From: Nosocomiicoccus ampullae | GTDB lineage: Bacteria > Bacillota > Bacilli > Staphylococcales > Salinicoccaceae | Assembly (NCBI RefSeq): GCF_019357495.1 | Contig: NZ_CP079110.1 | Coordinates: forward strand, 744,001-808,000 | DNA length: 64,000 bases | Direction: 5' to 3' | Part shown: positions 1-64,000 of the stretch, piece after piece | How the letters are laid out: every line of letters starts with the position of its first letter | How positions within the stretch are numbered: position 1 is the first letter of the stretch | Notes under the pieces: generated by a model | What the model was told of the DNA's origin: nothing | The model's database searches: none | Seen by the model: the letters and a program-made list of their open reading frames with translations, nothing else | Made by a program: the position numbers and the translations under genes

Positions 1-624
1 CTCAATCACTGCAAATATTACCGAAGGGATAACAAAAGAATATGAAATGATCTTAAACCAGTTCATATAATCAGTACGCTTATTTTTAATTTCAGCAACT
101 TTATTTAATATAAATGAGAGTAATAACAATATTGTAAATACAAATGCTGACATGACGATAATTTGGATGATTGAATAAACGACGAAAAAGAATGTGGCAC
201 TATTTTTATGCGTATCAATATAATTTTTAAGTTCTTGATCATTTTTAAATTTATCAAAACTTGAATATGATAAATAGTCTTCAGTCATATTTTGAATTTC
301 TATTCCTTGCTTTTGAAAAGATATAAACGCATCTTTCGTATTTACTTCATCGTTTGTAAAAATAATTTTACCTTTTGATGAGTCGAGTGTTGCTTCACCA
401 CCGGAATATTCATAATTGACAATTTCAAATTTTGGAATGTCATCTTTTACTTCATCTAAAGTTGATGCAAATTGATTTGTGTTAACGAAAGATAACATAT
501 TTGGAATAGATAATAATATTCCTATAATTAAAATGTTTAATAGTAAGTACTTAAAGGGTACTGTTCTAAATAGAGGATACTTTTCAAACTTTACTAAACG
601 TTTGAAATAAGTAAAATAATTCAT
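1..624 (-). CDS. DUF1189 family membrane protein, C-terminus cut by window edge
   Basis: An open frame of 208 codons runs leftward from ATG at 622-624 to the window edge with no stop, so the C-terminus is missing. The visible protein has a basic N-terminus, a first membrane segment at about residues 27-45, an extracytoplasmic stretch of roughly 100 residues, and two further hydrophobic segments near residues 140-165 and 190-208. This layout (TM, long outside domain, then clustered TMs) and the sequence style fit DUF1189, a membrane protein family of low-GC Firmicutes with no known function. It is divergent from sodA. A perfect palindrome lies 26 bases upstream of its start. The family call is from memory of its layout, not from a search. 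Confidence 0.7.
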   Translation of the reverse strand, partial: MNYFTYFKRLVKFEKYPLFRTVPFKYLLLNILIIGILLSIPNMLSFVNTNQFASTLDEVKDDIPKFEIVNYEYSGGEATLDSSKGKIIFTNDEVNTKDAFISFQKQGIEIQNMTEDYLSYSSFDKFKNDQELKNYIDTHKNSATFFFVVYSIIQIIVMSAFVFTILLLLSFILNKVAEIKNKRTDYMNWFKIISYSFVIPSVIFAVIE

Positions 625-650
625 ACTCACACATCCATTTATGTTAATAG

Positions 651-666
651 TCAGACGTTAGTCTGA
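651..666. promoter_or_regulatory. operator-like palindrome between the DUF1189 gene and sodA
   Basis: TCAGAC and GTCTGA form a perfect 6+6 inverted repeat around the spacer GTTA. It lies in the divergent intergenic space, in the leader of the leftward gene. Size and symmetry suit a TetR- or MarR-type repressor site, but no such regulator is in view and there is no T-run to make it a terminator. Confidence 0.35.
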
Positions 667-756
667 TTTAGTGTCTACATGACGTATATACCTTTTATTG
701 TAGCACTTAATTTGATATATTTGGATTGTAAACATCATTAGGAGGAGATTTTAGTT

Positions 757-1359
757 ATGGCATTTGAATTACCAGAGTTAGAATATGCATATGATGCATT
801 AGAACCAACAATCGACAAGGAAACAATGGAGATTCACCATTCTAAACACCACAACACTTATGTTACAAACTTAAACAAAGCAGTTGAAGGTACTGATTTA
901 GAAGGTAAGTCCCTTGAAGAGTTAGTAAAAGAAGTTGACTCATTACCTGAAGATGTGAAAACTGCTGTAAGAAACAACGGTGGCGGACACTATAACCACT
1001 CATTATTCTGGCAACTATTAACTCCAGAACAAAAAGATATTCCTGCTGAACTTAAAGAAGCAATCGAAGAAAAATTCGGTTCTGTAGATTCATTCAAAGA
1101 AAAATTTGAAGCTGCAGCTGCAGGTCGTTTTGGATCTGGTTGGGCATGGTTAGTTGTAGGAAATGATGGTTTAGAAATTACATCAACTCCTAACCAAGAT
1201 AACCCACTAAGTGAAGGTAAAACACCTGTATTTGGTGTAGACGTTTGGGAACATGCGTACTACCTTAAATACCAAAACAGACGTCCAGAGTACTTAGGTG
1301 CTATTTGGAATGTTGTTAACTGGGAAAAAGTAAACGAATTATACCAAGAAGCTAAATAA
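757..1359 (+). CDS. sodA: superoxide dismutase (Fe/Mn family)
   Basis: Converts superoxide to oxygen and hydrogen peroxide in the cytoplasm. The 200-residue length is usual for the family. The four metal ligands can be placed at His27 (in EIHHSKHH), His81 (GHYNHSLFW), Asp162 and His166 (DVWEHAYYL). The Gly-rich stretch around GRFGSGWAW is typical of the second domain. A strong AGGAGGAG ribosome binding site precedes the ATG. It is monocistronic: its own terminator follows and the gene on the left diverges. Mn versus Fe preference cannot be settled by eye; Mn is usual in Staphylococcaceae, sometimes cambialistic. In Bacillus and Staphylococcus this gene lies near the PBP gene that here is 8.5 kb downstream. 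Confidence 0.97.
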
Positions 1360-1392
1360 TTTATTTAAATAAAAGCTGTGAGTATTTGAATT

Positions 1393-1440
1393 ACTTCCCT
1401 AAATTTGGACATTAACATCCAAGTTTAGGGGAGTTTTTTT
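1393..1440 (+). terminator. sodA terminator
   Basis: An imperfect stem (ACTTCCCTAAATTTGGA paired with TCCAAGTTTAGGGGAGT, G-U pairs allowed) is followed by a run of T. Confidence 0.85.
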
Positions 1441-1678
1441 ATAATAAATAAAATAATCGTTTTTAATTGTATTTTATATTATAGTTCATTTAGTCAGTAT
1501 AATAATCTATATAAATATATTATTGTTGTATAGGTTTAATGAACTTTATGTATTGAGTTTCTACTATATATTTAGTAAACGATTTATATTTTGAATTCAA
1601 AATTTAGTATGTACCAATTTATTTTCAGTAACGTCAATATTATTTTATTTAAAAATATGATTTTTAGGAGAATATTTT
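1441..1678. other. AT-rich gap with nothing recognisable beyond a ribosome binding site
   Basis: Very AT-rich and full of stops in all frames. The only signal I can support is the ribosome binding site AGGAG at 1667-1671 in front of the next reading frame. Confidence 0.4.
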
Positions 1679-2198
1679 ATGAATTACACTATAAATTCAC
1701 CTTTAATACCATTATTTTTTAAACAAAGTATTTCATATAATATGGAAGAAAAAATTGGATATATAACAGCTACAAATATAACAAGACAATTACTTGGAGA
1801 AATGTCCTATAGAGTAAAAATATTTAATACTGAAGTAAGTATTATTGAACAAAAAAAAAGAGGAGAATAAGCGTAATTGGAATATATATATATTAACCGA
1901 AGAAAATAAAAGAAAGATAGGAAAGTTAATTTTAAATTCTAATACTACTCAAACTTTGAAATATGCAGAAACTCACTATGTATTTATGCATGAAAATTCC
2001 ATATATAAAATTAAAAAACCATATATGCAATCAAAAAAACCATTCAGTATGATTGATGATAATAAAAAAGAAATCGCTATACATGAAGGAACAGACTATT
2101 TATCTACAAAAAGAAAAATAAAAATTTTGAATAGCGATGGGGATTCATTCGATGCTTCAATAATATTAGTTATGTCAGTAATAAAATATATATCTTAA
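1679..2198 (+). pseudogene. small protein of tubby-like appearance, split by a +1 frameshift at an A9 run
   Basis: Two frames abut here. The first opens with ATG at 1679 behind a good AGGAG site and stops at 1868-1870. The second is open from 1845 to 2198 but begins only with TTG and has no ribosome binding site. The switch point is a run of nine A (1851-1859). Removing one A joins both into one frame of about 172 codons. The joined protein has alternating short hydrophobic and polar strands and ends in a hydrophobic helix (SIILVMSVIKYI). That reminds me of tubby C-terminal-like (LURP-one-related) proteins, but this is weak. It may be a true pseudogene, a phase-variable or slippage-expressed gene, or an assembly error. 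Confidence 0.5.
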
Positions 2199-2208
2199 AT
2201 GCAAAATG

Positions 2209-2345
2209 TATATCACTTAAAAATTTAGGTGATATAAATATATCAGTATAAAATTGAGTGCTATGTTCTTATTAAGAGCATAGTACTTCTTTATTTATGG
2301 TTGTGCGTGATCTTATTTTCAATAAAGTCACGCACATTTATTTTA
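2209..2345 (+). terminator. three stem-loops in a row, the last two terminator-like
   Basis: Hairpin 1 pairs TATATCAC (2209-2216) with GTGATATA (2229-2236). Hairpin 2 pairs GTGCTATGTTCTT (2258-2270) with AAGAGCATAGTAC (2274-2286) and is followed by TTCTTTATTT. Hairpin 3 pairs GTGCGTGA... (2303-2317) with ...TCACGCAC (2321-2335) and is followed by ATTTATTTTA. Hairpins 2 and 3 look like intrinsic terminators ending transcription of the broken gene upstream. Confidence 0.6.
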
Positions 2346-2931
2346 TAAGTCCATGGAAGATACGATAGAAGGGGTTCTTTGATTCGTTCGTTTTCATTCA
2401 TTCTAAATTTTAGTAATTTTATTAACGTTTATATAGTATGAACGAAATCGATTTTAATAATCTTTTAGGTAAATATTACTCCTAGATATTAGAAGAAAAT
2501 TAAAGAATTAAAAGTATACGTTAAATCACTAGATGTAGAGTACGAATATGAAGAAACTAATCACAAGTAAATTTATCTGGATTATTTAAGTATAGAATTT
2601 AAATTTATTCATAATTGAAATGTCACATTAAATACTAATAAAATGCACAGTTTCTTTAAAATTTTGATTTAAACTAAATTATTAGAGAGGAATTTTTATT
2701 AGCTAAAATCGATAATAAAAACCAACTATGTATGAGGTGCAAGATGAAAGTAATAACGACTGGAGGTATAAGAGTATGAAAAAACAAGGAAGATTCTAAG
2801 ATTAAATATTTATTGTCATTATTTTGATGGCTTGACTCAGATTATTATCTAGCTACAGCCAGACTTTAGAGGTTTTTAAGGGTTATAATTAAAATAAATC
2901 ATTGTTAAAACTATATTAAGGAGGAATTTTG
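2346..2931. other. gene-free stretch with decayed coding remnants at the left edge of the copper block
   Basis: No intact gene. It contains the first copy of a gene fragment that recurs at 9536-9655. A ribosome-binding-like GAGAGGAA lies near 2685 with short coding-like peptides behind it, broken by stops. I recognise no transposase or integrase. The last 15 bases hold the strong AAGGAGG site of the following gene. Confidence 0.45.
2465..2570 (+). pseudogene. decayed gene fragment, left copy of a diverged direct repeat
   Basis: Translation in pieces gives LLGKYYS, a stop, ILEE, a frameshift, then KELKVYVKSLDVEYEY and a stop at 2568-2570. The fragment at 9536-9655 encodes the same peptide order (LGNYYTEILEKK, KLYFKSLNVE, EYVEN). 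DNA identity over about 100 bases is obvious by eye, for instance AGATATTAGAA and TCACTA-ATGT-GAGTA. Parent gene unknown to me. Confidence 0.55.
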
Positions 2932-3438
2932 ATGAAAAAATATTTAATGCCAACATTATTGGGTTTAATATTTATTTTAGCAGGTTGTGGCAATGACTCA
3001 GTATCAAATGAATCAAATATTAAAGAAATGGTGTCAGAATTAAGTGCCAGTAAAATTGTAGAATCAGCCTCTATTAATGATCAAACACTTATTGTCCAGG
3101 ATGATGGAGAAGAAAATGTCTACGCTTTGCCAGACGATGAGTTTTTTGTATCCATTGCACCATACATCTCATATACACATCCCTTTGAATTTCATAGCTT
3201 AACAGGTTGTCAAGGAGAGTTGATGAATGAGGAAATGGATGTAAAAATTACAGATGAAGATGGAGAAGTTTACGTTAATGAAAAGCTGACTACACTTGAG
3301 AATGGTTTCTTGGATTTTTGGCTGCCAAGAGATAAAAATTACTCTTTAGAAATTAATTACGATGGAAAAACAGTTGAGTCCGATTTTTCAACTTTTGAGA
3401 ATGACAGTACCTGTTTGACAGATTTACAGCTTAAATAA
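2932..3438 (+). CDS. CueP-like copper-binding lipoprotein
   Basis: 168 residues. The signal peptide ends in a lipobox LAGC, so the mature protein should be lipid-anchored at Cys19 on the outer face of the membrane. The body matches the CueP family known from the Salmonella periplasm: YALPDDEFFVSIAPY (64-78), HSLTGCQGEL (88-97), NGFLDFWLPRD (124-134) and a C-terminal TCLTDLQL. Conserved cysteines are Cys93 and Cys161. Eight residues before Cys93, where I recall a third Cys (THPC) in the family, this protein has Phe85. I chose the ATG at 2932, seven bases after AAGGAGG, over the TTG at 2929. It has its own terminator and sits next to copB. Expected role: holding or buffering copper outside the membrane. 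Confidence 0.85.
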   Translation: MKKYLMPTLLGLIFILAGCGNDSVSNESNIKEMVSELSASKIVESASINDQTLIVQDDGEENVYALPDDEFFVSIAPYISYTHPFEFHSLTGCQGELMNEEMDVKITDEDGEVYVNEKLTTLENGFLDFWLPRDKNYSLEINYDGKTVESDFSTFENDSTCLTDLQLK

Positions 3439-3444
3439 TTTTTT

Positions 3445-3495
3445 AAATGCAGATTCCACAATGCTGTCTAGTGTTGTGAGATCTGCATTTTAATT
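3445..3495 (+). terminator. terminator after the CueP-like gene
   Basis: AAATGCAGAT (3445-3454) pairs with ATCTGCATTT (3481-3490). An inner arm CACAA/TTGTG strengthens the stem, and T-rich sequence follows. Confidence 0.75.
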
Positions 3496-3546
3496 CAATA
3501 TTAAATATCAGAGCAATAGTTAATTTATCCTTACTTAGTTTTTAAA

Positions 3547-3554
3547 TACATGTA
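3547..3554. promoter_or_regulatory. TACATGTA palindrome upstream of copB, possible second operator
   Basis: An 8-base palindrome made of the CopY/BlaI half-sites TACA and TGTA without the usual two-base spacer. A TATAAT lies 28 bases downstream at 3582-3587. Weaker than the site at 3620-3635. Confidence 0.3.
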
Positions 3555-3619
3555 GTGGATAGTTTCTGCACATATATTTTTTATAATAGACTTAGTAAAT
3601 TAACAGCTTGAAAAATAAC

Positions 3620-3645
3620 GATTACATTTGTAGTCATATTATAAT
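3620..3645 (+). promoter_or_regulatory. cop box operator and -10 element of copB
   Basis: Positions 3620-3635 (GATTACATTTGTAGTC) match every constrained base of the cop box consensus RNYKACANNTGTMRNY recognised by CopY repressors. A perfect TATAAT follows at 3640-3645, so a bound repressor would cover the promoter. No clear -35 hexamer is seen at 17 bases. The start codon of copB is only 15 bases past the -10, so transcription may begin at TATAAT 3582-3587 instead and the box would then lie in the leader. A CopY relic lies just after copB. Confidence 0.75.
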
Positions 3646-3659
3646 GTAGGAGGAGAAAA

Positions 3660-5705
3660 ATGAATAAAGAAGATAATTATAATCATGCTGAACATGAAGA
3701 AAGTCATCATAACCATGAGAAGAGCCACGAATCCCATAATCATAGCGGACACGATCATGCGCATATGGTGACAGAGTTTCGTAATAAATTCTTCATTATC
3801 CTGATATTCACAATTCCAATTGTACTTCTATCTCCGATGATTCAAAATTTCATAGGTGTGGATTGGAAATTTAATGGAGATAGTTATATTGTGGCAGCGT
3901 TGGCCACTTTCGTTTATTTCTACGGGGGATGGCCATTCATTAAGGGCGCTTACGATGAATTGAAAAACAAAGAACCAGGCATGATGACATTAATAGCAAT
4001 GGCGATTTCTGTCGCTTACTTCTATAGTATGGTAGTTGTTTTTGGATTCAATGGGGAAGAAATTTTCTGGGAGTTGGCAACTCTTGTATTAATCATGCTT
4101 CTCGGACATTGGATTGAAATGCGATCTATTAACAATGCTTCCAAGGCCCTGGAATCCCTCGCATCATTAATGCCTAATACGGCAAACCGTATCACTGAAA
4201 ATGGTGAAACAGAAGAAGTTCAGATTGATGATATTAAAGTGGGTGATTTACTATTGGTAAAACCCGGAGAAAAAATGCCGCTGGATGGTAAAATCGTTAA
4301 AGGAAAGTCACAAGTTGATGAATCAATGTTAACGGGTGAATCTGTTCCAGTTGGAAAATCCATTGATGACGAGGTCATTGGTGGTTCAATAAACAGAGAA
4401 GGTTCTCTCACTATTGAAGTAGAGAAACTGATGAATGAATCTTATCTAACACAAGTTATAGATATGGTTAGAGAATCACAACGTACTAAATCGAAAGCTC
4501 AGGATGTAACTAATAAAGCAGCTAAATGGTTATTCTATATCGCTTTAGCTTCCGGAATTATCACCTTTATCGTTTGGATAAGTATTGGAGCAACTATAGA
4601 TACTGCTATCATGAGATTGGTAACAGTTTTGGTTATTGCTTGTCCTCATGCTTTAGGTTTAGCAACACCGCTGGTTATTTCAGTATCTACATCACTTGCT
4701 GCAAAGCATGGTCTGTTGATTCGCCAACGTCCACAGTTTGAAAAGGCTCGTAAAATTAACGCTGTGATATTTGATAAAACCGGCACTTTGACTGAAGGTG
4801 AATTTGGGGTTACAGATATACAGACCTTCAATAATATAAACGAAAATACTCTTTTACGTTATGCGGCAACAGTGGAAAATGACTCAGAGCATCCTATTGC
4901 GAAAGGTATACTCAATGAAGCCAAGTTAAAAGAACTTGAATTGCTTGAAATGACAAATTTTAATTCAATTACCGGTGTAGGAATTGAAGGAGTGATTGAT
5001 GATAAACAAGTCAAAGTAGTGAGCCCGGGATATGTACGTAAACAAAAAATTGATTTTGATGACCATAACTTCAATAAATGGTCAGAACAAGGTAAAACGG
5101 TTGTTTTTCTTCTGGTAGATGAAGAATTGACAGGTGCAATTGCGCTTGCTGATAAGATTAAAGAAAGTTCTAAGCAGACAATAGAACAGCTGCATAAGAG
5201 AAATATTAAAGCTATAATGTTGACTGGAGATAACCAAAAAGTCGCAAGTTATGTCGCAGAACAAATTGGGATTGATGAAGTCTATGCTGAAGTAATGCCC
5301 AATGAAAAAGCAGGTAAAGTGACAGAAATTCAAGAACGTGGTTTGGTTGTGGCAATGACAGGTGACGGAATCAATGACGCACCGGCATTGACTAAAGCAG
5401 ATGTTGGTATCGCAGTGGGTGCGGGCACAGATATCGCGATGGATAGTGCAGATATCGTTCTCGTAGACAGTAATCCGAAAGATATTCTTGCAATATTCAG
5501 CCTGTCTAAAAGAACATATAATAAATTGGTACAGAATCTGATCTGGGCAACCGGATATAACGTGATTGCCCTCCCATTGGCAGCAGGAGTGCTGGCGCCT
5601 TGGGGGATAATACTCAGTCCGGCTGTAGGTGCGATTTTGATGAGTCTCAGTACAATCATCGTAGCAATCAATGCGCAGTTACTGCATAAATTTGAAGTAG
5701 AATAA
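3660..5705 (+). CDS. copB: CopB-type copper-exporting P1B ATPase
   Basis: 681 residues. It pumps copper out of the cytoplasm using ATP. The N-terminus (1-36) is a His-rich tail with many HxH pairs and there is no CxxC heavy-metal domain. Ordered motifs are TGES (225-228, actuator), CPH (328-330, metal site in the membrane), DKTGT with the phosphorylated Asp372, the HP dipeptide at 411-412 and GDGINDAPAL (568-577). The CPH triad with a His-rich tail is the mark of CopB pumps such as that of Enterococcus hirae, as opposed to the CPC of CopA. Start ATG follows GGAGGAG. It has its own terminator. Copper is the best substrate call; silver transport is common in the same group. Confidence 0.95.
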   Translation: MNKEDNYNHAEHEESHHNHEKSHESHNHSGHDHAHMVTEFRNKFFIILIFTIPIVLLSPMIQNFIGVDWKFNGDSYIVAALATFVYFYGGWPFIKGAYDELKNKEPGMMTLIAMAISVAYFYSMVVVFGFNGEEIFWELATLVLIMLLGHWIEMRSINNASKALESLASLMPNTANRITENGETEEVQIDDIKVGDLLLVKPGEKMPLDGKIVKGKSQVDESMLTGESVPVGKSIDDEVIGGSINREGSLTIEVEKLMNESYLTQVIDMVRESQRTKSKAQDVTNKAAKWLFYIALASGIITFIVWISIGATIDTAIMRLVTVLVIACPHALGLATPLVISVSTSLAAKHGLLIRQRPQFEKARKINAVIFDKTGTLTEGEFGVTDIQTFNNINENTLLRYAATVENDSEHPIAKGILNEAKLKELELLEMTNFNSITGVGIEGVIDDKQVKVVSPGYVRKQKIDFDDHNFNKWSEQGKTVVFLLVDEELTGAIALADKIKESSKQTIEQLHKRNIKAIMLTGDNQKVASYVAEQIGIDEVYAEVMPNEKAGKVTEIQERGLVVAMTGDGINDAPALTKADVGIAVGAGTDIAMDSADIVLVDSNPKDILAIFSLSKRTYNKLVQNLIWATGYNVIALPLAAGVLAPWGIILSPAVGAILMSLSTIIVAINAQLLHKFEVE

Positions 5706-5710
5706 AATAA

Positions 5711-5750
5711 ATGCCGACAAATCCTTACTTAAGGATAGTCGGTATTTTAA
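5711..5750 (+). terminator. copB terminator
   Basis: ATGCCGACAAATCCTT pairs with AAGGATAGTCGGTAT with a small internal loop, followed by TTTTAATT. Confidence 0.8.
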
Positions 5751-5834
5751 TTCTTTACTGTATGAAATATGAAAGACATCTTAAAAATACTTGAAAAAAT
5801 TAGAGAACAAAATATGACCAAAGCAATTGATTAA

Positions 5835-5894
5835 AATATCATAGACTCCGAATGGGAAGTGATGCGGGTAGTTAACGGTAAAAAATTTTATTAA
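5835..5894 (+). pseudogene. relic of a CopY/BlaI/MecI-family repressor N-terminus
   Basis: The reading IIDSEWEVMRVV is the hallmark start of CopY, BlaI and MecI repressors (typical form ISDSEWEVMRVVW). It then runs into NGKKFY and a stop. In another frame the preceding bases read KIS, so the original start may have been KISDSEWEVMRVV. Only the first helix is left of about 120-140 residues. It lies 130 bases after copB, whose promoter carries a cop box. Confidence 0.65.
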
Positions 5895-5908
5895 TTTAGA
5901 GTATCATT

Positions 5909-5960
5909 TTTTATCTTATTGATTTTATATAATAATTATAAAAAAGAAGATAAGATAAAA
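5909..5960. repeat. 11-base inverted repeat
   Basis: TTTTATCTTAT (5909-5919) and ATAAGATAAAA (5950-5960) are perfect reverse complements separated by 30 AT-rich bases, directly beside the terminator at 5962. Function unknown; could be chance in such AT-rich DNA. Confidence 0.3.
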
Positions 5961-5961
5961 A

Positions 5962-5997
5962 CTCCGCAAATCTTAACTCAAGATTTGCCGGAGCTTT
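5962..5997 (-). terminator. terminator of the DUF1541 lipoprotein gene, likely bidirectional
   Basis: CTCCGCAAATCTT (5962-5974) pairs with AAGATTTGCCGGAG (5980-5993) with one bulged C. T-runs are present on both strands (TTTTT leftward, CTTTTCTTT rightward). Confidence 0.8.
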
Positions 5998-6052
5998 TCT
6001 TTGTAATCAAAAATCTCATGTTTTTGTACTATATTACTATTCACTAATTAAT

Positions 6053-6676
6053 TTATTCTATAGGTGTCAACTCACTTTCCGTGACCCATTTATGATTGTG
6101 AACTTCTTCTTCAGTATCTGTTGTAACGAAATCCACCATATAGACAGTGGTCTTTTCAGCAGAATCAATCGTAGCCGTTGCACCTTCCATGCCTTCCATG
6201 TGTGATGCATTCATTACTGCTTCATCGCCTGGTTCTAATGGGGCTTCTCCCGGTTCTTCCAATTCTTCATGAATGACCCATTTATGATTTTCTACCAGTT
6301 CTTCGCCGTTCGTCGGTGTGTATGAGACAGTATAGACAGTGGTGTCAAAAGCACCGGAAATTGTTGCTTCAGCACCATCCATACCTTGCATGTGTTCTGC
6401 TTCAATAATCGCTTGACTTCCAACTGCATAAGTTGGATTTTCTGCTTCTTTCAAGTCTTCAGGTACTTCACCGGAACTGGACATCTCATCAGCTGAATGT
6501 TCCATATGACCTCCGGAATCTGATTCCATGTCCATTTCCTCCTCAGAGCTGGACTCTGTTTCAGTGCTTTGGCTTTCTTCATCTTCATTAGGCTGAGTTT
6601 CCCCATTACCACAGGCAGCCATTAAAAATACAGCGAATATGGAAAGAAGCCCTAATAATATTTTGTTTTTTACCAT
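6053..6676 (-). CDS. copL: CopL/YdhK-type DUF1541 copper-binding lipoprotein
   Basis: 207 residues from the ATG at 6676, which follows GGAGGG at good spacing; an in-frame ATG at 6721 lacks such a site. The signal peptide ends in MAAC, giving a lipidated Cys22. Next comes an acidic, Ser-rich linker with a Met/His patch (MDMESDSGGHMEHS, about 48-61). Two tandem DUF1541 repeats follow (about 85-140 and 149-204), each with HMxGMxGAxATI, TTVYxVxF/Y and NHKWV. CopL of Staphylococcus aureus, encoded with copB, is a surface lipoprotein of this family that binds copper. Here the gene is convergent with copB rather than in its operon. Confidence 0.85.
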   Translation of the reverse strand: MVKNKILLGLLSIFAVFLMAACGNGETQPNEDEESQSTETESSSEEEMDMESDSGGHMEHSADEMSSSGEVPEDLKEAENPTYAVGSQAIIEAEHMQGMDGAEATISGAFDTTVYTVSYTPTNGEELVENHKWVIHEELEEPGEAPLEPGDEAVMNASHMEGMEGATATIDSAEKTTVYMVDFVTTDTEEEVHNHKWVTESELTPIE

Positions 6677-7179
6677 GTATATACCCTCCATTTTATTAGT
6701 TCTACTGAGAACTCTACCCATAACTTTTGCAGTTTATTTGCAGATTCAATGAAAAATAAATGTATTTAATCAAGAATAATATTACCGACTCGACATATTG
6801 GACTTCAATTTAAAGACTTATTAACTGTGGATGATATCTCAGCACTTTCTTCAAATCTGCATGAAAAATCGATATTTGAATAATAAAATGTATAAAGAGA
6901 ATAGCGAATATAATTATGATACCAAGAAAATTAATACTATAATATTATCATCTATATTTTAGTAGAATGCGGTAAAATCACTCATGTAACTTAGAATTAA
7001 CCTTTAAATTTAAAAAGTCTTGACGGTCAGGTGTTATACTTAGTCATACATTTTTCAGACTAAAACTTCGTTTCAGTTGCTACCTTTGCTGGATTATTTT
7101 TATATAATATGACTAATGAACAAAATAATAAGATGATCTATTACGATGTATACTGTTGTAGAAAACTGAGGAGGCTTTT
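6677..7179. other. divergent promoter region with one coding-like relic
   Basis: Separates the leftward DUF1541 gene from the rightward sensor kinase, so both promoters should lie here. A TTGACG at 7020-7025 and a TATACT at 7035-7040 are seen but only nine bases apart, so I do not call a promoter. Positions 6770-6883 hold a stop-free coding-like stretch. No cop box found. Confidence 0.4.
6770..6883 (+). pseudogene. unidentified coding-like relic, no start codon
   Basis: A 37-codon frame reads like real protein (ILPTRHIGLQFKDLL, then TVDDISALSSNLHE, then a stop) but has no start codon or ribosome binding site and begins right after a stop. Probably the 3' end of a lost gene in the copper block. 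Parent family not recognised. Confidence 0.3.
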
Positions 7180-8568
7180 ATGTTCAATAAATTAGCTTTA
7201 AAAATCGGACTTTTGTTTTTCCTGGTAATTCTTATTATTGAAATCATACTATTCTATATCCTATATACAAATCTAGTCGCTGATCGTGTGGAGGAAGTAA
7301 TGGGGGATTTATTGGCCCGGGGGAATACACACAGGGACGTATTGGAAGAAAACTATACAACCACTACATTGGAACATGTTGCGATTATGGAGTCAGAATC
7401 AGATTTTATTGTGGTAATAACAGATGAGAATGGAGAGATAATCATCAACTCTGATCCGGTTGAACCAGAAATGATGACTGTCATTGAACATACTGATTAT
7501 GGTGAAATACCACAAGAAGGAGTTATCCTGAAATCAAATTGGTCAGAAGAAAAATATGTCTCTACGGATAGCCCTTTAACATTTAATGAAACTCATAGTG
7601 GGCATGTTTTTATGTTTGCTGAAAGTGATAGCATCAAACGGATTATTAATCATCTCAGTCATAAATTTTTGCTTGTGGGTTTATTGACTTTACTTCTGAC
7701 TGTTATAACCGTGTTTATTCTTTCCAGAGTTATTACCCAACCAGTATTGAGGATGAAAAAAGCGACAGAACAATTAAGTAGAGGCAATCATAACGTGGAA
7801 TTGTATACACATCGAAAAGATGAGCTTGGAGATTTGGCGACTTCAATTACTTTGCTGTCTCAAGATCTGGAACGTTTAAAAAACGAGAGAAATGAATTTT
7901 TAGGGAGTATATCGCATGAGCTACGAACACCTTTAACCTATATGAAAGGATATGCGGATATTATTAGCAGAAAAGATATATCCACGACAGACAGGAATAA
8001 ATACATTAAAATTATTCAGGAAGAAACAGAGCATTTATTAGACCTGATAAAAAATCTATTTGAATTAGCTAAAATCGATCATAATGAATTTGCTATCACA
8101 AAAGAGAGGGTAGTATTTAGCGCTTTGATTGAGACGGTTTTAGCACGAATCTATCCAGCGCTCAATGAAAAAAAGATAAAACTTTTCTTTCATTGTCCGG
8201 ATAACTTGATTGTTATGGCTGATCCTGAAAGAATTCAACAAGTTATATTGAATATATTAGATAATGCAATAAAGTATACTCCTGAGAAAGGTCATATCAC
8301 AATAGAGGTTAATCAAAATAAAAATGAAATTTTAACAACTATTTCAGATACAGGCGAAGGAATCCCAGAAAAAGATATACCTTTTATATTCAATCGATTG
8401 TATCGTTCTGAAAAGTCTAGATCTCGGGTAAGCGGAGGATCTGGTCTCGGGCTTACAATCGCTAAAGAAATTGTGGAGTTGCATGGTGGCGATATTAAAG
8501 TAAAAAGTATACTCGGCAAAGGAACTGTTTTCGTCATATCTTTAAAGAAGGAGAATGTAAATGAATAA
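7180..8568 (+). CDS. sensor histidine kinase of the copper block
   Basis: 462 residues, membrane bound. TM1 at about 8-30, an outside sensor domain of about 130 residues, TM2 at about 164-185, HAMP to about 238, the dimerisation/phosphoacceptor box SHELRTP with His246, then the ATPase domain with the N box (NILDNAIKY from 358), DTGEGIP and GGSGLGLTIA. ATG follows GAGGAGG. It overlaps the response regulator by 8 bases, so the two are translationally coupled. The kinase comes first, the reverse of most Firmicute pairs. Copper sensing is inferred only from the neighbours. The sensor domain is acidic and lacks an obvious Cys or Met-rich copper site. Confidence 0.9.
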   Translation: MFNKLALKIGLLFFLVILIIEIILFYILYTNLVADRVEEVMGDLLARGNTHRDVLEENYTTTTLEHVAIMESESDFIVVITDENGEIIINSDPVEPEMMTVIEHTDYGEIPQEGVILKSNWSEEKYVSTDSPLTFNETHSGHVFMFAESDSIKRIINHLSHKFLLVGLLTLLLTVITVFILSRVITQPVLRMKKATEQLSRGNHNVELYTHRKDELGDLATSITLLSQDLERLKNERNEFLGSISHELRTPLTYMKGYADIISRKDISTTDRNKYIKIIQEETEHLLDLIKNLFELAKIDHNEFAITKERVVFSALIETVLARIYPALNEKKIKLFFHCPDNLIVMADPERIQQVILNILDNAIKYTPEKGHITIEVNQNKNEILTTISDTGEGIPEKDIPFIFNRLYRSEKSRSRVSGGSGLGLTIAKEIVELHGGDIKVKSILGKGTVFVISLKKENVNE

Positions 8569-9232
8569 AGTGTTGTTAATTGATGATGAAGAGAGAATGC
8601 TCGAGCTGTTGACATTATACTTGAAACCTTATCCTTATTTTTGTCGAAAAGCAGTCGGTGCAAAAGCAGGGCTTAAGTTTTTTAAAGAAGAGAAGTTTGA
8701 TCTTATTCTACTGGATATCATGATGCCTGAAATGAATGGATGGGAAGTATGCAGAGAAATACGGCAATACTCAGATGTTCCTATTATCATGGTGACTGCA
8801 CGTGAGCAGAAAGAAGATATTGTAAAAGGACTCAAGTTGGGTGCAGATGACTATATAACAAAACCTTTTGATGAAGCAGAATTGGTTGCAAGAATGGATG
8901 CATTACTAAGAAGAACAAGAACTGTCAACCGGATTGAAGTAGAAGGGCTGTTATGGGACGAAGATCAATATGAACTATCCTATAAAAAACAACTTGTAAA
9001 ATTAACACCAAAAGAATTTGCAATCATTGGATTATTCATGAAAAATCCAGGAAGGGTTTTTTCTAGAAATCAATTGATTGATTTAGTGTGGAATATGGAT
9101 TCTGATACGGAAGGACGTACTGTGGATTCCCATGTTAGAAATATGAGGAAGAAAATTCGGGACGTTGGCTTTCCTATCGATGATTATTTTCACACGGTGT
9201 GGGGCGTTGGTTATAAATGGACTAAAAATTAA
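8561..9232 (+). CDS. OmpR/PhoB-type response regulator of the copper block
   Basis: 223 residues. Receiver domain 1-115 with the acidic pair DDEE near the start, phosphoacceptor Asp52 (LLDIMMP) and Lys in TKPF. The C-terminal winged helix (about 130-223) has LTPKEFAI, RVFSRNQLIDLVW and a closing VWGVGYKW. The ATG overlaps the end of the kinase gene behind AGGAGA. It is the partner of that kinase and presumably controls the copper lipoproteins or pump; no binding site could be assigned. A terminator ends the pair. Confidence 0.92.
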   Translation: MNKVLLIDDEERMLELLTLYLKPYPYFCRKAVGAKAGLKFFKEEKFDLILLDIMMPEMNGWEVCREIRQYSDVPIIMVTAREQKEDIVKGLKLGADDYITKPFDEAELVARMDALLRRTRTVNRIEVEGLLWDEDQYELSYKKQLVKLTPKEFAIIGLFMKNPGRVFSRNQLIDLVWNMDSDTEGRTVDSHVRNMRKKIRDVGFPIDDYFHTVWGVGYKWTKN

Positions 9233-9285
9233 AAAACACTTTCAATATTAGAATGATAGACTGATGCCCTCATTCGATTAATAAG

Positions 9286-9327
9286 AAACGCCATATCTAA
9301 ATTATTATTTAACATGGCGTTTTTTCT
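9286..9327 (+). terminator. terminator of the kinase/regulator operon
   Basis: AAACGCCAT (9286-9294) and ATGGCGTTT (9314-9322) form the stem, followed by T-rich sequence. Confidence 0.8.
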
Positions 9328-9338
9328 ATATAAGATTT

Positions 9339-9503
9339 TTAAGCGATTTCCTTACAAGCTTCTGCACATTCGTGATTCAATCTGATGCATTCTGTCATCA
9401 TATTTACATCTTCTTCTTTCAAACAGGCATCGTAGCAATAGTTACAGGCTTCTATACATTCATGTAACGTCTAAATCAATTGTTGGTGTTGTTCATGTGC
9501 CAT
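9339..9503 (-). pseudogene. four-helix-bundle copper-binding protein (Csp/YhjQ type), nonsense-mutated and truncated
   Basis: Read leftward from ATG 9503 the frame gives MAHEQHQQLI, a TAG (9471-9473), then TLHECIEACNYCYDACL, a short acidic stretch and MTECIRLNHECAEACKEIA before a stop at 9339. The repeated C-x2/x3-C helices are those of the YhjQ/DUF326 (Csp3-like) copper-storage proteins, which are about 105-130 residues. Only about half the length is left and it carries an internal stop, so it should be inactive. The only ATGs after the TAG lie in the middle of the cysteine region. Its place beside copper genes supports the family call. Confidence 0.75.
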
Positions 9504-9535
9504 TGTAAATCTTTTCTATAGAATAAAATCACTTA

Positions 9536-9655
9536 CTTGGAAATTATTATACCGAGATATTAGAAAAAAAGAATTATAAATTATACTTTAAGTCACTAAA
9601 TGTCGAGTAGGAATATGTCGAAAACAAATTTATAGAATATAAGTTAGATTATTAA
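9536..9655 (+). pseudogene. decayed gene fragment, right copy of a diverged direct repeat
   Basis: 40 codons in one frame with a single internal TAG at 9608-9610, reading LGNYYTEILEKK, KLYFKSLNVE, stop, EYVENKF and IEYKLDY before TAA. Homologous to 2465-2570 in the same orientation. There is no start codon at its beginning. It is better preserved than the left copy, which has a stop and a frameshift. Confidence 0.55.
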
Positions 9656-9847
9656 ATAATATATAATACTTACCATGATTACTCATATAAAATATAATTC
9701 ATGAACATACTATCTTAAAACTAGTCTAATTATAAAAGTACTTTTTGTATAGGACATCTATTTCAATCACAGTATTTTATTATGTTGGTATTAAATATAT
9801 GTTAAAATAGTGGTTGAATTTTATCGAAGAAAGTTAGGTTGAAGCTT

Positions 9848-12040
9848 GTGAGACGAGTTAAGAAAAAGAGTTCTGAAGCGATAAAGTACCAGCTATTTAA
9901 ATCTAGAGCGAATACATTAATTTTTATAGTTTTTATTTCTTTTTTAATATTAATCGTTCGTTTAGGTTACTTACAAGTTGTACAAGGTGATTCTTATCAT
10001 GAACGCGTTGAAAATGCGCAATATGTAAAAATCAACCAAAACGTACCGCGTGGAGAGATTTATGATCGAAATGGAAATGTGCTCGTTCAAAATAAGTCTG
10101 AACGTGCAATATTTTTTACAAGACATCGTAATATGTCTAATGGTGAAATCATGGAGATTGCTGAAAAGTTATCAGAGTATCTTAAAATGGATGATGAAAA
10201 AATTTCATTAAGAGATAAGCAAGATTACGCGTTAAATAAGTATTTCGATGACTTATTAAAAGAAATGCCAAATGAAGCTAAGTTATTAGAAGATGGTAAT
10301 ATCTCTAAAAATGATTTTAACGAAGAAGCGTATAATCAAATTTCTGATGACTATTTAGATGATTTACTTACAAAAGACGATATAAACATCATTTCAATTT
10401 ATACAAAAATGATTGTCGCGAGTGAATTAAATCCAGTCACTATTAAAGGTAGTGATGTTACAGAAAAAGAGTTTGCGAGTATTAACGAAGATTTAGATGA
10501 TTTAGAAGGTATAACTACAGGCATGGACTGGAAAAGAGAATACCCGTATGGTTCAACGTTACGTACTATTTTTGGTGATATCAGTTCACCAGAAGAAGGT
10601 TTACCAAAAGAATTGTCAGAGTACTACAAATCACTTGGATACTCTCAAAATGATCGCGTCGGTAAGTCGTACTTAGAATTTCAGTATGAGGATATTTTAC
10701 GTGGTGAAAAAGAAGAAGTGAAATACTCAACTGACCGTGCTGGTCGAATTATTAACCAGGAAGTAGTTAAAGAAGGTAAACCTGGTAACGATTTATACTT
10801 AACAATTGATATCGAACTTCAACAAGAATTAGAAGAGTTAGCAGAATATCACTTAAAAGAAATGCATAATTTAGCAATTCAGGCTAAAGAACGTGCAGAT
10901 ACTTATGGTGATATTGAGTGGGATATTCGACCAGAATTTTTAGATACTGTAAACTTAGTTGTCCAAGACCCTTATAACGGAGACGTTTTAGCTATGGTCG
11001 GAAAGCATATTAATGAAGACGGTGAAATTGAAGACTTTGACTACGGAACCTTTGCCGTAACCTATGTACCAGGATCATCAGTGAAAGTTGCTACAGTAAC
11101 TACTGGTTATCAAAATGATGTCCTTAGTCCAGGAGAATTCATTGTAGATGAACCACTTCAATTTGCAGATGGAACGAATAAATCATCTTTCTTTAACCGT
11201 AAAAATCATTACAATATTGATGATCAAGAAGCGTTAATGGTTTCGTCAAACGTCTATATGATTAAAACAGCACTTCGTTTATTGGGGCTAGAATATCAGA
11301 ATAATATGCCGCTACCAAGTGACATTTCTCAAGATGCTTATAAATTAAGAAATGGACTAAATCAGTTTGGTCTTGGAGTATCTACAGGTATTGATTTACC
11401 AAATGAAGATACAGGAATATCACCACCATTAACGAATAATGCAGGTAACTATATTGACCTTGCAATTGGTCAGTATGATACGTATTCAGCTATGCAACTC
11501 TCTCAATATATTTCAACTGTTGCCAATGGAGGAAGTCGAATTGAAACACACTTAGCTAAAGAAATTCGAGAACATAATCCAAATGCACCAGGTAAAGTAT
11601 TAAGAACATTTAATGCGAATGTTTTAAATACAGTTATGATGTCAGAAGCAGAAAAAAATCAAATATATGCTGGCCTATATGACGTATTTAATACACATGA
11701 CGAGTCAACTAATAGATACGGAACAGGATGGGATGCATATCATAAGTTAGAGCCAAAAGCTGCTGGAAAAACTGGAACTGCCGAAGCGTTTCGTGAGGGT
11801 GTACCAGTATTAAACCAAACATATATTGGTTATGCGCCTTATGATAATCCAGATATGGCCTTTTCGATTATTTGGCCAACGACACCGATGACAATTCCAT
11901 TCTTCCCTGCTCAATATATGGGTAGAGATGTTATTCAAAAATATTATGAACTTGAATACGGTGCACCAAAGAAAGGTTATCATAAGTATGACTTAAATGA
12001 ATTTTACCCAAGAATTAAAGCGGGTACTTACGATAGTTAG
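9848..12040 (+). CDS. pbp3: class B penicillin-binding protein (PBP3/PbpA type transpeptidase)
   Basis: About 730 residues. It cross-links peptidoglycan outside the membrane. A basic cytoplasmic tail, one TM at about 22-42 and a dimerisation domain starting NVPRGEIYDRNGNVL precede the transpeptidase domain. Active-site motifs are SSVK with Ser410, SSN at 466-468 and KTGT from Lys641. I prefer GTG 9848, nine bases after TTAGG, to the in-frame TTG 9839, which has no room for a ribosome binding site. Its place before pst matches Bacillus pbpA (yqgF); near sodA it matches S. aureus pbp3. Elongation or side-wall synthesis is the likely role; the exact class cannot be read from sequence alone. Confidence 0.9.
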   Translation: MRRVKKKSSEAIKYQLFKSRANTLIFIVFISFLILIVRLGYLQVVQGDSYHERVENAQYVKINQNVPRGEIYDRNGNVLVQNKSERAIFFTRHRNMSNGEIMEIAEKLSEYLKMDDEKISLRDKQDYALNKYFDDLLKEMPNEAKLLEDGNISKNDFNEEAYNQISDDYLDDLLTKDDINIISIYTKMIVASELNPVTIKGSDVTEKEFASINEDLDDLEGITTGMDWKREYPYGSTLRTIFGDISSPEEGLPKELSEYYKSLGYSQNDRVGKSYLEFQYEDILRGEKEEVKYSTDRAGRIINQEVVKEGKPGNDLYLTIDIELQQELEELAEYHLKEMHNLAIQAKERADTYGDIEWDIRPEFLDTVNLVVQDPYNGDVLAMVGKHINEDGEIEDFDYGTFAVTYVPGSSVKVATVTTGYQNDVLSPGEFIVDEPLQFADGTNKSSFFNRKNHYNIDDQEALMVSSNVYMIKTALRLLGLEYQNNMPLPSDISQDAYKLRNGLNQFGLGVSTGIDLPNEDTGISPPLTNNAGNYIDLAIGQYDTYSAMQLSQYISTVANGGSRIETHLAKEIREHNPNAPGKVLRTFNANVLNTVMMSEAEKNQIYAGLYDVFNTHDESTNRYGTGWDAYHKLEPKAAGKTGTAEAFREGVPVLNQTYIGYAPYDNPDMAFSIIWPTTPMTIPFFPAQYMGRDVIQKYYELEYGAPKKGYHKYDLNEFYPRIKAGTYDS

Positions 12041-12070
12041 AAACTACTGAATTTCAGTAGTTTCTTTTTT
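12040..12070 (+). terminator. PBP gene terminator
   Basis: GAAACTACTG and CAGTAGTTTC close on the loop AATTT and are followed by TTTTTT. The T-run runs straight into the Pho box of the next operon. The stem begins at the last base of the stop codon. Confidence 0.85.
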
Positions 12071-12122
12071 TACATCTTTTTTACATTGCTTTTATTTTTT
12101 CTTTAAAAAGCCTTTGTATTAT
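12069..12122 (+). promoter_or_regulatory. Pho-box promoter of the pst operon
   Basis: Exact TTTACA hexamers at 12069 and 12080, with weaker TTTATT at 12091 and TTTAAA at 12102, are all spaced 11 bases apart. A -10 element TATTAT lies at 12117-12122. Tandem TT(A/C/T)ACA units every 11 bases just upstream of the -10 are the arrangement bound by phosphorylated PhoP in Bacillus. This predicts induction of pst by phosphate starvation. Confidence 0.8.
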
Positions 12123-12161
12123 AAAGATGTAAATCAAACAAATGTTTTTGGAGGAAGCCAA

Positions 12162-13133
12162 ATGAAGAAGAAAAGTTTAAGTTTAGCTATGATGTTAGTT
12201 TTAGGAGGATCACTTGCTGCTTGTAATAATAGTGATGAAGAAGATACAAGTGCAACAAATGAAGATTCAACAGAAGTAAAAGATGATCAAGCATCAACTT
12301 CACAAGAAACAGTGATTGGTGACGGTTCTAGTACAGTGTTCCCAATCTTAGAAATCATAAATGAGGACTACAATGCGGAATACGGTAGTGCAGCTGAAAT
12401 TGGAGTATCAGGAACAGGCGCAGGTTTTGATCGTTTTATTTCTGGGGAAACTGATTTCCAAAACGCATCTCGTCCTATCAAAGATGAGGAAAAAGAAAAG
12501 TTAGATGAAGCAGGTATTGAGTATACTGAATTAGAAGTTGCGATTGACGGTTTAACAGTTGCTGTTAATAAAGATAATGACTTTGTAGAAGATTTAACTT
12601 TTGAAGAATTATATAAAATCTACTCTGGTGAAGCAACGAACTGGTCAGATGTACGTAGTGATTTCCCAGATGAGAAAATCGCAGTATACGGTCCAGACCA
12701 ATCACACGGTACACATGATTTCTTCAAAGAAGAAGTGATGGATGATGAAGATATTACTGGTGAACTTATTCAAGATACAAACCAAGTAGTTAACGCAGTA
12801 ACTTCAGATAAAAATGCGATTGGATTCTTTGGTTATAACTTCTACTTAAATAACAAAGATTCGTTAAAAGCATTAGCGATTCAAGGTGAAGATAGCAGTG
12901 AAGCGGTAGAACCAACTGAAGAAAATGTTAAAAACTACAACTATCCATTATCTAGAGCATTATATGTATATGTTGCTGACGAAAAAGTGAAAGAAAATGA
13001 TGATTTAAAACAATTTATTGAATTTACATTAGACAATGCTACAGCTGCAGCAGAAGATTCAGGATATGTAGCATTAGACGGTGATAAACTACAAGAACAA
13101 AAAGACAAATTCAATGAAATTAGTGAGAACTAA
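12162..13133 (+). CDS. pstS: phosphate ABC transporter, substrate-binding lipoprotein
   Basis: 323 residues from the ATG at 12162 behind GGAGGAAG; the longer frame upstream runs into the promoter and is not used. The signal peptide ends in LAAC with lipidated Cys21. After an acidic linker comes the phosphate-binding fold: IGDGSSTVFPI (about 54-64) with the phosphate-contacting SST, VSGTGAGFDRF and the ASRPI segment. It captures phosphate outside the membrane and hands it to PstC/PstA. First gene of pstSCAB-phoU, controlled by the Pho box just upstream. Confidence 0.97.
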   Translation: MKKKSLSLAMMLVLGGSLAACNNSDEEDTSATNEDSTEVKDDQASTSQETVIGDGSSTVFPILEIINEDYNAEYGSAAEIGVSGTGAGFDRFISGETDFQNASRPIKDEEKEKLDEAGIEYTELEVAIDGLTVAVNKDNDFVEDLTFEELYKIYSGEATNWSDVRSDFPDEKIAVYGPDQSHGTHDFFKEEVMDDEDITGELIQDTNQVVNAVTSDKNAIGFFGYNFYLNNKDSLKALAIQGEDSSEAVEPTEENVKNYNYPLSRALYVYVADEKVKENDDLKQFIEFTLDNATAAAEDSGYVALDGDKLQEQKDKFNEISEN

Positions 13134-13149
13134 TTGAAGTAGGGATTAA

Positions 13150-14067
13150 ATGAAAGAGTTAAACATACAACAACAAATAGAACGTAAAAAGCGTTCAAAA
13201 ACTTTTGAGAAAGCAGTACCTATCGTACTGTTTTCTATTACTATTGTTTCAGTATTAACGACCATTGGTATTTTATATACACTAATATCAGAGACGATCC
13301 ATTTCTTTAGTCGAGTCTCTCTAATCGAATTTTTTACGAGTGATACGTGGAACGCGTTTAGTAGCGATCCAACATTTGGAATTTTTCCACTCATACTTGG
13401 GACATTTAAAATTGTATTAATTGCAACAATTTTTGCAGTACCAACTGGTGTCTTTGCAGCAATTTATTTAAGTGAATATGCACCAAGTTCTGTTAGAAAA
13501 GTATTAAAACCAACACTTGAAGTACTTGCAGGTATACCAACAGTTGTATATGGTGCATTCGCGATCACGTTTGTAACACCGACTTTACAAGCAATCCTAC
13601 CATCACTTGGTCATTTTAACGCGATTAGTCCAGGTTTAGTCGTTGGATTAATGATTTTACCGATGATTACGAGCTTAACAGATGACGCGATGGCTAATGT
13701 ACCAAATGCAATTCGAGAAGGATCATATGGCCTTGGTGCAACACAACTAGAAACAGTATTTAAAGTTGTATTACCAGCAGCATTGTCTGGAATAGTTGCA
13801 TCTATTGTACTAGCTACGTCACGTGCTATCGGTGAAACAATGATTGTATCAATTGCGGCTGGTTCTACACCAAATAGTAGTTTTAATTTATTTGAATCAT
13901 TACAAACTATGACAGGATTTATAGTTCAAGTGACATCAGGTGATGCAGCGTTTGGATCAGATGTCTACTACAGTTTATATGCAGTTGGTATAACACTATT
14001 TGTACTCACATTAATAATGAACATGTTATCAGTTTGGATTACGAAGCGATTTAAGGAGGAATACTAA
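13150..14067 (+). CDS. pstC: phosphate ABC transporter permease
   Basis: 305 residues with six membrane segments. The EAA loop is visible as AIREGSYGLGATQLETVFKV, and the first loop carries the S-D-x-W stretch (SDTWNA) usual in PstC. It forms the phosphate channel with PstA. A weak AGGGAT site precedes the ATG, 16 bases after pstS. The last base of its stop is the first base of the pstA start, so the permeases are coupled. Confidence 0.95.
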   Translation: MKELNIQQQIERKKRSKTFEKAVPIVLFSITIVSVLTTIGILYTLISETIHFFSRVSLIEFFTSDTWNAFSSDPTFGIFPLILGTFKIVLIATIFAVPTGVFAAIYLSEYAPSSVRKVLKPTLEVLAGIPTVVYGAFAITFVTPTLQAILPSLGHFNAISPGLVVGLMILPMITSLTDDAMANVPNAIREGSYGLGATQLETVFKVVLPAALSGIVASIVLATSRAIGETMIVSIAAGSTPNSSFNLFESLQTMTGFIVQVTSGDAAFGSDVYYSLYAVGITLFVLTLIMNMLSVWITKRFKEEY

Positions 14068-14942
14068 TGGCGACTAGTGAAGTAATGATTGAAAAAAGAA
14101 ATTCTAAGCGTGCGTTACTTGATAGTGTCATGAGAATAGTATTCTTATTATCGACACTTGTCGGTATAGTCGCACTCGTAATTTTAATTGGATCAGTATT
14201 GAAAGATGGACTTGGTGCTTTAAGTATAGAATTCTTTACAAATTTTAGTTCGAGTCGTCCTGAGCGTGCAGGAATTAAAGGTGCATTAATTGGAACAATT
14301 TGGTTAATGGCACTAACAACTCCGATTGCAATATTTTTATCGGTAGGAACAGCTTTATATTTAGAAGAATATGCGCCTAAAAATAAAATTACACGCTTTA
14401 TTGAAGTTAATATTGCGAATTTAGCAGGGGTACCATCAGTTGTATTTGGATTACTCGGGTTAACAATTTTTGTAAGACAGTTTGGCCTTGGTAACTCAGT
14501 ACTTGCTGCAAGTTTAACGTTATCATTAATGATTATGCCGGTCATAATAGTTTCAAGTAAAGAAGCTCTTAGAAGTGTTCCCCATTCTATTCGTGAAGGC
14601 TCAATTGGACTCGGTGCATCTAAATGGCAGACGATTTATAGAATTGTATTACCCGCAGCTATTCCAGGAATTATAACAGGAATTATACTCGCTATTTCAC
14701 GTGCCATTGGGGAGACAGCTCCATTAGTTGTGATTGGTATTCCAGTTGCATTACTTACAACACCAGATAGTATATTTGATTCATTCCAGGCACTTCCAAT
14801 GCAAATCTACAACTGGGTAAAAATGCCACAAGAAGGATTTGTAGCATTGACGGCAGCAGGAATTATCGTATTACTTGCAATACTATTAATGATGAATTTA
14901 GTTGCGGTATTAATTAGAAATAAATATTCAAAGAGATTTTAG
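14067..14942 (+). CDS. pstA: phosphate ABC transporter permease
   Basis: 291 residues, six membrane segments, EAA loop SIREGSIGLGASKWQTIYRI. Partner of PstC in the membrane. The ATG overlaps the pstC stop by one base and uses the GGAGGAAT site inside pstC. In the first loop SSRPERAGIKGAL is the usual PstA signature region before TM2. pstB follows 9 bases later. Confidence 0.95.
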   Translation: MATSEVMIEKRNSKRALLDSVMRIVFLLSTLVGIVALVILIGSVLKDGLGALSIEFFTNFSSSRPERAGIKGALIGTIWLMALTTPIAIFLSVGTALYLEEYAPKNKITRFIEVNIANLAGVPSVVFGLLGLTIFVRQFGLGNSVLAASLTLSLMIMPVIIVSSKEALRSVPHSIREGSIGLGASKWQTIYRIVLPAAIPGIITGIILAISRAIGETAPLVVIGIPVALLTTPDSIFDSFQALPMQIYNWVKMPQEGFVALTAAGIIVLLAILLMMNLVAVLIRNKYSKRF

Positions 14943-14951
14943 GTGAAAATA

Positions 14952-15782
14952 ATGACAGTAATATTAAAAGAGCAAAATGAATCAATAGAAAGTGAAACGA
15001 TTCAGCCTTTAAATGATAAAGAGGCACATCAAACAGTATTCTCTACGAAAAATTTAAATCTATGGTACGGAGACAATCATGCACTTAAAGATGTAAATCT
15101 TGATTTCCATGAAAAGGAAATTAGCGCAATTATCGGACCATCCGGTTGTGGTAAATCAACATTTATAAAAGCATTGAACCGAATGGTAGAGCTCGTTCCA
15201 AATGTACGTATCGAGGGAGAAGTTTTATATAGAGACACTGATATTCTAAATAAAAAACAATCTCTAGAACTACTACGTACTAAAGTAGGAATGGTATTTC
15301 AAAAGCCAAATCCATTTCCGAAATCAATTTATGAAAATGTAGCGTATGGTCCAAAAATTCATGGAATTAAAGATAAAAAAACGCTCGATCAAATTGTTGA
15401 AAAAAGCTTGAAACAAGCAGCAATTTGGGATGAAGTTAAAGATCGTTTAAAAGATAATGCATATGGTTTATCTGGAGGTCAGCAACAACGTATATGTATT
15501 GCTCGTACTCTTGCAATTGAACCAGACATTATTTTAATGGACGAACCAACAAGTGCGTTAGACCCAATTTCTACTATTAAAATCGAGGATTTAATGCAAG
15601 AGTTAAAAGAAAAGTATTCAATTATTATAGTTACACACAACATGCAACAAGCAGCACGTGTGTCTGATAAAACTGCATTTTTCTATAACGGATCAGTAAT
15701 AGAGTACGATGATACGAAAGTAATTTTTGAAAATCCGCGTGACAAACGTACAGAAGATTACGTGACAGGTAGGTTTGGATAA
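14952..15782 (+). CDS. pstB: phosphate ABC transporter ATPase
   Basis: 276 residues from ATG 14952, five bases after AGGTGA; the GTG at 14943 is part of that site. Cytoplasmic motor of the importer. Walker [11 protein letters not shown] loop [11 protein letters not shown], signature LSGGQQQR and Walker [14 protein letters not shown] are all present. The extra N-terminal stretch of about 25 acidic residues is common in Bacillales PstB. phoU begins at its stop. Confidence 0.97.
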
Positions 15783-16417
15783 TGAAACAAAGAAAACAAT
15801 TTTTAAATCATTTAGATGATCTTACTTCTACAATTTTTAAAATGTCACATGAGGTTGAAGTGAGAATTCATCAGCTCATTGAGCAAATAGAAAAACGAGA
15901 TGAAAAAGCGTTAAAAGATTTAGCGATAGAAGATATTCATGTTAACGATTTAGAAATATTAATTAATGAAAAAATTGTATCGATTATTACGTTAGAAGCG
16001 CCTGTTGCATCTGATTTAAGAATGCTTATTTCTTATATTAAAATCGCTGAGGATTTAGAACGAATTTCTGACAATGTTGTTAATGTCGCGAATATTTTAG
16101 CAAAACACGATATCGAACATCAGGAAATTAAAAATAAGTTAGTTGCTATGTTAAAATTATGTGAACTAATGCTAATTGACGTTACATCTGCTATGAAAAC
16201 TAAGGATTTACCACTTGTTAGAGAAATTATGACACGTGACGAAGATATCGATGCTATTTACCTTGAGATTACGTCAAGCTCAATCTATGAAATTGACGAT
16301 AGAGTGCTTATGAGTCAAGTATCTCTCATTACAAAATTTATTGAGAGAATTGGAGATCATATTGAAAATATCGGTGAACATCTCTTCTTTTACCTCACGG
16401 GTCAGCAGTATCAATAA
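15782..16417 (+). CDS. phoU: phosphate signalling protein PhoU
   Basis: 211 residues in two three-helix bundles, each with the acidic metal-binding motif (ExxxD types, for example EDIHVNDLE and AEDLERISDNVVN in the first half, EDIDAIY and IERIGDHIENIGEH in the second). It links the transport state of PstSCAB to the PhoPR system and damps phosphate uptake. It overlaps pstB by one base and is the last gene of the operon; a terminator overlaps its stop codon. Confidence 0.95.
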   Translation: MKQRKQFLNHLDDLTSTIFKMSHEVEVRIHQLIEQIEKRDEKALKDLAIEDIHVNDLEILINEKIVSIITLEAPVASDLRMLISYIKIAEDLERISDNVVNVANILAKHDIEHQEIKNKLVAMLKLCELMLIDVTSAMKTKDLPLVREIMTRDEDIDAIYLEITSSSIYEIDDRVLMSQVSLITKFIERIGDHIENIGEHLFFYLTGQQYQ

Positions 16418-16440
16418 CCACTTATTTAAGTGGTTTTTTA
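16416..16440 (+). terminator. pst operon terminator
   Basis: AACCACTT, loop ATTT, AAGTGGTT, then TTTTATTTT. The left arm starts within the phoU stop codon. Confidence 0.9.
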
Positions 16441-16497
16441 TTTTGTAAAAATTATGATAAAATTTTATTATGCAATTGAATGATAGGGATGATGATT

Positions 16498-17067
16498 TTG
16501 AATAAAAAACAGTTAAGAAAGAAAATGATTGAAACACTACAGTCATTTAGTAAAGAAGAAAAATTAGAAAAAGAACAAAAAATACATCAAAAGCTTTTAA
16601 ATTTCATAGAAGAAAATGATATTAACTCTGTAGGACTTGTATTATCTATGCCACACGAGATGGATACTTGGCCAATTATTGAACATTTAAAAGAAAACGG
16701 AGTTAAATTATATGCACCAAAAAGTGACTACGTCACTAAAGGAATGAATTTTTACGAAGTTGTAGATCGTGAAGATTTATTAACTGATGATAAAGATATT
16801 TTAATTCCAGATGATACAAATGAATTAAATAACTCACCAGAATTATTAATTGTGCCTGGTGTTATTTTTAATGAAAAAGGATACCGCACAGGATACGGTG
16901 GCGGCTTTTATGATAGATTTTTAAAAGGCTTTAATGGATTAAAAATATCTGCATTATTCGATGAACAATTTGGTGAAGTAATCGTTGAATCACATGATAT
17001 TCCGGTCGATTTATTAATTACACCAACAAAAACAATTAATGCAAAAGAGAATAGATTGAATGATTAA
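16498..17067 (+). CDS. 5-formyltetrahydrofolate cyclo-ligase
   Basis: 189 residues, typical length. It converts 5-formyl-THF to 5,10-methenyl-THF with ATP, returning stored folate to the one-carbon pool. The motif RTGYGGGFYDRFL near residue 127 and the basic N-terminus (KKQLRKKMIETL) that contributes to ATP binding are clear. I chose TTG 16498 with AGGGA eight bases upstream; ATG codons at 16489 and 16492 overlap that site. Counterpart of Bacillus yqgN. It overlaps the rhomboid gene by 8 bases. Confidence 0.9.
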   Translation: MNKKQLRKKMIETLQSFSKEEKLEKEQKIHQKLLNFIEENDINSVGLVLSMPHEMDTWPIIEHLKENGVKLYAPKSDYVTKGMNFYEVVDREDLLTDDKDILIPDDTNELNNSPELLIVPGVIFNEKGYRTGYGGGFYDRFLKGFNGLKISALFDEQFGEVIVESHDIPVDLLITPTKTINAKENRLND

Positions 17068-18481
17068 TAAATGGCAAGCAGCCTATGAAATTATTCGTTA
17101 TACAAAATATGTGTTTTCTACATATGACAGTATGACTGATACGATTTGGCTTAAAAATAGTAAAAGTAAATCAATAATGATTTTAACCGACAAAGAGGTT
17201 TCAGATAGTGAGATTGAAACGACAACAGAAAATCTATTTTATAACAAAAGTAATTTAGATCGCGCAGTTAATTTTAAAATTAGCAAAATATATGTGAATT
17301 ATATTGGTAGTCATGAATTTAAGCGTCAATTTTCATCGAGTGAATTAAAAGTATCACATATTGGTGTTGAAAATATTGGAAAAATTATTTTTAATCCTTT
17401 CTATAAAATAGATACTAAATATAAAAAACCAAAGTCTAAAGATTGGTATAAAAAAAGGGTGTTATCAAGCAACCCGTTAGAAACATATTTAATTAAATTT
17501 ACACCAATGACTTCGATATTATTAATGATTAATACGTTAATCTTTTTAATGAATTTATTTTATATTCATATTAAGGACTCCGTTCATTTAACAAATGATT
17601 TAGGGTTAACACACTTTGGTGTCAATCAAGACGGGGAATTTTATCGACTGATTTCAAGTGCGTTTTTACATGCAAATGTCGACCATTTTTTATTTAACGT
17701 TGCTGCAATCTACGTATTAGGTAAATTCGTAGAATCGATTTATGGATCGATTAAAATGTTGTTATCTTATTTAATTACAGCTGTAGTTGCCAACATTATT
17801 TCTCTCGTGTTCATTACTGATTCACTCTCACTTGGTGCGAGTGGTGCGGCGTATGGTTTAATGGGTATTTTACTTGTACACTTACTTGTCCATAAAAAAG
17901 TACAAAAGAAACTCATTTTTCAGGTCGTTGCTATATTTGTAGTTATTGGAGTTCTTTCTAATTTCTTTAGTAACGTTAACCATTACGCACACCTCGGTGG
18001 AGCAATTTATGGTGTAATCTTAGGAATTATTTATAACTTTAAAAAAGTGAATAAAAAAGTGCTTCTTGCTACGTGTATTTTAGCGATTGTACTTCCAGTA
18101 TTATCTTGGGTAATACAAAGCCAACATTCATCACTTCAACCTTATGATGAACAAGCGCTTAGATTTTATTATGAAAAAGATTATGACCAAGCATTAATGA
18201 AAGTAAATGAAACATTTAAATATAATAATGAAACGAGTACAAGTTATTATGTACTTGGTAAGTTATATGAAGTTGCTGGAGATAAAGATAGAGCTGAGGC
18301 GAATTTAAGTTATGCGTTTGAACTTGATCCAGAAAACGAACTTGCACTTAAAGAACGCTTATATCGATTAAGAAAAAACCAAGATTATGAAGGTATGAAA
18401 GAATTAGTAAATGATATTAACGTAAATAAAGTTAAAGATGAAGAACTTGCTGTTATACTTGAGGATTTAGAGTATAGATAG
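17060..18481 (+). CDS. gluP: rhomboid intramembrane serine protease with TPR tail (GluP/YqgP type)
   Basis: 473 residues. A cytoplasmic N-terminal domain of about 155 residues precedes the rhomboid core of six to seven TMs, with HANVDHFLFN in TM2 and the catalytic pair Ser261 (GASGAAYG) and His311 (HLGGAIYG). After the last TM (about 332-351) come two TPR-like helices pairs (AEANLSYAFELDPEN). The same layout is seen in Bacillus GluP, which cleaves membrane proteins such as the Mg transporter MgtE. Coupled to the cyclo-ligase gene by overlap; a terminator follows. Confidence 0.92.
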   Translation: MINKWQAAYEIIRYTKYVFSTYDSMTDTIWLKNSKSKSIMILTDKEVSDSEIETTTENLFYNKSNLDRAVNFKISKIYVNYIGSHEFKRQFSSSELKVSHIGVENIGKIIFNPFYKIDTKYKKPKSKDWYKKRVLSSNPLETYLIKFTPMTSILLMINTLIFLMNLFYIHIKDSVHLTNDLGLTHFGVNQDGEFYRLISSAFLHANVDHFLFNVAAIYVLGKFVESIYGSIKMLLSYLITAVVANIISLVFITDSLSLGASGAAYGLMGILLVHLLVHKKVQKKLIFQVVAIFVVIGVLSNFFSNVNHYAHLGGAIYGVILGIIYNFKKVNKKVLLATCILAIVLPVLSWVIQSQHSSLQPYDEQALRFYYEKDYDQALMKVNETFKYNNETSTSYYVLGKLYEVAGDKDRAEANLSYAFELDPENELALKERLYRLRKNQDYEGMKELVNDINVNKVKDEELAVILEDLEYR

Positions 18482-18485
18482 TAAT

Positions 18486-18516
18486 AAAAAAACCGCGAAT
18501 TTTCGCGGTTTTTTTA
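18486..18516 (+). terminator. terminator between gluP and the convergent DUF2759 gene
   Basis: AAAAAAACCGCGAA and TTCGCGGTTTTTTT are perfect complements. A/T runs on both sides make it work in both directions; its right arm touches the stop codon of the leftward gene. Confidence 0.92.
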
Positions 18517-18747
18517 TAGGTCTGGATAACCAAATGTAAATATTGTTGCTAGTGAAAAGAACCCAAATGTAGCAATTGCGCCAACACTAAAAATAATACC
18601 TAGGATGTTTTTAGATCTAACCGCATTGATTAGAGCATAAACACTTAAAATCGCAATTAGCAACATTAATAACGACATTGTATTTACACCAATGTGAATT
18701 GATGTCCCGCCGATTTTAAACAGTTCGCCTGTGTCAATGAAAGGCAT
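18514..18747 (-). CDS. DUF2759 small membrane protein (YqgW type)
   Basis: 77 residues from ATG 18747 behind GGGGG. Two membrane helices (about 20-42 and 47-72) and the closing motif GFFSLATIFTFGYPDL match the YqgW/DUF2759 family, found in the same place in Bacillus between gluP and yqgX. Function unknown. Transcribed towards gluP and divergent from the next gene. Confidence 0.8.
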   Translation of the reverse strand: MPFIDTGELFKIGGTSIHIGVNTMSLLMLLIAILSVYALINAVRSKNILGIIFSVGAIATFGFFSLATIFTFGYPDL

Positions 18748-18834
18748 GTTCAATCCCCCAATACTTTTAACATTACGTTAACTCTATTGTATAATTGATA
18801 CAACTAAATGTCTAGATAATTTTGAGGTGACAAT

Positions 18835-19458
18835 ATGGAAATCATTACATTACCATTAGGTGCATTAAATACTAATTGTTATATCGTCTATGATGATTAT
18901 AAACATGCGTTAATTTTTGACCCTGCAGCAAATAGTCAAGATATTATTGAAACTGTAAAGGAACATGGATTAACAGTCGAAGGAATTCTACTTACACACG
19001 CGCATTATGACCATATCGGTGCATTAGAAGAAGTATGTAAATACTTTAAGTTACCAGTTTATATGAATGAAGAAGAAAGTGGCTGGCTATATGATCCAAG
19101 TAAAAATGGCTCAATTCGTTTTATAGAAGAAGTGACTGCTGACGTGGAAAGAAATTATATCGATGAAGGCGAGTTAGTCGTCGGTAATTTTAAGTTAAAC
19201 GTTCTTCATACACCGGGGCACTCACCAGGGAGCTTGAGTTATATATTTGATAATGACGGTTTTATAGTATCTGGAGATGTATTATTTAATAAAGGAGTCG
19301 GTCGTACGGATTTATACCGTGGTAATACTGAGGCAGTGATGCATTCGATTAAAGAAAAGTTATTTAGTTTAAATTTAGAGTATGAAGTGTATCCGGGCCA
19401 CGGATTACCGACAACACTTCTTGAAGAGAAATATGAAAATCCAAATATAATATGGTAA
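18835..19458 (+). CDS. MBL-fold metallo-hydrolase (YqgX, glyoxalase II-like)
   Basis: 207 residues. Metallo-beta-lactamase fold: THAHYDH (about 59-65) binds the two metals together with the later His in HTPGHSPGS, the Asp in VSGDVLFN and the His in YPGHG. YqgX-type proteins of this length resemble glyoxalase II; substrate not proven. ATG follows TGAGGTGA. Alone between two terminators. Confidence 0.9.
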   Translation: MEIITLPLGALNTNCYIVYDDYKHALIFDPAANSQDIIETVKEHGLTVEGILLTHAHYDHIGALEEVCKYFKLPVYMNEEESGWLYDPSKNGSIRFIEEVTADVERNYIDEGELVVGNFKLNVLHTPGHSPGSLSYIFDNDGFIVSGDVLFNKGVGRTDLYRGNTEAVMHSIKEKLFSLNLEYEVYPGHGLPTTLLEEKYENPNIIW

Positions 19459-19461
19459 AGA

Positions 19462-19505
19462 AAAAGAGAGTTCAGACGATCGTCTGAACTCTCTTTTATT
19501 TTTTA
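19462..19505 (+). terminator. bidirectional terminator after yqgX
   Basis: An 18-base perfect palindrome arm (AAAAGAGAGTTCAGACGA paired with its exact complement, 19462-19497) followed by ATTTTTT. It serves both convergent genes. Confidence 0.92.
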
Positions 19506-19748
19506 CTGGTTACCAAATGCTGGTTCCATAAGGAAAGTTGAATAATAAGTAAATCCAACGAAGAATAGCATTAGGTAAGCTGCGAATACATACATATACA
19601 TTCTTTCAGTCAGTTTCATATATCCAAGTAATATAAAGAAACCAGTTTGACCGATGAAGAAAAACGCCATTTCAGTCATATCGCCGACATAGAATAAAAT
19701 TGCAAAGATCGCTGTCCAAAAACCGAGCGTTTTAAATACTTTATCCAT
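19503..19748 (-). CDS. DUF2626 small membrane protein (YqgY type)
   Basis: 81 residues, three hydrophobic helices, N-terminus MDKVFKTLGFWTAI. Size, sequence and position (between yqgX and comGA, leftward) match Bacillus YqgY/DUF2626. Function unknown. ATG follows GGGAGGATT on the minus strand. Confidence 0.85.
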   Translation of the reverse strand: MDKVFKTLGFWTAIFAILFYVGDMTEMAFFFIGQTGFFILLGYMKLTERMYMYVFAAYLMLFFVGFTYYSTFLMEPAFGNQ

Positions 19749-19907
19749 CGTAATCCTCCCACCAAACCATAATCTATTAATTTAATTATAATCAACTCTC
19801 CTACATAAGTAAATACTAAATACTGAATTGTAAAACTCATAAAAAGCTTTTTAAAATAAAAAAATCAAAATCAATAATTTTTAGCATATATAGTTAGGAG
19901 GGAGAAT

Positions 19908-20900
19908 ATGGAAGAATTATTATTAAGATTACTAGAAGAAAGTATATGTAACGAATATACAGATATACATATTACTTTAGAGAAAAATCATGGGCTGATT
20001 AGAGTTAGGCAATTTGGAAAGATGAGAATGCACAGTTCTCTTTCAGAGAAAAATTATCGGCAGTTTATTAATTATTTAAAGTTTATTTCAGATTTAGACA
20101 CAAATGAACATCGCATCTCTCAAAGTGGTCGTATAGAAATGCTTGTTGGTGAAGAAACTGTGAATTTAAGAATATCGACTCTTCCAACATCACTCATGAA
20201 TGAGATTATAGTTATTCGCTTATTGAATAGCGTAAAGAATATCCCTTCTAAAAATCTATTTAGAGGGGAGAGTGACTATGAAAATTTAAAGTATCTATGT
20301 AATAAAAATGACGGTCTTATATTGTTTACTGGTCCAACAGGATCAGGAAAGTCAACAGTTATGTTTAGGCTACTAAATGACATTAGTAATAAAGGTGATC
20401 GACAGATAATAACTATTGAAGATCCTATTGAGTTTGACTTAGAAAATATAGTGCAAGTTGAAATTAACGAGAAAGCAAGAATAGATTACGAGCCGATTTT
20501 AAGAGGAGTTATGCGATGTGATCCAGATGTCATTATGTTTGGTGAAATTAGGGATAAAAAAATTGCAGAAGAATTAGTAAAAGCAAGTTTATCGGGTCAT
20601 TTAGTTTATTCAACGTTTCATAGTAATAGTGCGCATAGTACATTATTAAGACTAAAAGAATATGGTATTTATAAAGAGGAATTGATTGAATCCATACGAG
20701 TGATTATTAATCAGAGAATTATTCACGACGGCTCAAGTTCTTTTATCATATACGAGTATTTAACAAAAGACGATATTAGAAAAATTTTGAACAATGAGGA
20801 CGTGAAATATAAAACGATTCTTCATACGTTAGAAGAATTATATAAAGAAAATTTAATAGAGGTAGAGACGTATGAAATTTATAAACATTCCTACGAATAA
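19908..20900 (+). CDS. comGA: competence pilus assembly ATPase
   Basis: 330 residues. Cytoplasmic secretion ATPase that powers assembly of the competence pseudopilus for DNA uptake. Walker A GPTGSGKST at 142-150, the Asp box ITIEDPIEF, Walker B-like DPDVIMFGEIRD and the His box SGHLVYSTFHSN are present. ATG follows GGAGGGAG. It overlaps comGB by 29 bases. The preceding 160 bases are AT-rich; I found neither an exact ComK box nor a convincing SigH promoter. Confidence 0.95.
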   Translation: MEELLLRLLEESICNEYTDIHITLEKNHGLIRVRQFGKMRMHSSLSEKNYRQFINYLKFISDLDTNEHRISQSGRIEMLVGEETVNLRISTLPTSLMNEIIVIRLLNSVKNIPSKNLFRGESDYENLKYLCNKNDGLILFTGPTGSGKSTVMFRLLNDISNKGDRQIITIEDPIEFDLENIVQVEINEKARIDYEPILRGVMRCDPDVIMFGEIRDKKIAEELVKASLSGHLVYSTFHSNSAHSTLLRLKEYGIYKEELIESIRVIINQRIIHDGSSSFIIYEYLTKDDIRKILNNEDVKYKTILHTLEELYKENLIEVETYEIYKHSYE

Positions 20901-21918
20901 ATTAAAAAATTATGATGCTGATTTTCTAAAGAAACTCGCACATTTACTCGATAATGGTTTCACTCAAAAAGATGCATTAACATTTTTAGTCGAACAATAC
21001 GAAGTATTAAATAAAAAAGATAAAGAAGCGTTAACTAATTTGATTGAAACTGGTAGTGATTTACAGACAGTATTAATGTATCTAGGATACCATTCGTCGA
21101 TTATTGCTCAGATTAGATTCTCACATGTACATGGTGACGTGATTAAAATATTAGAAGAATGTCACGCATATATAAGTAAAAAAAGAAGCACAATTAAAAA
21201 CTTAGTAAAAGCATTACAGTATCCGTTAATTTTAATTACTCTATTTATTGTTATATTAATTGCACTAAATTACACAGTCATCCCTCAGTTTAATATTTTG
21301 TATGAATCTGTAGGAACGAACAAAAGTAGAATGATGAATTTACTCACAGGATTATTAAACTTTTTGCCTAAGTTTGTTCTCATTATTTTCATCGTTTCAA
21401 TATTATTTACAATATATTTATCTATGTTATTAACATCGAAAAATATCAAATTTAAGAAATCAAGTATGTTACGCATTCCCATAATCAATACGTACTATAA
21501 ATACTTTGTAACATATAAATTTTCTAGAGAGCTTGGATTCATGTTTTCCAATGGAATTGATTCTAAAGAAATTATTAATATATTAAAGAATCAAGAATTA
21601 GACTTAGAATTACAATTTCTAGGTAGTGAAATCGAACGGTTACTTTTAGCTGGAGAATCAATGAGTGACGCAGTGAAAGAAATTCAATTACTTGATCATA
21701 GAATTATTCCATTTATAAAGCATGGTGAATATAACTCTAATGTAGGTAAAGAGCTAATTTTATATAGTGAATACGTATTAGAAGGAATTATATTTAAATT
21801 AGAAAAACTAACAAGGCGTATACAACCAATTATATTTATAATACTTGGATTTTTAGTAATCTGTTTATATTTAGTGATTGTTTTACCTGTATTCCAAATG
21901 ATGTCGGATTTAAATTAG
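20872..21918 (+). CDS. comGB: competence pilus inner-membrane platform protein
   Basis: 348 residues of the GspF/PilC family: two copies of the T2SF domain (about 15-125 and 215-335), each followed by a membrane segment (about 115-140, 165-190, 320-345). It anchors the ATPase and the growing pilus. It starts inside comGA at ATG 20872, with GAGGTAGAGAC in front; the start may be slightly later but the overlap is usual in comG operons. Confidence 0.93.
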   Translation: MKFINIPTNKLKNYDADFLKKLAHLLDNGFTQKDALTFLVEQYEVLNKKDKEALTNLIETGSDLQTVLMYLGYHSSIIAQIRFSHVHGDVIKILEECHAYISKKRSTIKNLVKALQYPLILITLFIVILIALNYTVIPQFNILYESVGTNKSRMMNLLTGLLNFLPKFVLIIFIVSILFTIYLSMLLTSKNIKFKKSSMLRIPIINTYYKYFVTYKFSRELGFMFSNGIDSKEIINILKNQELDLELQFLGSEIERLLLAGESMSDAVKEIQLLDHRIIPFIKHGEYNSNVGKELILYSEYVLEGIIFKLEKLTRRIQPIIFIILGFLVICLYLVIVLPVFQMMSDLN

Positions 21919-21928
21919 GAGGAAAATT

Positions 21929-22258
21929 ATGAAACTGAATATTAAAAAGTTTATACAAAAAAGTAAAAAATCAGAAGGTTTTACTTTAATTGAAATGTTA
22001 CTCGTACTACTCGTTATATCTGTACTCATTATATTAATTATCCCAAACATAGCCGCACAATCCAAAAATGTACAAAATACTGGCTGTGAAGCTCAGGTGA
22101 AAATGGTACAAAGCCAAATTGAAGCCTACACATTAAACGAAGGGCAACCACCAACAAATATTAGCCAACTCGTACCAAATTACCTCACAGATAAACAAGT
22201 GTCTTGTTCTAATGGTACAGGAATTAAGATCGTAAATGGGCAAGCTACAAAAGAATGA
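21929..22258 (+). CDS. comGC: major competence pseudopilin
   Basis: 109 residues. Class III leader with the prepilin site EGF|TLIEM at residues 18-23, then a 20-residue hydrophobic helix (LLVLLVISVLIILIIPN). Two Cys (CEAQ and VSCS) could form the intramolecular disulphide known for ComGC. Main subunit of the pilus. ATG follows AGGAGG. Overlaps comGD. Confidence 0.95.
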   Translation: MKLNIKKFIQKSKKSEGFTLIEMLLVLLVISVLIILIIPNIAAQSKNVQNTGCEAQVKMVQSQIEAYTLNEGQPPTNISQLVPNYLTDKQVSCSNGTGIKIVNGQATKE

Positions 22259-22667
22259 CGGTTTTACGATGATTGAAATGATACTTACATTATTTATTGT
22301 AAGTATCATTTTATTATCTACTGTCACATATATCCCTAAATTTAATAAAGGCAATAAAGATGACGAGATTAAAAATATTGAATATCTATTTCAAAATGCT
22401 CAAATACGAGCGAAGCGATTTGCGAGCGCTCAATATGTTGAAATTAATCATAGACAAAATAAGATTGTGCTGATGGATTATAAAAACAATTATGAAAAAG
22501 TATATAACTTATCATATTGTTCTATATATGAAGGTGGACTCAATGAGGTCATATATTATTCGAGTGGAAATACATCTAGATTTGGGACCATTACATTAAA
22601 TTGTAATGGAGAAATTGTAAAAATCATATTTCAAATACAAAAGGGGAGATATCGTATTGAAAGATGA
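22236..22667 (+). CDS. comGD: minor competence pseudopilin
   Basis: 143 residues with the prepilin cleavage motif DGF|TMIEM near residue 10 and a following hydrophobic helix. The start ATG lies inside comGC, 20 bases before its stop, without a clear ribosome binding site, so translation is probably coupled. Fourth gene of comG. Confidence 0.88.
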   Translation: MGKLQKNDGFTMIEMILTLFIVSIILLSTVTYIPKFNKGNKDDEIKNIEYLFQNAQIRAKRFASAQYVEINHRQNKIVLMDYKNNYEKVYNLSYCSIYEGGLNEVIYYSSGNTSRFGTITLNCNGEIVKIIFQIQKGRYRIER

Positions 22668-22920
22668 TGGATTCTTATTAATAGATAGTTTGATTGCTTT
22701 AAAAGTGATGTTAATCATACTAACATTTTTAATTCCGACAATTTTATATTTAAACAAGTTAGATTATAGTACTGATGATCATTTATCATTTGTACGAAAT
22801 TTATATATTGAAACGAAATCAAATAACTCTATAGAAGAAATCTTAAGTAGTAAAAATTATACGATTACTGGAGATAAAATTTGTGAAGTTAAAACAAATA
22901 TGTGCATTAAAACAAAATGA
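22657..22920 (+). CDS. comGE: minor competence pseudopilin, ComGE-like
   Basis: 87 residues from TTG 22657, with AAGGGGAG eight bases upstream. Short leader, DGF|LLIDS site (Asp at +5 in place of the usual Glu) and one hydrophobic helix. Two Cys near the C-terminus (KICEV, TNMCIK). Overlaps both neighbours. Sequence conservation in this family is low, so the name rests on position. Confidence 0.8.
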   Translation: MKDDGFLLIDSLIALKVMLIILTFLIPTILYLNKLDYSTDDHLSFVRNLYIETKSNNSIEEILSSKNYTITGDKICEVKTNMCIKTK

Positions 22921-23305
22921 TGGTTTTACATACGTTGAATTATTACTTAGTTTATTTATATTAGTCATGATTCTTTTTATCACTGGACCGACATTAAAAA
23001 TATTTAGTCATATTGAACTTAAAGAAAAGAGTTTTGATATTGATGTTTTCATAGAAGATATATTTGAAACAGAGTTTGAAAAAGAGGATTTTATAGTCGA
23101 GACGAATCGATTATCGTTTAAAACGAAAAATGGATTAATTACTTATAGGTTGTCAAATGATAGAATTGTAAAATCGATCGATGATAAAGGGTTTATACCT
23201 CTAATGTACAATGTCAGTGAGTTTACGATTAAAGAGAAAAGTACATATATCTCACTAAGTATAAAAGAAGGTGATAATTATTACACGATTAATATCAAAA
23301 AATGA
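22883..23305 (+). CDS. comGF: minor competence pseudopilin, ComGF-like
   Basis: 140 residues. Prepilin motif DGF|TYVEL at about 13-19 and hydrophobic helix, then a beta-rich domain typical of ComGF. Starts with GTG 22883 inside comGE, 38 bases before its stop; no separate ribosome binding site. Confidence 0.85.
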   Translation: MKLKQICALKQNDGFTYVELLLSLFILVMILFITGPTLKIFSHIELKEKSFDIDVFIEDIFETEFEKEDFIVETNRLSFKTKNGLITYRLSNDRIVKSIDDKGFIPLMYNVSEFTIKEKSTYISLSIKEGDNYYTINIKK

Positions 23306-23459
23306 AGGATTTATAAGTATAACTGGACTTATTATCCTTAGTTTTATATCTAATGTATTTTATTGGTATTATATGCGCCTCTATATGATAATTGAAATTA
23401 AGATGAATTTAATTTCATATTATGAAAGAAAAATAATTACATTTATAGGTGATTTATGA
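23271..23459 (+). CDS. comGG: putative ComGG-like small protein
   Basis: 62 residues: a basic start, NEGF-ISITGLIIL resembling a degenerate prepilin site, and one hydrophobic helix. It overlaps comGF by 35 bases and aroK by 4 bases. Position as the seventh comG gene is the main argument. It is shorter than Bacillus ComGG (about 124 residues) and could be truncated, or the start may be earlier or later. Confidence 0.65.
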   Translation: MIIITRLISKNEGFISITGLIILSFISNVFYWYYMRLYMIIEIKMNLISYYERKIITFIGDL

Positions 23460-23938
23460 TACTTATTGGATTTATGGGAGTTGGAAAAACAACTATAGCT
23501 TTAAAATTAGCTGAAGTTGGAAATAAAAATTTTGTTGATTTAGATGATTTAATAGAAAAAAACAAAAACAAATCAATACCTAATATATTTAAAGATGAAG
23601 GTGAAGCGTCATTTAGAAGATATGAATATGAAGCATTAAAAGAAGCGGTTAGAAACGATATTGTTGCAACAGGTGGAGGAATAGTTGAATATCCACCTTC
23701 TTTAGATTTTTTAAAACAGACCAGTAAAACAGTTATTTTTTTAAATGCTGATTTTGACACTCTTTATAAACGTATTAAAAATGACACTAACAGACCAAAT
23801 GCTATAAAGCCGTACGAAGATCTTAAAAAATTATATGAGAAAAGGAATAAATATTATACTTCAGTTGCAGATATAATTGTTAATAATGATGACAAATTAA
23901 ACGAAGTTGTTCACAAAATTTTACACTTAAAAATATAG
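23456..23938 (+). CDS. aroK: shikimate kinase
   Basis: 160 residues. Phosphorylates shikimate in aromatic amino acid synthesis. Walker A GFMGVGKTT at 5-13, DLDDLIE with the shikimate-binding Asp, FRRYE, TGGGIV and the lid NRPNA. ATG 23456 follows AGGTGAT and overlaps comGG. In Bacillus and Staphylococcus a shikimate kinase also sits between comG and gcvT. Confidence 0.92.
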   Translation: MILIGFMGVGKTTIALKLAEVGNKNFVDLDDLIEKNKNKSIPNIFKDEGEASFRRYEYEALKEAVRNDIVATGGGIVEYPPSLDFLKQTSKTVIFLNADFDTLYKRIKNDTNRPNAIKPYEDLKKLYEKRNKYYTSVADIIVNNDDKLNEVVHKILHLKI

Positions 23939-23954
23939 GTAATTACCGTTATTG

Positions 23955-23983
23955 TTGCAATTTGTGAATTTTGCATATATAAT
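23955..23983 (+). promoter_or_regulatory. promoter of the gcv operon
   Basis: TTGCAA (23955-23960), a 17-base spacer and TATAAT (23978-23983). Transcription would start about 40 bases before the glycine aptamer. Confidence 0.75.
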
Positions 23984-24030
23984 GAATTCGGATACAGAAA
24001 TACTAAACAAATTTGATATTTTCGGTTGAA

Positions 24031-24118
24031 CAGTGTCGGAGAGAACGTATTAACGTCGCCGAAGGAGCAAGCCTTAAAGGTGAATCTCTCAGGCAAAAGG
24101 ACGGCATTGTGACGAATC
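24031..24118 (+). ncRNA. glycine riboswitch aptamer (gcvT element), single copy
   Basis: The conserved core is present in order: CGGAGAG near 24037, GCCGAAGGAGCAA at 24058-24070, then CTCTCAGGCAAAAGGAC at 24086-24102. The outer helix is GAGAG with CTCTC. Only one full aptamer is visible; the usual tandem partner is missing and the flank GCATTGTGACGAATCCTGAAG may be the reduced partner helix. Followed by a terminator and gcvT, so it should switch glycine cleavage on when glycine is abundant. Confidence 0.92.
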
Positions 24119-24132
24119 CTGAAGATATTTCA

Positions 24133-24169
24133 ACAGGGCACTTATTTATTTAAGTGTCCTGTTTTTTTA
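24133..24169 (+). terminator. expression-platform terminator of the glycine riboswitch
   Basis: ACAGGGCACTTA (24133-24144) pairs with TAAGTGTCCTGT (24151-24162), then TTTTTT, all upstream of the gcvT ribosome binding site. Confidence 0.88.
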
Positions 24170-24184
24170 TAAAGGGAGGATAAC

Positions 24185-25258
24185 ATGAGTGAACTAAAGA
24201 AAACACCACTTAATAATTATTATCAAGAAGTTGGTGCCAAACTTGTTGATTTTGGTGGCTGGGAAATGCCAGTTCAATTTACAAGCATTATTGAGGAGCA
24301 CAAAGCAGTACGTGAAGACGTCGGTATTTTTGATGTTTCTCATATGGGTGAAGTAAGAGTTACTGGAAATGAAGCTGTTGATTTTCTTAACTATGCATTG
24401 ACAAATGATGTATCTAAATTAAAAGTCAACCGTGCACAGTACACAACAATTGCCAACGAAAAAGGTGGAGTTATTGACGACTTATTAATTTATAAGTTAG
24501 ATGAAAATGAATTCTTCTTAGTTCCTAACGCTGGTAATAAGGACACTGACTATGAATGGCTAACAGGAATTGAAGGTTTCGATGTTGAAATTACAGATGA
24601 ATCTGATGATTATGCAGTAATTGCTATTCAAGGTCCTAACTCACGTGAAATGGTACAAAAACACACGGATGAAGATATTTCTGAAATGAAAATGTTCAAT
24701 GCTAAACAAGATATCGATCTTGCAGGGCACACTGTGTTACTTTCTCAAAGTGGATACACTGGTGAAGATGGTTTTGAAATTTACATGAAACCAGATTCAT
24801 TAGAACCATTATGGAAAGTATTTAAAGAAGATGGAGCAGCTGAATGTGGACTTGGTGCAAGAGACACATTAAGACTTGAAGCAGGTTTACCACTTCATGG
24901 TCAAGACTTATCTCCAGAAATTACACCGATTGAAGCTAGAATTGGCTTTGCTGTTAATGCTAAGAAAGAAAAGTTCATTGGTGGAGAAGTCTTAAAAGAT
25001 CAAAAAGAAAATGGAGCACCACGCCGTTTATCAGCATTTGAAATGACTGGTAAAGGTATTCCTAGAACAGACTACGAAGTTTACGATAATGACGGAAATA
25101 AAGTCGGTTACGTAACAAGTGGAACAAAATCACCATCAACTGGTAAAGCAATTGGTTTTGCATTAGTTGATACAGATTTCTATGAAGAAGGTAAGGAATT
25201 TATCGTAAAAGTTCGTAAACGTGAAATTCCAGCTAAATTTGTTAAAAACTTTAAATAA
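24185..25258 (+). CDS. gcvT: glycine cleavage system aminomethyltransferase (T protein)
   Basis: 357 residues. It takes the aminomethyl group from lipoylated H protein, giving methylene-THF and ammonia. N-terminal WEMPVQF and FDVSHMGE, the folate-site Asp/Asn region (RAQYT, GGVIDD) and [12 protein letters not shown] are typical. ATG follows GGGAGGA. First gene of gcvT-gcvPA-gcvPB behind the glycine riboswitch. The H protein gene is not in the window. Confidence 0.96.
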
Positions 25259-25287
25259 AAATTATTAATACTTTAAGGAGTGTAAAT

Positions 25288-26631
25288 ATGAGTCATCGTT
25301 ATTTACCGGTAACAGAAAAAGACAAGCAAGAGATGTTAGACGTCATTGGCATTAAAGATGTTAATGAATTATTCTCTGATATCCCTGAAGAAGTTAGGTT
25401 CAAAGGTGATTTAAATATAGAACCTGCGAAAGATGAGTACTCTCTAATGAGAGAACTTACTAGAATTTCTAACAAAAATATAACTTCAGCAACACATTCA
25501 TCATTCTTAGGTGCTGGAGTTTATGATCACTATATTCCATCTGTAGTGGATTCTATTATTTCTAGATCAGAGTTTTATACTGCATATACACCTTATCAAC
25601 CAGAAGTTTCACAAGGTGAATTACAAGCAATCTTTGAATTCCAAACATTAATTTCTGAGTTAACAGGTTTACCAATTGCAAACTCATCAATGTACGATGG
25701 TCCAACTGCATTTGCTGAAGGTGCGACTATGGCTGCTGGAGCGACTAGAAAGAAAAAAGTAGTTGTTTCAGGTGCAGTGCACCCACAAACTTTAGAAGTT
25801 ATTAAAACATATACTCACGCACAAAACATTGAAGTAGTTGTTGCAGATTTAGATGGTACGACTACTGATTTAAAACATTTAGAAGAATTAGCTGATGAAG
25901 ATACTGCAGCAGTAATGGTTCAGTATCCTAACTTCTTTGGTTCAATTGAAGATTTAGAAGCAATTGAAAAGATTGCTCATAAACACAAAGGATTATTCAT
26001 TGTTAACTCAAATCCACTTGCAATTTCATTATTAACACCTCCAGGAGAATTTGGTGCAGACATTGTTACTGGTGATACACAAGTATTCGGTATTCCAGCA
26101 CAATTTGGTGGACCACACTGTGGATATTTTGCTGCAACAAAAAAATTAATGAGAAGAATGCCTGGACGTCTTGTAGGTCAAACTCAAGATGATGATGGTA
26201 ATCGTGGATTCGTATTAACGTTACAAGCACGTGAACAACATATCCGTCGTGAAAAAGCGACTTCGAACATTTGTTCGAACCAAGCCCTAAATGCTTTAGC
26301 TTCATCAATTGCGATGAGTGCATTAGGTAAGTACGGTGTTGTTGAAATGGCTGAAAACAATATTCAAAACGCTCACTATGCTAAAGAAGCATTTAAATCA
26401 GCTGGATTTGAAGTTCTTGGTGACATGAACTTTAACGAGTTTGTAGTTAAGTTAAATAAAGATGTCACTGAAATTAACGATGAGCTATATGAAGATGGAT
26501 TTATTGGTGGTTATGACTTAGGTTTAGACTTTGATGAGTTCAAAAATCATATGCTTATCGCAGTCACTGAACTACGTTCTAAAGATGAAATTGATGCGTT
26601 TGTTGAAAGGTTAGGTGCTTATAATGGCTAA
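25288..26631 (+). CDS. gcvPA: glycine dehydrogenase (decarboxylating) subunit 1
   Basis: 447 residues, the non-catalytic-lysine half of the split P protein. [17 protein letters not shown] start, [10 protein letters not shown] and the Gly-rich [10 protein letters not shown] are typical of subunit 1. With GcvPB it decarboxylates glycine onto the H protein lipoyl arm. AAGGAG site 10 bases before ATG. Its end overlaps gcvPB by 8 bases. Confidence 0.96.
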
Positions 26632-28108
26632 AAAAGGATCAAGTCCATTAATTTTCGAAAGAAGTATCGAGGATCGTTATGCATACTCGTTACCAAAACT
26701 TGATATCGAGAAACAAGATCTTTCTAATTTATTAGATGATAAATTTATCCGTAAAGAAAAAGCAGAATTACCAGAAATCAGTGAATTAGATTTAATTCGT
26801 CACTACACTGAACTATCAAATAAAAACTGGGGTATCGATACAGGATTCTATCCATTAGGTTCTTGTACAATGAAGTACAACCCTAAAATTAACGAGCAAG
26901 TTGCTCGCTTAACAGGGTTTGCAACTTCACACCCATTACAAAATGAAAAAGCAATTCAAGGATCACTTGAAATTACGTACCGTTTACAAGAGTCATTAAA
27001 AGAAATTACTGGTATGGATGAAATTTCATTACAATCTGCTGCTGGTGCTCAAGGTGAATGGACAGCATTAATTATGATTAAAGCATTCCACGAAGCAAAC
27101 GGAGATCACCAAAGAACAGAAGTAATCGTACCTGACTCAGCACACGGTACAAACCCAGCATCTGCTACAGTAGCTGGATTCAAAGCAGTAACAGTTAAGT
27201 CTAACGAAGACGGAACTGTTGATATTGAAGACTTAAAACGTGTTGTAAGTGATAAAACTGCAGCAATCATGTTAACTAACCCGAACACTTTAGGATTATT
27301 TGAAAAAGATATCTTAGAAATTAGAGATATTGTCCACGGTGCTGGAGGTAAATTATATTATGATGGAGCGAACTTAAACGCAATTATGGCTAAAGTTCGT
27401 CCTGGAGATATGGGCTTTGATGCTGTTCACTTAAACTTACACAAAACATTCACTGGTCCACACGGTGGTGGAGGTCCAGGTTCAGGTCCTATTGGAGTTA
27501 AAGCTGATTTAGCAGAGTTCTTACCAAAACCACATGTTAAAAAAGAAGGAGACACATTTAAATTAGACAACGACATTCCTAACAGTGTCGGACGTGTTAA
27601 ACCTTACTTTGGTAACTTTGCTATCTATCTACGTGCTTACACGTACATTAAAACTATGGGACCAGAAGGTCTGAAGAAAGTATCTGAAGATGCAGTATTA
27701 AACGCAAACTATATTATGAGACGTCTTGAAGGTGCATATCATCTTCCATTCAATCAACACTGTAAACACGAATTCGTGCTTAGCGGTGTAAACCAGAAAA
27801 AAGAAGGTGCACGTACGTTAGATGTTGCAAAACGTCTATTAGACTACGGCTACCATCCACCAACAATTTACTTCCCGCTTAACGTGGAAGAAGGTCTTAT
27901 GATTGAGCCGACAGAAACTGAATCTAAAGAAACTTTAGATGGCTTTGTTGATGCACTATTAAACATCGATAAAGAAATCAAAGAAGATTTAGACTTAGTT
28001 CTAGAAGCGCCTCATAATACTGTAATTGGACGTCTTGATGAAACTCAAGCAGCACGTCATCCAGTTTTACGTTTTGAAAGAGAAGACATCGTTGACGAGA
28101 AGAAATAA
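26624..28108 (+). CDS. gcvPB: glycine dehydrogenase (decarboxylating) subunit 2
   Basis: 494 residues from ATG 26624; the GTG at 26615 is in frame but lies in the ribosome binding site AGGTTAGGTG. Carries the pyridoxal phosphate lysine in [30 protein letters not shown] near residue 80 is the subunit 2 signature. Forms the P protein with GcvPA. Last gene of the operon; a strong terminator follows. Confidence 0.97.
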
Positions 28109-28119
28109 GTCATAAATAA

Positions 28120-28156
28120 AAGAGCGATTCGAATTTATTTCGAATCGCTCTTATTT
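28120..28156 (+). terminator. gcv operon terminator, bidirectional
   Basis: AAGAGCGATTCGAA and TTCGAATCGCTCTT form a 14-base perfect stem with A and T runs outside. It also ends the leftward rhodanese gene, whose stop overlaps the T-run. Confidence 0.92.
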
Positions 28157-28538
28157 ATTTCTTGTTAATTTTACCTGTCCATTTAGAAATACCGCTTTTT
28201 AATACGTAAATATCCTTATGACCAAGTTTTTTTAAAATCCTCGCTGCTCTTAATGCAGTACGCCCATTTTGATCATATAAGTGTACAGGTTGATCCGTAC
28301 GCAATGATTTTGCTCTGCTGTTAAAAGTACTTAATGGGATATTACGAGCACCTAAAATATGACCGTGCTTATAGGCTTCTTTTTCTCGTAAATCGACAAG
28401 TTGAACTTTTCTTAGATTTTCGCTAAATTCATTCTCATCAACAATATTTACTCCTCGTACACTAATCACAGCGTTAACAATAAATAAAATTATTAATATT
28501 GCTAAAATAATTAATAAGATAATTGTAGTAGTACTCAC
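28155..28538 (-). CDS. membrane-anchored rhodanese-like protein (YqhL type)
   Basis: 127 residues. One N-terminal membrane helix (about 5-27), then a rhodanese domain with VDLREKEAYKHGHI and GARNIPL. At the place of the catalytic loop it reads LYDQNGRTA, so the Cys nucleophile (usual CxxGxR) is replaced by Asp and sulfur transfer is doubtful. Same position as Bacillus yqhL, next to lipM. Divergent from lipM. Confidence 0.88.
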   Translation of the reverse strand: MSTTTIILLIILAILIILFIVNAVISVRGVNIVDENEFSENLRKVQLVDLREKEAYKHGHILGARNIPLSTFNSRAKSLRTDQPVHLYDQNGRTALRAARILKKLGHKDIYVLKSGISKWTGKINKK

Positions 28539-28618
28539 AAAATCTCTCCTTTTTAGTTACAATATATATTATAGTGTGTTTACAATTTTTTTAAAAGTCT
28601 AAGTTAGGAGAGAGTTCA

Positions 28619-29434
28619 TTGACAACAGAATGGCTTTACATTAATAGTGGTAAAAATGATGCGTATTATAATATGGCATTAGATGAACTACTTATGAGAA
28701 AAATCGAGAGAAATGAAATCCCGCCTGTTTTAAGATTATATGAATGGGAAATACCAACACTGTCAATCGGATATTTTCAAAGAATACATAGAGAAATAGA
28801 TGTTGAGAAAGTCAAAGATTACGGTTATCAGCTCGTGAGAAGAAAAACTGGTGGTAGAGGTGTCTTACATGAACAAGAGCTTACATACAGTTTAGTATTA
28901 CCGGAAAGCTATGAAAACATGCCACAAACAGTAGCTCAAAGTTACAAAGTATTATCTACAGGTCTTCTAGAAGGATTTAAAAACTTGGGATTAGATGCTT
29001 ATTTTAGTATTCCAGAAAGAAAAAAATCTGAAATTAGATCGAGTGTTTGTTTCGATACAGCAAGTTGGTATGAATTAGTTGTAGAGGGTAGAAAAATTGC
29101 TGGGAGTGCTCAGACGAGAAATAATGGTGTAATTATGCAACATGGTTCTATTCTATTAGATGTTGATATCGACCATCTATTTGACATGTTTAAATTTACA
29201 AATGAGCGTTTTAAAGAGAAAATGAAAAGTGGATTTAAATCAAAGGCTGTTGCTATTAATGACTTAACAGATAAACAGTTCACAGTGGATGATTTATATG
29301 TCGCATTTAAAAAAGGATTCGAAAATGGATTAGATATGCATACGACAGAGTATAGACTTACAGAAAAAGATAAAGAAGAGTTAGAAGTCCTTATAGAAAC
29401 TTATAAGTCAGATGAATGGAATTATAAAAGATAA
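28619..29434 (+). CDS. lipM: octanoyltransferase LipM
   Basis: 271 residues from TTG 28619, behind AGGAGAGAG. Transfers octanoate from acyl carrier protein to the glycine cleavage H protein, the first step of lipoate synthesis. RRKTGGRGVLHEQELTYS (about 75-92) and EGRKIAGSAQTR with the conserved Lys form the LplA-like site. Cys144 in SSVCFDTAS fits the acyl-carrying Cys of LipM. Lying right after gcv fits its substrate. LplA-type ligases lack that Cys arrangement, so LipM is preferred. Confidence 0.88.
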   Translation: MTTEWLYINSGKNDAYYNMALDELLMRKIERNEIPPVLRLYEWEIPTLSIGYFQRIHREIDVEKVKDYGYQLVRRKTGGRGVLHEQELTYSLVLPESYENMPQTVAQSYKVLSTGLLEGFKNLGLDAYFSIPERKKSEIRSSVCFDTASWYELVVEGRKIAGSAQTRNNGVIMQHGSILLDVDIDHLFDMFKFTNERFKEKMKSGFKSKAVAINDLTDKQFTVDDLYVAFKKGFENGLDMHTTEYRLTEKDKEELEVLIETYKSDEWNYKR

Positions 29435-29435
29435 A

Positions 29436-29475
29436 AAAACGTAAGTTTAGAGTTATTCTCTAAACTTACGTTTTC
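29436..29475 (+). terminator. lipM terminator, overlapping the end of the convergent gene
   Basis: AAAACGTAAGTTTAGAG (29436-29452) and its perfect complement (29458-29474) around loop TTATT, then CTTTTC. The right arm codes the last residues of the leftward membrane protein. Confidence 0.9.
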
Positions 29476-29674
29476 TTTTCGTTTTACGTAATGCACGTCT
29501 ATATTTTCTTTCGTCTTCAGATAATAGGAAATAATAATATATCGCATATAAGATTAAGCCGATGATAACAAGTGATAATGCCATATTAAAAATCATATTA
29601 AAAACATTATCTAAGTTAGTAATTAATCCAATAAATGCGATGATTAATACAAAGTAAAATAATCCTTTTTTCAA
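29453..29674 (-). CDS. small membrane protein with a basic tail, function unknown
   Basis: 73 residues: two hydrophobic helices (about 5-22 and 28-50) and a strongly basic C-terminus rich in Arg and Lys (RRALRKTKRKRKF). I do not recognise a family. The ATG follows GAGGTTGATT on the minus strand. It follows the lipoprotein gene by 11 bases, so the two form a small operon between lipM and pepQ. Two small hypothetical genes lie at this place in Staphylococcus too, as I recall. Confidence 0.75.
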   Translation of the reverse strand: MKKGLFYFVLIIAFIGLITNLDNVFNMIFNMALSLVIIGLILYAIYYYFLLSEDERKYRRALRKTKRKRKFRE

Positions 29675-29685
29675 ATAATCAACCT

Positions 29686-30249
29686 CTATAAATATTTATT
29701 TAAATCTTTAATATTGTCTATTGACTCTTTTATTTTTTTATCGTCGTCTTTGTCAATTGCTTCTTTCAATGATTTTAATTCTTTAAGTAGATTACTATTG
29801 AATATTTCTATTTTATTATGTTGGCGTGTGAGCGTATCTTGTAACTTTAACTCATCTACGTCATCGTTATATTCTTTTATAATATTTGTCATATCACTTT
29901 CGATATCACTAATTTTTCCGCCACTAATTTTTTCATCTTTTTTATAACTATTAATTTCTAAAGTAAGTCTTTCTAGTTCTTGTTCAGTCGATCTTGCATA
30001 TTTTTTAACAATGCTTTGATAGTCATCAATATTAGAGTCCTTTTTATCGCGGTTAATACGTGCAATTTCTTCTTCAATATTATTAAAATCATCTTTTAAT
30101 TGTTTATTTTCTACTTCAAGAGTATGTAATTCCTCTTCAAGATCTTCTACTCTTTTAGATTTTTGTTCGAACTTTTCATCTAAATTCTCTGATGAACAGG
30201 CAGTTAATAATAATGTTAATGATAAAAGTAACAGTGAATTTTTCATCAT
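29686..30249 (-). CDS. coiled-coil lipoprotein, function unknown
   Basis: 187 residues from ATG 30249; a second ATG follows at once. Signal peptide ends LLTAC, so lipidated Cys18. The rest is almost wholly charged helix with heptads (about 25-75, 85-125, 140-185), with no catalytic motif. Probably a surface lipoprotein facing the cell wall. It may correspond to the lipoprotein seen near pepQ in staphylococci, though the EMYY motif I associate with that one is absent. Co-transcribed with the small membrane protein. Confidence 0.8.
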   Translation of the reverse strand: MMKNSLLLLSLTLLLTACSSENLDEKFEQKSKRVEDLEEELHTLEVENKQLKDDFNNIEEEIARINRDKKDSNIDDYQSIVKKYARSTEQELERLTLEINSYKKDEKISGGKISDIESDMTNIIKEYNDDVDELKLQDTLTRQHNKIEIFNSNLLKELKSLKEAIDKDDDKKIKESIDNIKDLNKYL

Positions 30250-30357
30250 AATCCCTCACAATACTTTATTATCTTATCATTTCTTTTTAATTTTGAAAAA
30301 GAAAATGAAATGTTATAAAAAATACTGTAAACTACGAAGTAAGGAGTGAATCACATT

Positions 30358-31419
30358 ATGAAAAAACTAGACAACACAAAATCTCTATTAAAAAAATATG
30401 ACGTTGACGCTATTCTCATTATGAGTGAGTTTAACAGAAGATACTTATCAGATTTCACTGGTTCGAGTGGTGCGGTTATTATTACGAATGATGATGAATA
30501 TTTAATATCAGACTTTAGATATAACGTTCAAGCAAGAGAAGAATCTCCACATTTTGAATTTGTATTACAAAATAAAGGATTACTTCCATTTATTATTGAA
30601 TTTTTAAAATCAAAAGATATTAAAAAATTAGGTTTTGAAGGCGAATATACAAATTATAATGACTATTCCAAATTAGAAAGTGAATTTGATCTTGAAGCAA
30701 TAACTGGCGAATTTGAAAAGATGAGAATGATTAAATCTGAAGATGAGATTGCACATATTCAAAAAGCTTGTGAAATTGTCGATAAAGCTTACGAACATAT
30801 TTTAACTTTTGTAAAAGCAGGAATGACAGAACTAGAAGTAAAAGCCGAGTTAGAATATAAAATGGCTCAACTTGGTTCTGAAGGACCAAGTTTTGATACA
30901 ATTGTAGCAAGTGGTTATAGAGGTGCGTTACCACACGCAACACCTTCAGAAAAAGTCATTGAAGATGGAGATTTAGTAACTCTAGATTTTGGCGCGACAT
31001 ATAACGGGTACGTATCTGATATTACGCGTACATTTGGTGTAGGTAATGTTTCAGATGAGTTAAAAAATGTGTATAATATTGTGTTAGAAAGTCAATTAAA
31101 ATCTTTAGAAACGATTAAAGTAGGCTTTACTGGTAAAGAAGCTGATAAAGTTGCTAGAGACATCATTACTGAGAACGGTTATGGTGATAATTTCGGGCAT
31201 TCTCTTGGCCATGGAATCGGTTTAGAGGTTCATGAAGGACCAGGTCTAGCAAAAACAGTTGATACAGTGTTAGAAGAAAATATGATTATTACAATCGAAC
31301 CAGGAATCTATGTTGAGGATCTTGGTGGCGTAAGAATTGAAGACGATGCGATTGTAACAACAGAAGGGCTTAAAAAATTAACACATAGTAGTAAAGAGCT
31401 TTTCATCATTAACAACTAG
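30358..31419 (+). CDS. M24 family Xaa-Pro peptidase (YqhT/PepQ type)
   Basis: 353 residues. Creatinase-like N-terminal domain then the pita-bread metalloprotease domain. Metal ligands are visible as [10 protein letters not shown] (Asp), SDITRTF (Asp), [14 protein letters not shown] (His), TIEPGIY (Glu) and VRIEDD (Glu). Releases N-terminal residues before proline. ATG 30358 chosen; the in-frame GTG 30346 is inside the AAGGAGTG site. 11 bases before efp, as in Bacillus (yqhT-efp). Confidence 0.92.
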
Positions 31420-31430
31420 GGGGAAATAAA

Positions 31431-31988
31431 ATGATTTCAGTAAACGATTTTAAAACAGGACTTACAGTTGAAGTGGATAACGGTATTTGGAGAGTTATCG
31501 ATTTCCAACACGTTAAACCAGGTAAAGGTGCAGCTTTTGTTCGCTCAAAACTAAGAAACTTACGTACAGGTTCGATTCAAGAAAAGACTTTTAGAGCTGG
31601 TGAAAAAGTTGGAACTGCACATATCGACAATAACAAAATGCAGTATTTATACAATGATGGTGACGATTACGTCTTTATGGATAATAACACTTTCGAGCAA
31701 GTATCAATACCAAGCAGTCAATTAGAAGATGAAATTAATTACCTAAAAGAAAACATGAACGTGTCAATTATGACATACGAAGGTGAAACGCTAGGTGTTG
31801 AATTACCTAAGACAGTTGAATTAGAAGTTGTAGAAACTGAACCAAGTATTAAAGGAGACACAGTTTCTGGTGCGACTAAAGAAGCTAAATTAGAAACAGG
31901 GCTATCAATTCAAGTACCGTTATTTGTTAACAACGGTGATGTTTTAATTGTAAACACTGAGGAAGGCGCATACGTGTCAAGAGCATAA
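31431..31988 (+). CDS. efp: elongation factor P
   Basis: 185 residues, three beta-barrel domains. Binds ribosomes stalled at polyproline and promotes peptide bond formation. The loop [19 protein letters not shown] has the conserved Lys at about position 32 in PGKG, as expected of 5-aminopentanol-type Bacillus EF-P. ATG follows AGGGGG. Terminator at its end. Confidence 0.97.
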
Positions 31989-31992
31989 TTTT

Positions 31993-32022
31993 AAAAGCAG
32001 ATAATTTTATCTGCTTTTTTTA
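31993..32022 (+). terminator. efp terminator
   Basis: AAAAGCAGATAA and TTATCTGCTTTT form a 12-base perfect stem followed by TTTAG. Confidence 0.9.
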
Positions 32023-32092
32023 GTTACTAATTGAATTGGTCGTACCACTTCAGTAAAATGTTATTATAAAGATTGCGTTAGGAGAAAAGTTA

Positions 32093-32524
32093 ATGAATTT
32101 AGAATATATAGATCAGCTAATTGAAAAAATGGATAAGGCAAGTCTTACAGAATTGTCTTATAAAGACAAAGTTATAGATATTAGCTTAAAACGCGAACCA
32201 AAAATAACTACTCAAGTTGCTCAACCTGTTTCTAAAACAGAAGTAACACCTGTTGAAAAGGAAACGATTAGTGATACTGAAGTACCAGAAGGTAAGACTA
32301 TTAAAGCTCCGATGGTTGGTACTTTTTATCAATCTCCTTCACCAGAAGCAGATCCATACATTCAGGTTGGCGATAAAATAGAAAACGATACAATAGTTTG
32401 TATTTTAGAAGCAATGAAACTCTTCAATGAGATTGAAGCAGAAGTATCCGGTGAAATTGTAGATATTTTAGTTGAAGATGGAGAAATGGTTGAGTATAAC
32501 CAACCATTGTTTAGAGTCAAATGA
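32093..32524 (+). CDS. accB: biotin carboxyl carrier protein of acetyl-CoA carboxylase
   Basis: 143 residues. An N-terminal region of about 65 residues with a Pro/Thr-rich linker, then the biotinyl domain with EAMKLFNE, the biotinylated Lys109. Carries carboxyl groups between AccC and the carboxyltransferase for fatty acid synthesis. ATG follows AGGAG. Overlaps accC by 4 bases. Confidence 0.97.
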
Positions 32525-33873
32525 TAAAAAAAGTACTTATCGCAAACCGAGGTGAAATTGCAGTACGTATTATTCGTGCTTGCCATGAACTCGGTATAAA
32601 GACAGTAAGTGTTTACTCAGAGGCTGATAAAGATAGTTTACACCGGAAACTAGCGACTGAGTCATATTGTATTGGTCCTAAATTATCTAAAGATAGTTAC
32701 TTAGATATGATTAGTATAATTACAATTGCTCAGAATACTAATTGTGACGCAATTCATCCTGGATATGGTTTTTTAGCTGAAAATGTAGATTTTGCAGAGA
32801 TGTGTGAAGCGAGCAATTTAATTTTTATCGGTCCTCATTACAAAACGATTGGACTCATGGGTGTCAAAGACGTCGCTAAAAAGACGATGCAACAAGCAGG
32901 CGTACCAACTGTTCCAGGTTCAGACGGTGTCGTAAAAAATATTGACGATGCAAAAACAATTTCTAAAGATATTGGATATCCAGTTATTATAAAAGCAAGT
33001 TATGGTGGTGGCGGAAAAGGAATTCGCGTTGCACGTAACGAAGAAGAACTTATTCAAAATTATAAACTAACTGAACAAGAGGCAGAAAGTGCGTTTGGTA
33101 ATAAGAATTTATATATCGAAAAGTATATTACGAACTTTAGACATATTGAGATACAAGTACTCGGTGACTACCACGGCAATGTCGTTCATTTAGGCGAAAG
33201 AGATTGTACGATACAACGAAGAATGCAAAAACTTGTAGAAGAAGCAAATAGTCCAGTTTTAAGCGAAGAAATTAGAGAGGATATGGGTAATGCGGCAGTA
33301 CGTGCAGCAAAACATATCGATTATGTAAATGCTGGTACGATTGAATTTATTTATGATCTTGATGAGAAAAAGTATTATTTTATGGAAATGAATACACGTA
33401 TTCAAGTTGAGCACCCTGTGACAGAGATGGTGACTGGGGTAGATTTAGTTAAAATGCAACTTAAAGTTGCGATGCGTGAAGAAATTCCATTTACTCAAGA
33501 AGACATTAAATTTAAAGGACATTCATTTGAATTTAGAATCAATGCAGAAAATCCGTATAAAAACTTTATGCCATCAGCAGGCAAAATCACAAAATTTATA
33601 GAACCCGGTGGTTTTGGTGTGAGACTTGAAACGGCAAGTTATCAAGGGTATACAATACCGCCGTATTACGATTCGATGATCGCTAAACTTATCGTCTTTG
33701 GAGAAGATAGAAGGGACGCATTACAAGTTGCAAGACGCGCCTTAAATGAATTTATAATTGAAGGTATTGATACGACGATACCGTTTCATAAAAATATAAT
33801 TAATAATGAGGATTTCATCAACAACAATTATAATACTAATTTTCTTGAGCAACATGATATAATGAATGAATGA
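32521..33873 (+). CDS. accC: biotin carboxylase subunit of acetyl-CoA carboxylase
   Basis: 450 residues. ATP-grasp enzyme: [17 protein letters not shown] start, Gly-rich [30 protein letters not shown] and [15 protein letters not shown]. Carboxylates biotin on AccB using bicarbonate and ATP. The ATGA overlap with accB couples translation. Overlaps no further than the leader of the Asp23-family gene, whose ribosome binding site is in its last codons. Confidence 0.98.
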
Positions 33874-33883
33874 GGTGACAACG

Positions 33884-34237
33884 ATGGAAGTATTAGGACA
33901 TGATGAAACTATAGGTAAAATTAAAATTTCAACAGAAGTACTCGAAGTGATTTCAAGCATTTCTGTGCTTGAAACTAAAGGTGTTGCTTCGTTACAGAAT
34001 AATTTTGCAAGTGGAACTATTGAAAAATTTGGTAAAAAATATCGTGGAAAAGGCATAAGAGTCGATGAAAAAGATGGTTATTTAAAAATCTCTGCTTTTG
34101 TAAATCTTTCAGACGATAAAAATGTACACAAAATTGCTGAGGACATTCAAGAGAATATCAAGCAATCAATCTCAACTATGTTAGATATTAACGTCATTGA
34201 TGAAATTAACGTTCATATCGTAAATATTAATAAGTAA
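33884..34237 (+). CDS. Asp23/Gls24 family envelope stress protein (YqhY type)
   Basis: 117 residues from ATG 33884, behind GAGGTGA. Asp23/Gls24 (DUF322) domain throughout: GKIKISTEVLEVISSI start, then TKGVASL and the alternating strand region. The Bacillus counterpart between accC and nusB is YqhY, linked to control of acetyl-CoA carboxylase and membrane lipid balance. No membrane anchor is visible. Confidence 0.9.
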   Translation: MEVLGHDETIGKIKISTEVLEVISSISVLETKGVASLQNNFASGTIEKFGKKYRGKGIRVDEKDGYLKISAFVNLSDDKNVHKIAEDIQENIKQSISTMLDINVIDEINVHIVNINK

Positions 34238-34248
34238 TAGGTGTTTTT

Positions 34249-34623
34249 ATGAACAGACATGAACAAAGAGTTAAGGCATTTCAAATATTATTCCAAATCG
34301 ATAATGATATTGTAGATTTAAATAGCGTAAAGTTTTTTGACTTATATTTAACGATGCCTTATATAAAAGAAACTATTGACTATTATATTGAACATCAAGA
34401 TGAAATTAATAAGACTATTAGTGCAAAATTAAATAATTATACACTTGATCGAATTAGTAAGGTAGATAGAAATGTGTTAAGGCTAGCTGCTTCAGAACTT
34501 CTATCTACAAATACACCAAAGAAAATTATTGTTAATGAGGCTGTTAAAATAACAAAAATCTACAGTGACGTAAACAGTTATAAGTTTGTGAACGGTGTAC
34601 TTAAAAACTTTATAAACGAGTGA
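34249..34623 (+). CDS. nusB: transcription antitermination factor NusB
   Basis: 124 residues, all-helical, start NRHEQRVKAFQILFQID. It acts with NusE/S10 at boxA of rRNA operons. KVDRNVLRLAASELL and VNEAVKITKIYS are conserved family segments. The ribosome binding site is poor (TAGGTG). xseA follows 4 bases later. Confidence 0.93.
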   Translation: MNRHEQRVKAFQILFQIDNDIVDLNSVKFFDLYLTMPYIKETIDYYIEHQDEINKTISAKLNNYTLDRISKVDRNVLRLAASELLSTNTPKKIIVNEAVKITKIYSDVNSYKFVNGVLKNFINE

Positions 34624-34627
34624 TACT

Positions 34628-35968
34628 ATGAGTAAAGACCAAATACTTACAGTAAGTGCTTTATCATCGTATATTGAAGAGAAATTTGTAAGAGACCCGT
34701 ATTTAGAACGGGTCTTTATTAAAGGTGAAATATCTAATAGCAAGTTACATAGTTCTGGTATTTTTTACTTTACACTTAAAGACACACATGCGACAATTCG
34801 TGGCATTATGTTTAGTAATAAAGTGAAGAAATTAAAGAAATTACCAGAAGAAGGTGATGGTGTCATCATCGAAGGTACAATTACTGTATTTAAATCTGGT
34901 GGTTATTATCAAATTACAGCGAATGATATAGAGCTAGATGGACAGGGACAGCTTTATGAAAAATTAGAGAAAAATAAAAAAATGCTTGAAGAAAAAGGTT
35001 ATTTTAAATCTGAATATAAAAAGGCATTACCAAAATTTCCTAAAGATATTATTCTGGTAACGTCCAAAACGAGTGCGGCATATAACGATATGATTAACGC
35101 TGTAACTAAAAGATTTCCATTAACGAAAGTAAAAGTGTTAAATACGTTAATGCAAGGACAAAAAAGTATAGACTCTGTTATTAAAAATCTTGAAATCGCA
35201 GATAATCATCAAGCAGACATTGTTATACTTGCGCGTGGTGGTGGCTCTATTGAAGATTTATGGACATTTAACGAGTTAGAAGTTGCTAAAAAGGTATTTA
35301 ACATGACTACACCTACCATCACAGCTATCGGCCACGAAACAGATACAACACTTGTCGATTACGTGTCGGATAAGCGTGCAACAACACCTACTCAAGCAAT
35401 CGAACTTGCATTGTTTGATCAGTATTATTTACTTGATAAAATAGCCGAAGATGATTTAAGACTTAAAAAGTTAGTGAAAGATAAGTTAATTCAAAAAGAA
35501 ACTCAACTTGAGAGTTATAAAAATTATTATAAGTTTAGAATGCCTACTAGATTATACGATCAGCATATTCAAAAACTAGTTTATAAAAAAGACCAGTTAA
35601 ACGCATTATATAATACGCATTTTAATAACTTTCAAAACAAATATAACGAGTTGAATTATGAGTTAAAATTACTCACGCCTAAAAATAAAATTCAAGAATA
35701 TAAAAATATAAATAATGATTTTAAAAAAACACTCACAAATGAAATGAATTTAATATTCGTAGATTCTAAATCAAAGGTGAGACATAAGCTTGAAGTATTA
35801 AGTCGATTGAATCCCCTTGAAATTTTAAAAAGAGGCTACTCTTTTACAAGCTTAGATGATAAAGTTTTAAAAAGTGTTAACGAAGTGAAGCAAGGAGACG
35901 CTTTAACTATCCATGTAAGTGATGGACGCATTGAGACTAAAGTGACTGAGGTGATTGATGATGAGTAA
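34628..35968 (+). CDS. xseA: exodeoxyribonuclease VII large subunit
   Basis: 446 residues. N-terminal OB fold (about 5-105, VFIKGEISN), catalytic region with ILVTSKTSAAYNDM and ARGGGSIEDLW, GHETDTTLVDYVSDKRATTPTQA, and a long coiled coil to the C-terminus with GYS near the end. Degrades single-stranded DNA with XseB. Short for the family only by a few residues. It overlaps xseB by 8 bases. Confidence 0.96.
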   Translation: MSKDQILTVSALSSYIEEKFVRDPYLERVFIKGEISNSKLHSSGIFYFTLKDTHATIRGIMFSNKVKKLKKLPEEGDGVIIEGTITVFKSGGYYQITANDIELDGQGQLYEKLEKNKKMLEEKGYFKSEYKKALPKFPKDIILVTSKTSAAYNDMINAVTKRFPLTKVKVLNTLMQGQKSIDSVIKNLEIADNHQADIVILARGGGSIEDLWTFNELEVAKKVFNMTTPTITAIGHETDTTLVDYVSDKRATTPTQAIELALFDQYYLLDKIAEDDLRLKKLVKDKLIQKETQLESYKNYYKFRMPTRLYDQHIQKLVYKKDQLNALYNTHFNNFQNKYNELNYELKLLTPKNKIQEYKNINNDFKKTLTNEMNLIFVDSKSKVRHKLEVLSRLNPLEILKRGYSFTSLDDKVLKSVNEVKQGDALTIHVSDGRIETKVTEVIDDE

Positions 35969-36170
35969 ATCAGCAGATCAAACGTTGAGTTTTGAAGAAA
36001 AAATGAAAAAACTTGAAGATATAATTCAAAAATTAGACAGTGATGAAGTTCAATTAGAAGAATCTTTATCATTATATAAAGAAGGTATTAAACTCTCAAA
36101 AGAATGTGACGAGATTTTAAAGAATGCTCAACTTGAAATTGAAGAATTAGAGGGTAATAACGATGATTAA
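35961..36170 (+). CDS. xseB: exodeoxyribonuclease VII small subunit
   Basis: 69 residues from ATG 35961, six bases after GAGGTGA. SFEEKMKKLEDIIQKLDSD and LEESLSLYKEGIKLSKEC are the family hallmarks. Helical partner that binds the XseA coiled coil. Overlaps ispA by 8 bases. Confidence 0.95.
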   Translation: MSKSADQTLSFEEKMKKLEDIIQKLDSDEVQLEESLSLYKEGIKLSKECDEILKNAQLEIEELEGNNDD

Positions 36171-37038
36171 TGATTATCAACAGTACTTAAATGAAGTGGA
36201 TTTGTTAATTAAAGATCATTTAAATAAAAATGATGTTTCTAGTAAAGTTAAAGAATCTTCTTTATATTCAATCTCAGCAGGTGGTAAAAAAATTCGTCCA
36301 CTGTTGTTATTTAAAACATTAAAAGCTTTAAATTTCCCTTTAGAATTAGGTGTACCTGCAGCTGCTACAATTGAAATGATTCATACTTACTCTTTAATAC
36401 ACGATGACTTACCAGCGATGGATAATGATGACTATAGACGTGGAAAACTAACAAATCATAAAGTATATGGAGAAGCGACAGCGATTCTTGCTGGCGATAA
36501 TCTACTAACAGAAAGTATTCATCTACTTAGCCATGCGAATTATAACGATGCTATTAAAATAAATCTAATTCAACTGATTACAAATGCTGCAGGGCAATTT
36601 GGAATGATTAGCGGACAAATGAATGATATATTAAGTGCAAATAAAGAAATTGATTATAAAACTTTAGAAAATATACACCGCTATAAAACCGGTAAATTAA
36701 TACAAGCTCCAGTTGTTGCCGCTGCGATGATTGCTGGCGCAAGTAATGATATTATTAATAATTTAAACGATTTTTCCGGAGAACTTGGCTTATTATTCCA
36801 AATAAAAGATGATTTACTAGATGTTCAAGGGACGCAAGAAGAATTAGGAAAATCCGTTGGTACTGATGAAAAAAATCAAACGACGACTTATGTATCATTA
36901 TTTGGTGTTGAAGGAGCAATGGATCTATTAAAAGAAAAAGAGACAGAAACAAAAAGATTACTTTACAAACTAAAAGATGATATTGATATTATACATTTAG
37001 AAGATATTATTTCTATAGTCGTAAATAGAACGAAATGA
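36163..37038 (+). CDS. ispA: farnesyl diphosphate synthase
   Basis: 291 residues. Condenses isopentenyl diphosphate with dimethylallyl and geranyl diphosphate. First Asp-rich motif SLIHDDLPAMDND, second FQIKDDLLDVQGT; GGKKIRPLL at the N-terminal side binds pyrophosphate. ATG overlaps xseB, coupled. Next gene dxs provides the isoprenoid precursor route. Confidence 0.95.
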   Translation: MINDYQQYLNEVDLLIKDHLNKNDVSSKVKESSLYSISAGGKKIRPLLLFKTLKALNFPLELGVPAAATIEMIHTYSLIHDDLPAMDNDDYRRGKLTNHKVYGEATAILAGDNLLTESIHLLSHANYNDAIKINLIQLITNAAGQFGMISGQMNDILSANKEIDYKTLENIHRYKTGKLIQAPVVAAAMIAGASNDIINNLNDFSGELGLLFQIKDDLLDVQGTQEELGKSVGTDEKNQTTTYVSLFGVEGAMDLLKEKETETKRLLYKLKDDIDIIHLEDIISIVVNRTK

Positions 37039-37073
37039 TATTCGGTCTTCCGAATATCATTTCTATTTTTTTA
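37032..37073 (+). terminator. terminator between ispA and dxs
   Basis: GAAATGATATTCGG, loop TCTT, CCGAATATCATTTC, then TATTTTTTTAG. The stem includes the ispA stop codon. dxs therefore likely has its own promoter in the remaining 50 bases. Confidence 0.9.
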
Positions 37074-37120
37074 GTCATTTTTAAATGATATAATAAGCAA
37101 GTAGATAAGGTGGGTGCTAT

Positions 37121-38998
37121 ATGAGACTTGAAGAAATTGAAAATCCATCATTTTTAAAAGAAAAAAATGATGATGAGCTTGAAGAGTTGGCACAAAAAAT
37201 AAGAGAATTTTTAATAGAATCATGTGCTGAAACAGGTGGGCATATTGGAGCTAACTTAGGCGTAGTAGAACTAACGTTAGCACTCCATCGATTTTATAAT
37301 TCACCTGAAGATAAGTTTTTATTTGATGTTGGACATCAAGCATATATTCATAAAATATTAACTGGCAGAACTAAAGATTTTAAAACGCTTCGACAGTATA
37401 AAGGACTATCCGGATTCCCTAAAATGAGTGAATCTGAACATGACGTATGGGAAGCAGGTCATTCATCAACTTCATTATCGGCAGCTTTAGGAATGGCTAA
37501 AGCAAGGGATATTCGAAATGAAGATTACAATATCGTTCCAATTATAGGAGACGGTGCTTTAACTGGTGGTATGGCTTTAGAAGCGCTGAACCACATCGGA
37601 TCTGAAAAGTCAAAAATGACTATTATTTTAAACGATAATGAAATGAGTATTGCACCTAACGTTGGTGCGATGCATAACATGTTTGGTAGAATCCGTACGA
37701 ACTCAAGTTATAATAAGTTTAAATATGATGCTGAAGAGCTTTTAGAAAGAATACCTTCAGTTGGTCCATCGTTAAGAGATTTAGCAGATAAGGTAAAAGA
37801 CAGTTTAAAATATCTCGTCGTAGATGGAGTATTCTTTGAAGAGCTTGGTATTAAATATATTGGTCCCGTTGACGGTCATAACTTTAAAGAGCTTCAAAAA
37901 GCGTTAGAGTCTACAAATAATTATGATGGTCCAGTGATTATTCATGTGATTACTAAAAAAGGTAAAGGATATTATCATGCAGAAACTGACGCGATTGGTA
38001 AGTGGCATGGATTAGGACCATATAAAATAGAAACAGGCGAAACACTCGGAAGTAGTGGTACAGAGTCTTGGAGTGAATATGTTTCTAATGAAGTGTTTGA
38101 GCATGCGCTGAAGGATAAGAAAATAGTCGCGTTAACACCGGCAATGCCTGTTGGGTCTAAGTTGACTAAATTCCAAAATGAATTACCAGAAAGATTTTTT
38201 GATGTTGGTATCGCGGAACAGCACGCTGTAACGATGTCCGCAGGACTCGCAGCAGCAGGCATGAAACCTTACTTAGCAATTTACTCTACATTTTTACAAC
38301 GTGGATATGACCAAGTACTACACGATGTCGATCGTCCGAATCTAAATGTGTTCTTTGGTATTGATCGTAGTGGTTTAGTTGGTGCAGATGGGGAAACACA
38401 TCATGGCATATTTGATGTGAGCTTTTTAATGCCTTTACCAAATATGACGATTATGATGCCTAGAGATGAAATTGAAGCTAAATTGATGATTAATTTTGCA
38501 TTAGACTATGATGGTCCAATTGCTTTAAGATATCCTAGAGGTAATGTCAAAGGTCTTCAAATAACTGAAAGACAGCCTATAGTAAAAGGTAAATGGGAAA
38601 TTGTAGATGCCTCTAAAGAAAAAGATGCAGTCATTATTAGTTATGGACCGACGTTAGATGTTGCTTTAGAAGCAAAAGAAATTTTAAATAAATTTGGCAT
38701 TGAATTAGAGGTAGTTAATGCACGCTTTATTAAACCTGTAGATGCGGATTTACTTAAAGAATATGGTCAGTCAAAAACTCCTTTACTCATCGTTGAAGAA
38801 GTTATCGAAACAGGTGGACTTGGCCAATATGTTCAAAGTTATATGTTAGAAAATAATTTCTTAAATAGCGTAAAAACGATTGCGATTCCAGACGTTTATA
38901 TTGAACAAGGTAGTGTCGATAAATTACTCATCGAAGCAGGAATCACAGTAGAAAACGTCGTAAAAGTAGTTCAGAATATGGTTGAAAACAATGACTAA
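37121..38998 (+). CDS. dxs: 1-deoxy-D-xylulose-5-phosphate synthase
   Basis: 625 residues. Joins pyruvate and glyceraldehyde 3-phosphate, first step of the MEP isoprenoid pathway, thiamine diphosphate dependent. ThDP motif IIGDGALTGGMALEALN with NDNEMSIAPN, catalytic His in DVGHQAYIHK, Gly/Arg segment DIRNED; transketolase-like pyrimidine domain with DVGIAEQHAVTMSAGLA. It is of note in this family because Staphylococcus itself makes isoprenoids by mevalonate. Overlaps tlyA by 8 bases. Confidence 0.97.
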   Translation: MRLEEIENPSFLKEKNDDELEELAQKIREFLIESCAETGGHIGANLGVVELTLALHRFYNSPEDKFLFDVGHQAYIHKILTGRTKDFKTLRQYKGLSGFPKMSESEHDVWEAGHSSTSLSAALGMAKARDIRNEDYNIVPIIGDGALTGGMALEALNHIGSEKSKMTIILNDNEMSIAPNVGAMHNMFGRIRTNSSYNKFKYDAEELLERIPSVGPSLRDLADKVKDSLKYLVVDGVFFEELGIKYIGPVDGHNFKELQKALESTNNYDGPVIIHVITKKGKGYYHAETDAIGKWHGLGPYKIETGETLGSSGTESWSEYVSNEVFEHALKDKKIVALTPAMPVGSKLTKFQNELPERFFDVGIAEQHAVTMSAGLAAAGMKPYLAIYSTFLQRGYDQVLHDVDRPNLNVFFGIDRSGLVGADGETHHGIFDVSFLMPLPNMTIMMPRDEIEAKLMINFALDYDGPIALRYPRGNVKGLQITERQPIVKGKWEIVDASKEKDAVIISYGPTLDVALEAKEILNKFGIELEVVNARFIKPVDADLLKEYGQSKTPLLIVEEVIETGGLGQYVQSYMLENNFLNSVKTIAIPDVYIEQGSVDKLLIEAGITVENVVKVVQNMVENND

Positions 38999-39770
38999 AA
39001 TTCGAGCAGATGAATACTTATTTAAGCATTATAGCCTAGGAACAATTGAAGACGTTAGGCGTCTTATCATGGCTGGTAAGGTGTTAAATAATAATGAACC
39101 GATTTATAAAGCATCGGATATGATTAAAACAGAAAAAGCATCAATACGTTTTAAAAATGTAAAAGAATACGTTTCTCGTGGCGGTATTAAATTAAAAGCA
39201 GCAATCCAGGAATTTTCAATCGATCTAAAAAATAAGGTGGTACTAGATATTGGAAGTTCCACGGGTGGCTTTACAGATTGTTCATTAAAGCACGGTGCGA
39301 ATCATGTTTATGCTGTTGATGTTGGTACTAATCAACTCGACTATAAACTTAGAGTCGATGATAGAGTAACAGTAATGGAACAAACAAACTTCAAAGGTAC
39401 ACTAATCAGTGATTTTAAACAGTTACCAGATATCATAACAATAGACGTTAGCTTTACTTCAGTTGTTCCTATTATTAATCATATTACTGAGTTATTTAGC
39501 CATGAATACACGGTCATTGCGTTAATAAAACCTCAATTTGAAAGTTACCTTGAAGAAAAAGAAGACACGCTCATTATTCAAAATGTTGAAACAAAGAAAA
39601 ATGTCATTAGACGTGTAGTAGAGGCTTGTAAAGATTTAAATTTATCAACAATTGATGTCATTCATTCACCAATTACAGGCACGAAAGGTAACGAAGAATT
39701 TTTACTATATATTAAAAACGACTCAATCGGTCAATCAGTTACGAATGAACAAATCAAGTACTTATTTTAA
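38991..39770 (+). CDS. TlyA-family rRNA 2'-O-methyltransferase (YqxC)
   Basis: 259 residues. N-terminal S4 RNA-binding domain (about 1-60, RADEYLFKHYSLGTIEDVRRLIMAGKV region), then an FtsJ/RrmJ-like methyltransferase with LDIGSSTGGFTDC binding S-adenosylmethionine, ALIKPQFE and the closing GNEEFL. Methylates rRNA 2'-OH; some homologues are called haemolysins. ATG 38991 chosen over the upstream in-frame TTG. Coupled to dxs. Precedes argR as in Bacillus (yqxC-ahrC). Confidence 0.9.
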   Translation: MTKIRADEYLFKHYSLGTIEDVRRLIMAGKVLNNNEPIYKASDMIKTEKASIRFKNVKEYVSRGGIKLKAAIQEFSIDLKNKVVLDIGSSTGGFTDCSLKHGANHVYAVDVGTNQLDYKLRVDDRVTVMEQTNFKGTLISDFKQLPDIITIDVSFTSVVPIINHITELFSHEYTVIALIKPQFESYLEEKEDTLIIQNVETKKNVIRRVVEACKDLNLSTIDVIHSPITGTKGNEEFLLYIKNDSIGQSVTNEQIKYLF

Positions 39771-39798
39771 CTATCCTTTATAGGATAGTTTTTATTTT
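39769..39798 (+). terminator. tlyA terminator
   Basis: AACTATCC and GGATAGTT around a short AT loop, followed by TTTATTTT. The left arm begins in the stop codon. Confidence 0.85.
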
Positions 39799-39873
39799 CT
39801 AATAACTTTTAAATATGCACAATTATATGCTATTATTGAATAAATATTTGTCTTATGCATAGAGGTGAAGATC

Positions 39874-40326
39874 ATGTCAAATAAAGTAGTTAGGCAAATT
39901 AAAATTAGAGAAATTATTACTAACCACGATATTGAAACTCAAGAAGAACTTGTAGAAAAGTTATTAGAGAATAATTATGAAGTCACTCAAGCAACAGTAT
40001 CTAGAGACATTAAAGAACTTCAACTTTTTAAAGTACCTAAAGCAGATGGAACTTATATTTACAGCATGCCAGAGGATAGAAGATATCAAACACTTGAAAA
40101 GCTTGGTAGATATCTAATGGATAGTTTTGTCAAACTCGATTACCACGATAATTTAATTGTTTTAAAAACATTGCCAGGTAACGCTCAGTCAATTGGTGCT
40201 ATTTTAGATCAATTAGAATGGGAAGAAGTCATCGGTACAATTTGTGGAGATGATACATGTTTACTTATTTGTAGAGGTAATGATGCGAGAGACGTTGTTA
40301 AAGATAAAATATTTAATCTTATTTAA
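39874..40326 (+). CDS. argR: arginine repressor ArgR/AhrC
   Basis: 150 residues from ATG 39874, six bases after GAGGTGA. N-terminal winged helix with [18 protein letters not shown]-terminal oligomerisation domain with the arginine-binding [14 protein letters not shown]. Controls arginine synthesis and breakdown genes. AT-rich 8-base direct and inverted elements (ATGCACAATTATATGC, TGAATAAATATT) just upstream look like possible ARG boxes for self-control, unproven. Confidence 0.95.
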
Positions 40327-40332
40327 GAGGAG

Positions 40333-42009
40333 ATGGCTAATATTTTACTCCGATTAAACATTAATAACTTTGCAGTTTTAGAAAATGTAGAGCTAGATTT
40401 TTATAATAACTTGACGATTATATCTGGTGAGTCCGGAGCAGGAAAATCGATGCTAATTGATGCACTTGCTTATTTAGCAGGAAAACGCGCCTCTATGGAA
40501 GATATACGTTATGATACGAGCGGCTTAGTGTTAGAGGGTGTGTTTGACTTTCCTGAGACTGAAAGGCTAAATATTCTATTAGAAGAATATAACATTCCCG
40601 TTGATGAGATATTTATCGTTAAAAGAGAAATCATGCATAATAAAAAAAGCATTGTAAAAATTAATAATCAAATGGTGACACTTGGACAACTTCAAGCAAT
40701 TATGCGTGAAGTATTTACAATTCATACTCAAAATAGAAATGATGATTTACTTGAATCCGAGCAGCAAATTGATTATCTCGATAAGTATATAGAGTTATAT
40801 GATGAAGATGATTTTCATACGTATCAAGAACTTTTCTATAAGTATGAAAAAATTCAAAAGAGAATTGAAGAACTTGAATATAAAGATCGAAATCGTCTTG
40901 AGCAACTTGAATTACTCGAACACCAATATAATGAAATACAACTTATGAATTTTAACTCACCAACTGAAGAAGACGACTTAGAAAAAGAACTCGAATATTT
41001 AACAAATTTCGAATCCGTAAACGAAGTATTTCATAAAATAAAAACAATACTTGAAGGTGATGTTAGTTTACAGTCACTCTTATATGAAGTTGTCCATCAA
41101 CTTGAAACAATGAATCAATTTGATGAGAAGTACAAGCTCTATTATAATCAGTTAGAAGAAAGTTATCATTTACTAAATGAGCTAAATAGCGAAGTGACAC
41201 ATGATTTAAGTAATTTAGAATACGATGAAGAACGTCTTAATGAAATTCAAGAAAGATTGAATAATATTAATCATTTAAAACGAAAATATAACCAAACCTT
41301 TAAAGGTCTAATTGAATTAAAAGAGGCACTTGAAACTGATATAAATGATTTAAAAAATTTCAGTGAGTCATATGAAGAACTCATTTCTGAAAAAGAAAGG
41401 GTATTTAAATCATTAAATACGTACGCTAAGAAGTTACATCATATTCGTGATGATCGAAAAGACTTTTTAGAAAATGCGATTATTAAAGAATTAGAAGACT
41501 TAGACATGCAAGATGCTGAATTTAAAATTATTAATAAGGAAGGTCAGTTTAATAAATTAGGGTTTTCTAACGTCGAATTTTACATTACGACGAACAAAGG
41601 TGAACCGTTAAAACCTTTAAATAAGGTTGCTTCAGGAGGGGAAATTTCACGAATAAACTTAGCGTTAAGAACAATATTTTCAATGTTTGAAAATCAAGCG
41701 CTTGTTATTTTAGATGAAATTGACTCAGGGGTAAGTGGCAAAGTCGCAACAAAAATGGCAGAAAAAATGAAGTTATTATCAAAAACACGTCAAGTATTTG
41801 CGATTTCGCATTTACCTCAAGCTGCAGCTGTAGCTGATCATCATTTACATGTTCATAAAACAACGGTTAACGACCGCACGGTGTCTACAGCTGAATATTT
41901 AGATAATGAGACACATGTTAAAGAAATTGCAAGAATGTTAAGTGGATCGACAATTAATGAAGCAGCAATCAAAAACGCGGAAGAATTAATAAAGACGAGT
42001 AAACAATAA
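40333..42009 (+). CDS. recN: DNA repair protein RecN
   Basis: 558 residues, SMC-like ATPase acting early in double-strand break repair. Walker A GESGAGKSMLIDAL at about 33-46, long coiled-coil arms (about 150-380), signature LNKVASGGEISRINLALR and Walker B LVILDEIDSGVSG. AAGAGG lies only two bases before the ATG, an unusually tight spacing. The last codons fall in a shared convergent terminator. Confidence 0.96.
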   Translation: MANILLRLNINNFAVLENVELDFYNNLTIISGESGAGKSMLIDALAYLAGKRASMEDIRYDTSGLVLEGVFDFPETERLNILLEEYNIPVDEIFIVKREIMHNKKSIVKINNQMVTLGQLQAIMREVFTIHTQNRNDDLLESEQQIDYLDKYIELYDEDDFHTYQELFYKYEKIQKRIEELEYKDRNRLEQLELLEHQYNEIQLMNFNSPTEEDDLEKELEYLTNFESVNEVFHKIKTILEGDVSLQSLLYEVVHQLETMNQFDEKYKLYYNQLEESYHLLNELNSEVTHDLSNLEYDEERLNEIQERLNNINHLKRKYNQTFKGLIELKEALETDINDLKNFSESYEELISEKERVFKSLNTYAKKLHHIRDDRKDFLENAIIKELEDLDMQDAEFKIINKEGQFNKLGFSNVEFYITTNKGEPLKPLNKVASGGEISRINLALRTIFSMFENQALVILDEIDSGVSGKVATKMAEKMKLLSKTRQVFAISHLPQAAAVADHHLHVHKTTVNDRTVSTAEYLDNETHVKEIARMLSGSTINEAAIKNAEELIKTSKQ

Positions 42010-42031
42010 TTATTGTTTCTCGTCTTTTTTC
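41991..42031. terminator. shared convergent terminator that codes both C-termini
   Basis: AAAGACGAG-T-AAACAATAA (41991-42009) pairs with TTATTGTTT-CTCGTCTTT (42010-42027), then TTT. recN ends at 42009 and the leftward gene at 42010, so each arm encodes the last residues of one gene. Confidence 0.9.
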
Positions 42032-42258
42032 ATAAATCTTTCTTGTGCACGATTGTTTTTACGTTCTCTATATAATACATAACCTGCAACAAACCATACA
42101 CCTAAAACTAATAGTATAAGGCCAATTAAAAATTGTAAGACAAGTGAAGAAAATGGCCAAATCGTAATTCCAAATATACTATCACGTATTAATTTCACAC
42201 CATAACCTGCAAAAATAACAGGAATTACTAAAATTAATAGTGCAATTATTTTTTTCAT
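42010..42258 (-). CDS. DUF2627 small membrane protein (YqzF type)
   Basis: 82 residues from ATG 42258; an in-frame GTG 12 bases earlier is inside the likely ribosome binding site. Two membrane helices (about 2-22 and 35-62) and the motifs GVKLIRDSIFG and GYVLYRERKNN fit DUF2627, found downstream of recN in Bacillus. Function unknown. Confidence 0.8.
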   Translation of the reverse strand: MKKIIALLILVIPVIFAGYGVKLIRDSIFGITIWPFSSLVLQFLIGLILLVLGVWFVAGYVLYRERKNNRAQERFMKKDEKQ

Positions 42259-42408
42259 TGAATCAAACACCTGCTATTACTAAACTAACTTTCTCACTTA
42301 ATTTAGTTTAGTCTAAATAATAGGACACGGCAAGTGAATAGCGCTTTAATCTTTACAAATAAAAAAATTAACATTACACTTTAATTATTAAAGTAAAGAG
42401 GTGCTATT

Positions 42409-42846
42409 ATGGATTTAGATTTCAAAATATACATGGAAGATTTAGTAGAAAATGCTAGAAAAGAATTAACAGATGTTGGATACGAGCAACTTCTAACACC
42501 TGAGGAGGTAAATGAAGCGCTCGACAAAGAGGGTACTGCCCTTGTGATGATTAACTCAGTATGTGGATGTGCAGGTGGTATCGCAAGACCAGCGGCAATT
42601 CACTCACTAAACTTTGATAAAAAACCTACTCATTTATATACAGTGTTCGCTGGACAAGAAAAAGATGCGACTGAGGCAGTTCGTGAACGCACTCCAGACT
42701 TTTTACCTTCATCTCCAAGTTTTGCGTTTTTCAAAGACGGAAAAGTGGTAGATATGATAGAGAGACATGAAATTGAAGGACATGACGTAATGAGTGTTAT
42801 TACGGATCTTCAAGCATGGTTCATGGAACACGGTGATGATATTTAA
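42409..42846 (+). CDS. bacilliredoxin (YqiW/BrxB family)
   Basis: 145 residues. Thioredoxin-like fold with the CGC active site in [14 protein letters not shown] at about 46-59. Removes bacillithiol from mixed disulphides after oxidative or electrophile stress. AGAGGTG precedes ATG. BrxA and BrxB share this motif and cannot be told apart here; its genomic place favours YqiW/BrxB. Independent unit with its own terminator. Confidence 0.92.
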
Positions 42847-42878
42847 AAAAAGTGGTCCATTTTTGGACCACTTTTTAT
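42847..42878 (+). terminator. bacilliredoxin gene terminator
   Basis: AAAAAGTGGTCCA and TGGACCACTTTTT form a 13-base perfect stem. Symmetric flanks let it also end the leftward Prli42-like gene. Confidence 0.92.
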
Positions 42879-42976
42879 TATAGTGCTGTAAGGTAGCTAA
42901 GACCCATTAGTAAGCCTGAAACAACGATTAAAATAACCATTGCCCAAATAATAATGTTTTGCATTTTTTTTGGCAT
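42878..42976 (-). CDS. Prli42-like 32-residue membrane microprotein
   Basis: A 33-codon frame from ATG 42976 to TAA 42878. It starts MPKKMQNII, then one hydrophobic helix (about 8-30) with the turn VVSGLLMGLS. Basic start, one helix ending in a small-residue-rich LLxGLS motif and 31-32 residues are the features of Prli42, the membrane anchor of the Listeria stressosome. GAGGG lies 8 bases upstream. Between the bacilliredoxin gene and pepT-like gene, convergent with the former. Conservation elsewhere would confirm it. Confidence 0.75.
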   Translation of the reverse strand: MPKKMQNIIIWAMVILIVVSGLLMGLSYLTAL

Positions 42977-43058
42977 TTCATGAACCCTCATTTACTCGTA
43001 TTTATATTTTTTATGATACTTGTAATATTAACAATAATCAACTAGGAGTGGAAAATTA

Positions 43059-44174
43059 ATGAACAAAGAAAGAGTAGTAGAACTGTTGAAAGAATTAGTT
43101 CAAATTGATTCTGAATCAGGTGAGGAACGAGAGATTGCAGATTATCTATTTTCTTTATTTGATGAATTAGAACTTAAAGGTTTTGAAGATGACACACAAG
43201 AAAAAACTGGTTACGGTGCAGGTAACTTATTTTTTACGTTAGAAGGTAACAAAAACATCGAACCAATTTGTTTTATGGTTCATATGGACACAGTAAAACC
43301 AGGTAAAGGTGTTAAACCTGAAGTTAGAGATGGTTATATGTATTCTGATGGTTCAACAATTTTAGGTTCTGATGATAAAGCTGGAGTTGCAGCTGTAATA
43401 GAAGCAGTACGTACGATTAAAGAAAGTAACATTCCACATGGTGACATCGAAGTAATTGTAACTGTTGGAGAAGAAACAGGACTTGTTGGGGCTAAAGCAT
43501 TTGATACTTCAGTTGTTAAAAGTAAAATCGGATATGCTGTGGACGGAACAGGGCAAGTAGGTACAATTGTAAACCGTGCACCTGCACAAAATAAAATTGA
43601 AGCTCATATTCACGGTAAAAAAGCACACGCAGGAATTGAACCAGAAGTCGGGGTTTCAGCAATTAACATCGCAGCTGAAGCAATTAGTAATATGACACTT
43701 GGACGAGTAGATGACGTTACTACAGCAAACGTAGGACTTATTAAAGGTGGAGAAGCAACAAATATCGTTGCAGACAATGCATATATTCTTTTAGAAGCGA
43801 GAAGTCTTGAAGAAGATAAACTCGCTAAACAAACAGCACATATCGAATCTAAATTAAAAGAAGCTGCTCATAAACTTGGTGGAGAAGTTGATGTTGATAT
43901 TGACTTTATGTATCCAGCACTTCACTCTAAAGAAGATTCAGACGCTGTGAAACTTGCATCAGATGCAGCTGTAAAAATAGATCGTGAGCCAAATATTATC
44001 GCTTTAGGTGGCGGTAGCGACGGTAACATTTTTGCTGGTCAAGGTATCGACACAGTTATTTTAGGTCTAGGTTATGAAGAGATTCATACAACATCAGAAA
44101 GAATGCCACTTGAAGAATTATATAAAATTACAGAACTAATAATTAAAATGGTTGAATTACAAGCAACTAAATAA
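43059..44174 (+). CDS. M20 family peptidase (PepT-like, YqjE)
   Basis: 371 residues. Di-zinc aminopeptidase fold: MVHMDTVKPG (His/Asp), GSDDKAGVAAV (bridging Asp), VTVGEETGLVGAK (catalytic and metal Glu) and GGGSDGNIF. The lid domain lies at about 185-295. Closest to the peptidase-T-like YqjE group of Bacillus; peptide substrate unproven. ATG follows TAGGAGTGG. Own terminator. Confidence 0.9.
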   Translation: MNKERVVELLKELVQIDSESGEEREIADYLFSLFDELELKGFEDDTQEKTGYGAGNLFFTLEGNKNIEPICFMVHMDTVKPGKGVKPEVRDGYMYSDGSTILGSDDKAGVAAVIEAVRTIKESNIPHGDIEVIVTVGEETGLVGAKAFDTSVVKSKIGYAVDGTGQVGTIVNRAPAQNKIEAHIHGKKAHAGIEPEVGVSAINIAAEAISNMTLGRVDDVTTANVGLIKGGEATNIVADNAYILLEARSLEEDKLAKQTAHIESKLKEAAHKLGGEVDVDIDFMYPALHSKEDSDAVKLASDAAVKIDREPNIIALGGGSDGNIFAGQGIDTVILGLGYEEIHTTSERMPLEELYKITELIIKMVELQATK

Positions 44175-44177
44175 CAA

Positions 44178-44208
44178 AAATGCCCGTTTATATAGACGGG
44201 CATTTACT
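44178..44208 (+). terminator. terminator between the YqjE-like and AraC-like genes
   Basis: AAATGCCCGT (44178-44187) and ACGGGCATTT (44195-44204) with AT-rich ends on both sides; serves both convergent genes. Confidence 0.85.
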
Positions 44209-45049
44209 CTATATATGGCTGCCACACTTGAATAATTGAAGGATCATCGATAGAATGTGTTAAACCTTTTATCAGTTCAATTGAAAAAGTGAGATCTAAA
44301 TCGTTGTTTTCTTTAACGAGCCATCTTCTAAAAATATATTCGTATAAACTTTTTATTTCAGTCGACACTTTTCCGTCTGTTTCAAAAATTTGATAATCAC
44401 CTGCTGGAATATATGTCGAATTAAACGGTGTGTTCATATCAGAAGCAGTTCCGACAAATACTTGTATATCTCCGTAGCTATATCTCTCCATTATAAATAA
44501 CCCTTTAAATGATCCATTATTATGTTTTAAAATTTCAGCGATAATGCCACTATTTAAAAGGTAGTTTAAATATCTCATTTTCTTTTTATGATTATAATCA
44601 TTCATATTAAAAAATTCTTCCACACCGATTAACCTAACCCCTTCAAGTGAACGCATTTCAGAAAACGGCTCTCGTTTAGTCGTTGGGTTAATTTCAAATG
44701 AAACTCTATGTTGAAGTGATATTTTATCTATATATTTATCGGTATCATAAACACTAATACCGAATTCTTTTTGATAGTCACTTTTAAATTTTGCTAAATC
44801 TTTATGGTTATAATATTTTATAATGTCTGTCAGACGTCGATGTCCCTCGTAAACCTCTAATGCGATTTCTGAAAGTTGACGACGTTTTTGATAATCAGTC
44901 GGTGACATACCAACTAATGCATTAAATAAAGTTAAAAAACTTTTTGATTCAACATCCATATCCATCAATACTTCGTCAAAATTAATATCTTCACGTAAAT
45001 GATCTTCTATAAAAACAATAAACTGCTCAATAAAATGTATAGAATCCAC
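44204..45049 (-). CDS. AraC-type regulator with a GyrI-like effector domain
   Basis: 281 residues. The N-terminal 100 residues look like a diverged double helix-turn-helix (FIEDHLREDINFDEVLMDM, then LVGMSPTDYQKRRQLSEIALEVYEG, then FKSDYQKEFGISV). Residues about 115-280 resemble the GyrI/BmrR ligand domain (VRLIGVEEFF, YIPAGDYQIFETDG). This is the Rob-like layout, with the expected second recognition helix poorly conserved. Ligand and targets unknown. Divergent from rnz. Confidence 0.75.
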   Translation of the reverse strand: MDSIHFIEQFIVFIEDHLREDINFDEVLMDMDVESKSFLTLFNALVGMSPTDYQKRRQLSEIALEVYEGHRRLTDIIKYYNHKDLAKFKSDYQKEFGISVYDTDKYIDKISLQHRVSFEINPTTKREPFSEMRSLEGVRLIGVEEFFNMNDYNHKKKMRYLNYLLNSGIIAEILKHNNGSFKGLFIMERYSYGDIQVFVGTASDMNTPFNSTYIPAGDYQIFETDGKVSTEIKSLYEYIFRRWLVKENNDLDLTFSIELIKGLTHSIDDPSIIQVWQPYIE

Positions 45050-45146
45050 TGTGTCACCTTACTTTCTTCTTTATATTATTCCATGATGATATCTAAAAGA
45101 CAAGAATACTATGTTATAATTAGATTACTTTTATATGGAGGTCACT

Positions 45147-46070
45147 ATGTATATAAATATATTAGGTTCTGCGGCAGGACTCCCATCAAAAACTCGTAAA
45201 ACTCAGTCAATCATTTTAGATATGGTAAATGAGATTAACGAGTATTTTTTAATCGATGTCGGAGAAGCATTGCAACATCAGTTACTAAAAACATCTATTA
45301 AACCATCAAAAATCAACCATGTATTTATTACTCACTTACATGGTGATCATATATATGGCTTACCAGGATTTTTATCAAGTCGTGCGCATCAAGGTGGAGA
45401 AGGTAAACCACTCACAGTTTATGGACCAAAAGGTCTAAAAGAATGGTTAGATATTACATTTTCAGTTAGTGAAACGACTTTAAATTATCCAGTAGATTTT
45501 ATCGAAATTAGTGATGGAGATCAGTTTAAAGTTAAAAACGTAGACATTACTTTAAAAAAATTAAATCATAATATTGACAGTTTCTTATATATTTTCAAAG
45601 AAGAAAATCAAAAAGGTGCTTTAAATGTTGATAAATTAAAATCTGAAGGAATTCAACCTGGTCCAATTTACAGTGAAATTAAAGAAAGTGAAACTTTTAT
45701 GTATAACAATAAAGTTTACTTCACAAAAGACTTTTTAGGACCAGAAATTAAAGGAAGAAAAATTGCGATTCATGGTGATACAAGACCTGTAGAAGACATC
45801 AATTATTTAAATTTAATTAATCATTCAGATTGCATTATCCATGAGGCAACATTTTTAGATTATGAATACGAAAAAGCGAATGATTATTATCATTCTGAAA
45901 TTCATAAAGTACTTGATATTCAAAAAGATTTGAATGTTAAAAAATATATTTTCACACATATAAGTAATAGGTATGAAGAAGATTTTTTAAGACAGTTTAT
46001 AAATAACCTTCCAAACGATATTTTAATCGCACATGACTTTTTAAAAGTTGAAATTCCAAGAAAGATATAG
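45147..46070 (+). CDS. rnz: ribonuclease Z
   Basis: 307 residues from ATG 45147 behind TGGAGG. Trims the 3' end of tRNA precursors. Zinc motif THLHGDHIYGLPGFL at about 60-74; other ligands in HGDTRP, the exosite arm region and THISNRY near the end. A TATAAT at 45115-45120 may be its -10. Length fits bacterial tRNase Z. Confidence 0.95.
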   Translation: MYINILGSAAGLPSKTRKTQSIILDMVNEINEYFLIDVGEALQHQLLKTSIKPSKINHVFITHLHGDHIYGLPGFLSSRAHQGGEGKPLTVYGPKGLKEWLDITFSVSETTLNYPVDFIEISDGDQFKVKNVDITLKKLNHNIDSFLYIFKEENQKGALNVDKLKSEGIQPGPIYSEIKESETFMYNNKVYFTKDFLGPEIKGRKIAIHGDTRPVEDINYLNLINHSDCIIHEATFLDYEYEKANDYYHSEIHKVLDIQKDLNVKKYIFTHISNRYEEDFLRQFINNLPNDILIAHDFLKVEIPRKI

Positions 46071-46105
46071 AAAAATAGTCGCTTTTTTAGCGACTATTTT
46101 TCTTT
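46071..46105. terminator. convergent terminator rnz / aldo-keto reductase
   Basis: AAAAATAGTCGCT (46071-46083) and AGCGACTATTTTT (46089-46101) form a perfect 13-base stem; its right arm codes the last residues of the leftward gene. Confidence 0.9.
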
Positions 46106-47064
46106 CCAATTCTAAAAGCTTTTCTTTTATTATCCGGCTGTACCTTTTTAATATTTTCCATTTGACGATTATTTTTATATCGTTTTGTTTTAATTTTAGA
46201 GCGGATTTCATCAACAACCTCATCAGGAATACTTTCAGCATTGTAGTAATGTCGTAAATTTTTCTTTAATTGAGCGACACTGCTAACACCTTGAACGATA
46301 ACCACATTTTTATCAATTAAATATTTATACGCAATCTCTTCAAGTGGATAACCGTATTCTCTTATCATAATGATAATTTCTCTTAATTCTTCGACAGAAT
46401 ATCCCATATAACCATGTTTAAATTTTGTTTTTAACGCATCATCATACTCTTCTGTTAAAAGGCCTTGCATAAGTGGTCCTCGTGCTAAAAATGTATAATT
46501 ATCGTCTAAGTATTCTTCGCCTCGATTATCGATAATATTTAGCGGTGTCATTAAAACAGAAAGATTACTATTTTCTTTATAATAGTCGATGACATTTTTT
46601 CTCGTTGTCGATATTCCATAACTTTTAATATGACCATCATTTTTTAAAGATTCGAACGCTGAAATCGTATCATCCATGTTATCGTGTATTGTTCCACCAT
46701 GCAGCATTAATAAATCAATAACATCTCTAGATAGTCTAAGTTTAGACTGATTAACCGCTTGTTTAATATATTCGCCATTAGGATTCCATCTAATTTTTTC
46801 TCTTAATGCTGAATCGAATTCATTTCCGACTTTTGTCCCGATTATATAGTCAAAAAATTGACCATAGTCATATAGAAATGAGCCAATGACAGCTTCGTTT
46901 TTACCATATTGGTATAAATCGGCTGTATCAAAGTAGTTTATTCCCTCTTCAAAGGATAATCTAATAATGTCACTTAACTCTTCACGATTATCAAGTGGTA
47001 GAGTCATACATCCTAAAGCAAATTGAGAAATGGACTGGTTATCTTTCGTTACAAAATATTTCAA
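46087..47064 (-). CDS. aldo/keto reductase
   Basis: 325 residues, NADPH-dependent (beta/alpha)8 barrel. Catalytic tetrad in FDTADLYQYGKNEAVIG (Asp and Tyr), IIGTKVGNEF (Lys) and LLMLHGGTIHD (His). The last 40 residues are unusually basic (KTKRYKNNRQMENIKK). Physiological substrate cannot be told. ATG is preceded by AGGTGTGAT on the minus strand. Divergent from the Nudix gene. Confidence 0.92.
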   Translation of the reverse strand: MKYFVTKDNQSISQFALGCMTLPLDNREELSDIIRLSFEEGINYFDTADLYQYGKNEAVIGSFLYDYGQFFDYIIGTKVGNEFDSALREKIRWNPNGEYIKQAVNQSKLRLSRDVIDLLMLHGGTIHDNMDDTISAFESLKNDGHIKSYGISTTRKNVIDYYKENSNLSVLMTPLNIIDNRGEEYLDDNYTFLARGPLMQGLLTEEYDDALKTKFKHGYMGYSVEELREIIIMIREYGYPLEEIAYKYLIDKNVVIVQGVSSVAQLKKNLRHYYNAESIPDEVVDEIRSKIKTKRYKNNRQMENIKKVQPDNKRKAFRIGKKNSR

Positions 47065-47145
47065 AATATCACACCTAACGTATACAATTAATATATAAAT
47101 AATTATAGCTTAAAAAATGTTTTGAATATAGAGAGGTATACAAAT

Positions 47146-47697
47146 ATGAATCAAAATAATAAGCAATTAATTGAGAAGAAGTTATCTAATGAAAGCATTT
47201 ATAACGGTAAGATTATCGACGTTAATGTTTACGACGTAGAACTTCCAAATGGTGAAACGAGTAAACGTGAAGTCGTATATCATCAAGGTGCTGTTGGAAT
47301 AATTGCAGTGCATGATGGTTATATGTATTTCGTAAAACAGTATCGAATCGCAACTGAAGAAGTGTTACTTGAAATTCCTGCAGGAAAAATTGAGCCAGAA
47401 GACGATGCAGAGAAAACGGCATTTAAAGAATTAAAAGAAGAAACTGGACTGGTGGCAGAAGATGTAAGAAAACTTCATGAGTTTTATGTTTCTCCTGGAT
47501 TCTCAAATGAGAAAATTCATTTATTTGAAGCAAAAGGTCTATCTTTAGATCAGCAACAATTAGATGAAGATGAGTTTTTAGAACTGGAGAAAATTGAATT
47601 ATCTCAATTAGAAGAGAAACTGATAAACGGTGCTTTTAGAGATGCAAAAACAGTGATTGGTGTACAACATGTTCTATATTCAAATGATTATAAATAA
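47146..47697 (+). CDS. nudF: ADP-ribose pyrophosphatase (Nudix)
   Basis: 183 residues from ATG 47146, nine bases after GAGAGG. Hydrolyses ADP-ribose to AMP and ribose 5-phosphate. The Nudix box reads GKIEPEDDAEKTAFKELKEE followed by TGL, with Lys where the consensus has Arg (REUxEE). SNEKIHLFEAKGL after it is typical of the YqkG/NudF group. Its place just before fur and xerD matches Bacillus yqkG. Confidence 0.92.
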   Translation: MNQNNKQLIEKKLSNESIYNGKIIDVNVYDVELPNGETSKREVVYHQGAVGIIAVHDGYMYFVKQYRIATEEVLLEIPAGKIEPEDDAEKTAFKELKEETGLVAEDVRKLHEFYVSPGFSNEKIHLFEAKGLSLDQQQLDEDEFLELEKIELSQLEEKLINGAFRDAKTVIGVQHVLYSNDYK

Positions 47698-47749
47698 AAG
47701 ACTTATTTACTGATTTTATTTAAACTATTTTAAATAAGCACCATTTCTA

Positions 47750-47764
47750 GTATAATTATGATTG
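47750..47764 (+). promoter_or_regulatory. possible PerR-type box over the fur promoter
   Basis: GTATAATTATGATTG agrees with the PerR box TTATAATTATTATAA at 11 of 15 bases and includes the -10 TATAAT (47751-47756). PerR control of fur is known in S. aureus. AT-rich background makes chance matches likely. Confidence 0.35.
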
Positions 47765-47782
47765 AAAATCGGAGTGGTGCAA

Positions 47783-48238
47783 GTGAAATCGAAAATGAAT
47801 ACAGTAAAAGAACAATTGCATAAATCAGGTTATAAACTCACACCTCAAAGAGAAGTGACACTTAGTGTTCTATTAGAGAATAAAAGTAAACATTTAAGTG
47901 CGGAAGATATATTTCAGCGTGTAAAAGAGCAATATCCAGAAATAGGACTTGCGACAGTTTATAGAACGCTAGAGTTACTTTACGATTTAAAAATTATTGA
48001 TAAAGCAAACTTCGGTGATGGTGTGTCCCGTTATGATTTTAAACAATCAGGTGCAAAACATTACAACCATCACTTAATTTGTGTAAATTGTGGTAAAGTC
48101 ATTGAAGTTGAAGATGATTTACTTTATGACGTTGAAAAAATAGTCGAACATGATTATAAATTTAAAGTTTTAAACCATCGTTTAACTTTTCATGGTGTTT
48201 GTAGAGAGTGTCAATTAAAGGATGAATCAAATGAATAA
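47783..48238 (+). CDS. fur: ferric uptake regulator family repressor
   Basis: 151 residues from GTG 47783, eight bases after GGAG. Winged helix (about 20-85) with GYKLTPQREVTLSVLLE and ATVYRTLELL, then the dimer/metal domain with KHYNHHLICVNCGKVIEVED and the second zinc pair HGVCRECQ. The pair of CxxC motifs holds structural zinc. Fur rather than PerR or Zur is inferred from its place before xerD, as in Bacillus yqkL-ripX. Overlaps xerD by 8 bases. Confidence 0.9.
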   Translation: MKSKMNTVKEQLHKSGYKLTPQREVTLSVLLENKSKHLSAEDIFQRVKEQYPEIGLATVYRTLELLYDLKIIDKANFGDGVSRYDFKQSGAKHYNHHLICVNCGKVIEVEDDLLYDVEKIVEHDYKFKVLNHRLTFHGVCRECQLKDESNE

Positions 48239-49124
48239 AGAAAATGAAAGAGACGTCCATGATTATTTATCTTTTTTAAAGATTGAAAAAGGCTTATCAA
48301 AAAGTACTCTAGACTCTTATAAACAAGATTTAGTTCTATACCAAAATTTTTTAGAAGAGCGTCAATTAACATTTAATACAATAACACCGACGGATATTAT
48401 TCAATTTTTAAAGGTTGAAAAAGAAAAAGGTAAACGTTCAAAAACACTTGCCCGTTTACAATCGACTTTAAAAAATTTCCACCAATTTTTAATTAATGAT
48501 GGAAAAACTGAGAAAAATCCTGCAGCTTTATTAAATAGTATTAAAGTAGAACAAACGTTACCAGATAGTTTGTCAATTGAAGAGATGGAGATTGTTTTGA
48601 ATACACCTGAAGAGACAACAGCAGGCATACGAGACAAGGTTATGATGGAACTATTATATGGTACAGGTATTCGAGTATCTGAACTAATCGATATGAAGAC
48701 ATTAGACGTTAACTCTGAGATGGGCTTTATTTCTGTTATGGGTAAAGGTCAAAAAGAAAGAATTATCCCAATTACTGATTATGTTGCAAGGTTACTTAGA
48801 GAATATATTGAAAACACTCGTATAGAATTGTTAAAATCAAATGATACAGATGCTTTATTTATAACAAATAGAGGAAAGCCATTTTCTAGACAAGGTGTTT
48901 GGAAAATGATTAAAAAATATGGTCAAATGAGTGGTGTGTTAAAAAACATAACACCACATACGTTTAGACATACATTTGCCACACATTTAATTGAGAATGG
49001 TGCAGATCTTAGAATTGTCCAAGAACTGCTTGGTCATACGGATATTGCAACAACGCAAATTTACACACATTTATCTAAGAAATCTGTAAAAGAGATGTAT
49101 GATGAGTTTCATCCTCGAAAATAA
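48231..49124 (+). CDS. xerD: tyrosine recombinase XerD
   Basis: 297 residues. Resolves chromosome dimers at dif together with XerC. N-terminal SAM-like domain (1-90, [16 protein letters not shown]), catalytic domain with Arg in [20 protein letters not shown] (Lys), [12 protein letters not shown] (His, Arg), [16 protein letters not shown] with the nucleophile Tyr. ATG 48231 preferred to ATG 48222. The downstream deoB begins 18 bases later. Confidence 0.95.
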
Positions 49125-49141
49125 AGGAAGAAGGTTTAATA

Positions 49142-50314
49142 ATGTTTAATAGAATACATTTAGTTGTATTAGATTCTGTAGGAATTGGAGAAGCAAAGGA
49201 CGCAGAAGAGTTTGGTGACATCGGTGCGCACACATTAAAACATGCACTACAATCTAAAGATGTAAAGCTACCAAACTTGGAAAAATTAGGTTTAGGTTGT
49301 ATCGATGACTTACCAAATGTAAATTGTGTAAAAGAAAATAAAGCATTTTACACTAAAATGAGTGAAATTTCTCGTGGTAAAGATACGATGACTGGTCACT
49401 GGGAAATTGCTGGACTTAATATTAAAACACCATTTAAAACTTATCCAAATGGATTCCCAGAGGAACTCATCCGTCAAATTGAAGACAAAACAAATCGTAA
49501 AGTTGTATGTAACTTACCTTATTCTGGGACAGATGTAATCGATGATTACGGTGAGGAACATATGGAATCAGGTAATATTATAGTATATACATCTGCAGAT
49601 CCTGTTTTACAAATTGCAGCGCATGAAGATATCATTCCGGTTGATGAGTTATATGATATTTGTGAGACTGTACGTGAAATTACATTAGCCGAAGAGTTTT
49701 TAGTTGGACGTGTGATTGCACGACCATTTATTGGAGAAGGTAAAGGAAAATTTACACGTACTGAAAATCGTCATGACTATGCATTAAGTCCATTTGAACC
49801 GACAGTTTTAGATGCCTTAAAAGAAAATGACTACACAGTGTATGCTGTTGGTAAAATCAATGACATCTTTAACAGTCAAGGAATTACGGATATGGTTCGT
49901 ACAAAAAATAATATGGACGGTGTCGACAAGCTACTTGATGTTATGGATAAAGACTTTAAAGGCTTATCATTTACTAACTTAGTAGATTTTGATGCGGTAT
50001 ATGGTCACAGAAGAGATAGTGAAGGTTATGCGGATGCTTTAAAAGAATTTGACGACCGCTTACCAGAAATATTGGATAAATTAGACGATGATGATTTATT
50101 AATTATCACTGCAGATCACGGTAATGATCCAACGTTTAAAGGGACTGATCACACACGTGAATATGTCCCGTTACTCGTAACATCTAAAAAAGATTTAGAC
50201 TTTAAGGAAATCAAAGCTCGTGATTCATACAGCGATGTCGCAGCTACAATTGCAGAGAACTTTGATGTTTCATTTAAGACACATGGAGAAAGCTTCTTAG
50301 GAGAATTAAAATAG
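49142..50314 (+). CDS. deoB: phosphopentomutase
   Basis: 390 residues of the alkaline-phosphatase fold. Interconverts ribose 1- and 5-phosphate for nucleoside salvage. Metal site [14 protein letters not shown] at the start, [10 protein letters not shown] with the phospho-accepting Thr, [24 protein letters not shown] near the end. AAGGAAGAAGG precedes ATG. As in Bacillus (drm) it follows xerD. Confidence 0.96.
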
Positions 50315-50401
50315 ATGAATAAATCAAAAATATTCTTGTTTTTATTTATTTTAATTGTTTCACTTATATGGGGCTATGTGTACTGGATGTACGTCGTCTG
50401 A
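50315..50401 (+). CDS. 28-residue putative membrane microprotein
   Basis: ATG directly follows the deoB stop; the frame MNKSKIFLFLFILIV... ends in WMYVV at 50401. One hydrophobic helix with a short basic start. AGGAG in the end of deoB (50300-50304) lies 10 bases upstream and a terminator begins at the last base of its stop, so it is the last frame of the deoB unit. No family recognised. It may be a real small protein or a chance frame. Confidence 0.5.
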   Translation: MNKSKIFLFLFILIVSLIWGYVYWMYVV

Positions 50402-50428
50402 GACTAAACTTTATGTTTAGTCTTTTTT
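50401..50428 (+). terminator. terminator after deoB and the microprotein
   Basis: AGACTAAAC, loop TTTAT, GTTTAGTCT, then TTTTTC. Confidence 0.88.
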
Positions 50429-50451
50429 CATTATAAAGTTGGAGGTATAGG

Positions 50452-51168
50452 ATGAAAGGTTATGAGGTTAAGCTCGATGCGTTTCACGGTCCACTTGACT
50501 TACTACTACATTTAATAAGGGAATTAGAAATTGACATTTATGATATACCGATGAGTGTTCTTACTGAGCAGTATATGAATTATATTCAAAAGATGAACGC
50601 ACTAGAAATTAATGTTGCTAGCGAATATTTGGTGATGGCAAGTGAATTATTAAGAATTAAAAGCAAAATGTTGCTACCAGAACCTCCATTAGAAGAATTT
50701 GATGAAGATCCAAGGGAAGAACTAGTTACCCAGTTACTTGATTATCAAAACTATAAAATGTACTCTGAAGAATTAAAGCAATTAAAAGAAGAAGCTGAAA
50801 AATATCTAGTAAAGGCACCACATGAATTTGATGAGGTTTATGTTAATGAAGAGTTGTCGATTACTTTATCTGAATTAATGGACGCATATAACAAAGTAAG
50901 ACAAAGAGTAGAGGTACAAACATCTACAAGTTTTATAGAATCTGAATCATATACACATGAAGATGCTGTTTCATTTTTAGAAGATCAATTTAAACATTCG
51001 TCTAAATTATCTTTAACAGATTTGTTTTCAAAAGATGTAAAAAATCATCAAGTTGTTCAAGTGTTTTTAACATTGCTTGAATTTTTAAGTTTAAACATAT
51101 TTAAAGTAGAAAATAATAACAATGAATATATATTTACAAAACTAAAGGAACAAGAAGAATGGATTTAA
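50452..51168 (+). CDS. scpA: segregation and condensation protein A (kleisin)
   Basis: 238 residues. N-terminal kleisin segment FHGPLDLLLHLIRELEIDIYDIPM that binds the SMC neck, helical middle with MASELLRIKSKMLLP, C-terminal winged helix (about 175-238). Bridges the SMC dimer with ScpB. ATG follows TTGGAGGT. Overlaps scpB by 10 bases. Confidence 0.95.
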   Translation: MKGYEVKLDAFHGPLDLLLHLIRELEIDIYDIPMSVLTEQYMNYIQKMNALEINVASEYLVMASELLRIKSKMLLPEPPLEEFDEDPREELVTQLLDYQNYKMYSEELKQLKEEAEKYLVKAPHEFDEVYVNEELSITLSELMDAYNKVRQRVEVQTSTSFIESESYTHEDAVSFLEDQFKHSSKLSLTDLFSKDVKNHQVVQVFLTLLEFLSLNIFKVENNNNEYIFTKLKEQEEWI

Positions 51169-51704
51169 AGAAGATTGATATTATTGAAGCGATGCTGTAC
51201 TTAGCAGGAGATATTGGTGTTAAAGAATCTATTTTGATAAAGCATGTACCAATCACAGAGCAAGAATTAGAAGAAGAAGTAAAGAAGTATAATAAGCCAC
51301 ATTTTATGATTTTAAAATATGATGATATATTTTATTTAAAAACCACACCTTTAGTAGAAGAATATGTCGTAAAATTACTCGAAGAACGACCAAAAAACAA
51401 ACTATCAAATCAAGCCTTGGAAGTATTGTCTATCATTGCGTATAATCAACCAGTAGCAAGAGGTGTTATTGAAGACTTAAGAGGTGTTTCACCCGATGGT
51501 CCAATTAATACGTTATTAAACAAAGCTTTAATCGAAAGAGTTGCAATTAAAAATGATCGCCGAACATTTTATAAAACAACTCAAACATTTTTAGAGGTTT
51601 TTGGACTAGAAAAAATCGATGACTTACCAAATGCTGATGAAATAGAAGAAGATGAGCATATTGAACTATTTTTCAGTAATTTAAAAGGAGAAGATAATGA
51701 GTAA
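51159..51704 (+). CDS. scpB: segregation and condensation protein B
   Basis: 181 residues, two winged helices (about 5-75 and 85-165). LSNQALEVLSIIAYNQPVARGVIEDLRG is the family signature; the acidic tail EIEEDEHIELF is usual. Dimer that binds the middle of ScpA. Starts inside scpA at ATG 51159 behind AAGGAACAAG. Overlaps rluB by 8 bases. Confidence 0.95.
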   Translation: MDLKKIDIIEAMLYLAGDIGVKESILIKHVPITEQELEEEVKKYNKPHFMILKYDDIFYLKTTPLVEEYVVKLLEERPKNKLSNQALEVLSIIAYNQPVARGVIEDLRGVSPDGPINTLLNKALIERVAIKNDRRTFYKTTQTFLEVFGLEKIDDLPNADEIEEDEHIELFFSNLKGEDNE

Positions 51705-52428
51705 AGTAAGATTAAATAAAAAAATTGCAGATGCCGGAATTACTTCAAGAAGAAAAGCAGAAGCTTTAATATTAAATGGTCAAGTAAAAGTAAATGATGA
51801 AGTATGTAAAGAACTCGCAACTTTTGTCGGTCCAAAGGACAAAGTTCAAGTGAATGGAATTGAAATTGAAAATGAGGAACCAATTTACATTTTATATCAT
51901 AAACCGACAGGAGAAGTTTCTACAGTAGAGGATGATAAAGATCGACGCACAGTCGTCGATAAATTCGACCACTTGAACACTAGAATTTATCCTGTTGGCC
52001 GTCTTGATTATGATACGTCAGGTATTCTACTTTTATCTAATGATGGTGAATTTACAAATTACATGACACATCCACGTTACGAAGTAGAAAAGACATATCG
52101 TGTAAAAATTGATCGTAACTTATCTAATGAAGAATTAAAAGAATTAGAATACGGAATTATGTTAGAAGATGGTAAAACAGCACCAGCAAGAGTCGAAATT
52201 ATTCGAGATAAAAAAAGTATGGATATGATTGTTCAAATTACGATAATTGAAGGTAGAAATCATCAAGTAAGACGTATGTTTGAATACTTCGGTGCTGAAG
52301 TCAAAAAATTGAAAAGAATCGGTTATGATTTTTTAACAATCGAGGGAGTACCAACTGGTGATTATAGATTTTTAACGCCACACGAAGTGAAAAAGTTGAT
52401 TGGTCATGCTAAAGCAGTTTCAAAATGA
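51697..52428 (+). CDS. rluB: 23S rRNA pseudouridine synthase B
   Basis: 243 residues. S4 domain (about 3-50, LNKKIADAGITSRRKAEALI), then the RsuA/RluB catalytic domain with VGRLDYDTSGILLLSNDG holding the catalytic Asp, and EGRNHQVRRMFEYFG. Modifies 23S rRNA near position 2605. AAAGGAG precedes ATG. Third gene of the scpA-scpB-rluB unit, as in Bacillus and Staphylococcus. Confidence 0.95.
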   Translation: MSKVRLNKKIADAGITSRRKAEALILNGQVKVNDEVCKELATFVGPKDKVQVNGIEIENEEPIYILYHKPTGEVSTVEDDKDRRTVVDKFDHLNTRIYPVGRLDYDTSGILLLSNDGEFTNYMTHPRYEVEKTYRVKIDRNLSNEELKELEYGIMLEDGKTAPARVEIIRDKKSMDMIVQITIIEGRNHQVRRMFEYFGAEVKKLKRIGYDFLTIEGVPTGDYRFLTPHEVKKLIGHAKAVSK

Positions 52429-52510
52429 TTCAAATTTGTCATATTTGTGACTAATCAGCTATTGATTTATTGTTATAATTTAATTATATATTTCTAGGAG
52501 GCTATAGCGA

Positions 52511-53044
52511 GTGAATAAGAAAGCGCGAAATATATTACGTATTACGATAATTGTAGGCATCGTTATTTTAACAGCTGCCACATTATGGTTTAACTTTAGT
52601 TCTAAAAATCAATCGACAAAAGTTGGTGATACTGCGATTGACTTTAAATTAAAGACAACTGATGGTGAAGATGTTCACTTATATGATATAACAAAAGATA
52701 AGGGAGTTATTTTAAATTTTTGGGGGACTTGGTGTAAACCATGTCGTGAAGAGATGCCCGATTTAAACGAAGCTTATGTTACTGCTGATAATGATGATTT
52801 CATTATTATTACAGTGAACGTCTCTGAAAATAGTCAACAAATTAATCAGTTCTTATCTGGATTACCAGAAGAAATTAGCCTTCCAATGGCTATGGATAAA
52901 GATCGCAGTGTAACTCAAGCATATAATGTAGGCCCATTACCTACAACTATTGCGGTTGATAAAAACAATAAAATTGTTAAAAAACAAGAATATCAATTAA
53001 CTAAAGAGGATATTCAAGACTTTATTAATGAAGTAACAGATTAA
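52511..53044 (+). CDS. resA: thiol-disulphide oxidoreductase ResA
   Basis: 177 residues from GTG 52511 behind AGGAGG. A membrane anchor (about 10-30) and a thioredoxin-like domain outside with WGTWCKPCREEMP (CxxC about 75-78) and the cis-Pro GPLPTTIAVD. Keeps the apocytochrome c haem-binding cysteines reduced. First gene of resABCDE. Confidence 0.93.
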   Translation: MNKKARNILRITIIVGIVILTAATLWFNFSSKNQSTKVGDTAIDFKLKTTDGEDVHLYDITKDKGVILNFWGTWCKPCREEMPDLNEAYVTADNDDFIIITVNVSENSQQINQFLSGLPEEISLPMAMDKDRSVTQAYNVGPLPTTIAVDKNNKIVKKQEYQLTKEDIQDFINEVTD

Positions 53045-53055
53045 GGTGAGTGAAC

Positions 53056-54714
53056 ATGTCTAAAGAAAATGAATATATTGAATGTCCACATTGTGGTCAT
53101 GTCAATCCACCAGGGACTCAACTTTGTCAGTCATGCGGGTTATTAATCAATGATGATTATGACAAAAAGAAAATAAAAGACGTTATGAGATATGATGGAA
53201 GTGCGGTCCGCTCTAAGGTAAGATCTTCTTCTGTATTTGATAAGATTTGGATATTTTTCACATCCATTCGTAATGGTGTAATTATTATTGCACTAATCGC
53301 AATAGCATCAGCAATTGGTACAATTTTACCTCAAGAGTATTTCATTCCTGTAGGTGTTGATGCCGCAGATTATTATAAAGAGCATTATGGAACTTTTGGT
53401 ACACTTTACTACAACTTAGGATTCCATAACTTGTATTCTTCTTGGTGGTTTTTACTTTTAAATGCGATGCTTGCATTATCAATTATTGCAGCGTCAATTG
53501 ACCGCGGTGTACCATTATTTAAATCTTTAAAAAATCAAGGTGTTAAAAAGCACCCTTCGTACTACAAAAGACAACGAATATATTTACATAATGAAGAGGC
53601 ATCAAAAGATGATGTAGAGAGTTTAGTCAAAGATTTAGAGAAAAAAAGATACAATGTACGTAAAGAAGAGAACTCTTATTTACTTGAAAAAGGTCGTCTC
53701 TCAAGATACGGCCCTTATATTAACCATACTGGTCTTATAATTTTACTGATCGGTAGTATGCTTAGATTCTTCCCAGGAATGTATTTAGATGAACTCGTTT
53801 ATGCGTCAGAAGGTGAAACGGTCAAATTACCTGGAACTGATAGTAAATACTATATTAAAAATGATGAGTTTATTGTTGATACGTATGATAAAGACGCAGG
53901 GACCGTCTTTGATAAGTCACTAGAAAATCAAGGAGCACTTGCGAGTAATTATCAAACAAATATTACATTTTATGAAAATGAATCTTCAGATATCGTCGGG
54001 TCAGAACCGGAATTAAAAGAAATTGATCGTGCGGAAATTAAGGTAAACCATCCATTTAAATTTGATGGTTATCATTTATATCAATCAAGTTTTGATAATT
54101 CTGCAATGAAATCTATGACATTTGAATTACAAGATGATGATGGAAATGTCGTTTCTGAGCCATTTGAAATTAACTTAAAAGACCCTGAAGAGGAATTCAC
54201 GGTTAAAGGTACAGATAATACTGATTTTGACATTCGTCTAAGAGCATATGCTCCAGACTTTCTAGAAATCGGTTCTAATGGTGGATTAATTTCACAGACT
54301 CCGGTCCCAAGAAATCCAGCATTTATTTTTGAAGTTAAAGACAATGATAATAATGAAGAGTATTCATTAATACAAATACAAAATACGACAGAGATATCAA
54401 AAGACAATATGTATAATGTGAAATTTGTATCGATGGAAAACGAAATGGCTAGCGTTCTAACATTGAAAAAAGATAAAACATTGTTCTTGATTGCTTCAGG
54501 ATTTATTATATTCCTCATTGGAGTGTTCATAGGATCATATATTAATCATAGACGTATATGGATTAACTCTGATAATGGTTTAACACTCGCTGCTCATACG
54601 AACCGTAATTATTATAGTATTTCAAAAGAAATTAATGAAATACTTGAAAAACACAATTTAGGAAAAGTAGTAGACAGTGATTCTAAAGTTCATGATGAAC
54701 GAATGAAAGGATAA
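53056..54714 (+). CDS. resB: cytochrome c biogenesis protein ResB
   Basis: 552 residues from ATG 53056; AAGGTGAG gives seven-base spacing. A zinc-ribbon-like start CPHCGH...CQSCG (about 10-29) precedes TMs at about 72-92, 130-150 and 220-240, then a large outside domain (about 245-470) and a last TM at about 478-498. With ResC it carries and attaches haem to cytochrome c outside the membrane (system II). Confidence 0.92.
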   Translation: MSKENEYIECPHCGHVNPPGTQLCQSCGLLINDDYDKKKIKDVMRYDGSAVRSKVRSSSVFDKIWIFFTSIRNGVIIIALIAIASAIGTILPQEYFIPVGVDAADYYKEHYGTFGTLYYNLGFHNLYSSWWFLLLNAMLALSIIAASIDRGVPLFKSLKNQGVKKHPSYYKRQRIYLHNEEASKDDVESLVKDLEKKRYNVRKEENSYLLEKGRLSRYGPYINHTGLIILLIGSMLRFFPGMYLDELVYASEGETVKLPGTDSKYYIKNDEFIVDTYDKDAGTVFDKSLENQGALASNYQTNITFYENESSDIVGSEPELKEIDRAEIKVNHPFKFDGYHLYQSSFDNSAMKSMTFELQDDDGNVVSEPFEINLKDPEEEFTVKGTDNTDFDIRLRAYAPDFLEIGSNGGLISQTPVPRNPAFIFEVKDNDNNEEYSLIQIQNTTEISKDNMYNVKFVSMENEMASVLTLKKDKTLFLIASGFIIFLIGVFIGSYINHRRIWINSDNGLTLAAHTNRNYYSISKEINEILEKHNLGKVVDSDSKVHDERMKG

Positions 54715-54719
54715 TATTT

Positions 54720-55925
54720 ATGTCAGATCATTTATTTTTACAAATCAGTAATATATCTATTTATATCGGATTTATATTACTGCTAATTTCGCTTATTCCA
54801 CTCGGTATGAGTATTAGCTCTAAAAGATCTTCTAGATATGCAAATATCGCAGTTTGGATAGTTACAATCGCATTTATTTTAGAACTAACTTACTTTATAT
54901 TTAGATGGCTAGCGACTGGACATGCACCGGTGTCAAACTTATTTGAGTTTATTGCGATGTTCTCAATTATGCTTATATTTGGTTATCTCGTCACATATCA
55001 TTATTATAAAACGAAAGTATTGGGATTATTTGCAATTCCTATTTCGTTATTATTACTTGTATATGGTGCACTTTTCTCAACAGATGTTGCACCATTAATC
55101 CCAGCATTACAAAGTAACTGGTTAGCTATTCACGTAATCACAGTAACAATTTCATACGGAATTTTATCGATGAGTGCAGTTGCAGGTATTATTTACTTAA
55201 TAAAAATTGTACCTGCAGATGAAAAGTCATGGAGAACATTTTTCTTAGAAGGTATTTCTTATTTTGTCATTGTTATCTTTACATTTATGATAATGATGAT
55301 TGTTATGAGAGGGATTGTGAATTATGAAGCTGATTTCTTTTATGTAAATCAACAAGGTGAAGAAGCAGTTGTAACATATCACTTACCGAGCTTAGTAAAT
55401 TATGACGATTCCATTCCTGTTAAAAATATCGGTGGAAATGAATATGATAAGGCTGATCATTTTACAACTGGAATTGAATTACCACCAATTATAAAAGCAC
55501 ACTCATTAAACACAGTCATTTGGTCAGTTGGAGTTGGCTTAATTATTTATGGATTACTTCGTTTAATAGCAAGAAGAAGACTCTATACGTTATTTAAGCC
55601 ACTTGCTAATAAGGCTGATTTAAATTTAATGGATGACATTGGTTACCGTTCAGTAATTATCGGCTTCCCATTATTTGCATTAGGTGGACTATTCTTTGCT
55701 GCAATATGGGCACAAGCTGCATGGAGTAGATTCTGGGGTTGGGACCCTAAAGAAACATGGGCTTTTATAACGTTTATGTTCTACACAATTTTTCTACACT
55801 TACGTATCAATAGAGGCTATGAGGGAGAAAAATCAGCATGGTTAGCTGTCGCTGGATTCTTCTTAATACTCTTTAACTTAGTTGCAATTAACCTGATTGT
55901 TGCTGGCTTACATTCATATGCTTAA
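54720..55925 (+). CDS. resC: cytochrome c biogenesis protein ResC (CcsA/CcsB haem lyase)
   Basis: 401 residues, about eight membrane helices. The Trp-rich haem-binding signature is AAWSRFWGWDPKETWAF (about 336-352) with flanking His residues (HAPVSNLF, HVITV, KAHSLN). Works with ResB. A non-helical insert of about 45 residues (NYEADFFYVNQQGEE region) lies outside. Five bases after resB, twelve before resD. Confidence 0.94.
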   Translation: MSDHLFLQISNISIYIGFILLLISLIPLGMSISSKRSSRYANIAVWIVTIAFILELTYFIFRWLATGHAPVSNLFEFIAMFSIMLIFGYLVTYHYYKTKVLGLFAIPISLLLLVYGALFSTDVAPLIPALQSNWLAIHVITVTISYGILSMSAVAGIIYLIKIVPADEKSWRTFFLEGISYFVIVIFTFMIMMIVMRGIVNYEADFFYVNQQGEEAVVTYHLPSLVNYDDSIPVKNIGGNEYDKADHFTTGIELPPIIKAHSLNTVIWSVGVGLIIYGLLRLIARRRLYTLFKPLANKADLNLMDDIGYRSVIIGFPLFALGGLFFAAIWAQAAWSRFWGWDPKETWAFITFMFYTIFLHLRINRGYEGEKSAWLAVAGFFLILFNLVAINLIVAGLHSYA

Positions 55926-55937
55926 AGGTGGGATTAT

Positions 55938-56648
55938 ATGCCTAAACGTAAGATTTTAGTTGTCGATGATGAAGAAAGAATTCGTAAACTCGTTATTCTT
56001 TATTTAGAAACAGATGATTTTGAAGTCTCTGAAGCAGAAAATGGCGAAGAAGCTTTACAACTCGCCTTAAATGAAGATTTTGACTTGATTATTTTAGATA
56101 TTATGATGCCAGGTAAAGATGGTATTGAAGTAACAAAAGAGTTAAGACAACATAAATCCACTCCGATTCTCTTACTCACAGCAAAAAGTGAAGAGAATGA
56201 TATTTTAGAAGGCTTTGAGGCTGGAGCAGATGATTATGTAAAAAAGCCTTTTTCACCACGAGAAGTGTTGCAAAGAACAAAAGCAATATTAAAGCGATCA
56301 TCTGAAACAGCATATATGAAATTTGATACAAATAACCGTGATATAATAATTTTTGAACATTTAGAGATTGATAATGATGCACACCGAGTAACTGTTGATG
56401 GACAATATGTCAATTTAACACCTAAAGAATATGAATTACTATTATTTTTAGCTGAAAACCCAGATAAAGTATTTGATCGTAAAGAATTATTAAAAGAGGT
56501 CTGGAATTATGAGTACTATGGAGATTTAAGAACTGTAGATACTCATATTAAACGATTAAGGGAAAAGTTAAGCGATGTATCAGTAGATGCAAGCTTAATG
56601 ATTCAAACTGTCTGGGGAATTGGTTATAAATTCGTGGTTTCTGAATGA
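55938..56648 (+). CDS. resD: response regulator ResD/SrrA
   Basis: 236 residues. Receiver domain with DDEE at the start, phospho-Asp in LIILDIMMPGKDG (about Asp54) and KKPFSP; winged helix from about 140 with LTPKEYELLLFLAENP and a closing TVWGIGYKF. Controls respiration and anaerobic genes in response to oxygen or nitric oxide through ResE. Named srrA in staphylococci. Overlaps resE by 4 bases. Confidence 0.95.
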   Translation: MPKRKILVVDDEERIRKLVILYLETDDFEVSEAENGEEALQLALNEDFDLIILDIMMPGKDGIEVTKELRQHKSTPILLLTAKSEENDILEGFEAGADDYVKKPFSPREVLQRTKAILKRSSETAYMKFDTNNRDIIIFEHLEIDNDAHRVTVDGQYVNLTPKEYELLLFLAENPDKVFDRKELLKEVWNYEYYGDLRTVDTHIKRLREKLSDVSVDASLMIQTVWGIGYKFVVSE

Positions 56649-58342
56649 ACTTAAGAGATAGTTTAGTCGTAAAACTGTGGTTTACTATTATTGTAATAGT
56701 TACCGCAGTTTTAATTATATTGTCTATAAGTTTAACGTTTTACTTTAAAAATTATGCTTTAAATAATAGTGAAAATAATCTTTTAAATGATTTAGAACGT
56801 ATTGAGCAAGAAATTTTAATGCATCATGAAGATGCAATAAATACTCAAAAAGTGCATACAGAAAACAATTTAATCGTCTATCAAAATGGTCGTTACGTAT
56901 CAGCAAACTCTGAAACTGATAAAATAATATTTGATTATATTATTAATGATAGAGAATCAAACAGTGATACGCTTTTTATTAAACATGGTGAAAATAAAGA
57001 GTATATGGCTAAAGTTTTAAATATGTCACAGTATTATGATACTGATACGCTACTCATTAAATACTCTGATATGTCTCCGATTTATAAATCGATTCGTGAT
57101 ATTACGATGATTATTTCTATTAGTGCGTTTATTATATTTATTGTGACAACACTATTTTCATTTTTACTCATTCGTAAAATTACAGATCCACTAATTGCTC
57201 TAAGAGATGCCTCTTTAAAAATGGCGAGTGGACAGTTTAGTGAACTCGACGTAAAAAGTTTTGATGAAATTGGTGAATTGACTCTTGCATTTAACAAAAT
57301 GAGTGAAGATATTAAAGATAATATTAGAAATTTAGAACATGAAAAAAATTTACGAGAGTCTATATTTACTTCGATTTCCGATGGTATTTTATTTTTCGAT
57401 AAAAATAATAATACTATTTTTAGAAACAAAGAAGGCGATATTTGGTTAAAAGAAATCATTCAACAACAATCTCTTGTCGATACGATTAATCTATATTTAG
57501 ATAGAGCAAAAGACGATTTTGAGTCATTTTCAATAACTGAATCGATAAACGAGGATACGTACGTTGAAATATTCTTTACACCAGTCGTCTATTCCGAAAA
57601 TATCGGTGTGACAGTTACTATTCGCAATATTACGAGCGAGAAAAAACTAGAAGATATGCGTGCAGAATTTATATCGAGCGTTTCTCATGAATTAAAAACA
57701 CCTATGGTCATGATCACTGGTTATAGTGAAGCACTATTAGATGGAATTGTTACTGATAAAGAAGAAGTTAATAATATGCTTAGTATTATTAAAGATGAAT
57801 CTGATCGAATGAATCATTTAATTAATGAGTTAATTGAAGTAAATAAACTTGAGTTTAATTCCGAATTATTTAATATTAAAGATAATGATTTTAATTTACT
57901 TATGAATGATATTGAAAAACGATTTAATTATGAAGCAAAAGATAATGATTTGAATTTTGAGATTGTAAATAAGTTAGAAAATCCAATATTCCCTTTTGAT
58001 TATGATAAAATGTATCAAGTATTTACTAATTTAATTGATAATGCGATACGTTACACAACTTCTGGTGATTCTATCATAATTACTCTTAACGAAAATAAGA
58101 ATGATATTACTATTAAAATTGCCGATACTGGAATCGGTATGAAAGCATCAACATTAAATCGTATTTTCGAACGATTTTTTAAAGAAGATAAAGCAAGAAC
58201 TCGTGGTAAACAAGGTACTGGGCTTGGATTAAGTATCGTAAAAAGTATCGTTAATAAACATAATGGTACAATAGATGTTGAGAGTGAATACAATAATGGC
58301 ACAACTTTTATAATTACTCTAAGTAAAGAGGGGCAACAATGA
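56645..58342 (+). CDS. resE: sensor histidine kinase ResE/SrrB
   Basis: 565 residues. TM at about 9-30, an outside domain, TM at about 153-178, HAMP to about 230, a PAS-like domain (about 240-335), then SSVSHELKTPMVMITGYSEAL with the phosphoacceptor His, N box NLIDNAIRYTTSGD, DTGIGM and GTGLGLSIVKSI. ATGA overlap with resD. Partner of ResD in redox control. Confidence 0.95.
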   Translation: MNLRDSLVVKLWFTIIVIVTAVLIILSISLTFYFKNYALNNSENNLLNDLERIEQEILMHHEDAINTQKVHTENNLIVYQNGRYVSANSETDKIIFDYIINDRESNSDTLFIKHGENKEYMAKVLNMSQYYDTDTLLIKYSDMSPIYKSIRDITMIISISAFIIFIVTTLFSFLLIRKITDPLIALRDASLKMASGQFSELDVKSFDEIGELTLAFNKMSEDIKDNIRNLEHEKNLRESIFTSISDGILFFDKNNNTIFRNKEGDIWLKEIIQQQSLVDTINLYLDRAKDDFESFSITESINEDTYVEIFFTPVVYSENIGVTVTIRNITSEKKLEDMRAEFISSVSHELKTPMVMITGYSEALLDGIVTDKEEVNNMLSIIKDESDRMNHLINELIEVNKLEFNSELFNIKDNDFNLLMNDIEKRFNYEAKDNDLNFEIVNKLENPIFPFDYDKMYQVFTNLIDNAIRYTTSGDSIIITLNENKNDITIKIADTGIGMKASTLNRIFERFFKEDKARTRGKQGTGLGLSIVKSIVNKHNGTIDVESEYNNGTTFIITLSKEGQQ

Positions 58343-58908
58343 AGAATTTTCATACGTATAAAATATTAATGATTAGTATTTTATCTGCAATTTCATTTAT
58401 TTTAATGTTAATAAGCATTCCATTACCATTTTTTCCACCATTTTTAAAATTTGATATTGGTGACTTACCAGCTTACGTTGGTTTTGTAGTTTTTGGTGGA
58501 GGTGTTGGAGTATTAATTATTGTTATAAAGATAATTATTTATGGATTTATAGTATCAAGTGAACCAATTGGACCGATTGCTAACTTACTTGCATCACTAA
58601 GCTATTTATTACCTTTATATTTAGTGTACGTAAGAACAAAAACAAAAAAATCTCTTGTTATCGGTATAATTGCCGGTACTATTGCTATGACACTTGTATT
58701 ATCAGTACTAAACTATTTTATATTACTTCCGTTATATGGAATGATTCTTGATCAAAGAGATGTTTTTGAGAATGTGAAGACATTAGTCACTGCTGGAATT
58801 ATTCCATTTAATATTGTTAAAGGTATTTTACTTGGATTGGTGATTTACTTTGTTCATATAAAAATTATCCCAATTTTAAAGAAACAAAATGAAAAAGGAC
58901 AACACTAA
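58339..58908 (+). CDS. ribU: riboflavin ECF transporter S component
   Basis: 189 residues, about six membrane helices. MISILSAISFILMLISIPL near the start with FLKFDIGDLPAYVGFVVFG is the RibU (YpaA) signature around the substrate site. Binds riboflavin and works with a shared EcfA/A'/T module encoded elsewhere. Starts with the ATGA overlap on resE. No FMN riboswitch is seen because it is inside the res transcription unit. A terminator follows within its last codons. Confidence 0.9.
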   Translation: MKNFHTYKILMISILSAISFILMLISIPLPFFPPFLKFDIGDLPAYVGFVVFGGGVGVLIIVIKIIIYGFIVSSEPIGPIANLLASLSYLLPLYLVYVRTKTKKSLVIGIIAGTIAMTLVLSVLNYFILLPLYGMILDQRDVFENVKTLVTAGIIPFNIVKGILLGLVIYFVHIKIIPILKKQNEKGQH

Positions 58909-58931
58909 TATAAAAGTGTTGTCCTTTCTTA
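58894..58931. terminator. convergent terminator ribU / ferredoxin
   Basis: AAAGGACAACACT (58894-58906) and AGTGTTGTCCTTT (58915-58927), perfect 13-base stem, then CTTATT. The left arm codes the end of ribU. Confidence 0.88.
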
Positions 58932-59183
<252 letters not shown>

Positions 59184-59274
59184 CTAATGTCACCTCTTCA
59201 ATAAATCAATATTAAAGTTTTTAAAACACCTTTTCAACTCATTACACTTACTAATTAGGAAGATTTGAATATAC

Positions 59275-59303
59275 TTTCAAAGTGTAGTAAAAAATACTAT
59301 AAT
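59275..59303 (+). promoter_or_regulatory. promoter of the LysM protein gene
   Basis: TTTCAA (59275-59280), a 17-base spacer and TATAAT (59298-59303). About 36 bases to the start codon. Confidence 0.55.
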
Positions 59304-59338
59304 AAAAGTTACTAAAGTAGGTAGGGTAGGAATGAAAT

Positions 59339-60373
59339 ATGAAAGACGATTTTTACAAAGATATACAACATAAGCGTAGTGATACAAATAAAAATGATCA
59401 ACCAAGGCGCCGAACTAGAAAAAACAAAGTTGATAAGGAATTTAGTCGAAGTGCAAAATATAATAAAGAAGATGTAAAAAAAGAAAACGTAAAATCATCT
59501 AGTAAACAAACAAACAAAGAAAATAAAGATGCTGGATTTAAGACATTAATTGCATCTTCTGCAGCTTCATTTAAAAATAAATCTGCAAAATATAAGAATC
59601 AATTCTCTAAAGAATTTGGTGAGTCGAAATCTAAAGTTAAAGATTTTAAAAATAAGCATTTCACTAAAGAGAGTATAAATAAAAATAGAAATAAAAAGTC
59701 ACTCATTGTTTTAATTGCTCTATTAATTCCTATTACGTTAGTTCTAGGCGCTATGATTGTTTCTAACTTCTGGCCATCTGGTGACGGTTTCGAAGAAAGT
59801 GCGGTTGTTGATGATAATGAAGGTAAAGAGACTAGAGAAGTTGACAAGGAATTCGAAAATAAAAAAGCAGAATTAGAAAAAGAGTTTGCTAAAAATGACG
59901 AGGATAATGATAATAATAAAACTAGCAAAAAAGTAAATGGCAGTAAAAGTGACAAAAAAGAAGATAAAAATAATGCTGAAGATCAGTCAAAAACAACAAA
60001 ATATTCTGACAAGCAAATAGTAAGTCTAGAAAAACTTGGACAATCTGAAATAAACTCTAAAAAAGAAGCAGATGAAAAGCGTAAACAACAAGAAGCTGAA
60101 AGAGAAAAACAACGCCAAGAAGAAAAACGTCTAGCTGAAGAACGTAAAAAACAAGAACAAGAGGAACGTGAGAAAGAAGAAAAAGAAAACGAAGAAGATA
60201 ACGAAGAAGAAACAGTAGGTCAAACTCACGTCGTTTCAGCAAAAGATAATTTATACCGTATAGCTATTAATTATTATGGTAGTGGTAGTGAAGAAAACGT
60301 TCAAAAAATTAGAGATGCCAATGGAATTTCAGGAAATAACTTATCCGTTGGACAACAATTAATTATTCCATAG
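59339..60373 (+). CDS. EbpS-like LysM surface protein
   Basis: 344 residues. A long, highly charged cytoplasmic-looking N-terminal half (1-118), one TM at about 120-142 (LIVLIALLIPITLVLGAM), then a Lys/Glu-rich coiled-coil stalk (about 165-295) with KQQEAEREKQRQEEKR, and a single LysM domain at the end (HVVSAKDNLYRIAINYYG ... LSVGQQLIIP) for binding peptidoglycan. The layout and the place near fer and cmk fit EbpS of staphylococci and YpbE of Bacillus. Elastin binding cannot be inferred from this sequence. Confidence 0.82.
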   Translation: MKDDFYKDIQHKRSDTNKNDQPRRRTRKNKVDKEFSRSAKYNKEDVKKENVKSSSKQTNKENKDAGFKTLIASSAASFKNKSAKYKNQFSKEFGESKSKVKDFKNKHFTKESINKNRNKKSLIVLIALLIPITLVLGAMIVSNFWPSGDGFEESAVVDDNEGKETREVDKEFENKKAELEKEFAKNDEDNDNNKTSKKVNGSKSDKKEDKNNAEDQSKTTKYSDKQIVSLEKLGQSEINSKKEADEKRKQQEAEREKQRQEEKRLAEERKKQEQEEREKEEKENEEDNEEETVGQTHVVSAKDNLYRIAINYYGSGSEENVQKIRDANGISGNNLSVGQQLIIP

Positions 60374-60387
60374 AAAAGGTGTACTAC

Positions 60388-61035
60388 ATGACAAAAATCA
60401 ACATAGCAATCGATGGACCAGCTGCAGCTGGGAAAAGTACTATCGCCAAAATCGTTGCATCAAAACTCAACTATAAATATTTAGACACAGGTGCAATGTA
60501 CCGAGCGGTGACATTATATGCACTAAATAGTGATTCAAAATTAGACGAATCGAACATTAACAATATAACAATCGATTTTGGAGATAAGGGTGAAGTTTTT
60601 CTAAATGAACAAATTGTTACAAATGAAATTAGATCAAGTCTAGTTACAAATAACGTTAGTAAATTTGCTTCATTAGAATTTGTAAGAGAATATCTCGTAA
60701 AACTCCAACAACAAATTGCTCACGATAAAGGTATTGTTATGGATGGTAGAGATATAGGTACAGTTGTTATACCCGACGCTGAATTGAAAATATATTTAAC
60801 AGCAAGTCCAGAAATCCGAGCAAAAAGAAGACTTATTGAAGAAGAAGCAAGAGGAAATGATATTACACTCGATGACTTAATAAAAGAAATTGTTGCACGT
60901 GACGAAAGTGATATGTCTAGAAAACATTCTCCACTTAGAAAAGCTGAATCAGCAATAGAATTAAATACTGATAATATGACAATTGATGAGGTTGCGAATG
61001 AGATATTAAGTTACGCAAAAAAGGTGGGCATTTAA
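60388..61035 (+). CDS. cmk: cytidylate kinase
   Basis: 215 residues from ATG 60388, behind AAAAGGTG. Makes CDP from CMP. P loop IDGPAAAGKSTIAK at about 6-19, YLDTGAMYRAVTL, DGRDIGTVVIPDA, and the lid ARDESDMSRKHSPL. Its last base is the first of plsC. The order cmk-plsC-rpsA-der is that of Bacillus. Confidence 0.96.
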   Translation: MTKINIAIDGPAAAGKSTIAKIVASKLNYKYLDTGAMYRAVTLYALNSDSKLDESNINNITIDFGDKGEVFLNEQIVTNEIRSSLVTNNVSKFASLEFVREYLVKLQQQIAHDKGIVMDGRDIGTVVIPDAELKIYLTASPEIRAKRRLIEEEARGNDITLDDLIKEIVARDESDMSRKHSPLRKAESAIELNTDNMTIDEVANEILSYAKKVGI

Positions 61036-61643
61036 TGTTTTACAAAATTATGAAAATATTTGTTACTTTATATTACAGAGTAACGCATAAAATAACAGTT
61101 ATCGGAGAAGAAAATGTCCCAAAAGAAGGCCCCGTTTTACTCGCAGCCAATCATAAGTCTTTACATGATCCGCCTGTCGTTGGCATATCTGTTAAACGTG
61201 AGATGTCGTTTTTTGCTAAATCTGAGCTTTTTGAAAATAAAATATTCGGTGCAGCAATTAGAAATTTAAACGCAATTCCAGTAAATAGAGGTAAGGGCGA
61301 CCGTGCGGCTTTAAAAACTTCAATTGAAGCATTGAAAGAGGGCAGGATGCTACTTATGTTCCCTGAGGGAACGAGAAATAAAACTGGTAAAAATGAGTTA
61401 GCACCACTGCAAGAAGGCGCGAGCTTTATCGCAATGAGTGCAAAAGCACCAATTGTACCTGTTGCAATTCGAGGTAGTTATAAAGGCAAAGATGGTGTTA
61501 CAATTATATTTGGTCAACCAATATACACGAAGCAATTACGTGAAGAAGGGTATAAGAGAAAAGATATTACTAAAATTTTAGAAAATAATCTAAATAATTT
61601 GTTAAATGGTCCATTACACCTTGACAAAACGGACAATTTATAG
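61035..61643 (+). CDS. plsC: 1-acyl-glycerol-3-phosphate acyltransferase
   Basis: 202 residues. Adds the second acyl chain to make phosphatidate. Catalytic NHKSLHDP (HxxxxD) at about 37-44, NRGKGDR with the substrate Arg, FPEGTRNKTG and VPVAIRG. Membrane associated through the N-terminal helix. Starts at the cmk stop, using AAGGTGGG. Confidence 0.93.
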   Translation: MFYKIMKIFVTLYYRVTHKITVIGEENVPKEGPVLLAANHKSLHDPPVVGISVKREMSFFAKSELFENKIFGAAIRNLNAIPVNRGKGDRAALKTSIEALKEGRMLLMFPEGTRNKTGKNELAPLQEGASFIAMSAKAPIVPVAIRGSYKGKDGVTIIFGQPIYTKQLREEGYKRKDITKILENNLNNLLNGPLHLDKTDNL

Positions 61644-61685
61644 GAACTTAATAGTATTAAGCGTTTTAAAATGGAGGATAACAGT

Positions 61686-62867
61686 ATGACTAACGAAGAA
61701 AAATTTGAAGAAGTAGAAAACACTGAAGAAACTGTAAACTCAAAATACAACGAAGGTGACGTTGTTACTGGTAAAGTTTCTAAAGTTGAAGAAAAATTTG
61801 TTGAAGTTGAATTAGAAGATGGTACTAAAGGAATTGTTCCAATTAGTCAATTAACTTCTAAACGTATTGAAACAACAGACGAAGTGGTTAGTCTTGAAGA
61901 TGAGGTTACTGCTAAAGTAATTAAAATTGAAGATGAAAACACTGTTGTGATTTCAGTACGTCAACATGAAACTGAAGAAGCATATAGTGAGTTGCAAAGT
62001 AAAAAAGACAATGACGAAGTCATCCAAGCAGAAGTAATTGAAGTTGTACCAGCTGGTTTAGTAGTAAATGTTGGTGCACGTGGATTTATACCAGCTTCAC
62101 TTATTTCTACACAGTTTGTTGAAGATTTAAATCAATTTGACGGACAAACTTTAGAAGTTAAAGTTGAAGATGTTGATCCATCAAATAATCGTATTATTTT
62201 AAACAGAAGAGTACTTGAAGAAGCTGCTGAAAAAGAAGAACTTCTTAAAAACTTCGACTCACTTGAAGAAGGTTCTGTCGTAGAAGGTGAAGTTGTTCGT
62301 ACAACAAACTTTGGTGCTTTCGTTAATGTTAACGGTATTGATGGCTTAGTTCACATCTCTGAAATTAGCTACGAAAGAGTTGAAAGTGTTGAAGATGCTG
62401 TGAATATTGGTGACATAGTAAATGTTAAAGTACTTTCAGTCGACAAAGATAATGAAAGATTATCACTTTCAATTAAACAAGCTGGAGAAAGTCCATTTGA
62501 AGAATTTTCAAATGAACACGAAGTTGGCGACATTGTTAAAGGTACTGTAAAACGCCTAGTTGACTTTGGTGCTTTTGTTGAAGTTGCACCTGGTGTTGAA
62601 GGACTCGTACACATTTCAGAAATTTCATATGATCATGTCGAGCACCCAGAAGATGTATTAAAACCAGAGCAAGAGGTAGAAGTTAAAATCATTGGCTTTA
62701 ACGAAGAAGAAGAGAAAACTTCATTATCAATTAAAGCAACACAAGAAAAGCCTAAACGTCAACCACAAACTCAAAATAAAGAAAAAACAGTTTACAAAGA
62801 TGACGAAGATGATGCTCCGACATTAAGAGATATTTTAGGAGATAAACTTAAAGACTTAGGTCTTTAA
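61686..62867 (+). CDS. rpsA: 30S ribosomal protein S1 homologue
   Basis: 393 residues from ATG 61686, behind GGAGGATAACAG. Four S1 RNA-binding domains at about 22-92, 109-176, 195-264 and 279-350. The third and fourth are the best conserved (TNFGAFVNVNGIDGLVHISEIS and VDFGAFVEVAPGVEGLVHISEIS, read in part). An acidic N-terminal extension and a Gln/Lys-rich tail. The four-domain form is usual in Bacillales, against six in E. coli. Own terminator. Confidence 0.95.
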   Translation: MTNEEKFEEVENTEETVNSKYNEGDVVTGKVSKVEEKFVEVELEDGTKGIVPISQLTSKRIETTDEVVSLEDEVTAKVIKIEDENTVVISVRQHETEEAYSELQSKKDNDEVIQAEVIEVVPAGLVVNVGARGFIPASLISTQFVEDLNQFDGQTLEVKVEDVDPSNNRIILNRRVLEEAAEKEELLKNFDSLEEGSVVEGEVVRTTNFGAFVNVNGIDGLVHISEISYERVESVEDAVNIGDIVNVKVLSVDKDNERLSLSIKQAGESPFEEFSNEHEVGDIVKGTVKRLVDFGAFVEVAPGVEGLVHISEISYDHVEHPEDVLKPEQEVEVKIIGFNEEEEKTSLSIKATQEKPKRQPQTQNKEKTVYKDDEDDAPTLRDILGDKLKDLGL

Positions 62868-62876
62868 TTATATTTA

Positions 62877-62909
62877 AAAGAGCGAGGAAACTCGCTCTTT
62901 ATTTTTTTA
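62877..62909 (+). terminator. rpsA terminator
   Basis: AAAGAGCGAG, a GAAA tetraloop, CTCGCTCTTT, then ATTTTTTT. Confidence 0.93.
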
Positions 62910-62961
62910 TAAATAAAACTGTAATTATGATAGAATAATAAAAGAAAAGAGGGAAATATAA

Positions 62962-64000
62962 ATGATACCTACGGTTGCTGTAGTTGGACGTCCAAATGTT
63001 GGAAAGTCAACTTTATTTAATAGAATTATTGGAGAAAGAAAATCTATTGTAGAAGATACTCCAGGTGTTACAAGAGACCGTATCTATTCAACAGGTGAGT
63101 GGCTTGGCCATGAATTTAATATTATAGATACTGGTGGAATTGAATTAGAAAATAGTCTGTTTCAAAATGATATTGCAATGCAAGCTGAAATCGCAATTGA
63201 TGAGGCAGATGTTATTGTTATGGTTGTAAATGGTAGAGAAGGTGTAACTAATGATGATGCGCATATCGCTCATCTACTTCACCGATCTAAAAAACCTGTT
63301 GTATTAATGGTTAATAAAATAGACTCTTATGAATTACGCTCAGAAATTTATCAGTTCTATGAATTAGGACTAGGTGAACCATATCCAGTATCAGGCTCAC
63401 ATGGACTTGGTCTTGGAGATGTACTAGATGAAGTAATAGACAATTTTAAATCACTTAACTATGAATTAGAAGACGACGATTCAATAAAAGTGTCCTTAAT
63501 TGGTCGTCCAAATGTTGGTAAATCAAGTTTAGTAAATACTATTTTAGGTGAAGAGCGTGTCATCGTTTCAAATATTGCAGGTACAACTCGTGATGCCATT
63601 GATAGTAAATTAGAAAAAGACGGCATAAATTATACTTTTGTTGATACTGCAGGTATTAGAAAACGAGGAAAAGTATATGAAAGTACTGAGAAATACTCAG
63701 TATTAAGAGCAAATGTTGCAATTGAACGTAGTGACGTTGTTTTAATTATTTTAAATGGTGAAGAAGGAATTAGAGAGCAAGATAAAAGAATTGCAGGGCT
63801 AGCACATGAAGCTGGACGCGCGGTTATTATCGTTGTAAATAAATGGGACGCAGTTGAAAAAGACACGAAAACAATGCGTGAGTTTGAATTAAAAATTAGA
63901 GATCAGTTTAGATTTTTAGATTATGCTCCGATTGCTTTTGTATCAGCAAAAACTAAAAGTAGAGTACATACTCTATTTCCATTAATACACCTTGCAGATG
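62962..64000 (+). CDS. der: ribosome-associated GTPase Der (EngA), C-terminus cut by window edge
   Basis: 346 codons visible of about 436. Two GTPase domains in tandem: G1 [13 protein letters not shown] at 9-21, DTPGVTRDR and DTGG, NKID; then G1 [12 protein letters not shown] from about 182, [23 protein letters not shown]. The KH-like C-terminal domain is beyond the edge. Needed for 50S subunit assembly. ATG follows AGAGGGA. It has no stop in view because the window ends. Confidence 0.96.

Follow-up and report, generated by a model that had tools for sequence, protein, structure and literature searches.

Gene Arrangement and Local Signals

The DNA analyzed here, referred to as the window, is a 64,000-nucleotide stretch of the Nosocomiicoccus ampullae genome (1.55 Mb in two contigs, rated 99.56% complete). 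Within it, a short minus-strand frame lies between a bacilliredoxin gene and a peptidase gene, together with the following features:

42409-42846, plus strand: BrxA/BrxB-type bacilliredoxin gene, convergent neighbor (TIGR04191, 186.7 bits)
42847-42876, both strands: hairpin, a likely bidirectional terminator common to brxB (+) and prli42 (-), found by folding
42878-42976, minus strand: prli42 ortholog, based on reading frame, NF033880 match, family conservation and pS/pN
42985-42989, minus strand: Shine-Dalgarno sequence GAGGG, 8 nt upstream of the prli42 ATG, read from the sequence
43013-43041, minus strand: candidate sigma-A-like promoter (weak), TTGATT-17-TATCAT, in the pepT-prli42 interval
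43059-44174, plus strand: PepT-like M20 peptidase gene, divergent neighbor (TIGR01883, 406.9 bits)

The frame opens with a start codon at 42976 and closes with a TAA at 42880-42878, comprising 32 codons plus stop (product: MPKKMQNIIIWAMVILIVVSGLLMGLSYLTAL), and is found exactly where the original prediction had placed a 32-residue microprotein without naming a strand; frame 1 of the plus strand over the same interval contains several stops. The predicted ribosome binding site is present as well, and AAGG- or GAGG-type sites also occur in the stretches upstream of the orthologs. An alternative in-frame ATG lies upstream at 42991 (37 codons) and overlaps the Shine-Dalgarno site, and the start conserved among relatives is the ATG position just before the basic motif. 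The stop had been described as adjoining a terminator: the hairpin, which begins directly after the brxB stop and ends one base from that of prli42, has folding energies of -19.4 kcal/mol on one strand and -18.0 kcal/mol on the other (z about -6). A consensus terminator scan of the region reported none, this hairpin included, presumably because its A-tract pairs with its T-tract. The promoter candidate is rated as weak because six such sites occur in the region, compared to a mean of 3.8 in shuffled sequences.

Further features were noted in the surroundings: a gene for a DUF2627 protein (PF11118, 106.8 bits) adjoins brxB at 42010-42270 (minus strand), and a putative regulator is encoded at 44204-45049 (minus strand), in which a Cass2 domain is recognized (PF14526, 29.1 bits against a cut-off of 27) and HTH_18, at 26.5 bits, stays below its threshold of 33.6. 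Elsewhere in the window, a glycine riboswitch aptamer (RF00504, 74.7 bits) is located at 24026-24114 on the plus strand.

Conservation and Coding Constraint

The family sample consisted of 33 genomes, including N. ampullae, with three from its own genus. An intact frame is present at the same place in 33/33 of these related, and hence not independent, genomes, in each case with brxB convergent, with the PepT-like gene starting on the opposite strand at a distance of 75-85 nt, and with an upstream site of the ribosome-binding type. The starts chosen by script were ATG in 30 frames, GTG in two and TTG in one. Conservation beside brxB and a coding pattern of substitution had been proposed as checks of the original prediction, and both speak for it: across 527 of the 528 family pairs (one pair without synonymous change was left out), pS averages 0.76 and pN 0.21, both uncorrected and with synonymous change near saturation in distant pairs. 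Broken down by codon position, variation affects 23 (first), 12 (second) and 30 (third) of the 32 codons.

The shortness of the frame and its scores below curated cut-offs could be taken to indicate a chance open frame or a conserved non-coding element. Given an intact frame with a ribosome-binding-type site in all 33 genomes, and substitutions that are predominantly synonymous, this explanation has a negligible probability, and a chance frame is ruled out by the 33/33 conservation and by a pN far below pS. The 32-residue frame is a real gene under protein-level selection, of a kind that is easily missed.

Relationship to Prli42

The proposed likeness to Prli42, a microprotein of Listeria monocytogenes, was borne out by synteny and by the sister genera, but not by the protein's own score. 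The N. ampullae protein reaches 22 bits (E 1e-4) against the Prli42 model NF033880, below the cut-off of 27.5, and 19.6 bits over residues 7-27 against DUF4044 (PF13253), below the gathering score of 21.8; other scanned orthologs match DUF4044 less well or not at all. In contrast, the Phocicoccus and Jeotgalicoccus orthologs that were scanned at the protein level exceed the NF033880 cut-off with 32.3 and 31.9 bits. The orthologs of these genera occupy the same locus and are 66-75% identical to the N. ampullae protein, from which they differ by a tail that is one residue longer and retains the third basic residue, replaced by Asn in N. ampullae. At E values up to 1, NF033880 matches all 33 family genomes (22 over cut-off), but also 8 of 14 control genomes, and position therefore counts more than score.

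The gene shares its genomic position with members that pass NF033880, and a related arrangement is seen further afield: of 18 Prli42 loci examined outside the family, 13 have a PepT-like gene, a BrxB gene or both no more than about 2.6 kb away, and the neighbors are usually antiparallel to the microgene. At the four of these loci that belong to family f2 (Staphylococcus by inference) both genes are found at the microgene locus. Conversely, none of the flanks examined at 36 brx loci outside the family (L056-L091) contained a Prli42-like frame (0/36), perhaps because these loci contain the other brx paralog. From its position, and by transitivity via the sister genera rather than by cut-off, the gene is classified as a prli42 ortholog.

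Compared with the published description of Listeria Prli42, the N. ampullae protein has a similar length (about 31-32 residues), a basic N-terminal tail and one hydrophobic helix. The basic residues are given as K4, K5 and R8 in Listeria (PMC6614362), and correspond to K3 and K4 in N. ampullae. It differs by the Asn in place of the third basic residue, by its sub-threshold model score and by the failure to find an RsbR to which the protein could bind.

Predicted Architecture and the Basic Tail

Hydropathy and AlphaFold2 agree on a short protein with one predicted transmembrane helix, as is characteristic of Prli42. AlphaFold2, supplied with 13 sequences, predicts a single helix over residues 3-31 with a mean pLDDT of 93.2, and hydropathy averaged over 19 residues peaks at residues 8-26. 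A search for solved structures with one relative (E up to 1) found none. The helix carries an SGxxxGxS motif in all 33 family proteins, and a GxxxG arises in 6.9% of shuffled versions of the hydrophobic part of the N. ampullae protein. The GxxxG form is not general, however: in many other sequences its first position is occupied by S or T, and f5 sequences lack the second glycine.

Binding of Listeria Prli42 to RsbR is affected when K4, K5 or R8 is mutated, and three RsbR glutamates matter for it as well (PMC6614362). Two of the three equivalent basic residues are kept in N. ampullae, and the R8 position is Asn in all three genomes of its genus, where the tail may be drifting. In the family as a whole, the first nine residues carry a net charge of +3 in 26 of 33 proteins and of +2 in the remaining seven. 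Among the 30 best matches from the class-wide sample described below, a choice biased toward model-like sequences, the corresponding charge is +3 in 9/9 carriers of RsbS and +3 or +4 in 21/21 sequences from RsbS-negative genomes. Tail charge is kept without a stressosome, and topology or another partner might account for it.

Stressosome Genes in N. ampullae and Its Family

The original prediction raised the question whether this organism keeps stressosome partners of the RsbR type. The searches answer it in the negative: the N. ampullae genome contains no match to Rsbr_N (the RsbR N-domain), to an RsbS profile (E up to 0.001) or to an RsbT profile (E up to 1e-10), the latter two built from 20 Bacilli loci. 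Among the 33 family genomes, Rsbr_N does not exceed its cut-off in any, with sub-threshold scraps in 11 (E up to 0.1), and RsbS yields nothing convincing, the one partial match reaching 20.9 bits (G011). RsbT was searched in the four family genomes that are part of the class sample. The sister genera Phocicoccus and Jeotgalicoccus are likewise without Rsbr_N over cut-off and without an RsbS match.

STAS domains were traced individually in N. ampullae. One lies in a 126-residue frame that encodes a 110-residue RsbV-like protein and is located beside RsbW; two others fall into frames of 506 and 490 residues, and a sub-threshold match into one of 294. The operon in question has the order putative mazF-like gene, rsbU, rsbV, rsbW, sigB; RsbW scores 218.1 bits and SigB 410.8 bits.

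These results bear directly on the possibility that the microprotein anchors a stressosome as in Listeria, with partners that are still to be found. Similarity to Prli42 in sequence and locus would be in its favor, but Rsbr_N, RsbS and RsbT are undetected in a genome rated 99.56% complete, Rsbr_N and RsbS have no convincing match throughout the family, the one short gene for a stand-alone STAS protein resembles rsbV, and the other STAS matches lie in the longer frames listed above. Stressosome anchoring in N. ampullae is largely refuted by the negative genome searches and must be regarded as very improbable.

Prli42 and Stressosome Genes Across the Bacilli

The class sample comprised 398 Bacilli genomes, which are related to one another and not independent. 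NF033880 matched 205 of them at E up to 0.01 (159 over cut-off; about four chance matches expected), and as only the best first-look candidates per genome were scored, some Prli42 genes may have been missed. RsbS was called from a best match at E up to 1e-30, with the next genome near 1e-16, and is present in 71 genomes, 61 of which have Prli42; conversely, 144 of the 205 Prli42 carriers lack RsbS. Rsbr_N was found in 59 genomes, all of them among the Prli42 carriers (Fisher's p 9e-20, a value that ignores relatedness). Within this sample Rsbr_N thus implies Prli42, but not vice versa. The nesting is in line with the interaction described in Listeria, and can be read as pointing to a genuine functional link where RsbR exists. 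Consistently, where RsbS occurs without Rsbr_N, Prli42 is present in only 2 of 12 genomes.

In asking about stressosome partners, the original prediction noted that Staphylococcus lacks them. This contrast is not informative here: 34 f2 genomes, mostly of genus g7 (Staphylococcus by inference), carry a Prli42 match (G319 does not), and none of the 108 genomes with any RsbS-profile match belongs to f2.

Other combinations of these genes were noted as well. Rsbr_N is missing from all 10 genomes (seven f12, three f37) in which RsbS occurs without a Prli42 match. Seven f4 genomes (G058, G092, G107, G187, G216, G244 and G271) have RsbT-profile matches with E values from 3.6e-51 to 1.1e-63 and no RsbS match, and have perhaps kept RsbT without the stressosome core. 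In G172, the RsbS match spans positions 42-118 only and is accompanied by RsbT and Prli42 matches in the absence of Rsbr_N; this genome may hold a decaying stressosome.

SigB in Prli42 Carriers Without RsbS

If Prli42 has a role apart from the stressosome, it could still serve the SigB pathway. SigB exceeds its cut-off in 83 of the 144 Prli42-positive, RsbS-negative genomes (56/80 plus 27/64). Of the other 61, 42 show a divergent match (196-213 bits) and the remaining 19 weaker matches only, most of which score 140-175 bits and presumably represent sporulation sigma factors. Prli42 is over its own cut-off in 12 of these 19 genomes. Conservation of sigB has, however, been reported for the Bacillales, Geobacillus and Paenibacillus included (PMC9847131), so the case for SigB independence is no more than suggestive. 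Independence of Prli42 from SigB is, in this sense, only partly supported.

Proposed Role of the Prli42 Ortholog

The following model appears to fit the observations best. The N. ampullae protein would be a single-pass membrane microprotein, whose basic N-terminal tail is probably cytoplasmic and whose single helix crosses the membrane. The small-residue face formed by SGxxxGxS would be suited to helix packing, possibly as a helix pair, and the tail could be offered to a cytoplasmic or membrane partner. In this way, the protein might recruit or modulate a membrane-proximal partner other than the stressosome, and stressosome tethering as in Listeria would be one lineage-specific use of Prli42. 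We assign a probability of roughly 0.6 to this reading, i.e., a stressosome-independent role of the N. ampullae ortholog with tethering being lineage-specific, because the gene is conserved and constrained, no stressosome is detectable, and Prli42 is widespread without RsbS. It is opposed by the missed curated cut-offs, the perfect nesting of Rsbr_N, the relatedness of the genomes, and the Asn at the R8 position. A broader proposal, to which we lean by a narrower margin, holds that Prli42 is misnamed: it might be an old microprotein of the Bacilli whose original partner was not the stressosome and which possibly acted outside of SigB control, with the tethering of RsbR (Rsbr_N) arising later.

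The published work on Prli42 considered here comes from Listeria. There, Prli42 also pulls down RsbR paralogs, including RsbL (PMC7705745), and membrane localization of RsbR1 depends on Prli42, although deletion causes no stress-survival defect (PMC9840623). In a cryo-EM study, by contrast, the contact between RsbR and Prli42 is reported to matter under oxidative stress (PMC6614362), and the two accounts disagree on the importance of Prli42 in stress. The passages retrieved in our literature search, which did not extend to the founding paper (Impens 2017), describe Prli42 only as a membrane tether of the Listeria stressosome and contain no statement that it is widespread without one. A selected ortholog in a family without a detectable stressosome, together with the lack of RsbS in most carriers, suggests that the work in Listeria shows only part of the function. 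Bacteria without a stressosome would accordingly offer a clean setting for studying the other part, and the presence of a stressosome should not be deduced from the automatic label “stressosome-associated protein”.

Possible Alternative Partners

Small membrane proteins provide a precedent for a rather different role: most of the well-characterized bacterial examples work within larger complexes or target larger membrane proteins (PMC11539335). The microprotein could, by analogy, serve one specific membrane protein, such as a transporter or enzyme, as a subunit or regulator that makes contact via helix packing and has no relation to stress control. The invariant SGxxxGxS of the family would fit such a function, as would the occurrence of above-cut-off Prli42 matches in genomes whose SigB-model matches are only weak. 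On the other hand, the gene stands alone, usually antiparallel to its neighbors, so that no operon partner serves as a pointer, and outside of the family the GxxxG form is not general. We consider this possible but rather unlikely.

Another candidate is RsbU, of which the N-terminal part, RsbU_N, is the RsbT-binding region in Bacillus subtilis (PMC12143880). In sigB lineages without a stressosome, the basic tail could dock on an acidic RsbU N-domain and bring the phosphatase to the membrane, thereby replacing the input from RsbT. N. ampullae RsbU indeed keeps RsbU_N (58 bits, cut-off 25.5) in a genome without an RsbT match, its first 84 residues have a net charge of -13, and the corresponding regions of three other family members range from -15 to -17; the 83 of 144 RsbS-negative Prli42 carriers with SigB over cut-off would also be compatible with docking. 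However, N-domain charge shows no general difference between RsbT-less and RsbT-bearing sets (means of -8.8 in 13 vs. -6.0 in 15 sequences, p 0.30), where the former consists of N. ampullae and 12 of 15 loci (three without an RsbU match) and the latter of 15 of 20 loci (four without a match, one too short). Acidity may moreover reflect salt adaptation only, and the 61 genomes with a Prli42 match but no SigB over cut-off speak against docking as well. Docking on RsbU is thus unlikely and the more doubtful of these two alternatives, and a stressosome-independent role as outlined above remains our preferred reading. As a minor observation on the operon itself, transposase-like frames, apparently of the IS3 type as judged by eye, are located near rsbUVW-sigB at locus L042 (positions 142-1535).
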